Under the pieces are notes generated by a model. The model worked only from the letters and a program-made list of their open reading frames with translations, had not been told where the DNA came from and searched no databases. The translations under genes were made by a program, and so were the position numbers. DNA of 64,000 nucleotides from an uncultured Flavobacteriaceae bacterium. GTDB lineage: Bacteria > Bacteroidota > Bacteroidia > Flavobacteriales > Flavobacteriaceae. The stretch is from assembly GCA_947504035.1 (NCBI GenBank), contig CANNGA010000010.1:62001-126000 (forward strand), given 5' to 3'. How positions within the stretch are numbered: position 1 is the stretch's first letter; every line of letters begins with the position of its first letter. Of this stretch, positions 1 to 64,000 are shown one piece after another.

Positions 1-1037
1 TGTCTAATGCAAAAGCCCAAAGTGCAAATTTTCCGTTTTGTACTATAGAACCTAATATTGGAGTTGTAAATGTACCAGACCCCAGATTAGAGAAATTAGA
101 AGAATTGGTAAATCCAGAACGTGTATTACCAGCTACTGTAGAGATAGTAGATATTGCTGGCTTGGTAAAAGGCGCTAGTAAAGGCGAAGGTTTAGGAAAT
201 CAGTTTTTAGCGAATATAAGAGAGACCGATGCTATTTTACATGTATTACGCTGTTTTGATAATGATAATATTGTGCATGTAGATGGTAGTGTAGATCCTA
301 TTCGAGATAAAGAAACGATCGATATGGAGCTACAATTGAAAGATTTAGAAACTGCCGATAAAAAATTAGATAAGGTAAAACGTGCTGCAAGAACAGGTAA
401 TAAAGAGGCGCAAAGTGAAGAAGCTGTTTTAGTAAAAATAAAAGAAGCTTTAGAATCTGGAGTTTCAGTAAGAGCTTTAGAGTTTAGTGAAGAAGATTAT
501 ATAGATTATGTAAAGCCGTCTCAGTTTATAACAGATAAGCCTGTAATGTATGTTTGTAATGTTGATGAGGGTGCAGCGGTTAATGGAAATGCTTATGTAG
601 AGCAGGTGAAAGACGCTGTAAAAGATGAAAATGCAGAGGTATTAGTCTTGGCAGTAGGAACAGAAGCTGATATTAATGAGTTAGACGATTATGAAGAGCG
701 TCAACTTTTTTTACAAGATATAGGTTTAGAAGAGCCTGGAGCTGCTAAATTAATAAGAGGTGCATACAATTTGCTAAATCAACAAACCTATTTTACTGCT
801 GGAGAAAAAGAAGTACGTGCTTGGACTATCGATATTGGGGCCAGCGCACCGCAGGCCGCAGGAGTTATCCATACAGACTTTGAAAAGGGTTTTATTAGAG
901 CTGAAGTTATTGCTTATACAGACTACGTAAGTTTAGGAAGTGAAGCCAAAGTAAAAGAAGCGGGTAAAATGCGTGTAGAGGGTAAAAATTATATTGTAAA
1001 AGACGGTGATGTCATGCACTTTCTTTTTAATGTGTAA
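1..1037 (+). CDS. ychF: Redox-regulated ATPase YchF, 3' part (5' end outside window)
   Basis: This is the Obg-like P-loop NTPase YchF/OLA1, a ribosome-associated ATPase linked to translation and stress responses. The reading frame is open from base 3, so the gene begins upstream of the window and the N-terminal Walker A region is missing here. What remains shows the family-typical G3-like motif VEIVDIAGLVKGASKGEGLG, then the helical insert, and a C-terminal TGS domain ending in VKDGDVMHFLFNV. The TTG near base 105 is an internal codon, because the residues before it (NFPFCTIEPNIGVVNVPDPR) are conserved YchF sequence. The stop is TAA at 1035-1037. Identification is secure; only the 5' end is unknown. 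Confidence 0.96.
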   Translation, partial: SNAKAQSANFPFCTIEPNIGVVNVPDPRLEKLEELVNPERVLPATVEIVDIAGLVKGASKGEGLGNQFLANIRETDAILHVLRCFDNDNIVHVDGSVDPIRDKETIDMELQLKDLETADKKLDKVKRAARTGNKEAQSEEAVLVKIKEALESGVSVRALEFSEEDYIDYVKPSQFITDKPVMYVCNVDEGAAVNGNAYVEQVKDAVKDENAEVLVLAVGTEADINELDDYEERQLFLQDIGLEEPGAAKLIRGAYNLLNQQTYFTAGEKEVRAWTIDIGASAPQAAGVIHTDFEKGFIRAEVIAYTDYVSLGSEAKVKEAGKMRVEGKNYIVKDGDVMHFLFNV

Positions 1038-1107
1038 ATTAGAAGTTGCAGTTGTTTAAGTAGTTGATTATGTTTGCATTATAAATGTATAAGTTAATAG
1101 AATTAAA

Positions 1108-1584
1108 ATGTCATTAATAGTATTAGAAACTGAAATATTTTCAGATATTGAAACTTGTTTTGATACTGCTAGGAGCATTGATTTTCATAAAGAATCTCTT
1201 AAGCATACCAATGAGATTCCTATCTCAGGAAAAACAACAGGCCTTATAGAACTTGGTGAATGGGTAAGTTGGGAAGCCAAACATTTAGGCTTCGTGCAAC
1301 ATTTAACGTCTAAAGTGACGGCGTTCGAAAGGCCCTATTATTTTGTAGATAAAATGGTGTTAGGGGCTTTTAAATCTTACCGTCATGAGCATTTTTTTAA
1401 AGCTGAAGGTGCTAAAACGATAATGCTTGATAAGTTTTATTTTGAATCTCCCTGTGGTGTTTTAGGAGAGTTTGTAAATTGGGTGTACCTTAAAAAGTAC
1501 ATGACAGATTTGTTAAAAACAAGAAACAGGCTTTTAAAGAAAGAGGCCGAAGCTGCTGCAAAATTATTAGAACCTGTACTTTAA
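1108..1584 (+). CDS. SRPBCC-family (START/Bet v 1-like) protein
   Basis: This 158-residue soluble protein resembles the SRPBCC ligand-binding fold found in many Flavobacteria. The opening (VLETEIFSDIETCFDTARSIDFH) is the first strand and helix of that fold, and the middle motif W-E-A-K-H-L-G-F-V-Q-H-L is typical. It ends in a long charged C-terminal helix (LKKYMTDLLKTRNRLLKKEA). No signal peptide or membrane segment is visible. The ligand is unknown, and the family is often annotated as a cell division inhibitor without strong support. The start is ATG at 1108, 70 bases after ychF. Its last 18 bases overlap the 3' end of the convergent PAP2 gene. Confidence 0.8.
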   Translation: MSLIVLETEIFSDIETCFDTARSIDFHKESLKHTNEIPISGKTTGLIELGEWVSWEAKHLGFVQHLTSKVTAFERPYYFVDKMVLGAFKSYRHEHFFKAEGAKTIMLDKFYFESPCGVLGEFVNWVYLKKYMTDLLKTRNRLLKKEAEAAAKLLEPVL

Positions 1585-2388
1585 AGATATTCCTTGATAA
1601 GATTCACCTGTAAAATTAATACTGTTTACAGGTGTTAGTGATAGCGATTTATTTCTTTTTTTATGCCATTTAGGTACAAAATAACCAATACTAGCACCAA
1701 TGGTATACCCTAATAACACATCGGTTAAAAAGTGCTGACCTGCTTCTATTCGAAGCGCACCTACAGCGGCAGGTAGTGCGATAGCCCCTGCCCATACATA
1801 AGGTATTCCAGGAGAATTAGGATGAAAATCTTGATATACTTTGGCAACAAAAAACGTAGCATTAGCTGTAACAGCAGTGTGCCCAGAGAAAAAGGAACGC
1901 TGTCCGCTAGCATTTAACCTTCTCCTTAAGCTTTCATTTTCATCATATACGTAGGGTCTGCTCTTATCTACTAATCCTGCAGTCAATGTATAGAAAGCTC
2001 CAGTAGTAGCCATGCTTTCTAAGAACAAACCGAATATTTGACCGCCGTTATCATTAACTTCATCGCTAAAAAATAGTGCGACAGGAGCTGCAAAAGACAA
2101 GAAAAACGGAATATCACTAATGTCACTGGCCAATTGTGATGAATTACCAGCAGCCCATCTGTCTATGGCTATAATATCATCTCTATCAGCAACAACAGTT
2201 TCTAATTCGCTTTCAGTTAACTTGTCTTTATTGAGAATGAAATAAAAGCCAAGTGCATTTGCTGCAATGGCTGTTCCTGTCCAAATACCATCTCTTTTCC
2301 ATTGCCATTCATAAGGAGAGGTCTCGTTTTGCGCTTGAACTAAGTTTAAAGAAAATAATAGTAATACTAATGGTGTAAAAGGTCTCAT
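1567..2388 (-). CDS. Secreted or membrane PAP2-family phosphatase
   Basis: This 273-residue protein belongs to the PAP2/vanadium haloperoxidase phosphatase superfamily, which removes phosphate from lipid phosphates at the envelope. A signal peptide ends near LNLVQAQ. The three PAP2 signature blocks are visible: K-S-R-P-Y-V, the S-G-H block (RSFFSGHTAV) and the final block with Arg and His (RIEAGQHFLTDVLLGYTIGA). The C-terminus ends in GISLKYRF, which could suit outer-membrane or periplasmic placement. The substrate cannot be read from the sequence; undecaprenyl pyrophosphate or phosphatidate would be typical. The gene is convergent with, and overlaps, the SRPBCC gene. Confidence 0.88.
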   Translation of the reverse strand: MRPFTPLVLLLFSLNLVQAQNETSPYEWQWKRDGIWTGTAIAANALGFYFILNKDKLTESELETVVADRDDIIAIDRWAAGNSSQLASDISDIPFFLSFAAPVALFFSDEVNDNGGQIFGLFLESMATTGAFYTLTAGLVDKSRPYVYDENESLRRRLNASGQRSFFSGHTAVTANATFFVAKVYQDFHPNSPGIPYVWAGAIALPAAVGALRIEAGQHFLTDVLLGYTIGASIGYFVPKWHKKRNKSLSLTPVNSINFTGESYQGISLKYRF

Positions 2389-2560
2389 ATTTGTTTTCTT
2401 TCAAAATTAAATATGCTTTATTATTTGGTTTTGCGTATATCGTATGGATTTTAATTCAAATGAGATATCTTGCTTTTTATACCCATTTTCAAAGAGGTGA
2501 ACATCGTAATTTTAGAATTTTAGAGAAACGAAGTACTTTACGATAGTATACATTCGTTTT

Positions 2561-3472
2561 ATGAAAGCAACACAACGATTTTGGTTAGGTATTGCCATAG
2601 GCGTATTAGGAGTAGTTTTATTTTCGTCTAAAGCCGTTATGGTAAAATTAGCGTACAACTATGGTGTAAACCCTATTAGTATTTTGTTGTTACGTATGTT
2701 ATTTGCATTTCCGTTTTATGTGGTCATACTATTTGTGAATCAAAAGAAACAAGGAAAAATAGCATTAAGTCGTAAAACCTACCTGTGGTTGGTGTTTTTT
2801 GGTTTTGTAGGCTACTATTTGGCAAGCTATTTCGATTTTGTGGGACTACGCTATATCAAAGCAAGTTTAGAGCGCATTATTTTGTTTTTGTACCCTACGA
2901 TGGTCTTGTTGCTTAATAAACTTTTCTTAAAACAACAGATCACAAAAGTACAAGCACTAGCTATCGTATTAACGTATTTTGGAGTAGTGGTTTCGTTTTG
3001 GGATGAATTACAAATTTCAGGTACTAACTCTATTATTGGAGGTGCTTTTATTATATTAAGCGCTTTAACATATGCCTCTTATTTGGTAGGCAGTGGTTGG
3101 CTAATTCCTAAATTTGGAGTGGTTCGTTTTACAGCTTACGCAATGCTTATTTCGTGTGTTTGTGTTTTTATACATTACAGTTTTATAACGACAACAAATT
3201 TGCTTGATTTGCCTTGGCAGGTTTATATATTAGGTGCTTTAATTGCCATATTTGCGACTGTAATTCCTTCGTTTTTGGTGTCTACATCTATACAAATGAT
3301 CAGTTCGTCTAATTTTGCAATAGTTGCAGGGGTAGGGCCTATTTCTACTATTATTTTAGCCTCTTTATTTTTGGGAGAACGCCTAACATTTTTACAATTT
3401 ATAGGCGCTATAATTGTTAGTGTTGGTATACTAATAGTGTCTGTTAGCACAAAGAAAAAAGTAAAGACCTAG
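2561..3472 (+). CDS. EamA/DMT-family transporter
   Basis: This 303-residue integral membrane protein has about ten hydrophobic helices arranged as two EamA repeats. The first repeat begins at residues 8-30 (LGIAIGVLGVVLFSSKAVMV). The second contains G-G-A-F-I-I-L-S-A-L-T-Y-A and ends with the family-typical LGERLTFLQFIGAIIVSVGI. Family members export amino acids, nucleotides or other small metabolites from the inner membrane; the substrate is not predictable here. The gene stands alone with a 171-base upstream gap, divergent from the PAP2 gene, so it probably has its own promoter. An AT-rich imperfect hairpin lies just downstream around 3490-3512. Confidence 0.88.
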   Translation: MKATQRFWLGIAIGVLGVVLFSSKAVMVKLAYNYGVNPISILLLRMLFAFPFYVVILFVNQKKQGKIALSRKTYLWLVFFGFVGYYLASYFDFVGLRYIKASLERIILFLYPTMVLLLNKLFLKQQITKVQALAIVLTYFGVVVSFWDELQISGTNSIIGGAFIILSALTYASYLVGSGWLIPKFGVVRFTAYAMLISCVCVFIHYSFITTTNLLDLPWQVYILGALIAIFATVIPSFLVSTSIQMISSSNFAIVAGVGPISTIILASLFLGERLTFLQFIGAIIVSVGILIVSVSTKKKVKT

Positions 3473-3593
3473 CAAGCATTAGCGTTCTCAACAATAATAC
3501 TTTTGTATTGTTAATTACTTTGCAAGTCAGCTTTTTTATTTTTTAATTGGTTATGCTATATTAGCATACTAGCACTTAAAACCCACATCTTTT

Positions 3594-5450
3594 ATGGCAG
3601 AAGAAACCAAATATACCGAGGATAATATACGTTCGTTAGATTGGAAAGAACATATTAGAATGCGACCAGGGATGTATATAGGTAAACTTGGTGATGGGTC
3701 TTCTCCAGATGATGGTATTTATATTCTTTTAAAAGAAGTTTTAGATAACTCTATTGACGAATTTGTCATGGGTGCTGGAAAGACTATAGATATTTCCATT
3801 CAAGGGACTAAAGTTATTGTTAGAGATTACGGACGCGGAATTCCTTTAGGTAAAGTCGTAGATGTTGTTTCTAAGATGAATACCGGAGGTAAGTACGATT
3901 CTAAAGCCTTTAAGAAATCGGTAGGATTAAACGGGGTAGGAACCAAAGCAGTAAATGCACTTTCTAATTATTTTAGAGTAGAATCTACGCGAGATGGAAA
4001 ATCTGCATCGGCAGAATTTGCACAGGGTAATCTTACCCATCAAGAACTTTTAGAAGATACTTCCAGACGAAAAGGAACAAAGGTTTCATTTATACCCGAT
4101 GAAACGATATTTAAAAACTATAAGTTTAGAAATGAGTACATCGTAAAGATGTTGAAGAATTATGTATATCTTAACCCTGGGCTAACCATAGTTTTTAATG
4201 GCGAGAAATATTACAGTGAAAATGGTTTAAAAGATTTATTAGCAGAGAAAATTAGTGAAACCGATCTATTATACCCCATTATTCATTTAAGAGGTGATGA
4301 TATTGAAATCGCGTTAACCCATAGTAAAACGCAATATAGTGAAGAGTATAATAGTTTTGTAAATGGACAAAATACCACACAGGGGGGGACACATTTAAAT
4401 GCGTTTCGAGAAGCGATTGTAAAAACTATTCGCGAATTTTATGGTAAAGCTTACGATGCTTCCGATGTGCGTAAGTCTGTCGTTAGTGCCATTGCGATAA
4501 AAGTTATGGAACCTGTATTTGAAAGTCAAACCAAAACAAAATTAGGTTCTACAGATATGGGAGGAAATTACCCCACTGTACGTACCTATATTAATGACTT
4601 TGTAAAAACAAATCTCGATAATTTTTTACATAAGAATACAGATACCGCCGAAAAAATTCAGCGCAAGATATTGCAGGCCGAACGGGAGCGCAAAGAATTG
4701 TCTGGCATTCGTAAATTGGCAAAAGATCGCGCTAAAAAAGCCAGTTTACACAATAAAAAATTACGTGATTGCCGCGTGCATTTTGGTGATACTAAAAATG
4801 AAAGAAACCTAGAGACCACTTTGTTTATTACCGAGGGAGATTCTGCATCTGGAAGTATTACTAAATCTCGTGATGTAAACACACAAGCTGTATTTAGTTT
4901 AAAGGGAAAGCCCTTAAACTGTTATGGGTTAACAAAAAAAATTGTTTATGAGAATGAAGAATTTAATTTGTTACAAGCAGCATTAAATATAGAAGAATCC
5001 CTGGAAGATTTAAGGTATAATAATGTGGTGATTGCTACCGATGCAGATGTCGATGGAATGCATATTCGTTTGTTGTTAATTACATTCTTTTTACAATTTT
5101 TTCCAGAAGTGATTAAAGAAGGGCATTTGTACATATTACAAACCCCTTTATTTAGGGTGAGGAATAAAAAGGAAACTATTTATTGCTACTCAGAACAAGA
5201 ACGGGTTAATGCCATAGAAAAATTAAAACCAAAACCCGAAATTACACGATTTAAAGGTTTAGGTGAGATTTCTCCAGATGAATTTAAATATTTTATAGGT
5301 GAAGACATTCGGCTAGATCCTGTTATGCTAGATGATAATATGTCTATTGACGAATTGTTGGCGTTCTACATGGGAAAAAACACACCGACACGACAAGAGT
5401 TTATTATTGATAATTTGAAAGTTGAATTGGATTTGATAGCCGATACATAA
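3594..5450 (+). CDS. parE: DNA topoisomerase IV subunit B
   Basis: This is the ATPase subunit of a type IIA topoisomerase, which with ParC decatenates daughter chromosomes. The GHKL ATPase region shows [10 protein letters not shown] and DYGRGIPLG near the N-terminus. The TOPRIM domain has its catalytic Glu at residue 414 ([10 protein letters not shown]) and the metal-binding D-A-D-V-D at 483-487. The C-terminal motif RFKGLGEI is typical. At 618 residues it matches flavobacterial ParE and is shorter than GyrB. The parC gene follows after 97 bases in the same direction, supporting ParE rather than GyrB. The ATG start is preceded by AT-rich sequence with no clear Shine-Dalgarno motif. Confidence 0.95.
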
Positions 5451-5547
5451 AGGCGTTTTAACACCTCCTCAACGTATGTTAATGCGAGTAGTTTACATAC
5501 GTTTTTAGACAGATCAAAATATATAACGGTTAGAGTAATTTATAGCA

Positions 5548-8199
5548 ATGATAGAAGAAGATAACGACGACTTAACAAATACAAATAACGACGAACCACA
5601 AGAAACAATAACCCGTATTACGGGTATGTATAAAGATTGGTTTTTAGATTATGCGTCTTATGTTATATTAGAACGAGCTGTACCAGCCATAGAAGATGGT
5701 TTTAAACCAGTGCAGCGGCGTATTATGCATTCTATGAAAGATCTAGACGATGGGCGTTATAATAAAGTCGCCAATATCGTAGGGCATACTATGCAGTACC
5801 ACCCACATGGAGATGCCAGTATCGCAGATGCTATGGTGCAAATTGGCCAGAAAGACTTGTTAATCGATACCCAAGGTAACTGGGGAAACATCCTTACAGG
5901 AGACCGTGCGGCAGCCTCAAGATACATAGAAGCCAGAATCTCTAAATTTGGTCTCGACGTTGTTTTTAATCCTAAAATTACGGAATGGCAAGCCAGTTAT
6001 GATGGGCGTCGAAAAGAACCCGTTAATTTGCCTGTAATGTTTCCTTTATTATTAGCTCAAGGTGGTGAAGGGATAGCCGTAGGCTTGTCAACAAAAATAT
6101 TACCGCACAACTTTATAGAGTTAATAGAAGCTTCCATAAAGCACTTACAAGGCAAACGTTTTACCATTTTACCCGATTTTCCAACGTCTGGTATTGCAGA
6201 TTTTTCCAATTATAATGACGGTAATAGAGGCGGGAAAGTGCGCGTACGTGCTAAAATAGCGCAACTCGATAAAACGACTTTAGTTATTTCTGAATTGCCT
6301 TTTGGAACTACCACATCATCTCTTATAGATTCTATTCTAAAAGCAAATGATAAGGGGAAAATTAAGGTTAAAAAAATAGAAGACAATACTGCTGCCGAAG
6401 TTGAAATATTAGTGCACCTGCCTTCGGGGTTATCTCCAGATAAAACGATAGACGCACTATATGCCTTTACCAGTTGCGAATCATCAATCTCGCCATTAGG
6501 TTGCGTAATAGAAGACAACAAACCTCTATTTATTGGGGTTTCTGAAATGTTACGCCGGTCTACAGACAATACCGTAGACCTGCTAAAACAAGAATTAGAA
6601 ATAAAGCTTGGAGAGCTAGAAGAACAATGGCATTTTGCATCGTTAGAACGTATTTTTATTGAAAATAGAATCTACCGAGATATTGAAGAACAAGAGACTT
6701 GGGAAGGTGTTATTGCAGCAATAGACAAAGGATTACAACCGCATATTACACATTTAAAACGGGCAGTAACAGAAGACGATATTGTACGCCTTACTGAAAT
6801 TAGAATCAAACGTATTTCTAAATTTGACATTGATAAGGCCCAACAAAAAATAGATGCTTTAGAAGCGCAAATTGCTGAAGTAAAACACCACTTAGCGCAT
6901 TTAATAGATTATGCCATTGCTTATTTTACGCGTTTAAAAAATGATTACGGAGAGGGGCGAGAGCGTAAAACGGAAATAGCTGTTTTTGATGATGTAGATG
7001 CCACTAAAGTGGTTATACGAAACACCAAGCTTTATGTCAATAGGGAAGAAGGTTTTATAGGAACTTCACTCCGTCGAGATGAGTATGTTGGCGATTGTAG
7101 TGATATAGATGATGTTATTGTATTTACTAAAGATGGCAACATGATGGTAACTAAGGTCGATTCTAAAACATTTATAGGTAAAGATATTATTCACGTTGCC
7201 GTTTTTAAGAAAAAAGATAAACGTACCATATACAATATGATTTATCGTGATGGTAAAAAAGGGCCTTCTTATATAAAACGTTTTGCTGTTACCAGCATTA
7301 CTAGAGATCGCGCATACGATCTCACCAACGGTAATAAAGGCTCGACATTGCTTTATTTTTCTGCAAACCCCAATGGAGAGGCCGAAGTGGTTTCTATAAA
7401 TTTAAGACAAGCAGGCAGTATTAAGAAGCTGAAATGGGATATCGATTTTGCCGATATTTTAATTAAAGGTAGAGCCTCCAAAGGTAACCTGGTAAGCAAA
7501 TACCCTATAAAACGTGTCGAATTGAAAGAAAAGGGCGTTTCTACATTAAAACCTCGTAAAATTTGGTTTGATGAGACCGTGCAGCGTATTAATGTTGACG
7601 GTAGGGGAGAATTAATCGGAGAATTTAGAGGCGAGGATCAATTGCTAATTATCAATCAATCTGGGGTTTTGAAAACGGCTGCACCAGAAGTGACCATGCA
7701 TTTTGATAAGGATATGATTGTTTTAGAAAAGTGGGAACCTAAAAAGCCAATTTCTGCAATATATTACAATGGAGAAAAGGAATTGTATTATGTAAAACGT
7801 TTTCTTGTAGAGCATGAAGGACGTGAAGACTCTTTTATTACCGAACACCCTAACTCGCAGTTAGAGTTAGTGTCTACAGATTGGAGACCAATGGCAGAGG
7901 TTGTATTCGCTAAAGAACGTGGCAAGGATAGAAAAGAAAACTTAGAAATAAATTTAGAAACATTTATAGATGTTAAGGGGTTGTCTGCACAAGGGAATCA
8001 ATTGACAAAAGATAAAGTCAATCAAATCAATTTATTGGAAGCTTTACCTTTTGAATCTCCAGAAACTGTTCATACCGATGATGTAGAAGTCGTCGATGAA
8101 ACCGAAGTGGCGCATAACGGTTCAGGAGAACCCTCATCAGGTTCTAACACAACCAATGCAGAAGATTTAGATGATGAGGGACAAACGGCTTTATTTTAA
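5548..8199 (+). CDS. parC: DNA topoisomerase IV subunit A
   Basis: This 883-residue protein is the DNA-cleaving subunit of topoisomerase IV. The breakage-reunion domain carries the expected motifs ERAVPAIEDGFKPVQRR and the active-site Tyr126 in AASRYIEAR. A coiled-coil region with many Glu and Lys residues follows near residues 425-460, and then a beta-pinwheel type C-terminal domain. The last 40 or so residues are acidic and Ser/Asn-rich, which looks like a disordered tail. It lies directly downstream of parE in the same orientation, so the two are probably co-transcribed. The start ATG gives an acidic N-terminal extension (MIEEDNDDLTNTNNDE) before the conserved region. Confidence 0.95.
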   Translation: MIEEDNDDLTNTNNDEPQETITRITGMYKDWFLDYASYVILERAVPAIEDGFKPVQRRIMHSMKDLDDGRYNKVANIVGHTMQYHPHGDASIADAMVQIGQKDLLIDTQGNWGNILTGDRAAASRYIEARISKFGLDVVFNPKITEWQASYDGRRKEPVNLPVMFPLLLAQGGEGIAVGLSTKILPHNFIELIEASIKHLQGKRFTILPDFPTSGIADFSNYNDGNRGGKVRVRAKIAQLDKTTLVISELPFGTTTSSLIDSILKANDKGKIKVKKIEDNTAAEVEILVHLPSGLSPDKTIDALYAFTSCESSISPLGCVIEDNKPLFIGVSEMLRRSTDNTVDLLKQELEIKLGELEEQWHFASLERIFIENRIYRDIEEQETWEGVIAAIDKGLQPHITHLKRAVTEDDIVRLTEIRIKRISKFDIDKAQQKIDALEAQIAEVKHHLAHLIDYAIAYFTRLKNDYGEGRERKTEIAVFDDVDATKVVIRNTKLYVNREEGFIGTSLRRDEYVGDCSDIDDVIVFTKDGNMMVTKVDSKTFIGKDIIHVAVFKKKDKRTIYNMIYRDGKKGPSYIKRFAVTSITRDRAYDLTNGNKGSTLLYFSANPNGEAEVVSINLRQAGSIKKLKWDIDFADILIKGRASKGNLVSKYPIKRVELKEKGVSTLKPRKIWFDETVQRINVDGRGELIGEFRGEDQLLIINQSGVLKTAAPEVTMHFDKDMIVLEKWEPKKPISAIYYNGEKELYYVKRFLVEHEGREDSFITEHPNSQLELVSTDWRPMAEVVFAKERGKDRKENLEINLETFIDVKGLSAQGNQLTKDKVNQINLLEALPFESPETVHTDDVEVVDETEVAHNGSGEPSSGSNTTNAEDLDDEGQTALF

Positions 8200-8308
8200 A
8201 AAAAGACCATTCTTTTGATACGCAAAGGCATTGCGAATAAAGATGCTAATAAAAATATTCAGTTCGTTATAGTACTAAAAAGTGTCTTCTAAGAATTCTA
8301 TATGATGG

Positions 8309-8995
8309 CTATGACTTGCGATGTTTATAAATATAACGTAGAACAAGAATTAAGGTGAAAAGTGCAATACCCATCCATAGTATGCCAATGCTTATGCTTG
8401 GTAATCCGGTAAGATTTGCAATGGCGTCTGCATCGCTTCCAATACCACTGCGGTCGATTAAATCGTCTTTAATGTCTAGTATAACATAAGTGCAGGACGT
8501 AATGCCTATAAATTTCAGCCATAAATCATGAAACAGAGGGCTAAAATAGATGAAGGCAATTAACATGAATACTGCGAGGCCAACCGTCATAGCAGTGCCA
8601 AAGAACGCTCCAGATTGAAATACAAAATAGGACAAAACAAATAATGCAATAGCGATACCTAACGAAATGTATTTGTCTTTAGAAGATTTTACAGCTAAAA
8701 CTAAAATTAAAGCGCCGAAGCATAGACTTCCTAAATAGCCGGCACTAGCGACCATAAAATGGCCCCAAAAACTGGGTTGCATAACATATTTGCAATAGCC
8801 GCCAATACGTTCGTCGATTTGAATTTCAATAATTCGACCTCCAAAAGCCATTGCCATAATGCCGTGGGACATTTCATGAAGCATAACCACAAATAATTTA
8901 ATGGGGTAGATAAGCATTGTATCCCAAAAGAATAGGGCTATGCTTAGCAATACAGCTAAATGTAAAATTTGGTATTTAGAATGAAGTAACTTCAA
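8309..8995 (-). CDS. M50B-like membrane metallopeptidase
   Basis: This 228-residue membrane protein has a zinc-binding H-E-M-S-H motif at residues 40-44 inside a hydrophobic segment. That is the pattern of the peptidase M50B-like family, seen in plants and bacteria, related to site-2 proteases. Several further hydrophobic helices follow, and no PDZ domain is present. The substrate is unknown. The gene is the last of a tight minus-strand run: its ATG lies one base after the stop of the rhodanese gene, so translation is probably coupled. I see no clear terminator in the 109 bases between it and the convergent parC. Confidence 0.82.
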   Translation of the reverse strand: MKLLHSKYQILHLAVLLSIALFFWDTMLIYPIKLFVVMLHEMSHGIMAMAFGGRIIEIQIDERIGGYCKYVMQPSFWGHFMVASAGYLGSLCFGALILVLAVKSSKDKYISLGIAIALFVLSYFVFQSGAFFGTAMTVGLAVFMLIAFIYFSPLFHDLWLKFIGITSCTYVILDIKDDLIDRSGIGSDADAIANLTGLPSISIGILWMGIALFTLILVLRYIYKHRKS

Positions 8996-8996
8996 A

Positions 8997-9386
8997 TTAG
9001 GGGCTAAGGTTCAAATGTTCTTGCCAAGCTTTCCAGCCCCCAGAAAAGTCATAAACTTCAGAAAAACCAAGACGTTTTAAAATTTTACCTGCTCTACTAC
9101 TACGAACGCCACGATAACAATATAGAAAAACAGGGGTGTCTTTATGAAGCGTCTTAAGGCATTGGGCTTTAAATGTTTTTCGTTTTGCGATAGGAATGTT
9201 AACAGCATGTGCGATAGCCCCCAAACGGTATTCTTTAGGAGTCCGTACATCAACTAATTGAAGGTTTGAAGACAATGCGATCTGTTGTTGTAATGTTTTA
9301 AGGGGAATAGGGGTAGCCTGTTTGCGATGTTGTGCATATCCAAATGCCGAAACCATTAGAATTATAATAAAGCCTATATATTTCAT
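8997..9386 (-). CDS. Secreted rhodanese-like domain protein
   Basis: This 129-residue protein has an N-terminal signal peptide (hydrophobic FIIILMVSAFGYAQ) followed by a single rhodanese domain. The domain shows LVDVRTPKEYRLGAI, the active-site loop C-Y-R-G-V-R-S starting at Cys90, and a C-terminal FSGGWKAWQ. Single-domain secreted rhodaneses carry sulfur or act in redox processes in the periplasm; the donor and acceptor here are unknown. It sits between the ion channel gene (13-base gap) and the M50-like peptidase (1-base gap), all on the minus strand, so co-expression is likely. Confidence 0.9.
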   Translation of the reverse strand: MKYIGFIIILMVSAFGYAQHRKQATPIPLKTLQQQIALSSNLQLVDVRTPKEYRLGAIAHAVNIPIAKRKTFKAQCLKTLHKDTPVFLYCYRGVRSSRAGKILKRLGFSEVYDFSGGWKAWQEHLNLSP

Positions 9387-9399
9387 ACCATCTTAAGTT

Positions 9400-10251
9400 T
9401 TAGATATGGAGTGGTGTTCCACAATGGTAACAATATTCGGCATGGTCTCTATGGTCACTAGCGAGACAATTATCGCAAGATTGCGAATTTAAAGCTGACT
9501 TGTGAGGTTCTGGAAGCGAAGGTGTTTTTTTCCCTTGTGCAGAGTATTCGGCAGAAACAATACCTGTAGGTACAGCTATAATGCCATAACCTAAAATCAT
9601 AATTAATGCTGCTATAAATTGCCCTAATGGGGTTACGGGAGCTATATCGCCAAAACCTACAGTCGTTAAAGTAACAATACACCAATACACGCTAACAGGT
9701 ATGCTTTTAAAACCACTGGCCTCACCTTCTATGAGGTACATTAGCGTACCTGATATGATACATAAAATAAGTACAGCGAATAAGAATACAGAAATTTTAG
9801 CACGACTAGCTTTTAAGGCAGACACGAGCATATTAGAAGCCCCCATGTACCGTCCTAATTTTAAAATGCGAAACACACGTAATAAGCGTAATGCACGCAG
9901 CGCAGCTAGTGCGTGTATACCTCCAAAAAGTAAGGAAATATACTTGGGAATTGTAGACAATAAATCTATAATACCGTAAAAGCTACAAACGTATTTTAAA
10001 GGTTTTTTAACGGTTACAATTCTGGCAATATATTCAATACTAAATAAAATGGTAATGATCCATTCTGCAGTATTAATAAAATCATGGTATTTAGAATCGA
10101 AGCTTTTAACGCTTTCTAGCATGACTAAAATGATGCTTGCAAGTATGATTATAAATAAAAGAACATCAAAGAGTTTTCCAGCAGGGGTGTCAGCTTCATA
10201 AATAATTTCGTGAAGTTTTTTGCGCCAAGAGGTATGTGTTTTTGAAGTCAT
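9400..10251 (-). CDS. Voltage-gated potassium channel-like protein with C-terminal Cys4 motif
   Basis: This 283-residue protein has the architecture of a six-helix voltage-gated potassium channel. An Arg-rich S4 helix lies at residues 119-134 (RALRLLRVFRILKLGR). The pore loop carries the selectivity filter T-T-V-G-F-G-D at residues 196-202, followed by the S6 helix. The cytoplasmic tail after residue 240 ends in two Cys-x-x-Cys pairs (Cys259/262 and Cys274/277), which look like a small zinc ribbon. It belongs to the minus-strand cluster between the DUF3857 gene (19-base gap) and the rhodanese gene. The K+ selectivity is inferred from the filter only. Confidence 0.9.
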   Translation of the reverse strand: MTSKTHTSWRKKLHEIIYEADTPAGKLFDVLLFIIILASIILVMLESVKSFDSKYHDFINTAEWIITILFSIEYIARIVTVKKPLKYVCSFYGIIDLLSTIPKYISLLFGGIHALAALRALRLLRVFRILKLGRYMGASNMLVSALKASRAKISVFLFAVLILCIISGTLMYLIEGEASGFKSIPVSVYWCIVTLTTVGFGDIAPVTPLGQFIAALIMILGYGIIAVPTGIVSAEYSAQGKKTPSLPEPHKSALNSQSCDNCLASDHRDHAEYCYHCGTPLHI

Positions 10252-10270
10252 GGGTCTAAAATAGAAAAAA

Positions 10271-12229
10271 TTAAGATTTCTTTTTTAATACGAGTAAAGA
10301 ATTAGTTTGCATATCAACCACCTTGTTCATAAATTCTTTTAAATACGGGTAATAATCGGGCGGATAAATGGCATGGTTAAAGTTAATGCTAAAAAAAATA
10401 TTTAGACTGGTATCTATACGGGTTGTTGAAAAGGTAATAGTGCCAGCTTTATTTGGTAGTGATAGTCTCGTGTTTTTAGGCGTTTCTAATATGTCGTAGT
10501 GCTCCCCTAGGTCTAGTTTTAACATGTAAGTGTATTTGTCTTCGTAACCAAAGTCAATCGGGTAACTTCTATTTTGAAGTTGAAAAGGGTTTGTCGAGAA
10601 GAAAGATAGTATAAACGGATTCATATATATAAGGTCTCCCGTTTGTTCTAAAGTATGAGTTATCGTATACTCTTCTGTAAATATAGCATCTGTTTGCTTA
10701 ACACTATTTACAGAATGGTTTTCAATTGTAAAATCTAAAAGGTCTTCTTCTAATGCGTTAACATATGTCCCTGGGCTAGAAAAATAGCGTTTTTTATACC
10801 GTAGTGCATGGTATCCAGTTTTTCTAGAGCTTACCGTACCTGAAAGCTTAAGGTTGCCGTCTAAATTAAGGTCTACACGAGATAACATCAAAGATTTTTT
10901 TGTAGGTTTAATGTCAATCCATTGGCTTTCGCCTTTAAATTTAATGAGGCGACCATAACCATTTAAACACCTGTAAGGGACATCACCAAACGCTAAGTAT
11001 TTATCTGTTGCATCTAGCAAATAGGTTGTATCCTTGATGGTGGCTTGTACTATCAAATAATTGAAATCTGTAATGACGGGAAAAATTTTTGTAGCAAATC
11101 CATTGTGTCTCGTAGATAAGATAACAGGGGACACTTGTATCCCGTTTTGTTTTAGCAAATTGTGTAAAAGGATATTTAGAGATGATACATTTCCCGATTT
11201 GTTTTTAAGAATATCCCTTACAGAAATATCTTTATACAGTCCGTATTTTTCATTCCAGGTGTAGTTGTTTTGTACAAAATGAAATACCGCTGTTGCTTTT
11301 TTTAAAGGATCTGTTTCAGTGGTAATATTTTTAGGTAAAAGCGCCTCTACATCTACAGATTTTTTAAGCTGTCTGCCAATGTCTCCCTTTAATTCTTTGT
11401 CAACATCTTTCCATGTTTTGGTATAGTGTTCTACACTACCATTCATGCCTTTAAATGTTTTTAGCTCATATTCTATTCGTGCTAAATAATTGTCTTCCGA
11501 AGTCATGTAGTCTTCTTCAATAAATGCAGGAATATCTTTCATGACATAAGTACTTAAAGTGCAATCAGCACTTGCGCCATAACTCATAATTAAACAGTTT
11601 CTTTTAACTTCACTGTCGTTTGTATGCAGTTTTTTACCCCCAACAAGTTTAGTATGGTATTCCCAATTTGCAGGAATACTTGTATGGTACTCACTATGAC
11701 ATTTAGGGATAGCGCTTTGAAAATTCCAGCCATGATATTTTCGCATATAAGGCGAACGTAGTTCGTAACTATAGGTAAACACAGAACCCTCTTTAATATT
11801 GGGTAATGTGAATTTTATTTTAACCAAATTTTCATTGTACGCCTCTTTGTAGATATTGGTTTTGTCTAATTGCGTTTTTATAACCTTATCTCCTTCTAAA
11901 TTATAAGTAGTGGCGTTAATATTGTGTATGCTTTCATAATGGGTTTTACCATTTTTATAAAGATAAATAGTAATGTCTGCATTGTGAAAACCTTCCTTTT
12001 TAAAAATTTTCACTTTATGCTTTCGTTGCGTTCTTAGATCAAATTCTTCATCATCGACATAACTGTTGCCATATTCATACAGTACAAGTGCATTTGCGAT
12101 CGAATCCTTGGCGTAAGTTGTCATTTTTAGATCACTAAGCGATACCCTAAACACCCGATCATTATTTTTTGTTTGCGCACTGTGAGTTAAACTTAGAAAA
12201 AAAATGAAATATAGGAAGTGCTTCATCAT
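10271..12229 (-). CDS. DUF3857 protein with degenerate transglutaminase-like domain
   Basis: This 652-residue protein has a signal peptide (ending near THSAQ), an N-terminal DUF3857 domain, a transglutaminase-like core near residues 305-410 and a C-terminal beta-rich region. The core looks catalytically dead: the segment where the family has Gly-Asp-Cys reads G-N-V-S-S at 346-350, and the usual His is replaced in F-N-Y at 389-391, although Asp406 (LLDATDKY) remains. Such proteins are common in Bacteroidota and are probably periplasmic; their role is unknown. Its ATG starts directly after the stop of the exonuclease gene (0-base gap), which suggests coupled translation. A second Met follows at codon 2. 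Confidence 0.85.
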   Translation of the reverse strand: MMKHFLYFIFFLSLTHSAQTKNNDRVFRVSLSDLKMTTYAKDSIANALVLYEYGNSYVDDEEFDLRTQRKHKVKIFKKEGFHNADITIYLYKNGKTHYESIHNINATTYNLEGDKVIKTQLDKTNIYKEAYNENLVKIKFTLPNIKEGSVFTYSYELRSPYMRKYHGWNFQSAIPKCHSEYHTSIPANWEYHTKLVGGKKLHTNDSEVKRNCLIMSYGASADCTLSTYVMKDIPAFIEEDYMTSEDNYLARIEYELKTFKGMNGSVEHYTKTWKDVDKELKGDIGRQLKKSVDVEALLPKNITTETDPLKKATAVFHFVQNNYTWNEKYGLYKDISVRDILKNKSGNVSSLNILLHNLLKQNGIQVSPVILSTRHNGFATKIFPVITDFNYLIVQATIKDTTYLLDATDKYLAFGDVPYRCLNGYGRLIKFKGESQWIDIKPTKKSLMLSRVDLNLDGNLKLSGTVSSRKTGYHALRYKKRYFSSPGTYVNALEEDLLDFTIENHSVNSVKQTDAIFTEEYTITHTLEQTGDLIYMNPFILSFFSTNPFQLQNRSYPIDFGYEDKYTYMLKLDLGEHYDILETPKNTRLSLPNKAGTITFSTTRIDTSLNIFFSINFNHAIYPPDYYPYLKEFMNKVVDMQTNSLLVLKKKS

Positions 12230-13594
12230 TTAATCGAAAATTATTTGTTTTAATTTTTTATGACGCCTTAAGTAGCTTTGTATAATATGTTGCGTGTCCC
12301 TGTTATGCGCCATTGGTGTTATAATAGAACTTAAAATATCCAGATTTCTAATTTGGTAGTTGAGGTTAAAAAAACCAAGCCCAGCAAATTTTCCATCTTT
12401 AATTAAAATAACACTATGCTCGTCTATAGCTCTACCTTTATCTATAATGGCCATATTTTTATTGGCGTAGCTGTTTTTAGAAATAAGTGTATTGACACGT
12501 TTGTTATAACTTTCGGGAGACTCTTCGTTAATACAGGCACCATCACAGGCATTAATACCATAATTAAAGCAACTGCTAGTGGTCTTGTAGAGGCCCGTTA
12601 ATTTTTGACATAAATTATAATCCTCTACGGCTTTAGTTATAAAATGTTTGCCACTTTGCTTGTTGGTAAAGGTTGTGATAGCAGGTTTGTCTTTATCAGT
12701 AAGTGCCACAGAAAGTGTTAAATAACCATTTTTGTCTGTGTTACAGTATAAGGCGTGCGTAAATATAGACCGTTTTAAAGCAGTATTTAATAAAGGGGTA
12801 TTCTTTTTAATTTCTTCGTTTTCTTTTAAAAGCGCTACCAGTTCACTTCCCGTGGCTTCGTAGGTAACAGCAACGACTAAAGTTTGTAATTTTTTAGATT
12901 TTGGATTGGTACTTGTAAAATGCTGATTGACCCGCTTTTTAATGTTATTGCTTTTACCAATATAAATAATAGCACCTTCTGCATTATGCATATAATAGAC
13001 GCCTGTTAGTGTAGGTAAACCAGAAATGATATCTAGATGTTTAGGTTCTAATTGGTTTTTAGGGTTAGAACGTACAGCGTCTTTAATAATATTTTTAGAG
13101 GTATCCTTGTCTAGTAAAAGTTTAAAAAGTTTTACAGTAGCTTGCGCATCTCCCGAAGCACGGTGCCTGTCTGCTACGGGAATTCCCAGAGCACGCACTA
13201 ATTTACCAAGACTGTATGAGGGTTGGTCAGGAATTAAGTATTTAGATAGCTCTACCGTACACAGCGATTCACGCTTATAATCAAAACCCAGACGTCTAAA
13301 TTCAGTACTTAAAATACGGTAATCAAACAAGGCATTATGCGCTACAATAATGCAGCCTTCTGTAATTTCTACAATACGTTTCGCTACCTCATAAAATTTA
13401 GGAGCAGTACGTAACATATTGCTATTAATACCTGTAAGTTTAACAACAAAAGGTTGAATTTCTCGCTCTGGATTGACAAGGCTTATAAATTGATCTACAA
13501 TGTCATGACCGTCAAATTTATAGATGGCAATTTCGGTAATACCTTCTTCGTTGTATTTTCCACCTGTGGTCTCTATGTCTAATATTGCGTAAAT
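12230..13594 (-). CDS. DEDDh exonuclease / GIY-YIG nuclease fusion, apparent ATT start
   Basis: The protein joins a DnaQ-like 3'-5' exonuclease domain to a GIY-YIG domain like that of UvrC/Cho. Exonuclease residues are Asp6 and Glu8 (ILDIETTGG), Asp91 (AHNALFDYRIL) and His144/Asp149 (HRASGD). The GIY-YIG pair is GVYYM near 198 and IYIGKS near 210, followed by a C-terminal UvrC-like region with several Cys residues. A repair or DNA-processing role is likely. The first ATG in frame is at 13417 (residue 60), but that would delete the first catalytic motif. Upstream, the frame is open only back to the yggS TAG stop (13613-13615) and holds no ATG, GTG or TTG. The ATT at 13592-13594 is the best start candidate, giving 454 residues. 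Confidence 0.85.
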   Translation of the reverse strand: MYAILDIETTGGKYNEEGITEIAIYKFDGHDIVDQFISLVNPEREIQPFVVKLTGINSNMLRTAPKFYEVAKRIVEITEGCIIVAHNALFDYRILSTEFRRLGFDYKRESLCTVELSKYLIPDQPSYSLGKLVRALGIPVADRHRASGDAQATVKLFKLLLDKDTSKNIIKDAVRSNPKNQLEPKHLDIISGLPTLTGVYYMHNAEGAIIYIGKSNNIKKRVNQHFTSTNPKSKKLQTLVVAVTYEATGSELVALLKENEEIKKNTPLLNTALKRSIFTHALYCNTDKNGYLTLSVALTDKDKPAITTFTNKQSGKHFITKAVEDYNLCQKLTGLYKTTSSCFNYGINACDGACINEESPESYNKRVNTLISKNSYANKNMAIIDKGRAIDEHSVILIKDGKFAGLGFFNLNYQIRNLDILSSIITPMAHNRDTQHIIQSYLRRHKKLKQIIFD

Positions 13595-13612
13595 AGGATG
13601 TGGTTTTAAGTA

Positions 13613-14272
13613 CTAATTGTAATTCCTAGATCCAAATATACTACTTCCAACGCGAACCATTGTGCTGCCACAACGAATCGCTATGGGATAATCACCACTC
13701 ATTCCCATAGATATGATATTTAACGCCTTATGTAATGGTTTTAAAGTATCGTATGTCATTTTTAAACGTGTAAATTCTTGCTTGACTTGAGTGTCATCAT
13801 CTGTAAAAGTAGCCATCCCCATGACACCTACTACGTTTACATGTTTCAAAGCTAGAAACGCTTCAGAAGTTAAAAGTTCTTGAGCATCTTGAGGCGACAT
13901 GCCGAATTTAGAATCTTCTTCAGCAATTTTTAGTTGTAGAAGGCAATTGATGGTACGGTTGTGTTTTTGAGCTTGTTTATTAATCTCTTGTAATAATTTG
14001 AAATTGTCGACACCGTGAATTAAATCTACAAAAGCCGCCATGTATTTTACCTTATTGCGTTGCAAATGACCTATCATATGCCATTGAATATCTTTGGGCA
14101 TGGCGTCGTATTTCTCTACCATTTCCTGTACTTTATTTTCGCCAAAAACACGTTGCCCAGCATTATAGGCTTCCATAAGATCTGGAATAGGTTTGGTTTT
14201 AGATACGGCAACTAAAGTGACATGTTCGGGTAAGGATGATTGTATCTGTTTTAGGTGCTGTGGAATACTCAT
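13613..14272 (-). CDS. yggS: YggS-family pyridoxal phosphate homeostasis protein
   Basis: This 219-residue protein is the PLP-binding YggS/PROSC/YlmE family, which maintains PLP balance and amino-acid homeostasis in the cytoplasm. The PLP-binding Lys is in LVAVSKTKP near residue 25. Other family motifs are RVFGENKVQEM, WHMIGHLQRNKVKY, and the phosphate-binding end SMGMSGDYPIAIRCGSTMVRVGSSIFG. Length is typical. It is in the minus-strand cluster, 53 bases after the dehydrogenase gene. Its TAG stop is in the same frame as the exonuclease gene that follows, with only six codons between that stop and the proposed exonuclease start. Confidence 0.95.
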   Translation of the reverse strand: MSIPQHLKQIQSSLPEHVTLVAVSKTKPIPDLMEAYNAGQRVFGENKVQEMVEKYDAMPKDIQWHMIGHLQRNKVKYMAAFVDLIHGVDNFKLLQEINKQAQKHNRTINCLLQLKIAEEDSKFGMSPQDAQELLTSEAFLALKHVNVVGVMGMATFTDDDTQVKQEFTRLKMTYDTLKPLHKALNIISMGMSGDYPIAIRCGSTMVRVGSSIFGSRNYN

Positions 14273-14325
14273 ATAATTATAATGTAATTTGAAATAATAA
14301 AACGACTAAGCTAAGACAAGAGTCT

Positions 14326-15216
14326 TTATTTTAAAAATTGTCTAGAGACATTTTCTGCTTTTTTACTCTTGGAATACTCATAAAACCCTTCTCCAGATTT
14401 TACCCCTAATTTTCCAGCGTTTACCATATTGACCAATAAGGGACATGGTGCATATTTAGGTGTTTTAAAGCCTTCGTATAAAACGTTTAAAATGGATAAA
14501 CAGACATCTAAACCTATAAAATCGGCTAATTGCAATGGGCCCATGGGGTGCGCCATTCCTAAGGTCATGACTGCGTCTATGGCTTTAACTCCAGCGACGT
14601 TAGTATATAAGCTTTCTATGGCTTCGTTAAGCATAGGCATTAAAATACGATTGGCAATAAAACCAGGGTAATCATTTACAGTAATAGGTGTTTTACCCAG
14701 TGTTTTGGCAAGCGTATTAACAGTTGTTGTTGTGGTGTCACTAGTGGCATAACCACGAATTACTTCAACTAAAGGCATGATAGGGACGGGGTTCATAAAA
14801 TGCATGCCAATCACCTGTTCTGGTCTTGAGGTTACTGCGGCAATCTCTGTAATAGAAATCGAGGATGTATTGGTCGCTAGAATGGCAGAGGGCATACAAA
14901 AAGCATCTAATTGTTTAAAAATGTCAAGTTTTAAATCTAGCGCCTCGCTAGCAGCTTCGATGATAATATCAGCAGTCTCTACACCTGTTTTAAGGTGAGA
15001 AACGAGACTAATATTATTTAGTGTGTTAACCTTAGTTTCAGGCGTTATTTTTGCTTTAACGACCATACGCTCTAGGTTAGAAGTTAGCGTTGCAAGACCT
15101 TGTTCTAGCGCAGTCGCACTAATATCGATTAAAGTTACTTTAAATCCTTTTTGGGCACAAGTTTGAGCGATGCCATTTCCCATGGTACCTGCTCCAATTA
15201 CAGCAATAGTTTTCAT
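14326..15216 (-). CDS. 3-hydroxybutyryl-CoA / 3-hydroxyacyl-CoA dehydrogenase
   Basis: This 296-residue enzyme belongs to the short 3-hydroxyacyl-CoA dehydrogenase family, which interconverts 3-hydroxyacyl-CoA and 3-oxoacyl-CoA using NAD(P). The N-terminal Rossmann motif is IGAGTMGNGIAQ. The active-site region GMHFMNPVPIMPLVEVIRG contains the catalytic His, and the C-terminal domain shows GFIANRILMPMLNEAI and AHPMGPLQLADFIGLD. Its start codon overlaps the stop of the DUF2071 gene by 4 bases. No thiolase or crotonase gene is nearby, so the pathway (beta-oxidation or butyrate-type metabolism) cannot be set from context. Confidence 0.92.
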   Translation of the reverse strand: MKTIAVIGAGTMGNGIAQTCAQKGFKVTLIDISATALEQGLATLTSNLERMVVKAKITPETKVNTLNNISLVSHLKTGVETADIIIEAASEALDLKLDIFKQLDAFCMPSAILATNTSSISITEIAAVTSRPEQVIGMHFMNPVPIMPLVEVIRGYATSDTTTTTVNTLAKTLGKTPITVNDYPGFIANRILMPMLNEAIESLYTNVAGVKAIDAVMTLGMAHPMGPLQLADFIGLDVCLSILNVLYEGFKTPKYAPCPLLVNMVNAGKLGVKSGEGFYEYSKSKKAENVSRQFLK

Positions 15217-15950
15217 AGAGTAGAGCTGGTTTTCTTGTTTTTTATTTTATTCCAAGCAAGAATTTGTACGCCTTTTGAATAATGTGCTAGAAGCGGATCA
15301 TTAGGCATAAGCGCATCAAATCTTTCGTAATCTAAATGCATGCTTTCAAGATGTATGTCATGGATTGGCCATTCTATATGGTGAATTTCGAATGTATTTA
15401 TAGTGCTAGGTGTATCTTGAAATAGAGCATACCTTTCGGTAAGCCAAAGCTCTAATTTTGATTTGTGTTTAATTTTTTGTTTGACAGAATACCTAATGTT
15501 TAAACTGTCGTTATATGTCCTGTTATGGGATTGGTAGTGGTGTTTTGTTCTTTTCATTTTAGAAAAGCGATAAGGCAATTCAGAAATTAATTTAGATAAT
15601 TTACAAGAACTTTTGGTGCCACCTTCTATGCTTAAAAAATAAACACCAGGCTTCCCTTTGTAGGTGACATAAGTTCTAATATTAATTTCATTAAAATTTG
15701 AAATAGGGGGGAAATAAGGCAGGTAACGTGGTCTTATTTTTTCCATAGTAAAAGCCACAACAGATACCCAAGGTTTCCCTTCAAAAACATCGATCTCTAA
15801 TGCGCTAGGTATAAATTGTTTTAGCGTTTTGAGTTCTACCTGCCAATGCAAAAAAACAGCAGCGTTCCATTCTTGATAGAAAGACCAGTTTTTCGTTGGT
15901 AAAGGCCACGGTCTATGGGCTGTTGCTTTTAAGATTTCGCTAGGAGTCAT
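15213..15950 (-). CDS. DUF2071 (YqjF-like) protein
   Basis: This 245-residue protein matches the DUF2071/YqjF family, a beta-rich acetoacetate-decarboxylase-like fold with no settled function. Family-typical segments are HWQVELKTLKQFIPSALEID, WVSVVAFTMEKIRPR and the paired aromatic block NEINIRTYVTYKGKPGVYFL. No signal peptide or transmembrane helix is visible. It lies 36 bases after the Gfo/Idh gene and overlaps the dehydrogenase start by 4 bases, so it is probably in one operon with both. The function remains open; assignment rests on the family motifs only. Confidence 0.8.
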   Translation of the reverse strand: MTPSEILKATAHRPWPLPTKNWSFYQEWNAAVFLHWQVELKTLKQFIPSALEIDVFEGKPWVSVVAFTMEKIRPRYLPYFPPISNFNEINIRTYVTYKGKPGVYFLSIEGGTKSSCKLSKLISELPYRFSKMKRTKHHYQSHNRTYNDSLNIRYSVKQKIKHKSKLELWLTERYALFQDTPSTINTFEIHHIEWPIHDIHLESMHLDYERFDALMPNDPLLAHYSKGVQILAWNKIKNKKTSSTL

Positions 15951-15986
15951 GTCGATGAATTGCTACATACGTTTACTACATATAGT

Positions 15987-16946
15987 TTAAAATTGATTGA
16001 TAATCATGTTAGCAACACGTAATGCTTCTGTACCATCATGCAGTGTTACAACAGGAGTGGTATCATTCGTTATTGCATCGGCAAAAGTTTCTAATTCATC
16101 TAAAATAGAATTCACCTCTGTAATTTTAGGGTTATCAAAGTAGATTTGCTTTTTAGCACCTTCCGCATTCTGTAGAATCATATCAAAATCACCAGGTTGT
16201 TCTGGCGCATCTTTCATTTTTACGACTTCGCATTTTTTTTCTAAAAAATCTACAGAGATATAAGCGTCTTTTTGAAAAAATCGCGCTTTACGCATTTTTT
16301 TCAAAGAAATTCTACTCGCTGTTAAGTTGGCAACGCAGCCATTTTTAAATTCAATACGAGCATTAGCGATGTCTGGTGTATCGCTAATAACAGCAACACC
16401 ACTGGCAGAAATATGTTTTACTTCCGATTTTACGATGCTTAATATAATATCAATATCATGTATCATTAAGTCTAAGACTACAGGCACATCTGTACCACGA
16501 GGATTAAATTCTGCTAAGCGGTGCGTTTCGATAAACATAGGTGTATTGATATCGTTTTTTACTGCTATAAAGGCAGGATTAAAACGTTCTACATGGCCTA
16601 CTTGTCCTTTAACCTTATGCAGTGCTACTAAAGCTCTAATAGCTTCAGCTTCTGCAACGGTATTAGTGATTGGCTTTTCAATAAATATATGTTTGCCTTT
16701 AGTAATGGCTTTTATAGCACAATCGTGATGAGATAAGGTAGGTGTTACAATATCAACAACATCTACAGCATCTATAAGCGCATCGATAGAATCGAACAAC
16801 TTATAACCAAACTCGTCGGCTACACGTTGGGCATTAGCAGTATCTGCATCGTAGAACCCTATAAGTTCATATTTTTTAGATTGATTAAGAAGTCTTAAAT
16901 GAATTTTTCCTAAATGACCTGCACCTAGTACACCAGCTTTCAGCAT
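15987..16946 (-). CDS. Gfo/Idh/MocA-family oxidoreductase
   Basis: This 319-residue NAD(P)-dependent oxidoreductase has the N-terminal Rossmann motif GVLGAGHLGKIH and the family hallmark E-K-P-I-T near residue 94. A conserved His region (HVERFNPAFIAV) and DLMIHDIDIIL follow in the C-terminal domain. Family members oxidise or reduce sugars, inositols and related compounds; the substrate is not predictable. It is the first gene of the nine-gene minus-strand run that extends down to 8309. The 178-base gap to the divergent pcm gene must hold promoters for both directions. The start ATG at 16946 matches the expected N-terminus of the fold. Confidence 0.9.
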   Translation of the reverse strand: MLKAGVLGAGHLGKIHLRLLNQSKKYELIGFYDADTANAQRVADEFGYKLFDSIDALIDAVDVVDIVTPTLSHHDCAIKAITKGKHIFIEKPITNTVAEAEAIRALVALHKVKGQVGHVERFNPAFIAVKNDINTPMFIETHRLAEFNPRGTDVPVVLDLMIHDIDIILSIVKSEVKHISASGVAVISDTPDIANARIEFKNGCVANLTASRISLKKMRKARFFQKDAYISVDFLEKKCEVVKMKDAPEQPGDFDMILQNAEGAKKQIYFDNPKITEVNSILDELETFADAITNDTTPVVTLHDGTEALRVANMIINQF

Positions 16947-17125
16947 AATTTTTACGTTTTGAACAAAAATACTATAATTTGTAATTTTTCATTAGAAATA
17001 GCATCTATTGTGTGCGTATTTAACTGAAAAATTTACCGTTGAAAGATAGTAAAATTAAATTCTGAATAAATTGTTTTTCGCTTTAAAATCTTTGTTTATT
17101 TTTAGCACAAACAACCCTCCAAAAT

Positions 17126-17776
17126 TTGAAAGATACATTTAAGCATCAAGGATTGCGACAACAGTTAGTCAATGTTTTAAAAACGAAAGGCATAACCAAT
17201 ACTAACGTATTAAAAGCCGTTGGGAAGATTCCTAGACATTTGTTTATGGACTCTAGCTTTTTAGACCATGCCTACCAAGATAAAGCATTTCCTATTGCAG
17301 CAGACCAAACAATTTCGCAACCGTATACCGTAGCTTTTCAAAGTGAGCTATTAGAAATTACACCTGGACATACGGTTTTAGAAATAGGTACAGGCAGTGG
17401 TTATCAAACTGCTGTACTGTGCGAATTGGGTGCTCGTGTGTATAGCATTGAGCGGCAACAAGAATTGTTTAAAAAGACCAGTAAATTTCTGCCTAAATTA
17501 GGGTACAGAGCCAAACATTTAATTTTTGGAGATGGCTATAAAGGTTTACCAGAACAGGCGCCTTTTGATAGTATTATTGTTACTGCTGGAGCGCCCTTTG
17601 TACCGAAACCGTTGTTGAGTCAATTGAAACATGATGGCGGACGTTTAGTTATTCCTGTAGGGGATAGTGGTAAAGCTCAAATTATGACCTTGTTTATTAG
17701 AAAAGGCCCTAAATCCTTCGAGCAGTATGAGTTTGGTGAATTTAAATTTGTGCCTTTGCTAGAGGATAAGAATTAG
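17126..17776 (+). CDS. pcm: Protein-L-isoaspartate O-methyltransferase
   Basis: This 216-residue SAM-dependent enzyme methylates isoaspartyl residues in damaged proteins and starts their repair. Motifs are the N-terminal segment IPRHLFM, AFPIAADQTISQPYTVAFQ, and the SAM-binding loop VLEIGTGSGYQTAVL, followed by VYSIERQQEL. The start codon is TTG at 17126 (MKDTFKHQGLRQQLV), which fits the family N-terminus; no ATG lies closer. The upstream sequence contains TTTAAAATCTTTG, which resembles a Bacteroidota -7 box. The gene ends shortly before a long perfect palindrome that separates it from the convergent lipoprotein gene. Confidence 0.94.
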   Translation: MKDTFKHQGLRQQLVNVLKTKGITNTNVLKAVGKIPRHLFMDSSFLDHAYQDKAFPIAADQTISQPYTVAFQSELLEITPGHTVLEIGTGSGYQTAVLCELGARVYSIERQQELFKKTSKFLPKLGYRAKHLIFGDGYKGLPEQAPFDSIIVTAGAPFVPKPLLSQLKHDGGRLVIPVGDSGKAQIMTLFIRKGPKSFEQYEFGEFKFVPLLEDKN

Positions 17777-17833
17777 ATTTGATTGAAAAATGAAGTGTGT
17801 TTTTAGAACCATTGTCAATCAAACATACGTAAT

Positions 17834-17888
17834 TTATTTAATATCAAAACAAGTGATGCATTGCATCACTTGTTTTGATATTAAATAA
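17834..17888. terminator. 27-bp perfect inverted repeat between convergent genes, likely bidirectional terminator
   Basis: Bases 17834-17860 and 17862-17888 are exact reverse complements with a single base between them. The outer arm is AT-rich and the inner arm reads CAAGTGATGCA. The structure lies between the 3' ends of pcm (plus) and the lipoprotein gene (minus), the expected site for a terminator working in both directions. The outer arms supply A- and T-rich ends in place of a long T-tract. In RNA the innermost pairs would open into a small loop. A protein-binding role is possible but has no other support. Confidence 0.7.
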
Positions 17889-17902
17889 CATAAATTGCTT
17901 TT

Positions 17903-19078
17903 TTATTTTAAACCCGATAGCTTAAAATTAAAATGCCAATCAAAGGTATTCCAAATGCCCCATTCCTCAAGCATTGTGTCGCTAGAACTCCCCAAAGGTG
18001 TTGCAAGTCCTTGTCCATTACAAAAAGAAGAAGCATATAGTTGCGTACTAGAAGTATTTGAAGACGTAATTTTTAATTGTTCTCCATCAACTATATACCA
18101 CGTAAAATGATATAAGGTGTTTTTCTTTAATATTATATTGAGATTTGATAGATCAAATTCGCGCCAAAGCGACTCCATTGGGTTGTTAAATGTAAAATCT
18201 TTAAAATTGAGAATGAAACCATTCTCATTTCTTAGTTGAAGTCTTAGGGTGGCATCACCAGCATACTCTTCTGTTTCTCCGTTTTCACTAACGAAGACAA
18301 ACGGGCGTGAGAATAAAATACTATATGTTTGTAAAAAAATATCATTATCTGGAGTTAAAGATTGTCCTAGACCTACATTAAAATATTCAGATGCTTGTTT
18401 TACCGCTCCGATCATTACAGAAGCACTGCGTTCTGTACAACTGTAATATGCCTCTTCGTCCATAATTTTAAAATTAGTGGTGTACGTTTTTGTTTCGTTA
18501 CTTTCAGAGGTAACCGTAAAACTTACAGGATTGGAATAGTCTTTTATTGTAGAAGGATCTGGACTTATACTTGCGTTTTTAGAGATTTTGTAGTTTATAG
18601 ATAACTGACTAAGGTCAACATGGGGAGGGACACGTTGCTCTATAGTATTACTGTCGCTATTTATGTTAGAGCTAATCTTTGTTTCTTTATTTTGAATAAT
18701 AAATGATATAATATCTCTATCATCAGAAGGCAGTTTAGAAATAACAAGGTTATAATTGCTTTTTTCTCCATTTTGGGCAGTTACAGTAAATGTTATTGGT
18801 TTAGAAAAATCGCTTATTGTACTAGGGTCAGGAGATAATGTTGCTGAATCCGATATAATGAATTGAGCACTCATATTTGTAATATCCCAAGCTGTTGGAA
18901 GTGTTTTGTTGATCGTCTTACTTAGAGGGTCAACAGCAATTTCTAACCTATTATCGTTATAATTAAAAATGATATTTGTAATTTCATTTTCGTTAGATAA
19001 TTCGGCATTGGAGTCATCATTATTACAAGAAAAGGTTGTAATAAATAGAAATAGATAAATAATATATTTTTTTTTCAT
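17903..19078 (-). CDS. Lipoprotein with two DUF5018-like repeats and a C-terminal beta domain
   Basis: This 391-residue protein has a lipoprotein signal with the lipobox ending in F-S-C near residue 18, so it is probably anchored in the outer membrane. Two similar beta-sandwich repeats follow. Each has the pattern I-S-P-D-P-S-T-I, then a Phe/Tyr-Ser motif, then PVSFTVTSESNETKTY or its counterpart PITFTVTAQNGEKSNY; this resembles DUF5018-type repeats of Bacteroidota surface lipoproteins. A C-terminal domain from about residue 215 begins YYSCTERSASV and has no family I recognise. It stands alone, just downstream (on its strand) of a decayed gene and an IS element. Confidence 0.75.
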   Translation of the reverse strand: MKKKYIIYLFLFITTFSCNNDDSNAELSNENEITNIIFNYNDNRLEIAVDPLSKTINKTLPTAWDITNMSAQFIISDSATLSPDPSTISDFSKPITFTVTAQNGEKSNYNLVISKLPSDDRDIISFIIQNKETKISSNINSDSNTIEQRVPPHVDLSQLSINYKISKNASISPDPSTIKDYSNPVSFTVTSESNETKTYTTNFKIMDEEAYYSCTERSASVMIGAVKQASEYFNVGLGQSLTPDNDIFLQTYSILFSRPFVFVSENGETEEYAGDATLRLQLRNENGFILNFKDFTFNNPMESLWREFDLSNLNIILKKNTLYHFTWYIVDGEQLKITSSNTSSTQLYASSFCNGQGLATPLGSSSDTMLEEWGIWNTFDWHFNFKLSGLK

Positions 19079-19248
19079 GGTAATGCATTTTGATCAAAAC
19101 TACTTTTTTAAGAATACAATTAAAGTGGAAAATTAGAAAATGAGTAATTTTCGATCAAATGTATGAAAAAAAGTTAAATAAGTAAGTTTGATATATCGAA
19201 TGGAAAAGTTTAACTGAAGTAGTTATTTGTAGTTTTATCTCACATCGT

Positions 19249-19666
19249 TTATAAGTTATTAGTGCTGATATCACCACCTTCATTAGCTTTTCCTTTTTTC
19301 AAAGACCTTTCGGCTAAGCTATAGTTTTTAGGAGAGGCAGTTGTATTTATAAACATGGGAAGTTCTACTATAGAATGTAAGCCTTTAAGTTTAGGAACAG
19401 GATTTTGTTGCCATTGGGTTAGGGCTATAGATTTGCGCTCGGTAAAAATACGACCGTTAATGCGTTTGAAGTCGGAGGTTGTGTCTCAAAATAGGTTTAA
19501 ATGTATGGTGGTTGGTACTACTAGGAATAGCAGTTGTTGGTCTATATAGGACAATCGGGATTTGAATATATTGTAAACACTGTACTGTTTTCTAGAAGAA
19601 CAGCAGTGTCGCTATTATTAGAACAGAATAGGTTTAGCTCTAATACGATTAGTATAAAACGTGAAA
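19249..19666 (-). pseudogene. Decayed gene remnant abutting the IS982-type element
   Basis: The minus strand between the IS left end and a TAA at 19249-19251 holds three protein-like segments in different frames. The first, beside the IS, contains hydrophobic FILIVLELNLFCS followed by DTAVLLENSTVFTIYSNPD. The second contains AIPSSTNHHTFKPILRH. The third, open from 19485 to the TAA, contains FKRINGRIFTERKSIALTQW and KLKGLHSIVELPMF. Each ends at a stop near where the next begins, as expected of a gene broken by two small indels. The start side lies beyond the IS, so the insertion separated the fragment from its upstream region. I do not recognise the family. The decay reading is inference. Confidence 0.45.
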
Positions 19667-20694
19667 ACCTGAATTCGATGTAAGAAACTTGATTTTATAG
19701 TATAGAAAAAGCAGAATATTTAGTAAATTAAAGTGCTGAATTCCAGCTAACTAAATGTATTCTACTTATGATTTCTAAAGATAAAATTACTGAAATATTT
19801 TGTTCTATTGATGATTTTTGTGCTGTTTATGAGCCTGCTATGCGAAAAAGACAAGTAACAACAGGTAAAAAAACCAGAAATCGAAAATTTACGATGTCTA
19901 CAAGTGAGGTGGTTACTATCACTGTATTGTTTCATTTGAGCGGGATAAGGACTTTCAAACATTTCTATATTTTATATGTACAACAGCAATTACAAAATGA
20001 ATTTCCTAAGACCGTTTCTTATAACCGTTTTGTAGAATTAATGCAATCTCATCTAGTGCCTTTAACCTTGTATTTAAAGACTTGTTGTTTGGGAGAGTGC
20101 ACAGGTATTTCTTTTATAGATTCTACACCAATCAGGGCTTGCAAGAACAAGAGAATTAACAATAATAAGGTTTTTAAAGATATCGCTACCATAGGCAAAT
20201 CAACAATGGGATGGTTCTATGGTTTCAAGCTTCACATCATCATTAATGATAAAGGTGAACTCCTTGATTTTATTATTACTCAGGCTAATGTTGATGATAG
20301 GACACCTCTGAAACAAGATAACTTTTTGAAAAAAATATTTGGTAGTTTATATGCTGATAAAGGATATATCTCCAAGGAACTAACTTCGATATTATTTGAT
20401 CAGGGATTACACTTAGTTACTAGTATTAAAAACAACATGAAAAATGTACTGATGACAATGAGGGATAAGATATTGTTAAGAAAAAGATCGGTAATAGAAA
20501 CCATAAATGATCAACTAAAAAACATTGCGCAAGCTGAACATTCAAGGCATCGAAGCTTTGGTAATTTTATTACTAATCTTGTGGCTAGTCTTATTGCTTA
20601 TTCTTTTCAAGAAAAGAAACCAGCTATCAAATTTGAAACGGAAAATACAAAACAATTAGAGCTATTTTTCTGAATCCTTAGATCGAACTCAGGT
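19667..20694 (+). mobile_element. IS982-family insertion sequence, apparently complete
   Basis: An element of about 1.03 kb with one transposase gene. Its ends form imperfect inverted repeats: 19667-19686 begins ACCTGAATTCGATGTAAG, and the reverse complement of 20675-20694 begins ACCTGAGTTCGATCTAAG. About 17 of 20 positions match. IS982-family ends typically start with AC, which agrees. TGAAA directly flanks both ends (19662-19666 and 20695-20699) and could be a 5-bp target duplication. The element lies between a decayed gene and a methyltransferase gene. The intact ORF and matching ends suggest recent insertion. Confidence 0.85.
19768..20673 (+). CDS. IS982-family DDE transposase
   Basis: This 301-residue transposase has the expected family length. 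The catalytic DDE residues can be placed as Asp in FIDSTPIRACKNKR, Asp in LYADKGYISK and Glu in VIETINDQLKN. The N-terminal part contains the family segment STSEVVTITVLFHLSG and then FKHFYILYVQQQL. No frameshift or premature stop is visible, so it may be active. The stop codon lies one base before the right inverted repeat. It is transcribed in the plus direction, away from the decayed gene and towards the convergent methyltransferase gene. Confidence 0.93.
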   Translation: MISKDKITEIFCSIDDFCAVYEPAMRKRQVTTGKKTRNRKFTMSTSEVVTITVLFHLSGIRTFKHFYILYVQQQLQNEFPKTVSYNRFVELMQSHLVPLTLYLKTCCLGECTGISFIDSTPIRACKNKRINNNKVFKDIATIGKSTMGWFYGFKLHIIINDKGELLDFIITQANVDDRTPLKQDNFLKKIFGSLYADKGYISKELTSILFDQGLHLVTSIKNNMKNVLMTMRDKILLRKRSVIETINDQLKNIAQAEHSRHRSFGNFITNLVASLIAYSFQEKKPAIKFETENTKQLELFF

Positions 20695-20744
20695 TGAAAG
20701 TGTTTACGATTTTAACACCATATAAGATCTTGTTAGAGTCGTGC

Positions 20745-21356
20745 TTATCGTTTTTTAAAAATGCCAAACAGTTCATGCCCTAGTCTGGGAGGGATGGAAT
20801 TATAACATTTTTCAAAGGTTTTGACTGAAAAATAAGGTTTAAAATAATTGAGGTACTCTTTTGACGTCCCCCCAAATGGTCGTTTTTCCATGTCGCCTGT
20901 AAGGGGAATATCAAACCATAGCCCTACAAGTTTACCATTGGGTTTAAGTAATTTGTGCATGTGTGAGGCGTACTGTTTACGGTTTGCTTCTGTAGGCGGA
21001 AAAGCGCAAAAAAAAGTTTGTTCTAAAATAAGATCGTAAGCGCCTTCATGTTTAAAAAAATTACCTTGAATACTATGGGCTGTTGGAAAGTTAGGAAGCC
21101 GTTTTTTGAAAGCCTCCAAAGGTGCTTTCGCAATATCAAGTACATGGACATTAGTAAAGCCTTTAAAAAACAAATATTCAGCTTCGTAAGCATTACCAGC
21201 TCCAGGAATTAAAATTTTAAGATTTTTGTATTCTAATTGATCAATATAGGTTTTTAGAGGCGTTGAGGGATTACCAATATCCCATCCTGTATTGGCAGCC
21301 GCGTAGCGTTGCTCCCAATAGGCTTTTGTGGTTTTAGAATGGTTTGATGCTAACAT
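20745..21356 (-). CDS. TPMT-like SAM-dependent methyltransferase
   Basis: This class I methyltransferase resembles the thiopurine S-methyltransferase group used in Bacteroidota. Motifs are YWEQRYAAANTGWDIGNPS at the start, the SAM loop LIPGAGNAYEAEYL, LILEQTFFCAFPP, and LVGLWFDIPLTGD. Its natural substrate is unknown. The frame is open to 21401, but I prefer the ATG at 21354-21356 (MLASNHSKTTKAYWEQ): that start places the conserved opening as in relatives and avoids a 32-base overlap with the upstream gene. It is 13 bases after the PNPOx-like gene, so the two probably form an operon. Confidence 0.85.
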   Translation of the reverse strand: MLASNHSKTTKAYWEQRYAAANTGWDIGNPSTPLKTYIDQLEYKNLKILIPGAGNAYEAEYLFFKGFTNVHVLDIAKAPLEAFKKRLPNFPTAHSIQGNFFKHEGAYDLILEQTFFCAFPPTEANRKQYASHMHKLLKPNGKLVGLWFDIPLTGDMEKRPFGGTSKEYLNYFKPYFSVKTFEKCYNSIPPRLGHELFGIFKKR

Positions 21357-21369
21357 AAATAGTATAGAT

Positions 21370-21918
21370 TTAAGCTTTAGAGATACCTGTTTCAAAGCCA
21401 TTTATGCTTTTACTGTTCTTGGCTTTCCAATAAGATGCTATACCAGATTCGCCTTTACTGTTAGACCAGGTGTCTAATTGTAAGCGTTCTGCGTTAAAAT
21501 CCATAAATGGAACCGCGAAACCACAAGAGGTTTGTACGCTATCTATGGTCATTTCTATTAATTGTCGAGTTCCCACTCTTTTAGAGAATAAATGAATATT
21601 GTCTTTAAAAAAAGGATCGTTTTGATGGTGGGCCGTAGCAGTGCCGTACAAACGCAATATAAGCGGTTTAGCATCAAACGCGCAAAACATTACCGTCATA
21701 CGGTTATCTTGTAATAAATGCGCAGCCGTTTCATTACCACTTCCTGTTAAATTTAACCATATAATTTTGGTGCTGTTTACAATCTTAAAGGTGTCTGCTA
21801 GTCCCTTAGGAGAAAGATTAACACGACCATCTTTTGCGGCTGTCGCTACAAAAAATAGATGTTGCGCTTTTATAAAGGTTTCTAATTTTGGTGTTATTTC
21901 AGTAAAAAACTTAGCCAT
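21370..21918 (-). CDS. Pyridoxamine 5'-phosphate oxidase-like flavin-binding protein
   Basis: This 182-residue protein has the split beta-barrel of the PNPOx-like family, which binds FMN, F420 or haem. Visible motifs are FFVATAAKDGRVNLSPKG near residues 22-39, then KIIWLNLTGSGNETAAHL, and RMTVMFCAFDAKPLILRLYG. It is not PdxH itself: it lacks the PdxH C-terminal signature. The role is probably a redox or detoxification reaction, but the substrate is unknown. It heads a two-gene minus-strand unit with the methyltransferase. The upstream 188 bases to the next gene hold no feature I can name. Confidence 0.82.
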   Translation of the reverse strand: MAKFFTEITPKLETFIKAQHLFFVATAAKDGRVNLSPKGLADTFKIVNSTKIIWLNLTGSGNETAAHLLQDNRMTVMFCAFDAKPLILRLYGTATAHHQNDPFFKDNIHLFSKRVGTRQLIEMTIDSVQTSCGFAVPFMDFNAERLQLDTWSNSKGESGIASYWKAKNSKSINGFETGISKA

Positions 21919-22106
21919 AGGTGTATTGAGATAAAATAAGGTTCGCGTTGTAAGGGATAAGCAATATATAAAAAAAGTGACACTTCATTTTTCGTAAAAC
22001 CGAATTAGTTGACTATCCCAATGAAAAAATAATAGGCTTTTAAAGTCTATCACATGATATAGATTAAGATCAAAATGGTTTAGGATATTACTTTAAAGAA
22101 AGAGAT

Positions 22107-22673
22107 TTACTTCTTCCTCGGCAAATACGCTTTTGGAATAGGGTGTTTTTTAGTTTCTTGAGCCCAATACAGGTTTAAAATCCACCAGCGCTTTCCATCA
22201 TTTATAAGTTGTATGCTGTTGATACCGCGCATGAAAGGAGTTTTGTCTGTCTTAGCATGAAAGCATTGATAGGTTGTAAATACATGAGCGATATTGCCAA
22301 AAGTATTTACATCTCTATGAATTTCATGTTCGATAAACCCATTTATATGTAACCATTTCTCAGAACTTTTAATGTAGGCATCGGGCGTTAAGTATTTGGC
22401 CTTGTACACACGGTCTTCAGTATTATAGCCAGAAGGGATGATTTTAGCATCTGGATAAAACAAAAATTTAAATTGTTTCCAGTTGCGTTCCTCTTTTTTT
22501 TCTGCAGAAAGAACTTCGTATAAAGCTTTAACCGTTTTGTGAAGGGTTTTAACTTTAGAACTGTCTATTTTAAACTCTTTTTTGGTGGGCTGTAGTGTTG
22601 TTTTATTTTTTTTCTGTGCTGTCACCGAAACGAAAATAAAGCAAAGACATAAAAACGGAAGTAACTTCTTCAT
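22107..22673 (-). CDS. Secreted NTF2-like protein of unknown function
   Basis: This 188-residue protein begins with a signal peptide (FLCLCFIFVSVTAQ). The mature part opens with a Lys/Thr-rich stretch and continues with a fold that looks like SnoaL/NTF2: helices around LHKTVKALYEVLSAEKKEERNWKQFKFLF, then strands with FIEHEIHRDVNTFGNIAHVF and a final block INDGKRWWILNLYWAQE. This pattern is common in Bacteroidota proteins annotated only as nuclear transport factor 2 family. No catalytic residues can be assigned. It precedes smpB in the same direction on the minus strand but is separated from it by 85 bases. Confidence 0.65.
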   Translation of the reverse strand: MKKLLPFLCLCFIFVSVTAQKKNKTTLQPTKKEFKIDSSKVKTLHKTVKALYEVLSAEKKEERNWKQFKFLFYPDAKIIPSGYNTEDRVYKAKYLTPDAYIKSSEKWLHINGFIEHEIHRDVNTFGNIAHVFTTYQCFHAKTDKTPFMRGINSIQLINDGKRWWILNLYWAQETKKHPIPKAYLPRKK

Positions 22674-22758
22674 GCGATAAGTAAATTATAAGGACACTTA
22701 TATTTATACATACATCTAATGCATCACAAATTAGACCAAAATATTGAAATTAGAGGAT

Positions 22759-23217
22759 CTATTTGTAACTTTTTTTAATCCGATCTAAGTCGCGCTTATT
22801 GTCACGATCCTTAATCGTTTCGCGTTTATCGTAGAGTTTTTTTCCACGAGCCAAAGCAATATCTAACTTCGCATAACCTTTATCTGTGATATACAAACGT
22901 AAAGGGATTATAGTGAGTCCCGAGTTTTGTACTTCTTTATGGAGTTTTTTGAGTTCTTTTTTATTTAAAAGCAATTTACGAACGGCCTTAGGCTTATGGT
23001 TATAATAATTACCATAAAGGTATTCTTCTATAGTCATGTTTACGACAAACAATTCGTTTTGCTCATTAAACTCACAAAAACTTTCTGCTATAGAGGCCTT
23101 ACTATGTCTAATAGATTTTATCTCAGTACCACTTAATACAATACCAGCCGTATATCGATCTAATACTTCATATTGAAAGCGCGCCTTTTTATTCTGTATA
23201 TTAATGGTTTTTTGCAT
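22759..23217 (-). CDS. smpB: SsrA-binding protein SmpB
   Basis: SmpB binds tmRNA and delivers it to stalled ribosomes for trans-translation. The protein shows NKKARFQYEVLDRYTAGIVL, GTEIKSIRHSKASIAESFC, and the C-terminal tail KKLYDKRETIKDRDNKRDLDRI. I set the start at the ATG at 23215-23217 (MQKTINIQNKKARF), giving 152 residues, the usual length. The frame is open further up to 23268, but the extra residues do not match the family. No tmRNA gene was seen in the window. Confidence 0.95.
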   Translation of the reverse strand: MQKTINIQNKKARFQYEVLDRYTAGIVLSGTEIKSIRHSKASIAESFCEFNEQNELFVVNMTIEEYLYGNYYNHKPKAVRKLLLNKKELKKLHKEVQNSGLTIIPLRLYITDKGYAKLDIALARGKKLYDKRETIKDRDNKRDLDRIKKSYK

Positions 23218-23345
23218 GGCAACAAAATTACATAATTTTATGAATAGAGTTTCATAGATATTTAGCAAACGTTAAATAAAATCTAATTGAAGCCTGACAT
23301 CCTTTAAATACATTTATTTTAGTTTCCAGATTTTCTAAACCACTT

Positions 23346-24944
23346 ATGAGAAGTATTGTTTTAAGTTTATTGATTGTGCTCTGCATGGGCTCGTGTAGAA
23401 GTGTAAAAACACATAATCACACCATCACAAAGTTACATTCAGCAGAAGCGTTACACGAAGACGTCGATAAATTATATACACAATTAAAGCGAAATCACCC
23501 TAAGTTATACCAGTATATTACAAAGCAAGATTTAGAATTTAAACTGGATAGTTTAAAGCAAAGCATTACTACGCCGTTAACGTCTAAAGCGTTTTATAGA
23601 AAATTAGCTCCTGTTTTTGCCACAATACGACAAGGACATTTGTCTTTACGACCAGCTCGAAAGCGTTATAAGAAGAAGGATTGGAAAGTCTTAAAAAAGA
23701 AAAAGTTTGAATTCTATGAATTAGACTTTGAGTATTTGGATGAGAAGTTATGGGTAAAACGTACCGTTGGTAAAGATTCAAGTTATGTAGGTGCAGAAGT
23801 ACTTCGTATAGACGGTACCCCCGTTAAATCACTTATAGAAACATACAAAACACGTTTTGCTTCAGACGGGTATAACACCACGCTACATAATAGAGCTGTC
23901 GGTCGCTTTTTTAAAGTTTTTTACGTGAGAGACAGAGGGTTTTTAGACAGTTTAGAAGTGACATTTAGAACTCCAGATTCCACCTATAGTAAAATGTTTA
24001 AAAGGGTATCCAAAAAAACGAAGAAGACGCCAAAAGATACGCTAAATGCAAAACAAGACTCTTTAAAACCGCCAACGCCAAAAAAGAAGCCCAGTAAAGC
24101 CGATTTAAAAGCCAGACAGTTGGCTAAAAAGAAAAAGCGAAAAACGAATAAGGTGTATGGTTACATTTCAAGAAGTAAAGAGTACACTCGAAATTTTAAG
24201 TTTATAGGAACAGACAGTACAGTAGCCTATATGAAGGTTAGAGGGTTTTCTAATGGAAATTATAAGACGTTTTACAAAGAAAGTTTTCAAAAAATTAAGA
24301 CGCTAAAAACAAAGCATCTTATCATAGACCTTAGAGATAACGGCGGTGGTCGGGTAGCAGAAGTTCAGTATTTATATAGTTTTTTAACAGATCAGCCATT
24401 TCAATTTACAGAAAAAAGTGAAGTTGCCAATAGATGGCCTTTTTTAAAAGTACTAACCTCTAATACAACGCCTATTGTTGTAAAGTCTATAGCGACACTG
24501 TTAACCCCATTGTTTGTAGGGCACAGTCTCTTTAAAATTAAAAAACAAGACGATAAATTGTATTATAATTTGAGAGATTCTAAGTTAAAACAACCACATG
24601 CCTTGCATTTTGATGGTGAAGTATATGTATTGATAAATGGCAACTCTTTTTCTGCTTCATCGCTTATTGCGACACATTTAAAAGCGACCCAGCGTGCCAC
24701 ATTTGTGGGGGAAGAAACGGGAGGGGCCTATAACGGCTGTGTTGCAGGATTTTATAAGATGTACGAACTGCCAGCAACAAAATTAATAGCGCGTATAGGA
24801 CTTATGCAATTAGAAGCCCCATACAAACAAGAGCCAGATGGTTATGGCATTCGACCGGATGTTGAGATTTTACCAACAGCTAAAGATAGGGCAGCAGATA
24901 GAGATGTCGAATTGGAATGGATTTTGAAAAATATGAAGCATTAG
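23346..24944 (+). CDS. S41-family peptidase lipoprotein with Lys-rich insertion
   Basis: This 532-residue protein has a lipoprotein signal (lipobox M-G-S-C, Cys17) and a C-terminal S41 tail-specific-protease-like domain. The domain shows AYMKVRGFSNGNYKTF, HLIIDLRDNGGG, and the active-site region NGNSFSASSLIATHL with Ser436 as the likely nucleophile, followed by VGEETGGAYNGC. Before this domain, residues 218-275 form a very Lys-rich, low-complexity stretch (TPKKKPSKADLKARQLAKKK) that looks disordered. It is probably an envelope protease; the substrate is unknown. It is divergent from smpB, with 128 bases between the two starts. Confidence 0.87.
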   Translation: MRSIVLSLLIVLCMGSCRSVKTHNHTITKLHSAEALHEDVDKLYTQLKRNHPKLYQYITKQDLEFKLDSLKQSITTPLTSKAFYRKLAPVFATIRQGHLSLRPARKRYKKKDWKVLKKKKFEFYELDFEYLDEKLWVKRTVGKDSSYVGAEVLRIDGTPVKSLIETYKTRFASDGYNTTLHNRAVGRFFKVFYVRDRGFLDSLEVTFRTPDSTYSKMFKRVSKKTKKTPKDTLNAKQDSLKPPTPKKKPSKADLKARQLAKKKKRKTNKVYGYISRSKEYTRNFKFIGTDSTVAYMKVRGFSNGNYKTFYKESFQKIKTLKTKHLIIDLRDNGGGRVAEVQYLYSFLTDQPFQFTEKSEVANRWPFLKVLTSNTTPIVVKSIATLLTPLFVGHSLFKIKKQDDKLYYNLRDSKLKQPHALHFDGEVYVLINGNSFSASSLIATHLKATQRATFVGEETGGAYNGCVAGFYKMYELPATKLIARIGLMQLEAPYKQEPDGYGIRPDVEILPTAKDRAADRDVELEWILKNMKH

Positions 24945-25102
24945 CCATAAAAGCTTATCGAAAATGTATTTATTAGCTTCTTTTTTAAAAAAAATCTTTA
25001 AAACGCTTACCTGTAAATTTGTATTTTTGAAATTCATTATTGTTTTTGAGTTTTAATTTGTATTCAAAAGCATAATTTTTACACAATAATTTAGAGAATA
25101 TT

Positions 25103-26509
25103 ATGAAATCATATGATGTAGCCGTTATCGGTTCAGGTCCTGGAGGATATGTTGCAGCCATTCGTTGTGCACAATTAGGCATGAAAACTGCCATAATAGA
25201 AAAATACAATACCCTTGGTGGTACCTGTTTAAATGTAGGCTGTATACCAAGTAAAGCGTTATTAGATTCTTCACACCATTATGATGATGCTGTAAAACAT
25301 TTTGAAGAGCATGGTATTGAAATCCCAGGAGATATTAAAGTGAATTTGGAAAAAATGATCGCTCGTAAGCAAGCTGTCGTAGACCAAACCACTGGTGGGA
25401 TAGATTTTTTAATGAAGAAGAATGACATCGATGTTTTTCATGGTTTAGGAGCCTTTAAAGACAAAACGACATTAACTATAAAAGGGGATGACGACACGGA
25501 TACAGAAATTAGTGCAAAACATACCATTATAGCAACAGGAAGCAAGCCATCTACATTGCCTTTCATCAAGGTTGATAAAGAGCGCATTATAACCTCTACC
25601 GAAGCTTTAAAATTAAAAGAGATACCAAAGCATCTTGTTATTATAGGTGGTGGCGTTATTGGTTTAGAATTAGGGCAGGTATACAGACGTTTAGGAGCAG
25701 AAGTTACTGTTATAGAGTACATGGATAGAATCATTCCAACGATGGATGCAGGGCTGTCTAAAGAATTAAATAAAGTCTTTAAAAAGGCTAAATTTAAAAT
25801 GCAGTTATCGCACAAGGTAAAATCTGTAGAGCGTGTTGGTGATGAGGTGATCATTAAAGCTGATAATAAAAAAGGACAAGAGGTCGAGTTTAAAGCAGAC
25901 TACTGTTTAGTTTCTGTGGGACGTAGTGCTTACACAGCAGGATTAAATGCAGAAGCGGCAGGCATAGAATTAGACGATAGAGGTCGTGTAGCTGTAAATG
26001 CACATTTACAAACCAGCGCAAATAATATATACGCTATAGGAGATGTTGTAAAAGGCGCCATGCTAGCACACAAAGCAGAAGAAGAAGGGGTTTTTGTAGC
26101 AGAAACTATCGCAGGACAAAAACCGCATATCGACTATAATTTAATACCAGGTGTGGTTTACACATGGCCAGAAGTTGCAGCAGTAGGAAAAACTGAAGCC
26201 GAATTAAAAGAAGCAGGCGTTGCATATAAAACAGGACAATTCCCAATGCGTGCCTTAGGAAGAAGTCGTGCAAGTATGGATTTAGACGGTTTTGTTAAAA
26301 TTCTAGCAGATGCAACTACAGATGAAATTTTAGGTGTACACATGATAGGAGCCCGTGCAGCAGATATGATTGCAGAAGCCGTTGTTGCTATGGAATACCG
26401 TGCTAGTGCAGAAGACGTTTCTCGTATGTCTCATGCGCATCCTACATTTACAGAAGCTATAAAAGAAGCAGCTTTAGCCGCTACAGAAGATAGAGCATTG
26501 CATATTTAA
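25103..26509 (+). CDS. lpdA: Dihydrolipoyl dehydrogenase
   Basis: This 468-residue flavoprotein is the E3 component of 2-oxo acid dehydrogenase complexes and the glycine cleavage system; it re-oxidises dihydrolipoamide with NAD. The FAD motif is VIGSGPGGYVAAI, and the redox disulfide is Cys42/Cys47 in GGTCLNVGCIPSK. The NAD motif is VIIGGGVIGLELGQVYRRLG, and the C-terminal interface His-Glu pair is in HAHPTFTEAI. A TAAATTTG sequence at 25014-25021 fits the -7 box of Bacteroidota, but I see no clear -33 element. A strong intrinsic terminator follows, so it is probably monocistronic. Confidence 0.95.
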   Translation: MKSYDVAVIGSGPGGYVAAIRCAQLGMKTAIIEKYNTLGGTCLNVGCIPSKALLDSSHHYDDAVKHFEEHGIEIPGDIKVNLEKMIARKQAVVDQTTGGIDFLMKKNDIDVFHGLGAFKDKTTLTIKGDDDTDTEISAKHTIIATGSKPSTLPFIKVDKERIITSTEALKLKEIPKHLVIIGGGVIGLELGQVYRRLGAEVTVIEYMDRIIPTMDAGLSKELNKVFKKAKFKMQLSHKVKSVERVGDEVIIKADNKKGQEVEFKADYCLVSVGRSAYTAGLNAEAAGIELDDRGRVAVNAHLQTSANNIYAIGDVVKGAMLAHKAEEEGVFVAETIAGQKPHIDYNLIPGVVYTWPEVAAVGKTEAELKEAGVAYKTGQFPMRALGRSRASMDLDGFVKILADATTDEILGVHMIGARAADMIAEAVVAMEYRASAEDVSRMSHAHPTFTEAIKEAALAATEDRALHI

Positions 26510-26536
26510 GTGTTAAAAGAATTTAAAATGTTACTA

Positions 26537-26564
26537 AAAGCAGTTCGAAAGAACTGCTTTTTTT
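26537..26564 (+). terminator. Intrinsic terminator after lpdA
   Basis: A perfect 10-bp stem (AAAGCAGTTC at 26537-26546 and GAACTGCTTT at 26551-26560) with a GAAA tetraloop is followed by further T residues. It lies 27 bases after the lpdA stop. Confidence 0.9.
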
Positions 26565-26793
26565 ATGGACTTATACCTTTTAAAAAAGAGATGCAGCTAC
26601 GTTATTTATACTTAAACGAGAACAAATTAAGCGTATTTTAAGGCGTAAATGTTAATTAACGATACAACAGAAGTAACTGCTTTTTAGCAAAAAGAATCAA
26701 TAATTCTACAAGTCTTAAATGTTTGAGAATTTAACATATAAATAGAATTCAATACAAGGAATTCTTTAATTTAGCAGAACATAAATCTCTTAT

Positions 26794-29172
26794 ATGACCT
26801 ATTTTAAATTCATCTGTCTGTCTTTAAGTCTTTGCTTGGCGACTGTAAGCATGGCTCAAAATAAATTTACAATTAGTGGTAAGATTACAGATGTAGCAAA
26901 TGGAGAGACCGTCTTTGGCGCATCGGTGTTTTTAAAAGGGACGCGTATTGGAGCTGTGACCAACGAATATGGATTTTATTCCCTTACGGCTACAGAAGGC
27001 GATTATGAGATTTTAGTCTCTTACATTGGGTATGCAACAGCCGTACAAGCGGTAACACTTTCTGGAAATCTAAACTTGAATTTTGAATTAGAAGAAGCGT
27101 CTACAGCATTAGATGAAGTGGTTGTGGTCGCAGAAGAATCAGAGCAAGTCAATATCAAAAGTCCGCAGATGAGTGTTTCCAAATTAAAGTCAGAAACCAT
27201 AAAAAAGATACCTGTTGTTTTAGGAGAAGTCGATATTATTAAGTCCATTCAATTACTGCCAGGAGTTACAAATACCGGAGAGGGCTCTGCAGGGTTTAAT
27301 GTACGAGGCGGTGCAGCCGATCAAAATTTAGTGCTTTTAGATGAAAGTATCATATACAACAGTTCCCACTTATTTGGATTCTTTTCTGTGTTTAATGCAG
27401 ATGCAATAAAAGATGTCAAACTTTATAAGGGCGGCATTCCTGCACGCTTTGGCGGACGTGTGTCCTCGGTGTTAGATGTAAGGCAAAAAGATGGAAATAG
27501 TAAAAATTTTGAGCTTAACGGAGGTATAGGTGTTATCTCTAGTCGCCTTTCGGCAGAAGGCCCTGTGTTAAAGGATAAAGGTTCTTTTTTAATAGCGGGA
27601 CGTGGCTCGTATGCACATTTGTTTTTAAACGCTGCAAATGTTGAAAATAGCGCTTTCTTTTATGATCTTAACCTAAAGACAAACTATACCATCAATGCTA
27701 AAAATAAATTATACCTTTCGGGGTATTTTGGAAGGGATGAGTTTAATTTTGGAGCCAACTTTTTAAGTGGTTATGGCAATACGTCGGGGAATTTACGATG
27801 GAACCATATTTACAACGATAAACTGTTTTCTAATTTATCGCTTATCTTTAGTAATTATGATTACCAATTGGATTTTAAAGCTTTTGATTTTGATTGGATT
27901 TCAGAAATTAGAAATTATAATATCAAATACGATTTAAGCTATTTTAAGAGTGATAAATTAAAACTCAATTTTGGCCTCAATGCCATTTATTATAATTTTA
28001 ATCCAGGAGAGATAAATCCAACTTCAGAAACATCCTCAATAAACCCCTTACTTTTAGATCAGAAACGGGCCTTTGAAAATGGGTTATACCTTAGTGCAGA
28101 GTATAAAATTACCGATCAATTAACCACTACTTTTGGCTTAAGACATAGTTATTTCTCGCGTTTAGGGGGACAACCTCTTGTCGACTACCAAGACGGTAGG
28201 CCTATCGTTTACAACGAAACCTTAGGAATTTACGAAGAAGGTACGCCCATTGGAATTACTAATTTTGATACGAGCGATCGTATAGAAGATTTTTCTAATT
28301 TCGAACCCCGTTTAGCGATGGCGTATCAATTAAATGAGAATACCTCTGTAAAGGCAGGGTACAGCCGAACAGCACAATACATCCATTTGTTATCAAATAC
28401 AGTATCTGTAACACCTTTAGATGTATGGGCGCCAAGTGGACGGTTTATAAAACCGCAATTGTCAGACCAATACGCTATTGGATATTTTAGAAATTTTAAG
28501 GACAAATGGTATGCGCTAGAAGTAGAGGCGTATTATAAAACAGTAGCAAATCGTATAGATTATGTAGATGGCTCCGATCTTATAGGACAAAACACGATAG
28601 AAACAGAAATATTAAATGGAGAATTAAGAGCCTATGGTCTCGAATTTTTATTTAAAAAATCTAAAGGTGATTTTACAGGTTGGTTAGCCTATACAATCTC
28701 TAAAGCCGAGCAGCGCACACCAGGAGGCATTGCTGGAGGCCCTGGGATTAATAATGGCGACTGGTATTATGCAGCGCACGACAGAACCCATGATATTTCA
28801 CTAACGGGAAGTTACACATTAAATACCAAATGGAGTTTTGGAGCTAACCTTATTTATCAAACAGGGCGGCCGGTAACGTTTCCAGATGGGCAGTACTCTT
28901 ACGAGGGGATAAATGTGGCAAATTTTTCAGATAGAAATGCAAGCCGTTTAACAGCTTACCATAGAATAGACATTTCAGCCACTTACGTACCTAACAGACG
29001 GCCCGATAAAAAATGGAAAGGCGAATGGGTATTTGGCATATACAACCTTTACAATAGACGAAATGCAGCCTCAATATCTTTTGGCCAAAATAGAGAAACA
29101 GGAGCTAATGAAGCGACCCGTACAGCAATTTTTGGAATAGTGCCTTCTGTATCGTATAATTTTAAATTTTAA
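26794..29172 (+). CDS. TonB-dependent outer-membrane receptor
   Basis: This 792-residue outer-membrane receptor has a signal peptide ending at VSMAQ, then a carboxypeptidase-regulatory-like domain near residues 24-105 (FTISGKITDVANGETVFGAS). The plug domain follows, with GFNVRGGAADQNLVLLDE and a beta-barrel that ends VPSVSYNFKF with a terminal aromatic residue. It is shorter than SusC proteins and is not followed by SusD. A DUF4249 lipoprotein gene follows only 3 bases later, a common flavobacterial pairing that suggests joint uptake of an unidentified substrate. About 280 bases precede the start, so it probably has its own promoter. Confidence 0.92.
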   Translation: MTYFKFICLSLSLCLATVSMAQNKFTISGKITDVANGETVFGASVFLKGTRIGAVTNEYGFYSLTATEGDYEILVSYIGYATAVQAVTLSGNLNLNFELEEASTALDEVVVVAEESEQVNIKSPQMSVSKLKSETIKKIPVVLGEVDIIKSIQLLPGVTNTGEGSAGFNVRGGAADQNLVLLDESIIYNSSHLFGFFSVFNADAIKDVKLYKGGIPARFGGRVSSVLDVRQKDGNSKNFELNGGIGVISSRLSAEGPVLKDKGSFLIAGRGSYAHLFLNAANVENSAFFYDLNLKTNYTINAKNKLYLSGYFGRDEFNFGANFLSGYGNTSGNLRWNHIYNDKLFSNLSLIFSNYDYQLDFKAFDFDWISEIRNYNIKYDLSYFKSDKLKLNFGLNAIYYNFNPGEINPTSETSSINPLLLDQKRAFENGLYLSAEYKITDQLTTTFGLRHSYFSRLGGQPLVDYQDGRPIVYNETLGIYEEGTPIGITNFDTSDRIEDFSNFEPRLAMAYQLNENTSVKAGYSRTAQYIHLLSNTVSVTPLDVWAPSGRFIKPQLSDQYAIGYFRNFKDKWYALEVEAYYKTVANRIDYVDGSDLIGQNTIETEILNGELRAYGLEFLFKKSKGDFTGWLAYTISKAEQRTPGGIAGGPGINNGDWYYAAHDRTHDISLTGSYTLNTKWSFGANLIYQTGRPVTFPDGQYSYEGINVANFSDRNASRLTAYHRIDISATYVPNRRPDKKWKGEWVFGIYNLYNRRNAASISFGQNRETGANEATRTAIFGIVPSVSYNFKF

Positions 29173-29175
29173 GCT

Positions 29176-30021
29176 ATGACCTTGCGTATCCTTAAACGAC
29201 TCGTTATCCTACTATTAATAGTTACCTCATGTACAGACGTAGTAGACGTAGAGGTACCAGAAGCACCACCGCGATTGGTTGTTGAAGCCTCCATCGATTG
29301 GGAAAAAGGCACACGTGGTAATGCACAATCTATACGGTTAAGTACATCGGCACCTTTTTTTTCTAATTTAGAAGATACAAGCGTAACAGGAGCTTCAGTA
29401 CGCGTTACAAACACAGCAACCAATGAAATATTTGTGTTTTCAGACGAAGGAAATGGGCTGTATAGCACGATTACTTTCGATCCAGTTTTAAATCAAACCT
29501 ACCGTCTAGATATCGATTACCAAGGCGAAACCTATAGTGCAGAAGAGACGATGACTTCTGTTGTGGCTATAGATGCCTTAAGCCAGTCCAGAGAAAGTGG
29601 CTTCGATAATGAAGCATTAGGTGTCGATATTGCTTTTAATGACCCTCCAAACGAAGAGAATTTTTATTTTTTTAGATTTGAAGAAGAAGGGGATTTATTT
29701 CCAGAATTGTTAGCAATACCAGATGAGTTTACAGATGGTAATAGATTGGACGTGTTTTTTGAAAAAGAAGAAGACGAAGATGAAGGTATAGAAGAGTTTG
29801 TCGCTGGCGATATTGTAAATATTAAATTTTATGGCATCTCAGAACAGTATTTCAATTATGTAGATTTGCTAATAGAGCAATTTGAAGGCGGAGGCAATCC
29901 TTTTGGTACTGTACCTGCCTCTTTAAAAGGAAATTGTATCAATCTTACAAATCCAGAGAATTATGCTTTTGGATATTTTAGACTTACTGAAGTTGTCTGC
30001 ACCTCTTACGTTTTTGAATAA
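29176..30021 (+). CDS. DUF4249 outer-membrane lipoprotein
   Basis: This 281-residue protein carries a lipoprotein signal with the lipobox V-T-S-C near residue 17. The family-typical opening is VEVPEAPPRLVVEASIDWEK, followed by a beta-rich domain. An acidic stretch (FFEKEEDEDEGIEEF) lies near residues 195-209 and might bind cations. DUF4249 genes usually follow a TonB-dependent receptor gene, as here (3-base gap), and the products are thought to work with it at the outer membrane. The substrate cannot be told from sequence. Confidence 0.9.
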   Translation: MTLRILKRLVILLLIVTSCTDVVDVEVPEAPPRLVVEASIDWEKGTRGNAQSIRLSTSAPFFSNLEDTSVTGASVRVTNTATNEIFVFSDEGNGLYSTITFDPVLNQTYRLDIDYQGETYSAEETMTSVVAIDALSQSRESGFDNEALGVDIAFNDPPNEENFYFFRFEEEGDLFPELLAIPDEFTDGNRLDVFFEKEEDEDEGIEEFVAGDIVNIKFYGISEQYFNYVDLLIEQFEGGGNPFGTVPASLKGNCINLTNPENYAFGYFRLTEVVCTSYVFE

Positions 30022-30179
30022 AACTTATTTTTGTACGCTTTTTTTTGTTAACAAAATTGAATATGGTGTAGTTTTTAACAAGAATTAATTTATTTTTATA
30101 TTCTTTTATATAAAATGTGACTTATAGAATTGTTACGTGTCTTAAAACTATCAACCGTTAAATTAGCGACAGGCTACAT

Positions 30180-30752
30180 TTGAAAACCATCGATACAATT
30201 AATAAACAGTCAGATGAAGATCTGGTTAAAACAATTATAGAAAACAATAATACATTGCTTTTCGAAGTTCTTTATGACAGATATGCTACGTTAGTATATA
30301 ATAAATGTTATGGGTTTGCAAGAGATGCAGACGAGGCAAAGGATTTAACCCAAGATGTATTTTTAAAACTCTTTGTAAAATTAGCAAGTTTTAAAGGGAA
30401 ATCTAAATTCTCAACCTGGTTATATGCATTTACTTATAACCACTGCGTGAATTTTGTAACTAGAAATACCGCAAAGAAAATAGAGAAGCAAGCGGTAGAT
30501 AATGCGGGTATAGAAAATATTTCGGATGATGAGATAGAGGATAATGATTTTCTTAACATGCGTGTAGATAAGCTTAAAAAGGCAATGAATCTTATCGCGC
30601 CAGAAGAGAAAATGATACTGCTACTAAAATACCAAGACCATCTCACCATCAAAGAGATTGAAGAGGTGTTAGGGATTGGACAAAGTGCAGTAAAGATGAG
30701 AATAAAAAGAGCAAAAGATAAGCTCACAGAAGTTTACACTAATAATTTATAA
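30180..30752 (+). CDS. Sigma-70 family (ECF-type) RNA polymerase sigma factor, copy 1
   Basis: This 190-residue protein has region 2 (DEAKDLTQDVFLKLFVKLAS and FSTWLYAFTYNHCVNFVTR) and a region 4 helix-turn-helix (LTIKEIEEVLGIGQSAVKMR), joined by a short acidic linker. The start is TTG at 30180, which gives the normal N-terminus. A close paralogue lies at 32438. No classical anti-sigma gene with a membrane helix follows; instead a 58-residue protein begins 3 bases after the stop, then a channel-like gene. The three genes probably form an operon. Confidence 0.92.
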   Translation: MKTIDTINKQSDEDLVKTIIENNNTLLFEVLYDRYATLVYNKCYGFARDADEAKDLTQDVFLKLFVKLASFKGKSKFSTWLYAFTYNHCVNFVTRNTAKKIEKQAVDNAGIENISDDEIEDNDFLNMRVDKLKKAMNLIAPEEKMILLLKYQDHLTIKEIEEVLGIGQSAVKMRIKRAKDKLTEVYTNNL

Positions 30753-30755
30753 ACC

Positions 30756-30932
30756 ATGGAAAATCCATTTAAACAAATAGACACCCCACTTAGGGAAGTT
30801 CCTCCAGAACTTAAGGCTAAGGTTATGAGTGATATTGCCATGGCAAAACTTATTATGGAACTTGCAGCCTTGTTTTCTTATAACATAGGACATGTTATAG
30901 AAACCGTTATTAATAAAAGAGATAAAAAATAA
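30756..30932 (+). CDS. 58-aa protein in the sigma factor / channel operon
   Basis: ATG at 30756 opens a 58-codon frame ending TAA at 30930-30932. The product begins MENPFKQIDTPLREVPPELK and has a mainly helical central part (KVMSDIAMAKLIMELAALFS) with a charged C-terminal end (NKRDKK). It starts 3 bases after the sigma factor stop and ends 35 bases before the channel start, which fits a real operon gene. The middle helix is amphipathic or weakly hydrophobic, not a clear transmembrane segment. I do not recognise a named family. A role in controlling the sigma factor or the channel is only a guess from position. Confidence 0.65.
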   Translation: MENPFKQIDTPLREVPPELKAKVMSDIAMAKLIMELAALFSYNIGHVIETVINKRDKK

Positions 30933-30940
30933 ACCAATTA

Positions 30941-30950
30941 TAACCCTAAC
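30941..30950 (+). repeat. TAACCCTAAC motif upstream of the channel gene
   Basis: The 10-base sequence TAACCCTAAC lies 18 bases before the channel ATG and is followed by CAAATTTTTT. The same 10 bases occur in inverted orientation at 31803-31812 (GTTAGGGTTA), just after the channel gene, so the gene is flanked by an inverted pair. A near copy (GTTAGGGATA) lies at 33055-33064. The role is unknown. Confidence 0.4.
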
Positions 30951-30967
30951 CAAATTTTTTATAACTC

Positions 30968-31795
30968 ATGGATAAAGCAGTAGAATGGAAAGACATGGCA
31001 ATGTCTTCTTTAAGTACAATGTGGATAGAAATCACTAAAATTTTCCCAAGTATTTTAGGAGCTTTAATTATTCTTATTATAGGTTGGCTCGTTACAAAAC
31101 TAGTTGTGCGTGTTGTAAAGAAAGCCTTAACGTTGGCTAAAGCGAACCGATTAGATGATAAACTTAATGAAATAGAAATTGTAGAAGGCAAATCGCTTAA
31201 TTTCGATACCATAAAAATAGTATCGAAGTCTATTAAGTGGCTTATGTATATCATGTTAATCATTATGGTTTCAGATGTATTGGGACTTAAAATGATTTCG
31301 CAACAAATAAGCAATCTGTTAGGCTATCTGCCGCAGTTATTTTCTGCCCTCGTTATATTCACCATAGGTTTGGTGTTGGCAAATGTGATTAAAAAGGGCT
31401 TGCAATCCTTTTTTGAATCTATGGACTTGTCAGGGGCAAAAATTATAAGTCAAATCGTGTTTTTTCTTATTGTTGTTTTTACATCAATAACTGCTTTAAA
31501 TCAAGCAGGCATAAATACAGACATCATTACAAGTAACATTACAATGATTTTAGCGTCTTTCTTATTAGCTTTTGCATTGGCCTTAGGCTTTGGTGCTCAA
31601 AAAACGGTAGGAGACCTTTTAAAAACATACTATACCAGAAAAACCTATGAAGTAGGACAAATAGTGAAATTTAATGCTATAGAAGGCGAGATAGAATCTA
31701 TTAACGGTATATCCATAACATTAAAAACAAAGGAAGGCAAACTTATAGTGCCTATTAAAGATATTGTAGAGAGTCAAGTAAGTATACGGGATTAA
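30968..31795 (+). CDS. Mechanosensitive-channel-like membrane protein (TM-helix repeat type)
   Basis: This 275-residue protein has about five hydrophobic segments, among them ILGALIILIIGWLVTKLVVR and LFSALVIFTIGLVLANVIKK, and these resemble the conserved TM-helix repeats of CmpX/MscS-related proteins. The pore-like helix is ILASFLLAFALALGFGAQKT, and the C-terminal beta domain (QIVKFNAIEGEIESINGISI) is similar to the MscS middle domain. Such proteins are thought to respond to membrane tension, but most are untested. It is last in the operon led by sigma factor copy 1. The repeated intergenic motif begins in its last codons. Confidence 0.85.
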   Translation: MDKAVEWKDMAMSSLSTMWIEITKIFPSILGALIILIIGWLVTKLVVRVVKKALTLAKANRLDDKLNEIEIVEGKSLNFDTIKIVSKSIKWLMYIMLIIMVSDVLGLKMISQQISNLLGYLPQLFSALVIFTIGLVLANVIKKGLQSFFESMDLSGAKIISQIVFFLIVVFTSITALNQAGINTDIITSNITMILASFLLAFALALGFGAQKTVGDLLKTYYTRKTYEVGQIVKFNAIEGEIESINGISITLKTKEGKLIVPIKDIVESQVSIRD

Positions 31796-31826
31796 CTTTA
31801 AAGTTAGGGTTAAAATTTGGTTGGTT
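31789..31826 (+). repeat. Intergenic repeat, copy A
   Basis: The sequence begins GGATTAACTTTAAAGTTAGG and ends TTTGGTTGGTT. It contains the perfect 14-base palindrome TAACTTTAAAGTTA. Its first bases include the stop codon of the channel gene. A second copy with only a few differences lies at 33041-33080 after the second sigma factor gene, and looser similarity continues for some 30 bases past each copy. It could be a regulator-binding or RNA-processing site, or the 3' trace of a segmental duplication. Confidence 0.7.
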
Positions 31827-32437
31827 ACTTTTCTGTATGCCCAAAAACTCTCTACATTAATATACAATTACTACAGGCGTATTGTTACGCTATATAAAAG
31901 TACTTTTAGCGTTCAATTTTAATAGCTTAAGCTGCTTTTAGATAGGGAAATTTAAATACATTCACGCGAGACAGTGTATCTAGATTTTCAAAGTGTAAAA
32001 CCAATAGTATTGTTTTTTACTATTCTCATCATTTCAATATAGTGGCATAAGGTTTACGGACTAGAGTAGTTGGTGTCCGTTGCTTTTTAGTACAATAGCT
32101 ATATCGGTGTATCTATTTGTACATACAATCCCATTCAGGTATTAAAACCAGTATTAGAGCTTAAAATGATTTTAGATTTTAAGCTGCGTTTAAATTTAGA
32201 CCATGAGTAACTATGCAAAATCAGGAAACGCACAATGTGTATCATATTTTAAATCTTCATGAAGTAGTACTTAAGCGTACAAATAACATATTTATGTGGG
32301 GTGATTTAAAAACAAAAACGCACTTTAACGGTAAAAAATAGCGTTTTGTCGATACGTATTTGAAACTTTGAAAATAAAATTCAAAAATAAAACATAGTCT
32401 GTACTATTGTACCATAGAAATCAACTCCCTAGATATT
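31827..32437. other. Intergenic region of about 610 bases before sigma factor copy 2
   Basis: No convincing gene is present. The longest ATG-started frame is 42 codons (32213-32341), with no family resemblance or clear context. I found no tRNA-like fold and no strong terminator in the stretch. Because the second sigma factor starts at its end, promoters or long leader RNA for that gene may lie here; nothing in the sequence proves it. Confidence 0.5.
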
Positions 32438-33010
32438 TTGACAGACGAAGCATTAGTTTTAGAGATTATAAAGACCAAGGATATGGCGCTTTTTGCGAAA
32501 CTTTATGACAGGTTTTCAAAAATGATTTATAACAAATGTTATAGATTCGTAAATAACGAAGACGAAGCAAAAGATTTGACTCAAGACATTTTTTTGAAAT
32601 TATTTGTAAAACTTTCAAGCTTTAAAGGAGATTCAAAATTCTCCACATGGTTATATTCATTTACTTATAATCACTGTATCAATTACGTGACTAGAGATAA
32701 AAAACGAAAATATGAAACATCGTATTCTCAATTTTATGACTACGAATCTGTAGAAGATAGTACTGTTGAAACGTCTCGTGTGGAAGACGATTTTTATAAA
32801 AAATGGAATTATGCCTTAAATCAAATATCACCAAAGGATAAATCTATCATTATCTTAAAATACCAAGAAAAGGTATCTATTAAGACTTTAGAAGATGTAT
32901 TAGGTGTAAGGACAAGTGCCGTTAAAATGCGAGTAAAGCGTGCTAAAGAACGTTTTGCATTTTACTACAATAATTATCAAGATCAGGAACGCTTATTAAA
33001 AGTGTCTTAA
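32438..33010 (+). CDS. Sigma-70 family (ECF-type) RNA polymerase sigma factor, copy 2
   Basis: This 190-residue paralogue of the sigma factor at 30180 has the same length and nearly the same region 2 (DEAKDLTQDIFLKLFVKLSS, FSTWLYSFTYNHCINYVTR) but a divergent linker. Region 4 is VSIKTLEDVLGVRTSAVKMR. The start is TTG at 32438, as in copy 1. Unlike copy 1 it is not followed by the 58-aa protein or the channel, but by repeat copy B and a terminator, so it is probably transcribed alone. The shared repeat suggests that both loci arose by duplication. Confidence 0.92.
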   Translation: MTDEALVLEIIKTKDMALFAKLYDRFSKMIYNKCYRFVNNEDEAKDLTQDIFLKLFVKLSSFKGDSKFSTWLYSFTYNHCINYVTRDKKRKYETSYSQFYDYESVEDSTVETSRVEDDFYKKWNYALNQISPKDKSIIILKYQEKVSIKTLEDVLGVRTSAVKMRVKRAKERFAFYYNNYQDQERLLKVS

Positions 33011-33040
33011 CGTTTTGCAGAAGACTTATTATAGGATATA

Positions 33041-33080
33041 GGATTAACTTTTAAGTTAGGGATAAAAAATTTGGTTGGTT
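33041..33080 (+). repeat. Intergenic repeat, copy B
   Basis: The sequence begins GGATTAACTTTTAAGTTAGG and ends ATTTGGTTGGTT, closely matching copy A at 31789-31826. Differences are one base at the centre of the palindrome, one T-to-A change after GTTAGGG, and two extra A residues. It starts 30 bases after the stop of sigma factor copy 2, upstream of a terminator. Confidence 0.7.
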
Positions 33081-33112
33081 TTTTGTATATCTGAAGTATT
33101 CTGCATTATTAT

Positions 33113-33145
33113 AACCCTTTCCATAGTTTTGGAGAGGGTTTTTTT
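33113..33145 (+). terminator. Intrinsic terminator after sigma factor copy 2
   Basis: A 10-bp stem (AACCCTTTCC at 33113-33122, GGAGAGGGTT at 33131-33140, with one wobble pair) with an 8-base loop is followed by a run of T residues. It lies about 100 bases past the sigma factor stop and would also terminate transcripts containing repeat copy B. Confidence 0.85.
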
Positions 33146-33338
33146 ATTTAATAATTTATAAATTTAGGCAGAGCTGTGCTTTTTTTGTAAGAACCTGTTC
33201 AGTAGGGTTTTACGTTTTAGGGTGTTTTTCGATTGTAGCTTTGTATGGTATTTAACTAAATACTTTTCAGCATTTTATGTTAGTTTCTTGTAAGCTTAAA
33301 GACCAACTATAAAAATTGTTAAGAAAACCACACCAAAG

Positions 33339-33503
33339 ATGACTATAATAAGAATTAAAAAATTACGAAACAAAAAGCAAAAACTTAAAAAATCCCTTAA
33401 TACACTAAAGCAAGTTACTACAGAACGGTTGCATAAAAAAGAAATGGCCTTAGACTATGTATTGCCATTTGGTTATGATTTTCCTATTTTAGGAAACATA
33501 TAG
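33339..33503 (+). CDS. Small basic protein, 54 aa, unknown function
   Basis: ATG at 33339 opens a 54-codon frame ending TAG at 33501-33503. The N-terminal half is very Lys-rich and probably helical (IRIKKLRNKKQKLKKSLNTL), and the C-terminal half is uncharged and ends DYVLPFGYDFPILGNI. It lies 50 bases before the peroxiredoxin-like gene in the same direction. I do not recognise a family. The charge pattern and conserved-looking aromatic tail make it a plausible small gene rather than noise, but there is no independent proof. Confidence 0.5.
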   Translation: MTIIRIKKLRNKKQKLKKSLNTLKQVTTERLHKKEMALDYVLPFGYDFPILGNI

Positions 33504-33553
33504 AAATTGAATTTCATTAGCGAAGTGTTTATTATAAATTAAAACGAATTAAA

Positions 33554-34189
33554 ATGAGTTTATTAGCAGAGTTACAAGTTATAAAAGACAGATCAGCAGC
33601 AAATATCCCTAAAGAAAAATTAGATGTCATGCTAGACAGTACAGCGGCATTAGTCAAAGAACACTTATCTGATAAGGCTTTGAAAGTAGGCGGACAAATG
33701 CTTAATTTTGAATTGCCTAATGTAAAAGGCGAAACAGAAAATTTAGAAAGTTATTTGAATAAAGGGCCTGTCGTTATTTCTTTTTACAGAGGCGGATGGT
33801 GCCCTTACTGTAATATAGAATTGAAAGCATTACAAGCGATTTTACCTCAAATAAAAGAAAAAGGCGCGAGTTTAATTGCAATATCTCCAGAGACACCAGA
33901 TAACTCCTTGACCACTTCTGAAAAGAACAGTTTAGAATTTCCAATTCTTAGCGATATAGACAATAAAGTGGCTAAGCAGTTAGGTCTAGTGTTTAAAATG
34001 CCACAAGCGCTACAAGAGGTGTATAGTGCCTTTAATTTAGATGTTGCGAAGCATAATGCAAATACAGATTACGAATTGCCAATGCCAGCAACCTATGTGT
34101 TAAACACAAAAGGTGAAGTTACTTATGCATTTGTTGCAGAAGACTATACCGAACGTGCAGAACCTCAAGAAGTCTTGGCTGCATTATAA
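33554..34189 (+). CDS. Peroxiredoxin-like (AhpC/TSA family) protein
   Basis: This 211-residue thioredoxin-fold protein belongs to the AhpC/TSA superfamily. The active-site motif is C-P-Y-C (Cys83 and Cys86) in GGWCPYCNIELKAL, preceded by VVISFYRGGW. This CxxC layout matches the peroxiredoxin-like group often annotated as alkyl hydroperoxide reductase, in which disulfide exchange rather than classical peroxidatic chemistry is possible. No signal peptide is seen, so it is cytoplasmic. A strong terminator follows directly. A role in oxidative stress is likely but not shown. Confidence 0.9.
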   Translation: MSLLAELQVIKDRSAANIPKEKLDVMLDSTAALVKEHLSDKALKVGGQMLNFELPNVKGETENLESYLNKGPVVISFYRGGWCPYCNIELKALQAILPQIKEKGASLIAISPETPDNSLTTSEKNSLEFPILSDIDNKVAKQLGLVFKMPQALQEVYSAFNLDVAKHNANTDYELPMPATYVLNTKGEVTYAFVAEDYTERAEPQEVLAAL

Positions 34190-34219
34190 AATAACATCAC
34201 ATTGTTTTTATAAATAAAC

Positions 34220-34258
34220 AAATGGGACACTGTATACGGTGTCCCATTTGTGTTTTTA
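34220..34258 (+). terminator. Intrinsic terminator after the peroxiredoxin-like gene
   Basis: An 11-bp perfect stem (AAATGGGACAC at 34220-34230 and its reverse complement at 34239-34249) is followed by GTGTTTTTA. It begins 31 bases after the stop codon. Confidence 0.85.
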
Positions 34259-34481
34259 GCGCAACTGGTAATAAGATTTAATTAGGCATAAGAGCAAACC
34301 TATTATGGTTTTTCACTGCTGTAATCACTAGCGCTACGCTATGTTTTTTTAATTTAGCTGTAGTGGTAATTACGCTGAAATTTTTGAATGCATTTCACCA
34401 GATTTTATACTCTAATTATAGGAGGTTACTGCTGTTTAAAACCATTTTTAATGAGCGGATATATAGGGTTCTCCAGTTTAG

Positions 34482-35834
34482 TTACTTCCGTTTATTGCGT
34501 TTGTTGTAGTTTTTATCCCCTCTAGTTTTAGGCTTCTTATATTTAGCCGCTATTTTATATTGGTAACTGCCACCTAAATTTTCTTTAGAGTTTTTTGCCG
34601 ACTTTTCGTGAAAAGCAGGTCCAGGCGCATCTTCATCACGACGTTTGGTAGGGTTATTACGTTCTTTTATTTGTGGGCGTTCCTCAGGGATAAGCTCTGT
34701 AGAGACTTCAACAGCGTCAGGTAACGCAAGCACAGGGATTTCCATTTGCATTAAACCTTCAATAGCAGCAATGGCGTCAGCTTCTTTTTCAGTAGAAAAA
34801 ACCAAAGCCTCCCCTTGACGTTCAGCACGACCAGTCCTACCAATGCGGTGCATGTAATTTTCTGGATATTCAGGGGTGTCAAAATTGATAACATGACTTA
34901 CATTATCAATATCCAATCCACGAGCCATAACATCTGTAGCCACCAAAATACGATTTACACCTTCTTTAAATTGCTCAATGCTACGCAAACGGTAATTTTG
35001 CGTTTTATTAGAGTGAATGACACAGAGTTCTTCTTTGAAAAAAGTATCTAGTTGTTCGAATAAACGGTCTGCCATACGTTTGTAAGCGACAAAAATAAGA
35101 ACACGATGAAATTTGGAGTCGTCTTGTAGCAAATCGACTAGCAAATTTATTTTAGTATAAAAATTAGGAACTATGTAGCGCTGTTGCGAAATGTTTTCTA
35201 AGGGTGTTCCAGAAACAGCTATAGAAATGCGTTCTGGGCTTCTAAAAAAATCAGTAATCAATTCGTCAACATCTTGAGTCATTGTTGCAGAAAACATGAT
35301 GTTTTGACGACGTTCAGGAAGAATGTCAAAAATATTAATCAGCTGGTGTCTAAAGCCAAGGTCTAGCATGACATCAACTTCATCTATCACTAATTTTTGA
35401 ATGGATTTTAACTGTAAAACCCTACTCAATGCCAAATCATACAAACGTCCAGGTGTCGCGACCAAAATGTCAAGACCTTCAGCAATAGCTTGCTTTTGGG
35501 TATTGATATTAGTACCACCATACACACCTAAAACACGAGTGTTGATATACTTAGAGAGTTTTTCAATTTCTTCTACAACCTGAACCACCAATTCGCGGGT
35601 AGGCACTAAAACCAGTACACGCGGATTTTCCTGTTGCGAAAACTTTAAGTTTTTTAAAATAGGTAACATGTACGCGAAAGTTTTACCTGTTCCCGTTTGC
35701 GCTATACCAACAACGTCTTTACCAGAGGCAACAACATTAAAAGCCTTCTCCTGAATAGGCGTTGGGGTTGTAAAGCCTAAATCGTCTAAGGCGTTATAAA
35801 GCGGTGTGTTTAAATTTAAATCTTGAAAGCTCAA
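34482..35834 (-). CDS. DEAD-box ATP-dependent RNA helicase
   Basis: This RNA helicase has the full motif set: Q motif PTPIQEKAF, motif I AQTGTGKT, Ia PTRELVVQ, Ib TPGRL, motif II as the variant D-E-V-D, motif III SAT, motif V ARGLDIDNV and motif VI HRIGRTGR. A basic, disordered C-terminal tail after about residue 375 probably binds RNA. No ATG opens the gene. TTG at 35832-35834 gives MSFQDLNLNTPL, which fits relatives; a TTG at 35853-35855 would add seven residues. Family members act in ribosome assembly and cold-shock RNA unwinding. Confidence 0.92.
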   Translation of the reverse strand: MSFQDLNLNTPLYNALDDLGFTTPTPIQEKAFNVVASGKDVVGIAQTGTGKTFAYMLPILKNLKFSQQENPRVLVLVPTRELVVQVVEEIEKLSKYINTRVLGVYGGTNINTQKQAIAEGLDILVATPGRLYDLALSRVLQLKSIQKLVIDEVDVMLDLGFRHQLINIFDILPERRQNIMFSATMTQDVDELITDFFRSPERISIAVSGTPLENISQQRYIVPNFYTKINLLVDLLQDDSKFHRVLIFVAYKRMADRLFEQLDTFFKEELCVIHSNKTQNYRLRSIEQFKEGVNRILVATDVMARGLDIDNVSHVINFDTPEYPENYMHRIGRTGRAERQGEALVFSTEKEADAIAAIEGLMQMEIPVLALPDAVEVSTELIPEERPQIKERNNPTKRRDEDAPGPAFHEKSAKNSKENLGGSYQYKIAAKYKKPKTRGDKNYNKRNKRK

Positions 35835-35876
35835 AAGTGTCCTGTTTTGCCGCAAAGTTACACTTATTTTCCTGTA

Positions 35877-36763
35877 CTAAAGATGTCTGTCGTGTATTTC
35901 TATAGTATAGGACGCTGTGAAGTGGTCTTGAGGTTCTAATGGTATAATGGCTTCTTTTTCTTCTAAAATTTGATTGGTATCTTCCGCATCGGCAATACCT
36001 AACCAAGGTTCTATGCATACAAAATCACCATTAGGCTTGGCCCAAATACCCAAATAGTTAAAGTCTTTATAGTGCAGTGCTAAAATGGGACCTTTCGTTT
36101 TACTCTTTAAAGTGACAGTCTTAGAATTAAGTGCTTTAAAAATGAGAGCATCAGCATCAAATAAATCATGACGTAAAGCTAGAGTGTCGGTATCTTCAAA
36201 TACGGTTTTAGTTTGCGCACTCACCAATCCGGTTTTCGGATTTAGCAAATGGGTGACCGCCCGTTCCTTTGTTTCAAAGACGAGGCTGTAATCCTCGTAG
36301 CGCTCCCCTTCAAATACAGGGCATTTAAAGGCAGGGTGCCCGCCCAGAGAAAAATACAAAGGTTTTGTATCTGTATTTTTAATATAATGCGACACCTTAA
36401 TGGTGTTCTTTAATAAGGTAAAGTGAATTTCAAAAGTAAATAAAAAAGGGTACTGCTCTAACAGACGCGCATTAGGAGTTAAGGAAAAGGCTAAAACCGT
36501 AGCAGTATGCGAAATAAGCTTTAAGTCGGTATTGTGGCGTACAAAACCATGCTTAGGAAGGCTATACGTTTGGCCTTCGTAGCGGTAGGTACCGTCTTTT
36601 AAACCGCCAATAATGGGGAACAAATTGGGCGCAAAACTGCCCCATATATTGGGATCGGCATGCCACATAAATGCAGTACCCTTTTTAACAGATGTAATTT
36701 CGCAAAGTTCAGCACCACTATGCTGTACCGAAATTTTAACAGGTCATTCTCTAAACTGTACAT
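35877..36763 (-). pseudogene. Aldose 1-epimerase family (LacX-like) gene with a one-base frameshift near the 5' end
   Basis: The main frame (from the ATG at 36668 down) encodes a galactose-mutarotase-like protein with GSFAPNLFPIIGGLKDGTY, LPKHGFVRHN and FSLGGHPAFKCPV. These interconvert sugar anomers. The real N-terminus lies upstream. In one frame ATG at 36761-36763 encodes MYSLENDLLK, and in the next frame conserved ISVQHSGAELCEITSVKKGT leads into the main body. They join at a run of four A residues (minus strand; 36734-36737); one extra A would restore a continuous frame. So this is either a sequencing error, a real frameshift mutation, or slippage. Starting at 36668 would delete the first beta strands. 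Confidence 0.75.
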
Positions 36764-36885
36764 AGACTTTAAGCGGTGTTAATTAATGATTCTTGTTCTA
36801 AACTATAAATGTAAAGCACACTTCTATTACAAAAATCATAAAATTTTAAGTATTCTAAGTAACTTTGCAACTTTAATATTTTCTA

Positions 36886-38211
36886 TTGAGAACACTACAG
36901 CGTTACGAAATCGTACAAGCACCGCATTTTAAACAGCAGTTGTTACTATGGGCACAGCAATTTGATGATGTGGTTTGGTTAGATTCTAACAATTACCAAC
37001 AAAATTTTAGTAGCTACGATGCTGTTTTAGCCGTAGATGCTTTTACAGGTATACAAACAGATGCACAAGATAGTTTTGAAGCATTAAAAGCGTATCAAAG
37101 TAGTACTAAAGATTGGATATTTGGATACCTTACCTACGATTTAAAAAACGACACAGAAGTATTAAGTTCTAAAAATCATGATGGTTTAGCATTTCCAGAA
37201 CTGTATTTTTTTCAACCTAAAAAGTTATTTTTACTTAAAGGCACTACAGTAGAAATGCATTACCTTAATTGTGTTGCAGACGAACTGCAACAGGATTTCG
37301 AGACGATTACTGCAAGCCCTTACCCTCAAGAGGCATCAAGTAGCTCTTGTGGTGATGTTAAAATTAAATTGCGAATTCATAAAGATGATTACTTTAGCAA
37401 AGTGCGTAAAATTTTAGAGCGCATACACCATGGTGCTATTTATGAAGCGAATTTTTGCCAAGAGTTTTATGCTGAAAATACCTGTATAGACCCCTTAGAA
37501 ACGTACGAAAATTTAAATGCCATATCGAACCCACCATTTGCAGCTTATGTAAAATTATTTGATAAGTACATATTGTGTGCCTCTCCAGAGCGCTATCTTA
37601 AAAAAGAAGGTAGAAAAATAGTCTCGCAGCCTATAAAAGGTACCGCAAAACGTTCTAAAATACCTTCTGAAGATAATGCATTAAAAACAGCTTTAGCGCA
37701 AGATGACAAAGAACGCAGCGAAAATATAATGATCGTAGATTTGGTACGAAATGATTTGTCTAAAACAGCAGTTAAAGGAACTGTAGATGTTGCCGAACTT
37801 TGTAAAATTTATACATTCGATCAAGTACATCAAATGATATCTACAGTTACCTCTAAAGTTGCAGAAACCACACATCCTGTAGATGTTATTAAAACAACAT
37901 TCCCTATGGGAAGTATGACGGGAGCCCCAAAAATTTCGGCAATGACTATTATTGAAGCTTTAGAGGCGACAAAACGCGGTGTGTATTCTGGAGCCATTGG
38001 CTATTTTACGCCAGAAGGAGATTTCGATTTTAATGTCGTTATCCGTTCTATTTTGTATAATGAAACCGAACAGTACATTTCGTATTCGGTAGGAGGCGCT
38101 ATTACAGCTAAGAGCGAGCCACTTAAGGAATATGAGGAATGTTTGGTGAAAGCAAAAGCCATGCGGCAAGTGTTAGAAGGGCATGTTAAAAGTGCGCCAC
38201 CATTAAAGTAG
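36886..38211 (+). CDS. pabB: Aminodeoxychorismate synthase component I-like chorismate-binding enzyme
   Basis: This 441-residue chorismate-binding protein most resembles PabB, which with a glutamine amidotransferase makes 4-amino-4-deoxychorismate for folate. Conserved C-terminal blocks are SPERYLKKEG, IKGTAKR, ERSENIMIVDLVRNDLSK, FPMGSMTGAPK and GVYSGAIGYF. Anthranilate synthase component I and isochorismate synthase share this fold; PabB is preferred from the Pro-x-Lys-Gly-Thr pattern and the flavobacterial context with tilS downstream. The start is TTG at 36886, 222 bases from the divergent epimerase start at 36668. Confidence 0.85.
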   Translation: MRTLQRYEIVQAPHFKQQLLLWAQQFDDVVWLDSNNYQQNFSSYDAVLAVDAFTGIQTDAQDSFEALKAYQSSTKDWIFGYLTYDLKNDTEVLSSKNHDGLAFPELYFFQPKKLFLLKGTTVEMHYLNCVADELQQDFETITASPYPQEASSSSCGDVKIKLRIHKDDYFSKVRKILERIHHGAIYEANFCQEFYAENTCIDPLETYENLNAISNPPFAAYVKLFDKYILCASPERYLKKEGRKIVSQPIKGTAKRSKIPSEDNALKTALAQDDKERSENIMIVDLVRNDLSKTAVKGTVDVAELCKIYTFDQVHQMISTVTSKVAETTHPVDVIKTTFPMGSMTGAPKISAMTIIEALEATKRGVYSGAIGYFTPEGDFDFNVVIRSILYNETEQYISYSVGGAITAKSEPLKEYEECLVKAKAMRQVLEGHVKSAPPLK

Positions 38212-38344
38212 ATGCATTTCTTAGTCCGCATGCCGTTTAAACAGACTTTATGTACTTTAGCGCTACTAAGTTTTATGGCAAGGCTCTCGTTACGCACTAT
38301 TAAAAATAAAGGTCTTATTTAATTGTAATTTAGATCGTATTAGA

Positions 38345-39667
38345 ATGACAATAACAAGATTTAAAGCCCATATAGAAACAGCACTTTCTTTTTTAACAGA
38401 AAGCAGGCTTCTTATAGCCATTTCTGGTGGTATAGATAGCGTTGTATTGACCCATCTATGTCATAAATTAGAACTAAATTTTGCTTTAGCACATTGTAAT
38501 TTTAGTTTGAGAGGTGCAGAAAGTGATGCCGATGAAGCCTTTGTAAAGCAATTGGCAGAAGATTTAGAAGTAGATGTCTTTACACAGCGTTTTGATACCG
38601 AAGGCTATGCTAAAACAGAAAAGCGTTCCATACAAATGGCGGCACGAGAACTGCGATACGCGTGGTTTACAGAATTGGCAAACCAATTAGATGTCGATTG
38701 TATTTTAACAGCACACCATGCCGATGATAACCTCGAAACCTTCTTGATTAATTTTACCAGGGGTACAGGTTTAGAAGGATTAACAGGCATACCCGAGGTG
38801 AATGGCAAATTTGTGCGCCCCTTATTGCCCTTTTCAAGTGCGGCGATTACAGCATATGCCAAAACTAATGGAATTTCATGGCGTGACGATAGTAGTAATG
38901 CTTCTGTGAAATATTTGCGTAATAAATTAAGGCATGAGCTGGTACCCATATTAAAAACGATTAATCCAAGCTTGTTGCAAAGTTTTCAAAGTACTTTAGA
39001 AAATTTAAAGGCCACAGCCGATATTGTAGCGGAAAGTACCAATGCTGTGTTAAAACGCGCAATTCATCACATCGATGAGACTCATATTGCTTTTAAAGTC
39101 TCCGAATTTAAAAAGGTAAATAATCCAAAAGCCTATTTATTTGAGGTATTTAAAGCCTATGGGTTTACAGCGTGGGAGGATATGGTGGCGTTACTAGATG
39201 CCGAAACAGGGAAGCAATTGTTTTCGAATACCCACCGTTTGATTAAAAACCGAGAGGAATTATTGCTTACAGACCTTCCTAAAGTTACCAAGCAAACCAC
39301 TTTAGAAATTGCAGAAGCTATGGTGCCTTTAGATACGCCATTAGGGCGTTTATCTATAACTCCTGTAAACACGCTTCCAGAGACCTACGATAATAGAACT
39401 ACGGTATATGTAGATAAAGCAACTTTAAACTTTCCTTTAGTGTTAAGACAAAAGCAAGAGGGTGATGTATTTTACCCTTTAGGTATGAAAGGGAAGAAGA
39501 AATTGAGCAAGTATTTTAAAGATGAAAAATACTCCTTATTAGATAAAGAAAACGCATGGGTGCTGTGTTCGGGAACAGTTATTGTTTGGCTTGTTGGCAA
39601 GCGTGCAGATGCGCGTTTTAGAGTTACTAAAGCCACACAATCTATAGTTGCGATTCAGTTAAAATAG
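38345..39667 (+). CDS. tilS: tRNA(Ile)-lysidine synthetase
   Basis: TilS adds lysine to C34 of tRNA(Ile2), changing its codon reading from AUG to AUA. The ATP-pyrophosphatase P-loop S-G-G-I-D-S lies at residues 27-32, followed by LAHCNFSLRGAESDADEAF and TAHHADDNLETFLINFTRGTG. A C-terminal domain from about residue 360 (VLRQKQEGDVFYPLGMKGKK) is the usual TilS tail. At 440 residues it is full length. Its final 26 bases overlap the 3' end of the convergent HxlR regulator. It follows pabB after 133 bases, an arrangement that suggests partial co-transcription. Confidence 0.95.
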   Translation: MTITRFKAHIETALSFLTESRLLIAISGGIDSVVLTHLCHKLELNFALAHCNFSLRGAESDADEAFVKQLAEDLEVDVFTQRFDTEGYAKTEKRSIQMAARELRYAWFTELANQLDVDCILTAHHADDNLETFLINFTRGTGLEGLTGIPEVNGKFVRPLLPFSSAAITAYAKTNGISWRDDSSNASVKYLRNKLRHELVPILKTINPSLLQSFQSTLENLKATADIVAESTNAVLKRAIHHIDETHIAFKVSEFKKVNNPKAYLFEVFKAYGFTAWEDMVALLDAETGKQLFSNTHRLIKNREELLLTDLPKVTKQTTLEIAEAMVPLDTPLGRLSITPVNTLPETYDNRTTVYVDKATLNFPLVLRQKQEGDVFYPLGMKGKKKLSKYFKDEKYSLLDKENAWVLCSGTVIVWLVGKRADARFRVTKATQSIVAIQLK

Positions 39668-40004
39668 AGTGGTTTTTGGAAGCGTCTTGAGACGTATCTC
39701 CCCATTCAGCAATGGCAAGTACAAGAGGAATTAGAGTTTTACCCAAGTCGGTAAGCGTATATTCTACTTTTAATGGCGGTTTAGAGGTGTAAACGGTTCG
39801 TTTTATAATACCGTCGTCTTCCAATGTTTTTAGTTGTAAACTTAAGGTGCGTTCTGTAACCATGGGAATGGCTTTACGCAATGCGTTGTAACGCAGTGTG
39901 GTATCTATAAGATGATATATAATTACCGTTTTCCATTTGCCTCCAATAACTCCCATAGTGAGACTTGTACAACAAGGGTATGATTTTCCGTTAAAACTAT
40001 GCAT
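39642..40004 (-). CDS. HxlR-family winged-helix transcriptional regulator
   Basis: This 120-residue MarR/HxlR-type regulator has the typical opening with two adjacent Cys residues (KSYPCCTSLTMGVIGGKWKT) and the HxlR core YNALRKAIPMVTERTLSLQL followed by EDDGIIKRTVY. The Cys pair may act as a redox or electrophile sensor, as in some relatives. It is transcribed divergently from the nitroreductase gene, which is the usual HxlR target arrangement. It probably represses that gene and itself through the inverted repeat at 40056-40090. Confidence 0.92.
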   Translation of the reverse strand: MHSFNGKSYPCCTSLTMGVIGGKWKTVIIYHLIDTTLRYNALRKAIPMVTERTLSLQLKTLEDDGIIKRTVYTSKPPLKVEYTLTDLGKTLIPLVLAIAEWGDTSQDASKNHSILTESQL

Positions 40005-40055
40005 GATAAAAAAAAGTTCTACTATCCTTTATGACCGTTATTGCAAAGGTAATAT

Positions 40056-40090
40056 ACTATACTTAAGTTTGCAACTATAAATAGTATAGT
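40056..40090. promoter_or_regulatory. Candidate HxlR operator in the divergent promoter region
   Basis: An 8-bp inverted repeat, ACTATACT at 40056-40063 and AGTATAGT at 40083-40090, with a 19-base spacer, lies between the two divergent starts. It is 17 bases upstream of the nitroreductase ATG and about 50 bases from the HxlR ATG. HxlR proteins bind inverted repeats of this type next to their targets. Binding is inferred from position and symmetry. Confidence 0.5.
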
Positions 40091-40106
40091 TAAAAATAAA
40101 AACAGT

Positions 40107-40781
40107 ATGGAAACACCTCATATTTCAGAAGCAGAAATTTTAAAAGCCTTTACCTTTAGGCATGCCACAAAAGAGTTTGATAGCACTAAAAAGTTATCTA
40201 AAGACACTATGAATTTTATTTTACAAACAGCAAATTTGTCGCCAAGTTCGTTTGGTTTTGAACCTTGGCACTTTATAGTGGTACAAGATGAAAGCCTAAG
40301 GGAATTGTTAAAGCCAGTAGCTTGGGGGGCTCCCGTAAAATTAGATACCGCTAGTCATTTTGTATTAGGTTTAAGCATGAAAGCACCTATGACCAAATGG
40401 GATGCCGATTACATCATGCACATGATGCGCGACCTAAAGCAATTTCCAGAAGATGTTGTAGAGATGTATTCTAAATTTTATAGAGAATTCCAAGAGCGTG
40501 ATTTTGATTTAGATACCGATAAAAAACTATTTGATTGGGCGTCTAAACAAACGTATATCGCATTGGCAAATATGATGACTGCCGCAGCTTTTAGAGGTAT
40601 AGATAGTTGCCCTATAGAAGGGTTTCACCAAGAAAAAGCAGAGCAACTACTGCAAGATAAATTTGATGTCGATACTACAAAATATGGCTTGTCTTACATG
40701 GTGGCTTTTGGGCATAGAAAAGCAGATCCAGAACATGGCAAAAGCAGAAGACCATTAGAGTCTATCGTAACTTGGAAATAA
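40107..40781 (+). CDS. NAD(P)H-dependent nitroreductase family oxidoreductase
   Basis: This 224-residue FMN-dependent enzyme has the nitroreductase opening FRHATKEFDSTKKLS and the FMN-contact segments LSPSSFGFEPWHFIVVQ and ANMMTAAAFRGIDSCPIEGF. It reduces nitroaromatics, quinones or related electrophiles with NAD(P)H in the cytoplasm; the natural substrate is unknown. It is divergent from the HxlR regulator and probably under its control. A weak 7-bp hairpin (CACTTTA, 40809-40815, with TAAAGTG, 40826-40832) lies just downstream. Confidence 0.92.
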   Translation: METPHISEAEILKAFTFRHATKEFDSTKKLSKDTMNFILQTANLSPSSFGFEPWHFIVVQDESLRELLKPVAWGAPVKLDTASHFVLGLSMKAPMTKWDADYIMHMMRDLKQFPEDVVEMYSKFYREFQERDFDLDTDKKLFDWASKQTYIALANMMTAAAFRGIDSCPIEGFHQEKAEQLLQDKFDVDTTKYGLSYMVAFGHRKADPEHGKSRRPLESIVTWK

Positions 40782-40875
40782 CTGAGATTGCATGTAAAAG
40801 GATAAGCGCACTTTAAATTTAAAAATAAAGTGTTACGTATTACAATACCTAGAATAGCAGAGGCGCATAACACCA

Positions 40876-40903
40876 TTTGTTTTATGCTTTTCTGCTATCT
40901 TTG
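40876..40903 (+). promoter_or_regulatory. Candidate Bacteroidota promoter upstream of adenine deaminase
   Basis: The -7 box TATCTTTG at 40896-40903 fits TAnnTTTG exactly. A TTTG lies at 40876-40879, with a 16-base spacer, slightly shorter than usual. It would give a leader of about 115 bases before the adenine deaminase ATG. I could not see a recognisable riboswitch in that leader. Confidence 0.45.
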
Positions 40904-41027
40904 TTTAAAAAAGCGCAACCCTGTACAACGTCTCAAATTTTAATACGATATGTGAAGGTTGAAAATAAATAACATAGGCCTGCGTCTTAGCATATATTTT
41001 ACGTTTAAACGCACTTAAAACCCCATA

Positions 41028-42653
41028 ATGGTAGTAAAAGGACAGATAGTAGACATACACAATGCACGTATTTTTAAAGGTGCGATTACTTTTGAAAACG
41101 GTAGTATTACAGTAATAGAAGCGCAAGATCATGATGTAGAACAGTATCTTTTACCTGGGTTTATAGATGCACATATTCATATAGAGAGCTCTATGTTAGT
41201 ACCCAGTGAATTTGCGAGGTTAGCCGTGGCACATGGTACGGTAGCTACCGTATCCGATCCTCATGAAATTGCTAACGTATTAGGTGTTAAGGGCGTTGAT
41301 TTTATGATAGAGAATGGGAAACAAGTGCCCTTTAAATTTAATTTTGGAGCTCCATCCTGTGTACCTGCTACTTCGTTCGAATCTGCAGGGGCTGTTATAG
41401 ATGCCAATGCTATAAAAACGCTTCTAGAGCGCCCAGAGATCAAGTATCTTGCAGAATTAATGAATTATCCGGGCGTACTCTATAAAGATGAAGACGTGCT
41501 TAAAAAAATAGAATGGGCCAAACATTTTAATAAACCAATAGATGGCCATGCGCCAGGTTTAAGAGGAGAAGATGCGACAAGGTATATTAATGCAGGCATG
41601 TCTACAGATCATGAATGTTTTACGTTTGAAGAAGCCTTAGAGAAACTTGAAAAAGGCATGAAGATTCTAATTCGAGAGGGAAGTGCAGCTAAAAATTTCG
41701 AAGCGCTAAGTCCTTTAATACCAGATTATTTTGAGAAGATGATGTTTTGTAGTGATGATAAGCATCCAGATGATCTTATTCTTGGACACATCAATCACTT
41801 GTGTGCCAGAGCGGTTGCCAAAGGCATGGATCTTTTTAAAGTCCTACGCATGGCATGCGTTAACCCCATAGCGCATTATAATTTAGATGTAGGTGGTCTT
41901 AGGGTTGGAGATCCCGCAGATTTTATAGTTGTAGAGGATATGGTGCATTTTAAAACTTTGCAAACCTATGTAGACGGTACTTTGGTGTACGACAACGGTA
42001 AGGTGTTAATGCCGCCTGTGACGTTCGAACATCTTAATAATTTTAAGTGCGAGCCCAAGAGTATTGCCGATTTTGCATACCCATCTTCAGCGGCACAGAT
42101 TCGTGTTATTGAAGCCTTAGAAGGCCAATTGGTCACTAACGAATTAATTACAGACGCAAAAATAGAAGCAGGATGTATAGTATCAGATACCACAAATGAT
42201 ATTTTAAAATTAACAGTGGTAAATCGTTACGAAAATACAGCACCAGCGCTAGCTTTTATTAAAAATATAGGCTTAAAAGAAGGAGCCATAGCTTCATCTG
42301 TAGGGCATGATTCTCATAATATCATCGCTGTAGGGGTTTCAGATGCCGCAATTTGTAAAGCTGTGAATGCTATTATAGCGCAAAAGGGAGGAATTTGTGC
42401 TGTTTCAAATTCAAAAGAAACCGTGCTGCCACTACCAGTAGCAGGTATTATGAGTGTTAAGGATGGCCAAAGCGTCGCTACGGCATATGCAGCACTAGAC
42501 GCCATGGCAAAAACCTTAGGGTGTACGTTGCAAGCGCCTTACATGACCTTATCTTTTATGGCTCTCTTGGTTATTCCTGCTTTAAAATTGAGTGATAAAG
42601 GCTTGTTTAACGGTACAGATTTTAAATTTACAGCACTAGACGCTGCCTTATAA
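41028..42653 (+). CDS. ade: Adenine deaminase
   Basis: This 541-residue amidohydrolase deaminates adenine to hypoxanthine in purine salvage. The metal-binding motif [12 protein letters not shown] is near residue 45, [10 protein letters not shown] follows in the middle, and the C-terminal domain has [13 protein letters not shown] and [20 protein letters not shown]. Order and length fit the bacterial Ade family, which is distinct from the adenosine deaminase-like enzymes. No other purine genes are adjacent. A candidate promoter lies at 40876-40903. The start ATG gives [18 protein letters not shown], matching the family N-terminus. Confidence 0.94.
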
Positions 42654-42704
42654 ATTCAAGACAACGATAGAATTTTCTAAACAAAAATTAAAGAACCTCC
42701 AATT

Positions 42705-43358
42705 ATGAAAAAATTATCAATTTTTGCTTTTACATTATTTCTTTTAATTTCTTGCGGACATCAAGAGGATATATCTGAAGAACGTGTTAAATTATTAATT
42801 GAAGCTGATAAAAAAACTGATTTATATTTTCCTGAAGATTATCAATACACAGTAATTCTTGAAAAAGAAAAAATTGGAGGTACAGTTGCTAGTAATAACT
42901 TCCCGTATGAAAAACACGATAAAACCAATGGATCTAATTATTCGCTATTAGAAACATTAACTGCCAAAGAGGTGGAGTTTTTAAATTGTTATAGACAATG
43001 TAGACGAAGTAACAAAAAAAATAAGGCACCATCAAAAATGGTAATAGATGCATCGGACTTAAAACTATTGAAATTACCAAAAATAGAGTTTAATAAAGAT
43101 TCTTTTACAGATTCAGATAATTTGTACAATGCTTATATGACGGTTGTTCAAGCCTATTGTGTAGAGGGATGTCAATCTTCTGGGAAAATTGGAATAGCTG
43201 GCAAAATAACTGAACAATTTAATGAATATTCTTTAGCTTTAGAAAAACTTAAAGTAGCTCAAGCATTAATAGAAAAAGCTAAATCTAAGCGAATCATGAA
43301 AGAACCAGAAGCCAAAATAAAAAAAGACAGTATAAAGGCAAAAAAGAAATCAATCTAA
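42705..43358 (+). CDS. Lipoprotein with twin CX3C motifs, unknown function
   Basis: This 217-residue protein has a lipoprotein signal (lipobox L-I-S-C, Cys17). Two CX3C motifs are the most distinctive feature: Cys95/Cys99 (CYRQC) and Cys152/Cys156 (CVEGC). Each lies in a predicted helix, so two disulfides could clamp a helical hairpin. The C-terminal 60 residues are mainly Lys-rich helix (EKLKVAQALIEKAKSKR). I recognise no family. The region is somewhat richer in A and T than its neighbours. It lies between ade (51-base gap) and the YheT-like hydrolase (51-base gap), both on the same strand. Confidence 0.65.
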   Translation: MKKLSIFAFTLFLLISCGHQEDISEERVKLLIEADKKTDLYFPEDYQYTVILEKEKIGGTVASNNFPYEKHDKTNGSNYSLLETLTAKEVEFLNCYRQCRRSNKKNKAPSKMVIDASDLKLLKLPKIEFNKDSFTDSDNLYNAYMTVVQAYCVEGCQSSGKIGIAGKITEQFNEYSLALEKLKVAQALIEKAKSKRIMKEPEAKIKKDSIKAKKKSI

Positions 43359-43409
43359 AGTCCAATAAACCGATCCTTTTAATACAAATCACTTCATGAA
43401 ACGCTCTTT

Positions 43410-44378
43410 ATGCCTGTAGTTACCCCTTCTTATACGCCTAAACTTTTATTGAAAAACGGATTTATAACAACGGTATATTCGGGGTTAGCAAGACGTGTCT
43501 CTTTACCTCAAGATCGTGAACGCATCACATTAGAAGACGGTGATTTTTTAGACTTAGATTGGAGTTATGCTAAGACAAAAAGCAAGAAATTAATAGTGTT
43601 ATTACACGGTTTAGAAGGACATGGACAGCGGCCTTACGTTACAGGAGCGGCAAAGCTATTTAATGCCAATGGAATAGATGCCGTATGTGTTAATTTTAGA
43701 GGTTGTAGTGGCCATGATAATTTAAAATACTACAGCTATCATTCTGGAGCTACAGCAGATTTAGAGGCTGTAATACAGCATGTGATTACCCAACGTAATT
43801 ATAGTGCGCTCTATTTAAAGGGCATTAGCTTAGGCGCAAATATCATACTAAAATATTTGGGAGAACGCCAAACGGTACCTGTAGAAGTTAAAGCAGCCAT
43901 AGCCGTTTCTGTACCTTGTGATTTGGCGGGAGCAGCCGAAGCCTTGCATACTCTTAAGAATAAATTGTATCACGATCGGTTTTTAAAACATTTGGTAAAA
44001 CGCTTGGAACAAAAACAAGAGCGTTTTCCCGAACACCTTACAAAGGCAGAGGTGGCTTCAATAAAGACCTTATATGATTTTGATGAGGTTTACACCTCTA
44101 AAGCACATGGGTTTAAGAATGCCGCAGCGTATTATGAAGCCTGTGCGAGTCTTCAGTTTTTACCACAGATTACAAGACCTACTTTAATTATAAATGCTCT
44201 AAACGATTCTTTTTTATCACCCCGATGTTATCCTGTAAAAGCCGCTAAAACGAATCCCAACCTTTATTTAGAAATGCCAAATTATGGTGGGCATTCAGGT
44301 TTTGTGGCTAAAAATAATATATATTACAACGAGAGGAGAGCTTTAGATTTTTGTAACAGGCATGATGGTATTTCATAA
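43410..44378 (+). CDS. YheT-family alpha/beta hydrolase
   Basis: This 322-residue protein has the YheT-like alpha/beta hydrolase layout: the oxyanion region LIVLLHGLEGHGQRPYV, the nucleophile Ser in KGISLGANIILKYLGE, Asp in NALNDSFLSPRCYP and the catalytic His in PNYGGHSGFV. No signal peptide is visible. YheT relatives are often described as carboxylesterases, and the physiological substrate is not known. The start is ATG at 43410 (MPVVTPSYTPKLLLKNGF). The 144-base gap to the DUF4157 gene has no feature I can name. Confidence 0.9.
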   Translation: MPVVTPSYTPKLLLKNGFITTVYSGLARRVSLPQDRERITLEDGDFLDLDWSYAKTKSKKLIVLLHGLEGHGQRPYVTGAAKLFNANGIDAVCVNFRGCSGHDNLKYYSYHSGATADLEAVIQHVITQRNYSALYLKGISLGANIILKYLGERQTVPVEVKAAIAVSVPCDLAGAAEALHTLKNKLYHDRFLKHLVKRLEQKQERFPEHLTKAEVASIKTLYDFDEVYTSKAHGFKNAAAYYEACASLQFLPQITRPTLIINALNDSFLSPRCYPVKAAKTNPNLYLEMPNYGGHSGFVAKNNIYYNERRALDFCNRHDGIS

Positions 44379-44522
44379 AAAAATAAGTGTTTTTAGGGCT
44401 ACTGCCGATCTGTTTATGAGTTCTTTAGGCACAGCTTGCTTCTGTAGGTTCTAAACTAAAAGACAATTCGAGGTATTACTGTATAAAAAATCTTATATTT
44501 ATAAGGAATTTAACTGTTAACC

Positions 44523-46328
44523 ATGACGACTTACGCTAAGGATTCAAGTCATAAATCATCGCCGGTACTTGAAACCAACTCCCAATCGGTTCAATTTAAA
44601 GATAATCGTGAGGCACATGCCTCCCAAAATCGCATGAAGACTGCAATAGACACTAGTGCTAGAGTGGCTGCTCAAAATGATATAGCAGATACGATTTCTA
44701 AAGCTGCTATTCAACGTAAAGCTAATACTACAGGTTTACCCGATCAATTAAAAACAGGTATAGAACATTTATCTGGAATAGACATGAGTGATACGCGGGT
44801 GCATTATAATTCTAGCAAGCCTGCACAACTTAACGCCCATGCGTATGCGCAAGGAACAGACATACATATGGCACCTGGGCAGGAAAAGCATTTAGCGCAC
44901 GAGGCATGGCATGTGGTACAACAGAAGCAAGGACGGGTACAACCCACAACACAGTTAAAAAGTAAAACATTAATAAATGATGATGTAAGCTTAGAGCGTG
45001 AAGCCGATATTATGGGGGCAAAGGCGATGCAAGGTGCAGACGGGAGTACTCATAATCTATTGAAAGCTTCTAAAGCAAATGGACCAATTCAACGATATAG
45101 TGTAAGTGGTGATTGGAAAATTTCTGATGATGTTACGTTTGCACTTAAAGGCAAAAAGCACAAATTTTACGCTACAGAACCTCAAATTGATAAATCCAAT
45201 AAAATGCTAAAACTTTCTGGTAGTAAAGGCTCTTTAATTCATCTTACTAAAGGTTCCAATAAAAACGTAGAAGGCGTTGCCATGAAAAAAGTGGTGCCAT
45301 CATTAGATGCTGGAGCTTTAGCGCGCTTTAGCCAGTATAGTCATCATCAAGAATTAACAGCCAATAATACAGATAGATTTAAACTATGGAGAGATTGTGA
45401 GCGGGCTTCTGAAGCAGTAACAGGAACGGAAGATAATGAAAATAGGAGGGCTAAAATTTCATCTACAGGGGCTAGTCACGGTTTAAAACTTGGTGGAAGC
45501 CGTAATGCGCTTAAGGATGATACAGCACATTCTTTAACGGCACAAATTTACATGTTTAATTTGGCCCCTTTTTTAGCAACTAAAGCCCAGTCTGATCCAG
45601 CAACTTATATCAACTTAGATCTATTGGAGGCAGGGGATTATGCAGATAATACTTTTGCAAGCACGGAGAATAATTCTGCTAGAGCTTTAAGGGTCTATAA
45701 CGCATTAAAGCCAACAGCTAAGGAAGCTTTCGATAAATTTGCTAAAATTAATGATTATGCGCTTCCAGAAGTAGGGGATTCTTATGTGATTTCCTCTGAA
45801 ACTGAAATGCCTGGATTTGAGGAGATAGATGATGAAGCATGGCAATTTCATTGGGGAGGTGTTATAATGCGAGCAGGGCATGACGTGGCAACATTAGAGA
45901 GTGAATCTTCTGGAGATCCTGATGATATTGATCATAAATGGAAGTTTGGTGTTAACGGTACAAAAAAAGCAAATGGGATTATTACAGGAGACAGCTTTAA
46001 TAAAATACATTTAGATACAGAGTTGCATGGAACAAAAACCACAACAATAGCCGTAACGAATGCGCATACTCCCAAAGATGCTCGTGATTTTGCCAAACAA
46101 GATTATCCAGATCAACTTAAAGTAAGACTAGAAGCTATGGAGGGTAGTGACGCGCAATATCAAAATTTAAAAAACCAATGGGACACAGATTATACCACAT
46201 GGTTAGAAGCAGTAGATGTTTTTTTAAGTGATGCTTCTCGATTAAAGGATTTTCAGAAAAATGTAATGACTGAAATACGAACAGAATTAACAACCTTAAA
46301 AACAAGACGTGATCTCTTAAATGATTGA
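44523..46328 (+). CDS. DUF4157 (eCIS core domain) protein with unassigned C-terminal region
   Basis: This 601-residue protein has a variable, polar N-terminus of about 65 residues, then the DUF4157 domain at about residues 70-145. That domain includes IDMSDTRVHY, AYAQGTDIHM and the zinc-peptidase motif H-E-A-W-H at residues 126-130, followed by SLEREADIMGAKAMQ. DUF4157 is known from proteins linked to extracellular contractile injection systems and from polymorphic-toxin-like proteins. Residues 190-601 are not a family I can name. They contain Cys292 (DCERASEAV) and His443 in FHWGGVIMRAG followed by T-L-E-S, which might form a papain-like catalytic pair; that is inference. There is no signal peptide. 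No injection-system structural genes occur in this window. Confidence 0.85.
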   Translation: MTTYAKDSSHKSSPVLETNSQSVQFKDNREAHASQNRMKTAIDTSARVAAQNDIADTISKAAIQRKANTTGLPDQLKTGIEHLSGIDMSDTRVHYNSSKPAQLNAHAYAQGTDIHMAPGQEKHLAHEAWHVVQQKQGRVQPTTQLKSKTLINDDVSLEREADIMGAKAMQGADGSTHNLLKASKANGPIQRYSVSGDWKISDDVTFALKGKKHKFYATEPQIDKSNKMLKLSGSKGSLIHLTKGSNKNVEGVAMKKVVPSLDAGALARFSQYSHHQELTANNTDRFKLWRDCERASEAVTGTEDNENRRAKISSTGASHGLKLGGSRNALKDDTAHSLTAQIYMFNLAPFLATKAQSDPATYINLDLLEAGDYADNTFASTENNSARALRVYNALKPTAKEAFDKFAKINDYALPEVGDSYVISSETEMPGFEEIDDEAWQFHWGGVIMRAGHDVATLESESSGDPDDIDHKWKFGVNGTKKANGIITGDSFNKIHLDTELHGTKTTTIAVTNAHTPKDARDFAKQDYPDQLKVRLEAMEGSDAQYQNLKNQWDTDYTTWLEAVDVFLSDASRLKDFQKNVMTEIRTELTTLKTRRDLLND

Positions 46329-46347
46329 GACGCCTGTTAAAAATTGT

Positions 46348-46500
46348 TTAATGCGTGTTATTTTTAGAGGATTCAATAATAGCTTTTAATCGTGCTTTAT
46401 GAGCGTCTTCCTCTTTGCGAAGTTTATTTTTTTTTCGCGCCATAAGTTTGGCATGTTTCTTTTTATTTTTAGTGTTTTTTTCGCTTCCTTTTTTAGCCAT
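46348..46500 (-). CDS. Small, strongly basic protein, 50 aa
   Basis: ATG at 46498-46500 opens a 50-codon frame ending TAA at 46348-46350. The product begins MAKKGSEKNTKNKKKHAKLM and is Lys/Arg-rich throughout, with an acidic patch (KEEDAHK) before the end. It looks like a nucleic-acid-binding or ribosome-associated small protein, but I recognise no named family. It lies 21 bases downstream of the TonB-C-like gene on the same strand and ends 19 bases from the convergent DUF4157 gene. The reading frame and local context support a real gene. Confidence 0.6.
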   Translation of the reverse strand: MAKKGSEKNTKNKKKHAKLMARKKNKLRKEEDAHKARLKAIIESSKNNTH

Positions 46501-46521
46501 AAGAGGTCATGAATTATTAAA

Positions 46522-47943
46522 TTAGTTAATTGTTGCCCTTATACTAAAGAATAGTGGTTTGAAATTTTTAGAAAAAGTGTACTTAATATTGAATTGCCCA
46601 TTGTTAAGATAGTTTTCTAATAATGTCTTGTTAATATCAGAATCAGGTTTTATATCTAAAATTTTTAGTTGTCCAGTCGGCTCTACAGTAATATAAATTT
46701 TAATTCTGGTACTATCTAAATGTTTAGGTATGTGTTTAGATATAAATTTAGATAACTCTTTTTGTAGCTTTTGTATTAATACAATCTTTGAAACTTTTTT
46801 ATTGTTGAGATAAACCGGAGATTTATAATTAATTTCAAGATTACAATTAAGTACAGTTATATCTTCATTGAAGTTATTTAAGAATTTCATGTAGTACCTA
46901 AAATTGGGATTCAAGGTATCTACAGGTATACTATTATAAGGTAATAATTTTAATGTTTTTTTCAACTTCTTGTAAGTGTTATTGAAAAAAGAATTTTGAG
47001 GAGATCTTTTAGTTGTTAGTTTATCGTTATTTTCTTTATCATCAATACAATTATAATCATATCCGTCAACTATATATTTTTGTTGTTCGATTTTAAATTT
47101 AACTTCTAGGTAATTAGTAGTATCTGAAGTTTTTATAGTTATAGTGTCGAAATTGAGATGCTTTTTAAAGTGTGAAGAAACAGGATTGTCAAATAAAAGA
47201 CGATTATTTTTATTTAAATCGTCGTAAGCAGGATATATATATTTCCCCGTTTTTATTAGGCTACTGTAAAAATTAAACTTATGCTTATAATGTCGATGAC
47301 TACTAGGCGCTATAATAGGTAATTTAAGCTGATTTAAAGTTGAGTTTAATATGTTTTTAACTTTAGGGTTTTTAATATTAGAAGATACATTTGAAATAAC
47401 GCCACTACTGTCTATAAGAATCGAAACATAGGTTTTTTTGGGAAGTGAAGGTATCCATTGATGGTTTGCTATAAAATTTTTGGCAATTTTATGCTTTAAA
47501 TTGACATCGATGCATTTGGTAATTTGATGGTAAGTGTCAATTTTTTGGCAATTTTTTAAAGTAGGAGGACGGTAATAATCAAACTTAATAGACTTATTTA
47601 TTATTGTAGCTCCATTGGTGCCTTTTTTTAAAACAATAATTTCATAAGTGTTCTTAATATCTACATTATTAGGCGCAATTAAATGCAGCGGCATTTTAAT
47701 AAAAGCGCGTTTTAGTAATGCATATCCCTTATCTCTTTTGGGGATATTAATTCTTAAATTGATGATGCTGTCATTTTTATTAATCTGGAAAGAGACTCTA
47801 CCATCTTTTTTTAGTTTGAAAAGATGTAAACTGCTGTACAAGTGGTCATGAAAATGCTTATAGAGAAGCGTGTTTTCTATTTTATCAGTAGCAGCGAAAC
47901 CTATCTTAGCAATGCATAGAAAAACAAGAAACATTTTTTTCAT
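46522..47943 (-). CDS. Secreted protein with TonB C-terminal-like segments
   Basis: This 473-residue protein has a signal peptide (MFLVFLCIAKIGFA) and no other membrane segment. Two regions resemble the TonB C-terminal fold: YVSILIDSSGVISNVSSN in the first half and IYITVEPTGQLKILDIKPDS near the end, the latter preceded by VYLNNKKVSKIVLIQKL. It is rich in Lys, Asn and Ile and more AT-rich than neighbouring genes. The fold assignment is based on pattern only. Its function is unknown. It is followed by the small basic gene and preceded by the esterase gene (33-base gap), all on the minus strand. Confidence 0.6.
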   Translation of the reverse strand: MKKMFLVFLCIAKIGFAATDKIENTLLYKHFHDHLYSSLHLFKLKKDGRVSFQINKNDSIINLRINIPKRDKGYALLKRAFIKMPLHLIAPNNVDIKNTYEIIVLKKGTNGATIINKSIKFDYYRPPTLKNCQKIDTYHQITKCIDVNLKHKIAKNFIANHQWIPSLPKKTYVSILIDSSGVISNVSSNIKNPKVKNILNSTLNQLKLPIIAPSSHRHYKHKFNFYSSLIKTGKYIYPAYDDLNKNNRLLFDNPVSSHFKKHLNFDTITIKTSDTTNYLEVKFKIEQQKYIVDGYDYNCIDDKENNDKLTTKRSPQNSFFNNTYKKLKKTLKLLPYNSIPVDTLNPNFRYYMKFLNNFNEDITVLNCNLEINYKSPVYLNNKKVSKIVLIQKLQKELSKFISKHIPKHLDSTRIKIYITVEPTGQLKILDIKPDSDINKTLLENYLNNGQFNIKYTFSKNFKPLFFSIRATIN

Positions 47944-47976
47944 ATATCAAAAATGGATTTAAATAAAAGGATAGTG

Positions 47977-48639
47977 CTACAAACGCTTCGTTAACCAATC
48001 CTTCAACGCATAAAAGTTTTGAGGTGCTACTCCGTGTCCTACAGGGAATTCAGCATATATATTTTTAATGTGTAAACGGTTTAAAAAAGGCTGCGTTTGT
48101 CTTGCCCAGTCTGGAGGAATAACTTGATCTGCACTACCATGAGAACAGTAAAAATCTAAGTGTTTATAGGCTTCGGTTTGTGTGGTAACATTTTCTGGTA
48201 AAATGTCGTGATTGACATAACCGCTAAGGGCTATAATATTTTTTACTTTTTTAGGATAAGTTAGTGCTACCGCGTAGCTTAAAATACTGCCTTGGCTAAA
48301 GCCTAAAAGCGATATATTGCTTGCATCGACCTTATAGGTTGCAACGACTTCATCAATAAAGGTCGCTATACGGTCTACCGATGCTTTGGCTTGTACATTA
48401 TCATTCCATTTGCCTTTTTCAGCATCAAAATTTATAGCATACCAAGCATTGCCATAAGGCTGCATAGGGTAAGGCGCTCGTACCGAAATAATAAGAAGTT
48501 CTTCAGGCAATTCGGTGGCAAAAGAAAACAAATCATTTTCATCACTACCATAACCGTGAAAAAGGAATAATACTGGAGGGTTTTCTGTAACCGTAGAAGG
48601 TCTTAAAACATAGTCTAGAGAAAGTGAGGTCTGTAACAT
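47977..48639 (-). CDS. Phospholipase/carboxylesterase family hydrolase
   Basis: This 220-residue alpha/beta hydrolase belongs to the carboxylesterase/acyl-protein thioesterase group. Motifs are FLFHGYGSDENDLFSFA, the nucleophile in LLGFSQGSILSYAVA, Asp in SHGSADQVIPP and the catalytic His in FPVGHGVAP. No signal peptide is visible. Its start codon shares one base with the stop of the membrane-protein gene upstream (TAATG), so translation is probably coupled. The substrate is unknown. It lies in the minus-strand run that begins with the glycosyltransferase gene. Confidence 0.9.
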   Translation of the reverse strand: MLQTSLSLDYVLRPSTVTENPPVLFLFHGYGSDENDLFSFATELPEELLIISVRAPYPMQPYGNAWYAINFDAEKGKWNDNVQAKASVDRIATFIDEVVATYKVDASNISLLGFSQGSILSYAVALTYPKKVKNIIALSGYVNHDILPENVTTQTEAYKHLDFYCSHGSADQVIPPDWARQTQPFLNRLHIKNIYAEFPVGHGVAPQNFYALKDWLTKRL

Positions 48640-48974
48640 TAGGCACCGAGATTAGAGAATAATTTTTGATATAATTTACCAACGATAGGTAGAAGATTAA
48701 GCTTGCCAGATAACGCGCCCATAAATCCATAAAACCACATTGTAATGAAGAACACATATACAGCAGCTCGCAACATAAAAATGTCAAAGTTACTCACAAT
48801 AGAAAGGTTGATAATAATGAGTGATAGCCATAAGCCTAAAGATTGTCTTACATGAAAGGCCGTAAACGGATTTTTATGTTCATTATTCATGTAAAAAGCT
48901 ATAATAATACCAAAGAAAGTGAGGTAACTAATAACGGCATTTCTACCTCCTGTTTTTATATCGTCTTGAGTCAT
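48639..48974 (-). CDS. Small membrane protein, DUF4870/Tic20-like
   Basis: This 111-residue protein has about three hydrophobic helices (YLTFFGIIIAFYM, LGLWLSLIIINLSIV, AAVYVFFITMWFYGFMG) and the motif F-H-V-R-Q-S-L-G, which is characteristic of the DUF4870/Tic20-like family (the general pattern being aRqal). Function is unknown. It lies 1 base after the dihydroorotase-like gene and overlaps the esterase start by one base. The compact spacing argues for a single transcript. Confidence 0.8.
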   Translation of the reverse strand: MTQDDIKTGGRNAVISYLTFFGIIIAFYMNNEHKNPFTAFHVRQSLGLWLSLIIINLSIVSNFDIFMLRAAVYVFFITMWFYGFMGALSGKLNLLPIVGKLYQKLFSNLGA

Positions 48975-48975
48975 T

Positions 48976-50229
48976 TTATTTTAAAACCATAGTATTGTTA
49001 GCAATAACACCGTAAGCGTGTCCTTTAAGCGTAGCCCCCTCAAAAATAGCATTGTGCGATTTAGAATGAATGTCAGCTTTAGAAAAGGCATAGGTGGTAT
49101 CTGGGTTAAAAAGTGTAGCGTTTAATGGCGCTCCAATTTTGATGGGCGTACTAGCGAGGCCAAAACGTTGTTTTGGTGCAGTAAGCAATGCAATTGTAAG
49201 ATCTAAAGGCAGTAAAGCGTGTAAAGCGCCAAAAGCACTTTCTAGACCTATGGTCCCATAAGCTGCGTGATCGAATTCTATTTTTTTTAATTCAATATCT
49301 ATAGGGTTGTGATCGCAAGTCACCATGTCTATGGTACCATCTTTAAGACCATCAAGTAGTGCATCGATGTCTGCTTGTGTTCGCAATGGGGGTTGTACCT
49401 TAAAACGTGTATCAAAATCTGTTAAATCTTCGTCTTGGTAATGTAAATTATGCGTAGTAACGCTACAACTAACGTCGAGACCTTTAGCTTTAGCCTCACG
49501 AATTAAGGTTACAGATTTTGCGGTAGAAATAGTAGGGATATGTAATTTACCTCCCGTATATTCTAATAAAAATAAATCGCGTGCTACTTGGAGTTCTTCT
49601 GCTAAAGCAGGGTTTCCTTTAAGGCCTAAGGATGTACTGGTAATGTATTCATGCATAACGCCCCGTCCAGAAATTTTATTTTCTTGAGGATAAGAACACA
49701 CCAAGCCTTCAAAATTTGCCGCATACTGTAAGGCTATTTTTAAAAGGTTAGGGTTTGTAATTGGCTTTTTGTAATCATAAAAAGCAACCGCACCCGCATT
49801 TTTCATGTCAAACAGTTCCGCTAAATCTTCGCCATTACCGTTTTTAGTTAAAGCACCAATAGGTAACACTTGTACGGGAGTACCTATGCTTTTCGTTTTA
49901 ATAAACGATACAATAGTACTAGAGTCTACAACAGGGTTTGTATTAGGATTTACAGCTACTGAAGTAAATCCAGAGTAGGCTGCTGTTTTAATACCATTTT
50001 CTAGGGTTTCGCGTTCTTCAAAACCAGGTTCTCCAAAAGCCACACTACTATCAAACCAACCTTGAGAAATATGAAGGTTGTCAAGTGTGAGTTCTTCGTA
50101 ATGTTTAGGGTTGTCTAGTTGAGAACCAATGTTAGAGATACGCCCGTTTTCAACTAGAATATCTTGGGTGGTTGTATTAAAATCACTTTCAGGATCTAGT
50201 ATTGTAGCAGATTTTATAAGTATGTTCAT
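48976..50229 (-). CDS. Dihydroorotase-like protein lacking several metal ligands
   Basis: This 417-residue protein aligns well with dihydroorotase (PyrC) overall: G-W-F-D then E-P-G, NTNPVVDSS, GLKGNPALAEELQVARDLFL, and CDHNPID. However, the metal-binding H-x-H is replaced by S62-V63-A64, the His of the H-x-E-D block is replaced (Ser179 region), and the second His of H-I-x-H-x-S-T is Thr233. Catalysis of dihydroorotate ring opening is therefore unlikely. Inactive DHOase homologues that support aspartate transcarbamoylase are known (for example PyrC' of pseudomonads); a similar structural role here is inference. It overlaps the BatA gene by 4 bases. Confidence 0.88.
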   Translation of the reverse strand: MNILIKSATILDPESDFNTTTQDILVENGRISNIGSQLDNPKHYEELTLDNLHISQGWFDSSVAFGEPGFEERETLENGIKTAAYSGFTSVAVNPNTNPVVDSSTIVSFIKTKSIGTPVQVLPIGALTKNGNGEDLAELFDMKNAGAVAFYDYKKPITNPNLLKIALQYAANFEGLVCSYPQENKISGRGVMHEYITSTSLGLKGNPALAEELQVARDLFLLEYTGGKLHIPTISTAKSVTLIREAKAKGLDVSCSVTTHNLHYQDEDLTDFDTRFKVQPPLRTQADIDALLDGLKDGTIDMVTCDHNPIDIELKKIEFDHAAYGTIGLESAFGALHALLPLDLTIALLTAPKQRFGLASTPIKIGAPLNATLFNPDTTYAFSKADIHSKSHNAIFEGATLKGHAYGVIANNTMVLK

Positions 50230-52145
50230 TTAAAGAATTTTAATATGAGCATTTCTATAATGAATAGCATCACTGCAAAAATAACAAACCATTTCCATAA
50301 GGCATTAATTTTAGAGTCACTTTTTAAAGCCGCAAAGGCATCGCCTACAGAACTGCTAAGTACACTATTATTTTGAGCTTCTAGCTTCTGGTAATTTAAC
50401 GCGCTTTCTTCTCTGTCGTAATTATAACTTACATTTTGTAACGCCGTATTAGCATCCATAACCGTATAAATGCCAGGATTTTGAGGCGCATCATTTGTAG
50501 TGATAACAACTTTTTCGCTTAAAAGATGCTGTCTTGGAATTAATCTGTCCTCGTCTTTTACAAGACTTAGCACACCATCTTGTTGTAAACGCGTTGCAAT
50601 TTCGTAGGTGTTTTGGGAACCTATCGTGTAATACAGTTTTGGAATTTTAAAACTATGTTTAGCAATATTGTAAAGCGTCGGTACAATTAAAGGCGAGTTT
50701 TTAAAGTTAGAGTTCTCTGTTGCTAATCCTGTTGTAAACACAAATGTATTCGCTTGAGCTGTTAAAAAAGGGCTGCCATCTTCAAAGGCTAATAAAGCAG
50801 TTGTGTTTTGTTTTAAGCGGTAAAAACTGTTCACTTTAGGGTATTGAAAATTTTTAATTCGTTTTTCAAAAACACCGTTATTATACAAAGGGTGGCTGTA
50901 ATTAATAGTGGTGACGCGTTTAGGTGTTTTTAAATAGCTGCTAAATTCAAGTTTATAGTGCGTTAATAAACGGTTGTAGTTGTCTACAGATACGTCTTTC
51001 GCAGGTATTATAAGCAGTGTGCCTCCATTAGAAGTGTAAGTTCTAAGTACTGTAATCAATGCTTGAGGCAGACGCGTTAATTCGTTTAAGATGATAAGAT
51101 TTTGCGTGTTTATAGCATTGTAATTTAGAGCCGTAATAGAACTGCTGGTAAATACAAATTCGTCATTGGTATAGAGCCGTTTTAAGAAGGTATCATCTGC
51201 ACTACCAATAGCCAAAACATTTATGTTTTGAGGGGCATTGATATTAAAATACAAGGTGTTATCAAACTGCAAATTACTGTCATTAATCTCTAGCTTGCCA
51301 TTAATGATCTTTTGTGCAGGTAAATCGAAAGTGACTTTAGCGGTTTCTGCGATAGTCACAGAGGTTTTTGCAATTAGAGTATTCGCGTTAAATAAGGATA
51401 CAGGAATGGTTGTGTTAGTACCACTGTGTTTTAATAGTGCCGTTAGTTCTAACTTTGTAGGACTCACATTAGAGAGGTACACCGAATCTATAGCCGTATT
51501 AGTGGTATGTACAGGGTTTAACTTTACGGTATAGCGCTGTAGCGTTGTATCAGGTTCTAGATTATAATTGGAGCTGTTATTTTGAAAATCAGAAATGTAA
51601 ATTATATTTTTAAGCGTATGATCGCCTTTGCTAAATAAAGCTTTACTCTTAAGAAGAACAGTTTCGTAAGGCATTTGATTTGCGCTGTACTCTAAGTTGA
51701 GCAGGTCTTTTTTTAGCGCAGCTATAGTCGTGTTTTTATACGTTTTAGCGTTTGTAAGCAAGTTTATAGGGGCATTTTCAGGAACATGATTAATAATGTC
51801 TTGAATGGCACGTTTTAAAAGAGGACCGTTTTTACCTTTAGCTTGCATACTAAAGGAGTTGTCTAAATAAATAACAGTTTCAACCGTTTTATCTACCCGA
51901 TTTGATGCAGCACTATAGGGTTGCGCAAAAGCAAAAATAATAGCAGCAAATAACAGAAGGCGTACCAAAAGTGTTAGCCATTTTTTAAGCTGAGAACTTT
52001 TACGTGTTTGAATGGTGATGTCTTTTAAAAACGCAACATTGGTAAATGGTACTTTCTTAAACGTTCTCAATTGAAATAGATGAACTATAATCGGGATAAT
52101 CAGTAAAACTAAAGCGTAAAGAAGTTCGGGGTGTTTAAACTGCAT
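50226..52145 (-). CDS. BatA / vWA domain membrane protein
   Basis: This 639-residue protein has an N-terminal BatA domain with two hydrophobic helices (LLYALVLLIIPIIVHLF and LVRLLLFAAIIFAFAQP), then a vWA-like region with the MIDAS motif D-N-S-F-S. A glutamine-amidotransferase-like flavodoxin region follows in the second half, and the C-terminus has a membrane helix (WFVIFAVMLFIIEMLIL). BatA-type proteins are common in Bacteroidota and linked to aerotolerance or envelope stress, without a defined reaction. It is 50 bases after the glycosyltransferase gene. Its start ATG fits the family N-terminus MQFKHPELLYAL. Confidence 0.88.
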   Translation of the reverse strand: MQFKHPELLYALVLLIIPIIVHLFQLRTFKKVPFTNVAFLKDITIQTRKSSQLKKWLTLLVRLLLFAAIIFAFAQPYSAASNRVDKTVETVIYLDNSFSMQAKGKNGPLLKRAIQDIINHVPENAPINLLTNAKTYKNTTIAALKKDLLNLEYSANQMPYETVLLKSKALFSKGDHTLKNIIYISDFQNNSSNYNLEPDTTLQRYTVKLNPVHTTNTAIDSVYLSNVSPTKLELTALLKHSGTNTTIPVSLFNANTLIAKTSVTIAETAKVTFDLPAQKIINGKLEINDSNLQFDNTLYFNINAPQNINVLAIGSADDTFLKRLYTNDEFVFTSSSITALNYNAINTQNLIILNELTRLPQALITVLRTYTSNGGTLLIIPAKDVSVDNYNRLLTHYKLEFSSYLKTPKRVTTINYSHPLYNNGVFEKRIKNFQYPKVNSFYRLKQNTTALLAFEDGSPFLTAQANTFVFTTGLATENSNFKNSPLIVPTLYNIAKHSFKIPKLYYTIGSQNTYEIATRLQQDGVLSLVKDEDRLIPRQHLLSEKVVITTNDAPQNPGIYTVMDANTALQNVSYNYDREESALNYQKLEAQNNSVLSSSVGDAFAALKSDSKINALWKWFVIFAVMLFIIEMLILKFFK

Positions 52146-52195
52146 CTGTTGTTAAGATTTATCAAACCTACGTATTTTTTAATTTTTATGAAACC

Positions 52196-53203
52196 CTAAC
52201 AGAAGAAAATATAATCTTTAAAAGGCAGGAGTTGTAATTGATTTAGATAGGTTCTAATTTCTTGTTGGGCGGCTTTATTAGCAACGGTGATGAGACTTTG
52301 CGGATTCTTAATGTCTGCCAAGGCTTCAAAATTTAACAAACGTTTGCCGTAAATAGATTTTCCAATTTTATTAGGGTTGTCGCAAATCCATTCAAAAGGC
52401 ACCTCTCGGTCTAAAAATAATTGCGCCATGAGTTTGCCTTTAGTACCTGCCCCCCAAACGACTAGGTTTTTATCAAGATTGTAATCAATGTCTAAAAAGT
52501 GCTGTACTTTAAGAGTTGTAAAGTGGTTTTGCGCGTAATGCACGTGTGTTCTAGAGGTGCGTGTACTGTAATCACGCCATTTATGAATAACCTCCGAACA
52601 GGGAATACAGGTGTATCCATGTTTGTAAAACCTAAAGGTTAAATCATAATCTTCGGGGTACACATGGGGTTGAAATGCACCACAACGGTCTAAATCCTCG
52701 CGATGAAGCATCCAACAAGGAGAGGGTATTACACATTCTTTGTAAATTTCACTGTAATTCGTACCTTTTTGTGTGAGTGCGTTTAGCCAAAGTTCGTAAC
52801 TTTTATAACCAGGCCCTACACCATTAGCATTAAAATACGAGACCCCTCCTACGGCAACATGGCGTTTGCCATAAGTTTCTAATTGATGCACCAATACCTC
52901 TAACTTATTAATGGTCATGATATCATCACTATCCATACGCGTAATAAGTGCTCCTGTACTGTGCTTGTAAGCGACTTGTAAAGCGTTAATTATACCGCTT
53001 CCTTCATTGTTTAAAAGGTGTATTCTAGAATCGGTTTTGGCAAAAGCAGCGACCAAAGCAGCACTGTTATCAGTCGAATGGTCGTCTACAATTAACAATT
53101 CCCAATGGGTATGGGTTTGCGCTTGTATCGACAAGATACAAGCTTCTAAAAATGCAGCTGTATTTTTAAAGGGGGTGAGTATACTTACAAGTGGTTTTTG
53201 CAT
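52196..53203 (-). CDS. Family 2 glycosyltransferase with C-terminal nucleotide-binding-like domain
   Basis: This 335-residue protein has a GT2 domain in its first 215 or so residues: VSILTPFKNT, LLIVDDHSTDNSA, and the metal-binding R-M-D-S-D-D at 89-94, then CVIPSPCWMLHREDL and EDYDLTFRF. From about residue 246 a second module starts with VVWGAGTKGKL (Gly-rich loop at 251-257) and continues with FEWICDNPNKIG. This looks like the N-terminal Rossmann domain of PglD-like sugar-modifying proteins. Such combination suggests transfer of a modified or nucleotide-linked sugar. No other polysaccharide genes are adjacent. It starts the minus-strand run. Confidence 0.88.
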   Translation of the reverse strand: MQKPLVSILTPFKNTAAFLEACILSIQAQTHTHWELLIVDDHSTDNSAALVAAFAKTDSRIHLLNNEGSGIINALQVAYKHSTGALITRMDSDDIMTINKLEVLVHQLETYGKRHVAVGGVSYFNANGVGPGYKSYELWLNALTQKGTNYSEIYKECVIPSPCWMLHREDLDRCGAFQPHVYPEDYDLTFRFYKHGYTCIPCSEVIHKWRDYSTRTSRTHVHYAQNHFTTLKVQHFLDIDYNLDKNLVVWGAGTKGKLMAQLFLDREVPFEWICDNPNKIGKSIYGKRLLNFEALADIKNPQSLITVANKAAQQEIRTYLNQLQLLPFKDYIFFC

Positions 53204-53232
53204 AGGCGAATATAGTATCTTTTAACAAAACC

Positions 53233-53267
53233 TTGTGAAAACATCGTGAAACATAATCTTATTTTTG
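53233..53267 (+). promoter_or_regulatory. Candidate promoter of the M61 peptidase gene
   Basis: A -7 box TATTTTTG at 53260-53267 fits TAnnTTTG, and a TTG lies at 53233-53235 with a 24-base spacer, one base longer than the usual flavobacterial range. The -7 box ends 26 bases before the M61 start codon. The pattern is AT-rich, so chance is possible. Confidence 0.4.
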
Positions 53268-53293
53268 ATCGATTATAATTTAAAATTTTACAG

Positions 53294-55186
53294 ATGATTA
53301 CTAGAGTTTTTGCAATATTAGCCCTAAGTGCAACAGTATTAGGTTGTAGTGCGGGAAAACATAAGGCGAACGATCTTGCTGTGGCCGTACCTATTAATGC
53401 GCATTTAGATTTGTCTCATGTGACGGCAGATAGAGTACCAGTAACCATAGACCCAGGGCGTTTTACAAAAAATCAAGTTACATACAGATTACCAAGAGTG
53501 GTACAAGGCACTTATGCCGTGAGTGATTTTGGGAAATATGTAGAAAACTTTAAGGCCTTAGATGGCCAAGGTAATACGTTGAAGACAACACATCCAGACG
53601 TCAATACTTGGGTGATAGAAAATGCTAAGCAATTAGATAAAATTACTTATGAAGTTAATGATACTTACGATATTGAAGTTACTGGAGGTATAGGAGGCGA
53701 ACAGCCTTTTTCGCCATCAGGAACCAATATAGAAGCCGAAAATTTTGTTTTAAACCTCCATGGTTTTGTAGGCTATTTTGATGCGTTAAAGACTAACCAG
53801 TACCGCTTAGAGGTTACAGCTCCAAAAGATTTTACCCGTACATCGGCATTACAAAAGGTGGCGTCTAAAACAAGTGCATCGGGAGCTCACATCACAACCA
53901 GTTATGTAGCGCCTAGATATTTTGATATTACAGATAATCCCATGATGTATGGTAATCTTGATGTTGAAGAGTTTCTTGTGGGCGATATTAAAATTGTATT
54001 AAGTGTATATTCTCCTAATAAAGTCCATACAGCAGCCTCATTAAAAGCAACAATTTTTAAGATGATGCAAGCGCAGAAAGCGTATCTAGGTGCTGTAAAT
54101 ACAACACCGCGTTATGATATTTACTTGTATTTGTCTGAAGGTAAAGACGATTCTCCAAAAGGATTTGGTGCTTTAGAACACCACACCTCTACAGTGGTGG
54201 TTTTACCAGAATCTAGTGATGCCGAAGCTTTAGCACGTAGTATGACAGATGTGGTATCTCATGAGTTTTTTCATATTGTAACCCCATTGAGTGTACATTC
54301 TGAAGACGTGCATTACTTTGATTATAACACGCCAACATTTTCGAAGCATTTATGGATGTATGAAGGAGTGACGGAGTATTTTGCAACGTTATTTCAAGTC
54401 GATCAAGGCTTGGTAGAGAAAGATGAATTTTACAGTAAACTTATGCAAAAAATTCAAAGCTCTAAACGTTATAATGATGCTTTGAGTTTTACTATTATGA
54501 GTGAAAACGTATTGAAAGAAGGGTATAAGGATGAGTACATTAATGTGTATTTAAAAGGTGCTCTTATCGGTATGTGTATCGATATTATTTTAAGAGAAGA
54601 GAGTGGAGGCGATCGGGGAATCTTATCTTTAATGAAAGAATTGTCTCTTAAATATGGTAAAAACAAACCTTTTGAAGATGATGCGCTAATTGCTGAAATT
54701 ACAGCGATGACCTATCCTGCTGTTGGTGAATTTTTAAATACTCATGTGGCAGGCGATTTACCTATAGATTATAATGTGTTTTTTGAAAAAGTAGGACTAG
54801 AGATCGGCATTTCAAAAGTGAAAACAAATTATATTATTATGAATGGGGCACCTATTGTGAGTGCGAATCCAGAAAAAGGCACTATTTTCTTTACCGAAGC
54901 TGTTTTAGAGAATAGCTTTTGGGCAGAGCAAGGTGTGCAGCCTAAAGATGTTATAAAAACAATAAATGGAGAAGCACTAACCTTATTAAATGCCAACCAA
55001 ATATTGCAAAATGTATTTCAATGGACACCTGGTAAAGCTATATCTGTTGTTTTAGATAGAAATGGGCAAGATATAACGCTAAAAACAACAACAACACAAC
55101 CTTATACAACAGGCGAGGGGCTGGTGGAAAAAGCAGATGCTATAGCAGCGCAAATTGCTTTGCGTAAGGCATGGATTAAGCATTAA
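53294..55186 (+). CDS. M61-family glycyl aminopeptidase-like lipoprotein with PDZ domain
   Basis: This 630-residue protein has a lipoprotein signal (L-G-C, Cys18) and the M61 architecture. An N-terminal beta domain comes first, then the gluzincin catalytic domain with H-E-F-F-H at residues 323-327 and the Glu in MYEGVTEYFATLF. The C-terminal PDZ-like domain contains IKTINGEALTLLNANQIL. M61 enzymes release N-terminal Gly or Ala from peptides; the preference here is not known. It stands alone on the plus strand, divergent from the glycosyltransferase gene, and ends at a bidirectional-looking terminator shared with trmD. Confidence 0.92.
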   Translation: MITRVFAILALSATVLGCSAGKHKANDLAVAVPINAHLDLSHVTADRVPVTIDPGRFTKNQVTYRLPRVVQGTYAVSDFGKYVENFKALDGQGNTLKTTHPDVNTWVIENAKQLDKITYEVNDTYDIEVTGGIGGEQPFSPSGTNIEAENFVLNLHGFVGYFDALKTNQYRLEVTAPKDFTRTSALQKVASKTSASGAHITTSYVAPRYFDITDNPMMYGNLDVEEFLVGDIKIVLSVYSPNKVHTAASLKATIFKMMQAQKAYLGAVNTTPRYDIYLYLSEGKDDSPKGFGALEHHTSTVVVLPESSDAEALARSMTDVVSHEFFHIVTPLSVHSEDVHYFDYNTPTFSKHLWMYEGVTEYFATLFQVDQGLVEKDEFYSKLMQKIQSSKRYNDALSFTIMSENVLKEGYKDEYINVYLKGALIGMCIDIILREESGGDRGILSLMKELSLKYGKNKPFEDDALIAEITAMTYPAVGEFLNTHVAGDLPIDYNVFFEKVGLEIGISKVKTNYIIMNGAPIVSANPEKGTIFFTEAVLENSFWAEQGVQPKDVIKTINGEALTLLNANQILQNVFQWTPGKAISVVLDRNGQDITLKTTTTQPYTTGEGLVEKADAIAAQIALRKAWIKH

Positions 55187-55218
55187 ATTTTGATATACTA
55201 AACGGTGGTAAAACATAG

Positions 55219-55262
55219 AAAAAGCGTCTATATGTTATTCAACATGTAGACGCTTTTTTTAG
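55219..55262. terminator. Intrinsic terminator between M61 peptidase and trmD
   Basis: An 18-bp stem (55219-55236 with 55241-55258, one wobble pair) with a 4-base loop ATTC is flanked by A and T runs on both sides. It would end plus-strand transcription of the M61 gene and minus-strand transcription of trmD. Confidence 0.9.
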
Positions 55263-55288
55263 AGTATATGCAAGCGGTGTATAAGACG

Positions 55289-55975
55289 CTAATGCTCATC
55301 ATCGCCTAATAAATCAGGACGTCTCTCTTTAGTTCTTAAATACGCTTGTTCTTCACGCCAAGTTTCAATTTTGGGAAGATTCCCGCTAAATAAAAGTTCT
55401 GGGACTTTCCAGCCTTTATAGTCTCTAGGTTTGGTATAAATAGGTGGGGCTAATAAGTTATCCTGAAAAGAATCGGTTAGCGCAGAGGTTTCATTGCCTA
55501 AAACACCAGGGATTAAACGTATTACGGCATCGCATAGCACTGCGGCAGCAAGTTCTCCACCAGATAACACAAAATCGCCTATGGAAATTTCTCGGGTGAT
55601 TAAATGATCGCGTACCCGTTGGTCTACACCTTTATAATGCCCACACAACACAATAATATTTTCTTTAAGAGACAGCTGGTTTGCAATACCTTGGTTTAGA
55701 GTACTGCCATCGGGAGTCATGTAAATCACTTCATCGTAATCCCGTTCTGCTTTTAAAGCAGAAATACATTTGTCAATAGGCTCAACCATCATAACCATAC
55801 CAGCACCGCCTCCAAATTGCGTGTCATCTATAGACTTATAATTGTCTGAAGTATAATCTCTAAGGTTATGGAAATGAATTTCTACTAATTTAGCATCAAT
55901 AGCTCGTTTTAAAATTGAAGCTTCGAAAGGACTTCGTAATAATTCGGGTAATACTGTGATAATATCTATACGCAT
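55289..55975 (-). CDS. trmD: tRNA (guanine-N1)-methyltransferase
   Basis: TrmD methylates G37 next to the anticodon, preventing frameshifting. This 228-residue SPOUT methyltransferase shows [14 protein letters not shown], the knot region [17 protein letters not shown] and [16 protein letters not shown], then [12 protein letters not shown]. Length is normal. The gene is transcribed alone on the minus strand. Its usual partner genes (rpsP, rimM, rplS) are not here, which is common in Bacteroidota. Confidence 0.95.
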
Positions 55976-56157
55976 GAGTGGTCTAATCTGTAGCGCAAAG
56001 ATAAATTACCATTTTAACTTAGATATTATTTTGAGACATTAAAATACAAGGAATCGTAATCTTCTAAGCTTATAAATCACATTTTAACCCAGATTATACC
56101 TTGTAATATCCTTATGAGGAGGTTAAGCTCGGCCTCCAAATGTAAAGCTATACATTA

Positions 56158-56181
56158 AAAGCCCCTATCTCTAGAGGCTTT
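56158..56181 (-). terminator. Probable terminator after aroE
   Basis: A 9-bp stem (56158-56166 and 56173-56181, one mismatch) with a 6-base loop lies 76 bases downstream of the aroE stop on the minus strand. The 281-base gap between aroE and trmD (55976-56256) holds this and nothing else I can name. Confidence 0.65.
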
Positions 56182-56256
56182 AGTGTGTATAGTATATGCT
56201 TACGAGCTGTTTAAATGGTATTTTAACAGCGGAAAGCGCTTTAGTGCATCTCTACT

Positions 56257-57000
56257 TTAAGTCGTAATATTCCATATCGACCATGCTTTTTCAGCTTGTA
56301 ATTTCAACATCTTTAAACCGTTTATAGTCGTAGCACCGTTTAATCGCCCTTGTCTAAGAAATTTTGTTTCTTCAGGATTGTAGATCAAATCAAATAGAAT
56401 GTGTCGGTCTGTAACCGCATCGTATGGAATGTTAGGGCAGTCTTCAACGTTTGGAAATGTCCCTAAAGGGGTACAGTTAACTATAATTTGATGTGCAGCG
56501 ATAATTTCAGGGTTTAAGTCTTCATAAGTATATGTAACGTGTTTAGAAGCTGTTCGAGACACATAGTTACAGGCAATTCCCTTTTGTTCTAAAGTGTAAA
56601 TAACAGCTTTACTGGCACCTCCTGTTCCTAAGATTAACGCTTTTTTATGACGTTTTTTAAGATAAGGTTTTAGTGATTTTATAAAGCCATAGCAATCAGT
56701 ATTATAGCCTACTAACTTCCCTTTTTTAGTTATTTTAATGGTGTTTACTGCACCAATAGCTTTTGCTTTCTTATTTAGTTTATCCAAATAAGGAATCACG
56801 TCTTGTTTATAAGGAATGGTAACGTTAAGCCCTTTAAGGCCTTCGGTTGTTTCGATAATATTTGGAAACTGTTCGATGCTTTCAATATCAAAGTTATCGT
56901 AAGTTACCGTATGGATGTCTTCTGATTCAAATTTTGTTTTAAAATAACTTTTAGAGAACGAGTATGAAATTTTGCGTCCTAATAGTCCTAATTTATGCAT
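56257..57000 (-). CDS. aroE: Shikimate dehydrogenase
   Basis: AroE reduces 3-dehydroshikimate to shikimate with NADPH in aromatic amino-acid biosynthesis. Motifs are the N-terminal LGRKISYSFSKSYF, catalytic Lys in NVTIPYKQDV, GAVNTI, NTDCYGF with the catalytic Asp, and the NADP loop ILGTGGASKAVIYTL, then NCTPLGTFPN. At 247 residues it is of the compact bacteroidotal type. Its start codon overlaps the end of a DUF368 gene by 8 bases, so it is translated from the same transcript. Confidence 0.95.
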   Translation of the reverse strand: MHKLGLLGRKISYSFSKSYFKTKFESEDIHTVTYDNFDIESIEQFPNIIETTEGLKGLNVTIPYKQDVIPYLDKLNKKAKAIGAVNTIKITKKGKLVGYNTDCYGFIKSLKPYLKKRHKKALILGTGGASKAVIYTLEQKGIACNYVSRTASKHVTYTYEDLNPEIIAAHQIIVNCTPLGTFPNVEDCPNIPYDAVTDRHILFDLIYNPEETKFLRQGRLNGATTINGLKMLKLQAEKAWSIWNITT

Positions 57001-58009
57001 GTTTTTTTTGATTTTTACCGTACAATTCTAATCCCAAAACAATGGCAAAACCAAGTATAACAAGACCTATGGCGTAACAGGTTTCTAAACTTAATTCTGG
57101 GATATAGCGTTGGTAGTTTTTTATTATTTTTTTACCAGCAGAGTCAAGCAGTAAGCGTCCATTATCTTGATATTTATAGAGTGTTTCTTTCCAAGGCCAA
57201 ACAACGCCAAGAGAACCTGTTATAAAACCGATAATAACTGCTACAGTGGTATTTTTGTAATGTTTTAAAATATAGCTTAGGGCATGAGAAAATGTTACCA
57301 ATCCAGTGATGGAACCTATTGTAAAAATGGCTAATATGGATAACATTCTAAGGCGTTCTGGCGAAGTTATAAGGTCGTAATTTCCCGTAAAAAGGTTTGC
57401 AAAAGTATCGTATAGAGCATTAACGGCATCGACTAATAGCAAGACATAATTTCCTAAGAGAATTAAAATAAAAGAACCCGAAAACCCAGGAAGTGTCATG
57501 CCTGATACGCTAATAATCCCACAAAAAAAGACAAAGACCAAGTGGTCATTTTCTTTAGCAGGACTTAAAAAACTAACACTTAATCCTACCAGAGTACTAA
57601 GTAGAAGTGCAACAACTGTTGTGCGGGACCAATCGTTAAAATCTTTGGCCATGTAGTAAATCGACCCTAAAATCATTCCAAAAAACACACTCCACACATA
57701 AAGCTCGTAATGTAGAATAAAATAATCCAGAAGTTTAGAAACACTAAAGAAACTAATGAGCATTCCTAAAAATAGAAGGCTTAAAAACGATCCGTTTATA
57801 TATTTAAAAAAGCTTTTAAAATGCCCTGTAAATAGCAATTTAAAAGCGTTGCGATTTACTTTTTTTAAAGAATAGAGGAATTCTTCGTAAAATCCAGCAA
57901 CAAATGCAACAACACCTCCAGAAACCCCAGGTACTTTATTGGCAGCACCCATGGCAAGTCCTTTTAGGACAAGGAATAATTTCTCTTTGAAGGTTCTCGT
58001 GTTTTCCAT
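56993..58009 (-). CDS. DUF368 family polyprenyl-phosphate transporter-like protein, copy 1
   Basis: This 338-residue integral membrane protein belongs to DUF368, a family shown in other bacteria (PopT) to recycle undecaprenyl phosphate across the inner membrane. The two inverted-repeat signatures are GAANKVPGVSGGVVAFVAG and GMTLPGFSGSFILILLGN. About eight hydrophobic helices are visible. It begins 2 bases after the upstream DUF368 paralogue and overlaps aroE by 8 bases. The transport role is taken from the family; nothing here shows substrate choice. Confidence 0.9.
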   Translation of the reverse strand: MENTRTFKEKLFLVLKGLAMGAANKVPGVSGGVVAFVAGFYEEFLYSLKKVNRNAFKLLFTGHFKSFFKYINGSFLSLLFLGMLISFFSVSKLLDYFILHYELYVWSVFFGMILGSIYYMAKDFNDWSRTTVVALLLSTLVGLSVSFLSPAKENDHLVFVFFCGIISVSGMTLPGFSGSFILILLGNYVLLLVDAVNALYDTFANLFTGNYDLITSPERLRMLSILAIFTIGSITGLVTFSHALSYILKHYKNTTVAVIIGFITGSLGVVWPWKETLYKYQDNGRLLLDSAGKKIIKNYQRYIPELSLETCYAIGLVILGFAIVLGLELYGKNQKKHA

Positions 58010-58011
58010 TA

Positions 58012-58962
58012 TTATTTTTTTTGTCCTATTTTTTCAAGACTAAAAATAGTGAGAAAACCAAGTAGCATTAAAAGAATAGCATAGACTAATTTACTGTCAC
58101 CGTTAAAAGTTAAAGGTGATATGCTTTCTTGTAATAGCGGCGAAGTAATACCTTTAGAATTGGTATACCAAGATAGTGTTTTTTTCCAAGGCCAAACCTT
58201 ATTTAAAGAACCAAAAATAAATCCTGTTAACAGCGCCAACGTGATGTTATGGTAGTTTTTAAATAGCCATTTTAAGACATGGCTAAAACTTAGTAAACCT
58301 ACTAATGCCCCTAAGGCAAATACGATTATTTTTTTTAGATCGGCATCATGAATAGCATCACTTAAGGTTTTGTAAGCTCCTAATATAATTAATATAAAAG
58401 AGCCCGATATACCAGGTAATATCATAGCGCATATGGCTATGGCACCTGCAATGAATAAAAAATAATCACTGGCATTGTTTTCCATTGAAGGTAGGGTTGA
58501 TATAAAGTAAGCACTTAAGGTACCAATACCCAGTGCAATGCATGTGCTTAGATTCCATTTGGTGATTTGTTTGCCTACAAAGTAGATACTGGCTATAATA
58601 AGACCAAAAAAGAAAGACCAAATAAGAATAGGGTGGTATTCTAAAAGGTATTTGGCTAGCTTCATAAAAGAAATAAAACTTATCAAAATGCCTGAAAATA
58701 ATGCCACTACAAAATTAGCATTAGCAGCTTTCCAAAAGGCAACAATACCTTCTTGAAATAAGGTTTTTATTAATTTGAAATTAATGTTACTTATTGTGGC
58801 TATAAGTTCTTCATAAATTCCAGAGATAAAAGCTATAGTTCCTCCCGAAACACCAGGCACGGCATCGGCTGCCCCCATGGCTACACCTTTTAAAGCTATA
58901 ATAAGATAATCGATTAATCGTCGTTGCATACGTTTTCTGTTTAGTACGCCAAAGGTATGCAT
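58012..58962 (-). CDS. DUF368 family polyprenyl-phosphate transporter-like protein, copy 2
   Basis: This is a paralogue of the neighbouring DUF368 protein. Signatures are GAADAVPGVSGGTIAFISG and AMILPGISGSFILIILGAY, with a central tryptophan-rich segment ILIWSFFFGLI. The frame starts at 58962, but the ATG at 58927-58929 (MQRRLIDYLIIALKG) gives a start closer to copy 1 and is equally plausible. It lies 12 bases after the TPR gene, 2 bases before copy 1. Tandem pairs of DUF368 may form a heteromeric carrier or divide substrates; this is inference. Confidence 0.9.
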   Translation of the reverse strand: MHTFGVLNRKRMQRRLIDYLIIALKGVAMGAADAVPGVSGGTIAFISGIYEELIATISNINFKLIKTLFQEGIVAFWKAANANFVVALFSGILISFISFMKLAKYLLEYHPILIWSFFFGLIIASIYFVGKQITKWNLSTCIALGIGTLSAYFISTLPSMENNASDYFLFIAGAIAICAMILPGISGSFILIILGAYKTLSDAIHDADLKKIIVFALGALVGLLSFSHVLKWLFKNYHNITLALLTGFIFGSLNKVWPWKKTLSWYTNSKGITSPLLQESISPLTFNGDSKLVYAILLMLLGFLTIFSLEKIGQKK

Positions 58963-58974
58963 TTTGAAGGTAAT

Positions 58975-60375
58975 TTACGACTTCGTTTTTAGCAGTGCTT
59001 TTATCTGGTGATTGTGTATCAAATCAGGAAAAAGTTCATCTAAAATAAAGCTGTAATCTTTATTAGATTTTAAGCCATTTTTAATGTGAAATGTGCCTTT
59101 ATCCTTTTCTAATAGGGAATAGTAAAGGCCGCCTAAACGGTACTCAATTTCAGCGTTTTCTGGGTAGAATTCTAAAGCCTGTTCAAAGTTGAAAATAGCC
59201 GCTTGTCTTTCGCCTATTTTCAATAGTAAATCGCCTCTAGCAATCCATGTGTCAAGTTCAAAATTACCCAACTCTAAAGCTTTTTTATAGCCGCGTTCTG
59301 CTTCTTCATATAAATTTAAACGTTGATTTATTTGCGCATAAAGCTTCCAATAATTCACGTTTTCGGTATCTATGTTAAGCGCTTTATTGATGTAATAAAG
59401 TGCTTTTTGATAGTTTTTATTCTTGTAGTAAAATTTAGTAATAGCCGTCCAACCTTTATCTAGTAAAGGGTCCTCATGTACCGTTTTATAGTAGTATTGA
59501 ATGGCGAGCTCTTTATTGCCTAATTTTTCATAACAACTGCCTATACGCAGGAGTGCAAACGAGGTGGGGTCGTCTAACTTTAAAGTCACGCTATAACTTT
59601 CAATAGCTTCGTTGTATTCACCTTGTTTTTCGAGGACTTTACCACGTTCTAAATAAGCGCCTACAAATCTATCGTCGGATATAATAGCAAAATCAAAAGC
59701 GGCTAGGGCTTTTTTATTAAGATCTAACGAAATATACTGTTTGCCAAGCTGGTGCCAGGCGACTTCACAATATGGATTTTTATCTAAAAAGGCATTGAGG
59801 TATTCTATAGCTTCGTGATGCTGTTCTAAAAAATCAAAACAATAAATGATATTATAGAGAGCAGAATAGTCTTCTAAATCTTGTTCTAAGCATTTCATAA
59901 AATGAAACTTAGCATTTTCAAATTCATCTAAAAACAGGTATTCCATACCTATAAGCGAATAAATATCAACAACATCATCGGTGAGTTCTAAGGCACGTTT
60001 TAAAACGTCTATAGCTTGCTCATGGAGGTCTTGTTTAGAAAGAATATTTGCTTTTTGAATAAAGATTTCTTCGTTATGTGGCTCTAGATCGTACAACGCA
60101 TTCAACAGCGCGTTAGCCGTCTCTAAATCATTTTCGAAAATAAAGACTTCAACTCTAAATAATTTTAGATTTGTAGCTGTTGGGTGTTGTTGTAAACCCA
60201 ACTTAATAGCTTTTTTGGCTAAAGCTATTTTACCTTGATTTAAATAGTGATGAATGATGTTCTCAAACTCTTCAGAGTCAAAAAACAAAACACTGTTTGT
60301 TTTTAACATCGATTCAAACTTCGAAATAGGTAAATTAGTATTGTCGTTTTCACTAAACTCCATAAACAGGCTCAC
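58975..60375 (-). CDS. Tetratricopeptide repeat protein
   Basis: This 466-residue protein consists almost wholly of TPR units, about ten to twelve, visible from repeated patterns such as AIDVLKRALELTDD and AIQYYYKTVHEDP and AERGYKKALELGN. No signal peptide or membrane helix is seen, so it is probably cytoplasmic and protein-binding. The ATG at 60361-60363 (MEFSENDNTNLPIS) is an alternative start that omits four residues. It lies 12 bases before the DUF368 pair, an arrangement that suggests shared expression with the envelope carriers and aroE. Confidence 0.9.
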   Translation of the reverse strand: MSLFMEFSENDNTNLPISKFESMLKTNSVLFFDSEEFENIIHHYLNQGKIALAKKAIKLGLQQHPTATNLKLFRVEVFIFENDLETANALLNALYDLEPHNEEIFIQKANILSKQDLHEQAIDVLKRALELTDDVVDIYSLIGMEYLFLDEFENAKFHFMKCLEQDLEDYSALYNIIYCFDFLEQHHEAIEYLNAFLDKNPYCEVAWHQLGKQYISLDLNKKALAAFDFAIISDDRFVGAYLERGKVLEKQGEYNEAIESYSVTLKLDDPTSFALLRIGSCYEKLGNKELAIQYYYKTVHEDPLLDKGWTAITKFYYKNKNYQKALYYINKALNIDTENVNYWKLYAQINQRLNLYEEAERGYKKALELGNFELDTWIARGDLLLKIGERQAAIFNFEQALEFYPENAEIEYRLGGLYYSLLEKDKGTFHIKNGLKSNKDYSFILDELFPDLIHNHQIKALLKTKS

Positions 60376-60529
60376 ATTTACTGTTCCACTCTTGATAAAT
60401 ATAAGACGCTATTGCGCTTAAATCATCTAAAAAGTGCAATTGTTTTTAACAAAGTAATGAACAGAATGATTTGTTTTTATTAGTTTTTGGCTTTTAATAA
60501 CTTGTAACCAGCAGCTTAAAAGGCTGGAT

Positions 60530-61711
60530 TTAATGTTCAATTGTATTTAAAATAGCGATTATAATAGCACAACCTTCATGAATTTCGGCTTCTGAAAGTG
60601 TTAGAGGTGGTGTAATTCTTACGGCTTTAGGCTCGAATAACAACCAAAATAGAATAAGCCCTTTGGTTTTACTTTCTAAAACAAGATGATTTGCGATATC
60701 TGCTGAAGGCAGTATAAGGGCCAACATTAAGCCTTTACCACGTATGGATTTAATGAGGGGGTGCACCAATAATTTTCGAAATAAGGCTTCTTTCTCTAAT
60801 GTTTGTGGTATAAGTGAAGTGCTAGTGATTTCTTGTAATGTGGCCAAGGCAGATGCTGCTATAAGGGGATGCCCGCCAAAAGTGGTGATGTGTCCTAATT
60901 TGGGATTGTCTTGTAGGAGATCCATAAGTTTGGAAGACGCTGTAAAGGCTCCTATAGGTAGGCCGCCTCCAAGACCTTTGCCAGTAACAAGGATGTCGGG
61001 AACACAGTTGTAATGTTCAAAGCCAAAGAGCTTTCCTGTGCGTCCTACTCCAGGTTGAATCTCATCTAAAATTAATAAGGTGCCTGTGGCCGTACAACGG
61101 GCCCTAACGTTTTCAAGATAATTATTAGTTGGTACTATAAATCCTGCACCGCCTTGAATGGTTTCAAGAATTACACAGGCGGTTTTGGTTGTAATGCGGT
61201 CTAATTGTGCGCTAGCGTTGAACGGGATAAATGTAATATCGGGGAGTAAAGGTCGAAACGCTTGTTTGCGTTCTTCGTAGCCCATAACACTTAAAGCCCC
61301 CATAGTATTCCCGTGATAAGCGTGTTCTGCCGCGATTATTTCACTACGTCCTGTAGCGCGTCTGGCTAATTTTAAAGCTCCTTCTATAGCTTCTGTACCT
61401 GAGTTTGTTAAATAGGTTTTTTGAAGGCTGCTAGGCAGGTGTGCTGCAAGTAATTTGGTAAGTGCTACTGCGGGTTTTTGGATGTATTCTCCATAAACCA
61501 TAACATGTAGGTACTTTTCTAATTGCGCTTGTATGGCTGCATTTATTTTAGGATGATTGTGCCCTAAAGGACACGCAGATACGCCTGCTACAAAATCTAA
61601 ATAGCGGTTTTGTGCTGTATCGTAGATATAAGCGCCTTTGGCATGCGATACCTCCATAGCTAAGGGCGTAGGAGAGGTTTGCGCTTGGTATTTAAAAAAA
61701 TCGGACTTCAT
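60530..61711 (-). CDS. Class III (acetylornithine-type) aminotransferase
   Basis: This 393-residue PLP enzyme belongs to the acetylornithine/ornithine/4-aminobutyrate aminotransferase family. Motifs are YLDFVAGVSACPLGHNHP, TNSGTEAIEGALKLAR, the Asp in ILDEIQPGVGRTG and the PLP Lys in VTGKGLGGGLPIGAF, then TTFGGHPLIAASAL. Substrate choice among ornithine, acetylornithine and related amino donors is not clear, and no arginine genes are adjacent. It lies 5 bases after the OstA-like gene, so the two are co-transcribed. A 154-base gap separates it from the TPR gene. Confidence 0.92.
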   Translation of the reverse strand: MKSDFFKYQAQTSPTPLAMEVSHAKGAYIYDTAQNRYLDFVAGVSACPLGHNHPKINAAIQAQLEKYLHVMVYGEYIQKPAVALTKLLAAHLPSSLQKTYLTNSGTEAIEGALKLARRATGRSEIIAAEHAYHGNTMGALSVMGYEERKQAFRPLLPDITFIPFNASAQLDRITTKTACVILETIQGGAGFIVPTNNYLENVRARCTATGTLLILDEIQPGVGRTGKLFGFEHYNCVPDILVTGKGLGGGLPIGAFTASSKLMDLLQDNPKLGHITTFGGHPLIAASALATLQEITSTSLIPQTLEKEALFRKLLVHPLIKSIRGKGLMLALILPSADIANHLVLESKTKGLILFWLLFEPKAVRITPPLTLSEAEIHEGCAIIIAILNTIEH

Positions 61712-61716
61712 GGCCC

Positions 61717-63504
61717 TTACGGTTTTTGTTTGACTTTAGTAGGCAACGGACGTATCGAGTCGGTTTGCTTTAAGTTGGGCAATGTTTTGGGAATGTGTAT
61801 CGATTTTGTAGTCGCAGATGTCGCGTTGTTTGGTGTTTTTATAACGGTGTCAAAAAAGCTGTCTTGTGGGATATAATCTTCTAAGCCTTTTATCGTTGGA
61901 AGTTCTAACGGTGGATCGTCTTTAAAAAGATCTTCCACACTAAGCGGTCTTTCTTCTTCTCGCCAGTCGAATCCTTTTAAAATGCGTTCATTTTTTGGGA
62001 ATTGCGATTCTGGATAAATTTTGCCATCCACTTGATTTACTTTCCTAACTTCTTCAATAACATTATCATTAATACGTATAGCAATAGAGGCCGATTTGGA
62101 TTTATCGATACCGACCAGTTCATTGGCATCATTTCTAAAATAATAAATCGACTGTGCATTTTTAATAATATCGATATGGTTCATTTCGTTTTTATCATTA
62201 AACAAACCGACTAATTTTTTACCATTAATTTGATTAAAACCAGCACCAAGTGTGTCTTTACTTATTAAAAAGGCATGATTAAATACAATTAGAGAATCGA
62301 GCTTATCCTTTTCTACGTCAGATTGTAAATGGATGGTATCACCAGTCATTTGATTTGCTAAATTCCATAGTATAGGTTTGCGTGCCGTAGAAAAAGCACC
62401 TCCTGTACCGGGAGCATTAATATTGATGAGTTCTGTTAAGCCTGTTTTATGGTTAATATGAATAGAATCGGATTTTCCACTCATATCCGATTTGTACATT
62501 TTAACATTTCTAAACACTCTGGTTATGCGCTTTTCTGGTTGTCCAGTTACCATAAGTGTATCTCCATGAATGTAAATAGAATCGTTTTCTTGAACTGTAA
62601 TGGCATAGGCCCGTTTGGTAATAAATATGGAATCCTTCGCTTTAAAAACTTCTGCATAATGCCCTTTTATAATGCTATTATTAAGGGTATCGGTAACTGT
62701 GATGTTATTAGTAGCAGACGAAAAATTTCTATTTTGATCGAAAAATAAACTGTCACCAACAATCTCTTTTCCATCATACTTTATGTTGGCATTTTTCATG
62801 GCATACCCCGTTTTTGCTACGGTATTATAAAATCCTTTTTCGCAATAGGTGACACTTTCTGAAGTTGTGATTGTAGAAGGGCCAAATAAGTAGGCATGGC
62901 TGGTGTCTTTATAATAATCAAAGAAATTAGATTCTACTTTGGCTTCGGGGTTGGTTAACACCACATCTTTAACAAACTGAAATTTATTTTCTTGCATGTA
63001 AAAGCGCCCTACCTTACTGGTAATGGTACCAGAGGTGTCTATTTCAACAGTACCATTACTTTGGTAATAGGCCTGTTGTTTTTGTCGGTCAAAATAAAGG
63101 GTATCTGTAACTATTTTAGAACTAGGGTCTGTTAATACCACATCTCCACTGGCAAAGGCCAATTGTGAAGCGCCATCGTATTCTACATACTTAGAGGTCA
63201 TGTTAATGGTATCACCCTGTATCATTTTAACATTACCATAGGCTTCTATAAAGTTTTGTTTGCCGTAATAGAATGCTTTGTCGCACCACATATCGGTTCC
63301 AGAATGGAAAATATGAACTTGTTCGGCGTCATCACGTGTTAAAATTTTAGCGTCGGGATGTTTCTCTTCATCAAAATTTAAAAAACCCGAATATTTAATT
63401 TCAATTTTTTGTTGTGCACTTACTGTAACGCTTATAAGCGCAACTAGTACTAGGGCAAAACGGAGTAGGGGTGTTCGTTTCAAATTAAACATATTTAAAA
63501 ACAA
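61717..63504 (-). CDS. OstA/LptA-like protein
   Basis: This 595-residue protein has a signal peptide (FALVLVALISVTVSAQQ) and repeated OstA-type beta-jellyroll segments, for example FIEAYGNVKMIQGDTINMTS and QLAFASGDVVLTDPSSKIVT and ATNNITVTDTLNN. In Bacteroidota such long proteins replace or accompany LptA in lipopolysaccharide transport across the periplasm. The C-terminal 70 or so residues are Pro/Thr-rich and look disordered. The ATG at 63490-63492 (MFNLKRTPLLRF) is an alternative start four residues inside. It is followed by the aminotransferase after 5 bases. Confidence 0.88.
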   Translation of the reverse strand: MFLNMFNLKRTPLLRFALVLVALISVTVSAQQKIEIKYSGFLNFDEEKHPDAKILTRDDAEQVHIFHSGTDMWCDKAFYYGKQNFIEAYGNVKMIQGDTINMTSKYVEYDGASQLAFASGDVVLTDPSSKIVTDTLYFDRQKQQAYYQSNGTVEIDTSGTITSKVGRFYMQENKFQFVKDVVLTNPEAKVESNFFDYYKDTSHAYLFGPSTITTSESVTYCEKGFYNTVAKTGYAMKNANIKYDGKEIVGDSLFFDQNRNFSSATNNITVTDTLNNSIIKGHYAEVFKAKDSIFITKRAYAITVQENDSIYIHGDTLMVTGQPEKRITRVFRNVKMYKSDMSGKSDSIHINHKTGLTELININAPGTGGAFSTARKPILWNLANQMTGDTIHLQSDVEKDKLDSLIVFNHAFLISKDTLGAGFNQINGKKLVGLFNDKNEMNHIDIIKNAQSIYYFRNDANELVGIDKSKSASIAIRINDNVIEEVRKVNQVDGKIYPESQFPKNERILKGFDWREEERPLSVEDLFKDDPPLELPTIKGLEDYIPQDSFFDTVIKTPNNATSATTKSIHIPKTLPNLKQTDSIRPLPTKVKQKP

Positions 63505-63699
63505 AAATAGCGATTAATACCTATTTTAATGTTGTTGTTTCGTTAAATTCAAGAGCCGTTTTTTTAGAAAGCACAAGAAGAATTTGAGATTTAACGCTGT
63601 AGAAATCAAAAGCTAAAAGTCATTTCTAAATCTTTATGTTTAAAAAGCCAAATGGCAATTGAACTGTCGTTTTGCAATGATAAATGCTGTTACTTTAGA

Positions 63700-64000
63700 C
63701 TAGTAATTAACATACTCTACAATTTTTAAACCATAACCAATCATGCCTACGCGTTTTGTTTTGGCACTATTAGAAATAAGTTGCAATTGGTGTATGTCTA
63801 AATCATGAAGTATTTGAGCACCTATCCCAAAATCTCTAGCATCCATATTAATTTTTGGGGCTTTAGAGATTTCATTTGTTTTTTGATTGTCCTTTAAAAA
63901 GGTTAAACGGCTTAGGATATTAGTAGCTTGAACGTCTTGGTTGATAAAAAGTATAGCGCCTTTACCAGCGGCATTTACCTTTTCGAACATGGCATTAAGT
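63700..64000 (-). CDS. ribBA: Bifunctional RibBA (DHBP synthase / GTP cyclohydrolase II), C-terminal end only
   Basis: The frame runs from a TAG stop (63700-63702) to the right edge of the window, about 100 residues. It shows GKGAILFINQD, the segment MDARDFGIGAQILHDLDIHQ and QLISNSAKTKRVGMIGYGL, which are the end of the GTP cyclohydrolase II domain of bacteroidotal RibBA. The N-terminal DHBP synthase part lies outside, so the bifunctional call is by family expectation. The enzyme makes the two precursors of riboflavin. The 195 bases between it and the OstA gene carry no feature I can name. Confidence 0.85.
   Translation of the reverse strand, partial: LNAMFEKVNAAGKGAILFINQDVQATNILSRLTFLKDNQKTNEISKAPKINMDARDFGIGAQILHDLDIHQLQLISNSAKTKRVGMIGYGLKIVEYVNY

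Follow-up and report, generated by a model that had tools for sequence, protein, structure and literature searches.

A DUF4157 protein with a conserved Cys-His-Glu C-terminal domain, encoded away from the eCIS genes of an uncultured Flavobacteriaceae bacterium

Introduction

In AlgoCIS, a contractile injection system of the extracellular type (eCIS), DUF4157 proteins are reported to fill the tube and to be lost from it on contraction (PMC8894135). Such proteins are known elsewhere as predicted effectors or toxins (EATs), and 88% of the known EATs are given as lying within about ten genes of an eCIS operon, a position that is typical rather than defining (PMC11297309). One of them, EAT14 of Chitinophaga rupis, is described in the same source as a DUF4157 toxin with catalytic residues Cys298, Asp397 and His410 in a transglutaminase-like fold.

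The protein described here is encoded on contig C10 of a 4.23-Mb, 73-contig genome, within a stretch of 64,000 nucleotides (C10:62001-126000) that was analysed as a whole and is called the window. Like Cgo1 and Cgo2 of AlgoCIS, it has an N-terminal region, a central DUF4157 domain and a variable C-terminus, and it belongs to a bacterium that has an eCIS. It differs in that the genes for Cgo1 and Cgo2 lie inside the eCIS cluster, and in that the C-terminus of Cgo1 is a predicted metalloprotease rather than a Cys-His-Glu domain (PMC8894135). The reading that we favour, at a probability of roughly 70%, is that the gene encodes an eCIS cargo effector, which is loaded in trans by means of its leader and DUF4157 domain and which carries a C-terminal cysteine amidohydrolase of the CHAP/papain type.

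Gene and domain architecture

The open reading frame (44523-46328, plus strand) begins with ATG and encodes 601 amino acids, arranged as a leader, a DUF4157 (eCIS_core) domain, a C-terminal Cys-His-Glu domain and a helical tail. The leader (residues 1-62; 44523-44708, +) contains the motif VQFKDNR at residues 23-29, matches no Pfam domain and, by comparison with the effectors in PMC11297309 and PMC8894135, is a probable loading region; a strict motif of this type is present in only 14 of 116 DUF4157-type proteins. The eCIS_core match (PF13699) extends over residues 72-137 (44736-44933, +; E 4.9e-11, 43.1 bits against a curated cut-off of 22). It includes the HExxH zinc motif HEAWH at residues 126-130 (44898-44912, +), so that the domain and motif named by an earlier sequence-only reading are both correct. 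The pattern HE.[WTA]H occurs in all 116 DUF4157-type proteins examined, the present one counted. LEREAD, at residues 157-162 (44991-45008, +), might provide a third metal ligand.

The DUF4157 domain is bracketed by two copies of a short motif, [VI]Q[RKLM]. The upstream copy is IQR at residues 63-65 (44709-44717, +); the downstream copy, IQR at residues 189-191 within GPIQRY (45087-45095, +), coincides with the start of the effector domain. This conserved domain, which has a CHAP-like layout, occupies residues 190-513 (45090-46061, +) and is followed by a predicted helical bundle (residues 514-601; 46062-46325, +). In a six-row alignment the L003 sequence aligns with the bundle throughout and that of L023 partly, while those of L008, L071 and L081 stop or were trimmed upstream of it. 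On the opposite strand, a 473-residue open reading frame with a signal-like start (46522-47943, -) lies in the 2-kb stretch of lowest GC content in the window (0.287) and has no Pfam match.

A rare family of C-terminal domains

The C-terminal region was at first described as matching nothing that could be named, and it indeed has no significant match in Pfam, NCBIfam or PADLOC. Three candidates were rejected: Ubiquitin_2 falls below its cut-off (E 0.061 and 0.11), NCBIfam LAT_fam reaches 13.1 bits against a cut-off of 520.8, and DUF3632 is met in one relative at a best E of 0.0023 and also at E 0.0077, with 17.1 bits against a cut-off of 23. A five-row profile of the region matches two genomes of the same order that are outside the profile (E 3.9e-60 and 5.4e-60). 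When eight close members from three phyla are aligned, with pairwise identities of 18 to 82%, 17 of 324 positions never vary; these include Cys292, Asn410, Trp440, His443, Asp454, Glu459 and Trp473. Given these profile matches and the invariance of Cys292, His443 and Glu459, the region is more than a chance extension of the DUF4157 domain. The eight-row count leaves out L019, L047, L076, L016 and the second gene of L003, which are fragments or align poorly around the cysteine, and L113, which was compared by eye.

Apart from L113, these more distant relatives were added by a profile search of the loci (E 8e-7 to 0.0055), in which the next match stands at E 1.1. After inclusion of fragments of the five, all 10 rows retain His443 and Glu459, and at least 90% retain Asp454; hhalign joins close and distant members at 95.1% (E 3.2e-8). 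The domain need not follow a DUF4157 domain. L019 has, by eye, a similar leader without the DUF4157 core, and a further member on plasmid pSCL4 of Streptomyces clavuligerus (L115:2813-4312) has VQR motifs upstream and no visible DUF4157 core in its N-terminus. A partial match in L114 was judged spurious. The member in Magnetospirillum (L071) has an extra C-terminal region (9321-9902) with a cysteine-containing motif and no significant Pfam match.

The family is rare. At least 562 of 579 candidate genomic stretches encode relatives of the whole protein, mostly by virtue of the DUF4157 part, and 77 distinct loci were kept from the whole-protein search, among the matches listed. With the C-terminal part alone as tblastn query, the matches are L003, L008, L071 and L023, plus L081. 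Counting its own genome each time, the domain is present in 2 of 395 genomes of the phylum (single-sequence search), in 3 of 395 genomes of the order (profile search) and in 1 of 12 genomes of the genus. Phages gave no match, viral contigs gave pattern matches among which no relative was confirmed, and no plasmid carries the domain of the window's protein or that of L047. A plasmid search with L008 as query returned 13 records, of which ten align with the N-terminal part only; the remaining three, from Streptomyces clavuligerus, align with the C-terminal part.

Candidate active site and fold

Cys292 (45396-45398, +), the sole cysteine of the protein, is the first residue of a predicted helix and the candidate nucleophile. 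His443 (45849-45851, +), in a predicted strand, is the candidate general base, and Glu459 (45897-45899, +), in the next predicted strand, is most likely the third catalytic residue. These assignments draw on conservation and on predicted secondary structure. The sequence-only reading had picked out the cysteine and the histidine, the latter followed by TLES; their positions stand (DCERASEAV starts at 291, FHWGG at 442 and TLES at 457), and both residues are kept in 8 of 8 close members. The order Cys, His, Glu, which is that of clan CA, is likewise invariant in all eight, and the stretch between Cys292 and His443 contains an insert predicted at low confidence. After injection the domain would act as a cysteine amidohydrolase, in which Cys292 would serve as nucleophile and His443 as base, with Glu459 orienting the histidine.

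The same reading likened the layout to papain-like or NlpC/P60-like enzymes. Conservation and the predicted secondary structure support the choice of the cysteine and the histidine. A CHAP-like layout fits better than an NlpC/P60-like one, because the cysteine (helix), the histidine (strand) and the glutamate (next strand, 16 residues on) follow the order of the CHAP domain of LysK. NlpC/P60 peptidases share the papain-like order of Cys then His, but their third residue is usually His, whereas here it is most likely Glu459. Spr is an NlpC/P60 case with His in that place (PMC4126393). The LysK CHAP domain, as described in that source, has its Cys in a helix and its His and Glu in consecutive strands, with a His-to-Glu spacing of 17 residues compared with 16 here; it differs in having no detectable sequence similarity to the window's protein, which also has the long insert between Cys and His. 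EAT14 is alike in that its DUF4157 domain is joined to a cysteine enzyme, broadly of papain/transglutaminase type, at the C-terminus, but it has the order Cys-Asp-His and a recognised transglutaminase-like fold (PMC11297309), and its Pfam family is unmatched in the members scanned.

The assignment to a papain-like/CHAP fold is a weak one. In Foldseek searches of the PDB, neither the model of residues 190-601 nor that of residues 190-513 has a match at E 0.001 or below. The list for the longer model includes some papain-like entries (PeiR, staphopain, and CtaG, which we take to be another) among unrelated ones, and the list for the shorter one consists mostly of kinases. In structural comparison CHAP domains give the best but weak matches, all with Z < 5, and in VIA-align the matches of the 190-601 model are filled by the C-terminal helical bundle. 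In BFVD no match reaches E 0.001 either, and the weak rows include some endolysin and CHAP entries. The five-row profile has no match among PDB sequences at E up to 10, and no Pfam CHAP, NlpC/P60 or papain match is present among the members scanned at E up to 1 (up to 5 for the distant members). An hhalign comparison with one phage CHAP domain is negative (probability 0.2%), the CHAP profile in this comparison not being diverse, since the sequence search returned only staphylococcal phage relatives.

Surroundings of the relatives and possible targets

With the proteins of the genome's own eCIS cluster as tblastn queries, 50 of the 78 loci from L002 to L079 give at least one match. Copies of the C-terminal domain in L008, L023 and the genomes G277 and G685 adjoin eCIS-type genes, and the L071 copy adjoins an AAA gene of the eCIS type; L003 has no matched eCIS gene in its 14.7 kb. 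CIS_TMP is present in 10 of 12 host genomes searched, the two without it being those of Magnetospirillum (L071) and Marinibactrum (L076). In Tenacibaculum agarivorans (L003:4864-14720), four DUF4157-type open reading frames stand in tandem, the last reaching the end of the locus, and the first two carry relatives of the C-terminal domain.

Directly downstream of the effector gene in L008, G277 and G685 lies a homologous gene of 120-136 codons (L008:9390-9752, +; L116:14826-15233, +, from G277; L117:7070-7480, -), which is a candidate immunity gene. Across 119 sources, namely the window and 118 loci of which some overlap, it scores above threshold only beside the C-terminal domain. Its product has, by eye, a lipoprotein-like start in G277 and G685, and no evident signal peptide in L008. 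The gene occurs in only 3 of 13 genomes or records and was not found in the window's genome, in the genomes of L003, L023 and L071, or on the S. clavuligerus plasmid.

The substrate of the domain would be peptidoglycan or a protein amide in the target cell, and the two kinds of target seem about equally likely. An antibacterial role, in which the domain would cut peptidoglycan as an amidase or endopeptidase and the small gene would confer immunity in some relatives, can be proposed tentatively from the CHAP matches and from this exclusive pairing. Against it count the absence of the partner from the genome itself and from nine further genomes or records, the lack of an evident signal peptide in the L008 copy, and the GH18 gene beside the genome's own eCIS, which could hint at chitin-bearing targets. 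An equally tentative case can be made for a role against eukaryotes, the domain being a protease, deamidase or transglutaminase whose substrate is a protein in the cytosol of the target cell: the candidate immunity gene is unmatched in the genome, and EAT14 is reported to poison yeast as well as E. coli and to lower SRE signalling in human cells (PMC11297309). This case is lessened by the failure of EAT14's Pfam family to match, and verified antibacterial eCIS toxins are said often to be without recognisable immunity genes as well (PMC8213781).

It is rather improbable that the domain is no enzyme and that the conserved Cys, His and Glu serve in metal binding or in structure. The weak fold matches are compatible with such a role, as is the equal invariance of Asn410, Trp440, Asp454, Trp473 and other residues. 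However, a CHAP-type catalytic centre would be expected to look like this, with the sole cysteine where a helix begins and with His and Glu in the strands that come after it, and the arrangement persists at 20-28% identity to the window's protein.

The injection machinery and its distribution

A search of the whole genome with three families (sheath, tube and tape measure) finds matches on contigs C4 and C9 and none on C10, in agreement with what had been noted from the sequence, namely that the window holds no apparatus. Contig C4 carries the single sheath match, which misses the family cut-off and passes a cut-off by its C-terminal domain only, and two tube matches above cut-off; a third, weak tube match, on C9, is TssD. 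At about 215.1-236.0 kb of C4, open reading frames match Pvc16_N, T4_gp19 (two tubes), CIS_tube, hub/spike, gp25, CIS_TMP, AAA and DUF4280. The cluster also has a 1207-residue reading frame with a weak TssF match and a 956-residue one without a Pfam match; it shows no Baseplate_J match and no tail fibre. A GH18 gene adjoins it (L087:17023-18738), and similar GH18 genes are present in the DUF4157 loci L027, L030, L061 and L075. The genome has two DUF4157 proteins, that of the window on C10 and one of 716 residues on C5 (L088:9086-11236). The latter is also encoded away from the eCIS cluster, and its C-terminus differs from that of the window's protein and has no significant Pfam match.

Two possibilities had been raised for the orphan gene, a free-standing system or an effector encoded away from its machine. 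The first was rejected on the ground that an eCIS cluster is present in the genome; the second is supported at the level of the genome, the cluster being on C4. The gene and the cluster do not share a contig, and if their two contigs were adjacent the distance would still be about 94 kb or more, so that this candidate EAT lies in a genome with an eCIS and outside the span of about ten genes around its operon. Delivery by a type VI system is very unlikely: TssD and VgrG-type genes are present on C9 and DUF4157 is sometimes found in T6SS effectors (PMC11297309), but DUF4157 and CIS_TMP co-occur in the single genome of the genus that has them, and relatives sit in eCIS clusters. Under the eCIS cargo reading, the leader and DUF4157 module (residues 1-189) would mark the protein as cargo for the eCIS tube, and loading would in this case take place in trans, from one contig of the genome to another.

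Among 12 genomes of the genus, eCIS_core and CIS_TMP are each found in this one only, while 10 have the hydrolase gene that lies upstream of the DUF4157 gene here. Nine genus mates keep the order tilS-ade-hydrolase at this place, and in them neither half of the DUF4157 gene, nor the window's next downstream genes, is present. Within the genus sample, the DUF4157 gene and the machine, though on separate contigs, are thus both peculiar to this species.

A motif that brackets the DUF4157 domain

Of 115 DUF4157-type reading frames that were picked from L002-L079 by a pattern, 86 have [VI]Q[RKLM] in the 25 residues before TGLP, where shuffling predicts 9.2, and 77 have it in the 60 residues after LE.EAD, where shuffling predicts 12.6. 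Since the motif was chosen after the sequences had been viewed and the reading frames are related, these comparisons make it look weightier than it is, especially upstream. Only 6 of the 115 have the motif between the core and LE.EAD, and its rate in the remaining C-termini predicts 6% per 58 positions. When 112 C-terminal domains are grouped into 85 clusters, at least half of the members have the motif in 58 of them. Relatives without DUF4157 have, by eye, similar motifs before the enzyme.

The motifs may be sites of recognition or cleavage, at which the DUF4157 metallopeptidase, or else a protease of the host or the eCIS, would cut at GPIQR-Y, the downstream copy, and free the C-terminal enzyme. 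We regard this as unlikely. The growth inhibition by Cgo1 of AlgoCIS, which is reported to be independent of the DUF4157 metalloprotease motif (PMC8894135), lends it no support. If it were true, one rule would connect dozens of unrelated toxins with a single loading module, and cleavage would here release an undescribed family of Cys-His-Glu toxins with its own immunity partner in some lineages. Among the open-access papers listed by literature searches, no title or opening line of an abstract describes a CHAP-like eCIS effector or such a VQR motif.

Significance

In the survey of PMC11297309, 983 of 1130 predicted DUF4157 effectors are without an annotated second domain. The family described here puts a name to one such domain, which follows N-terminal modules of different kinds in three phyla, and supplies a likely active site that is ready for direct mutation. 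The bracketing motif likewise makes a concrete test of how the DUF4157 module acts. The position of the gene suggests that the genes for an eCIS and for its effector can lie far apart, and this matters because searches for effectors, as described in PMC11297309, give weight to proximity to the operon.
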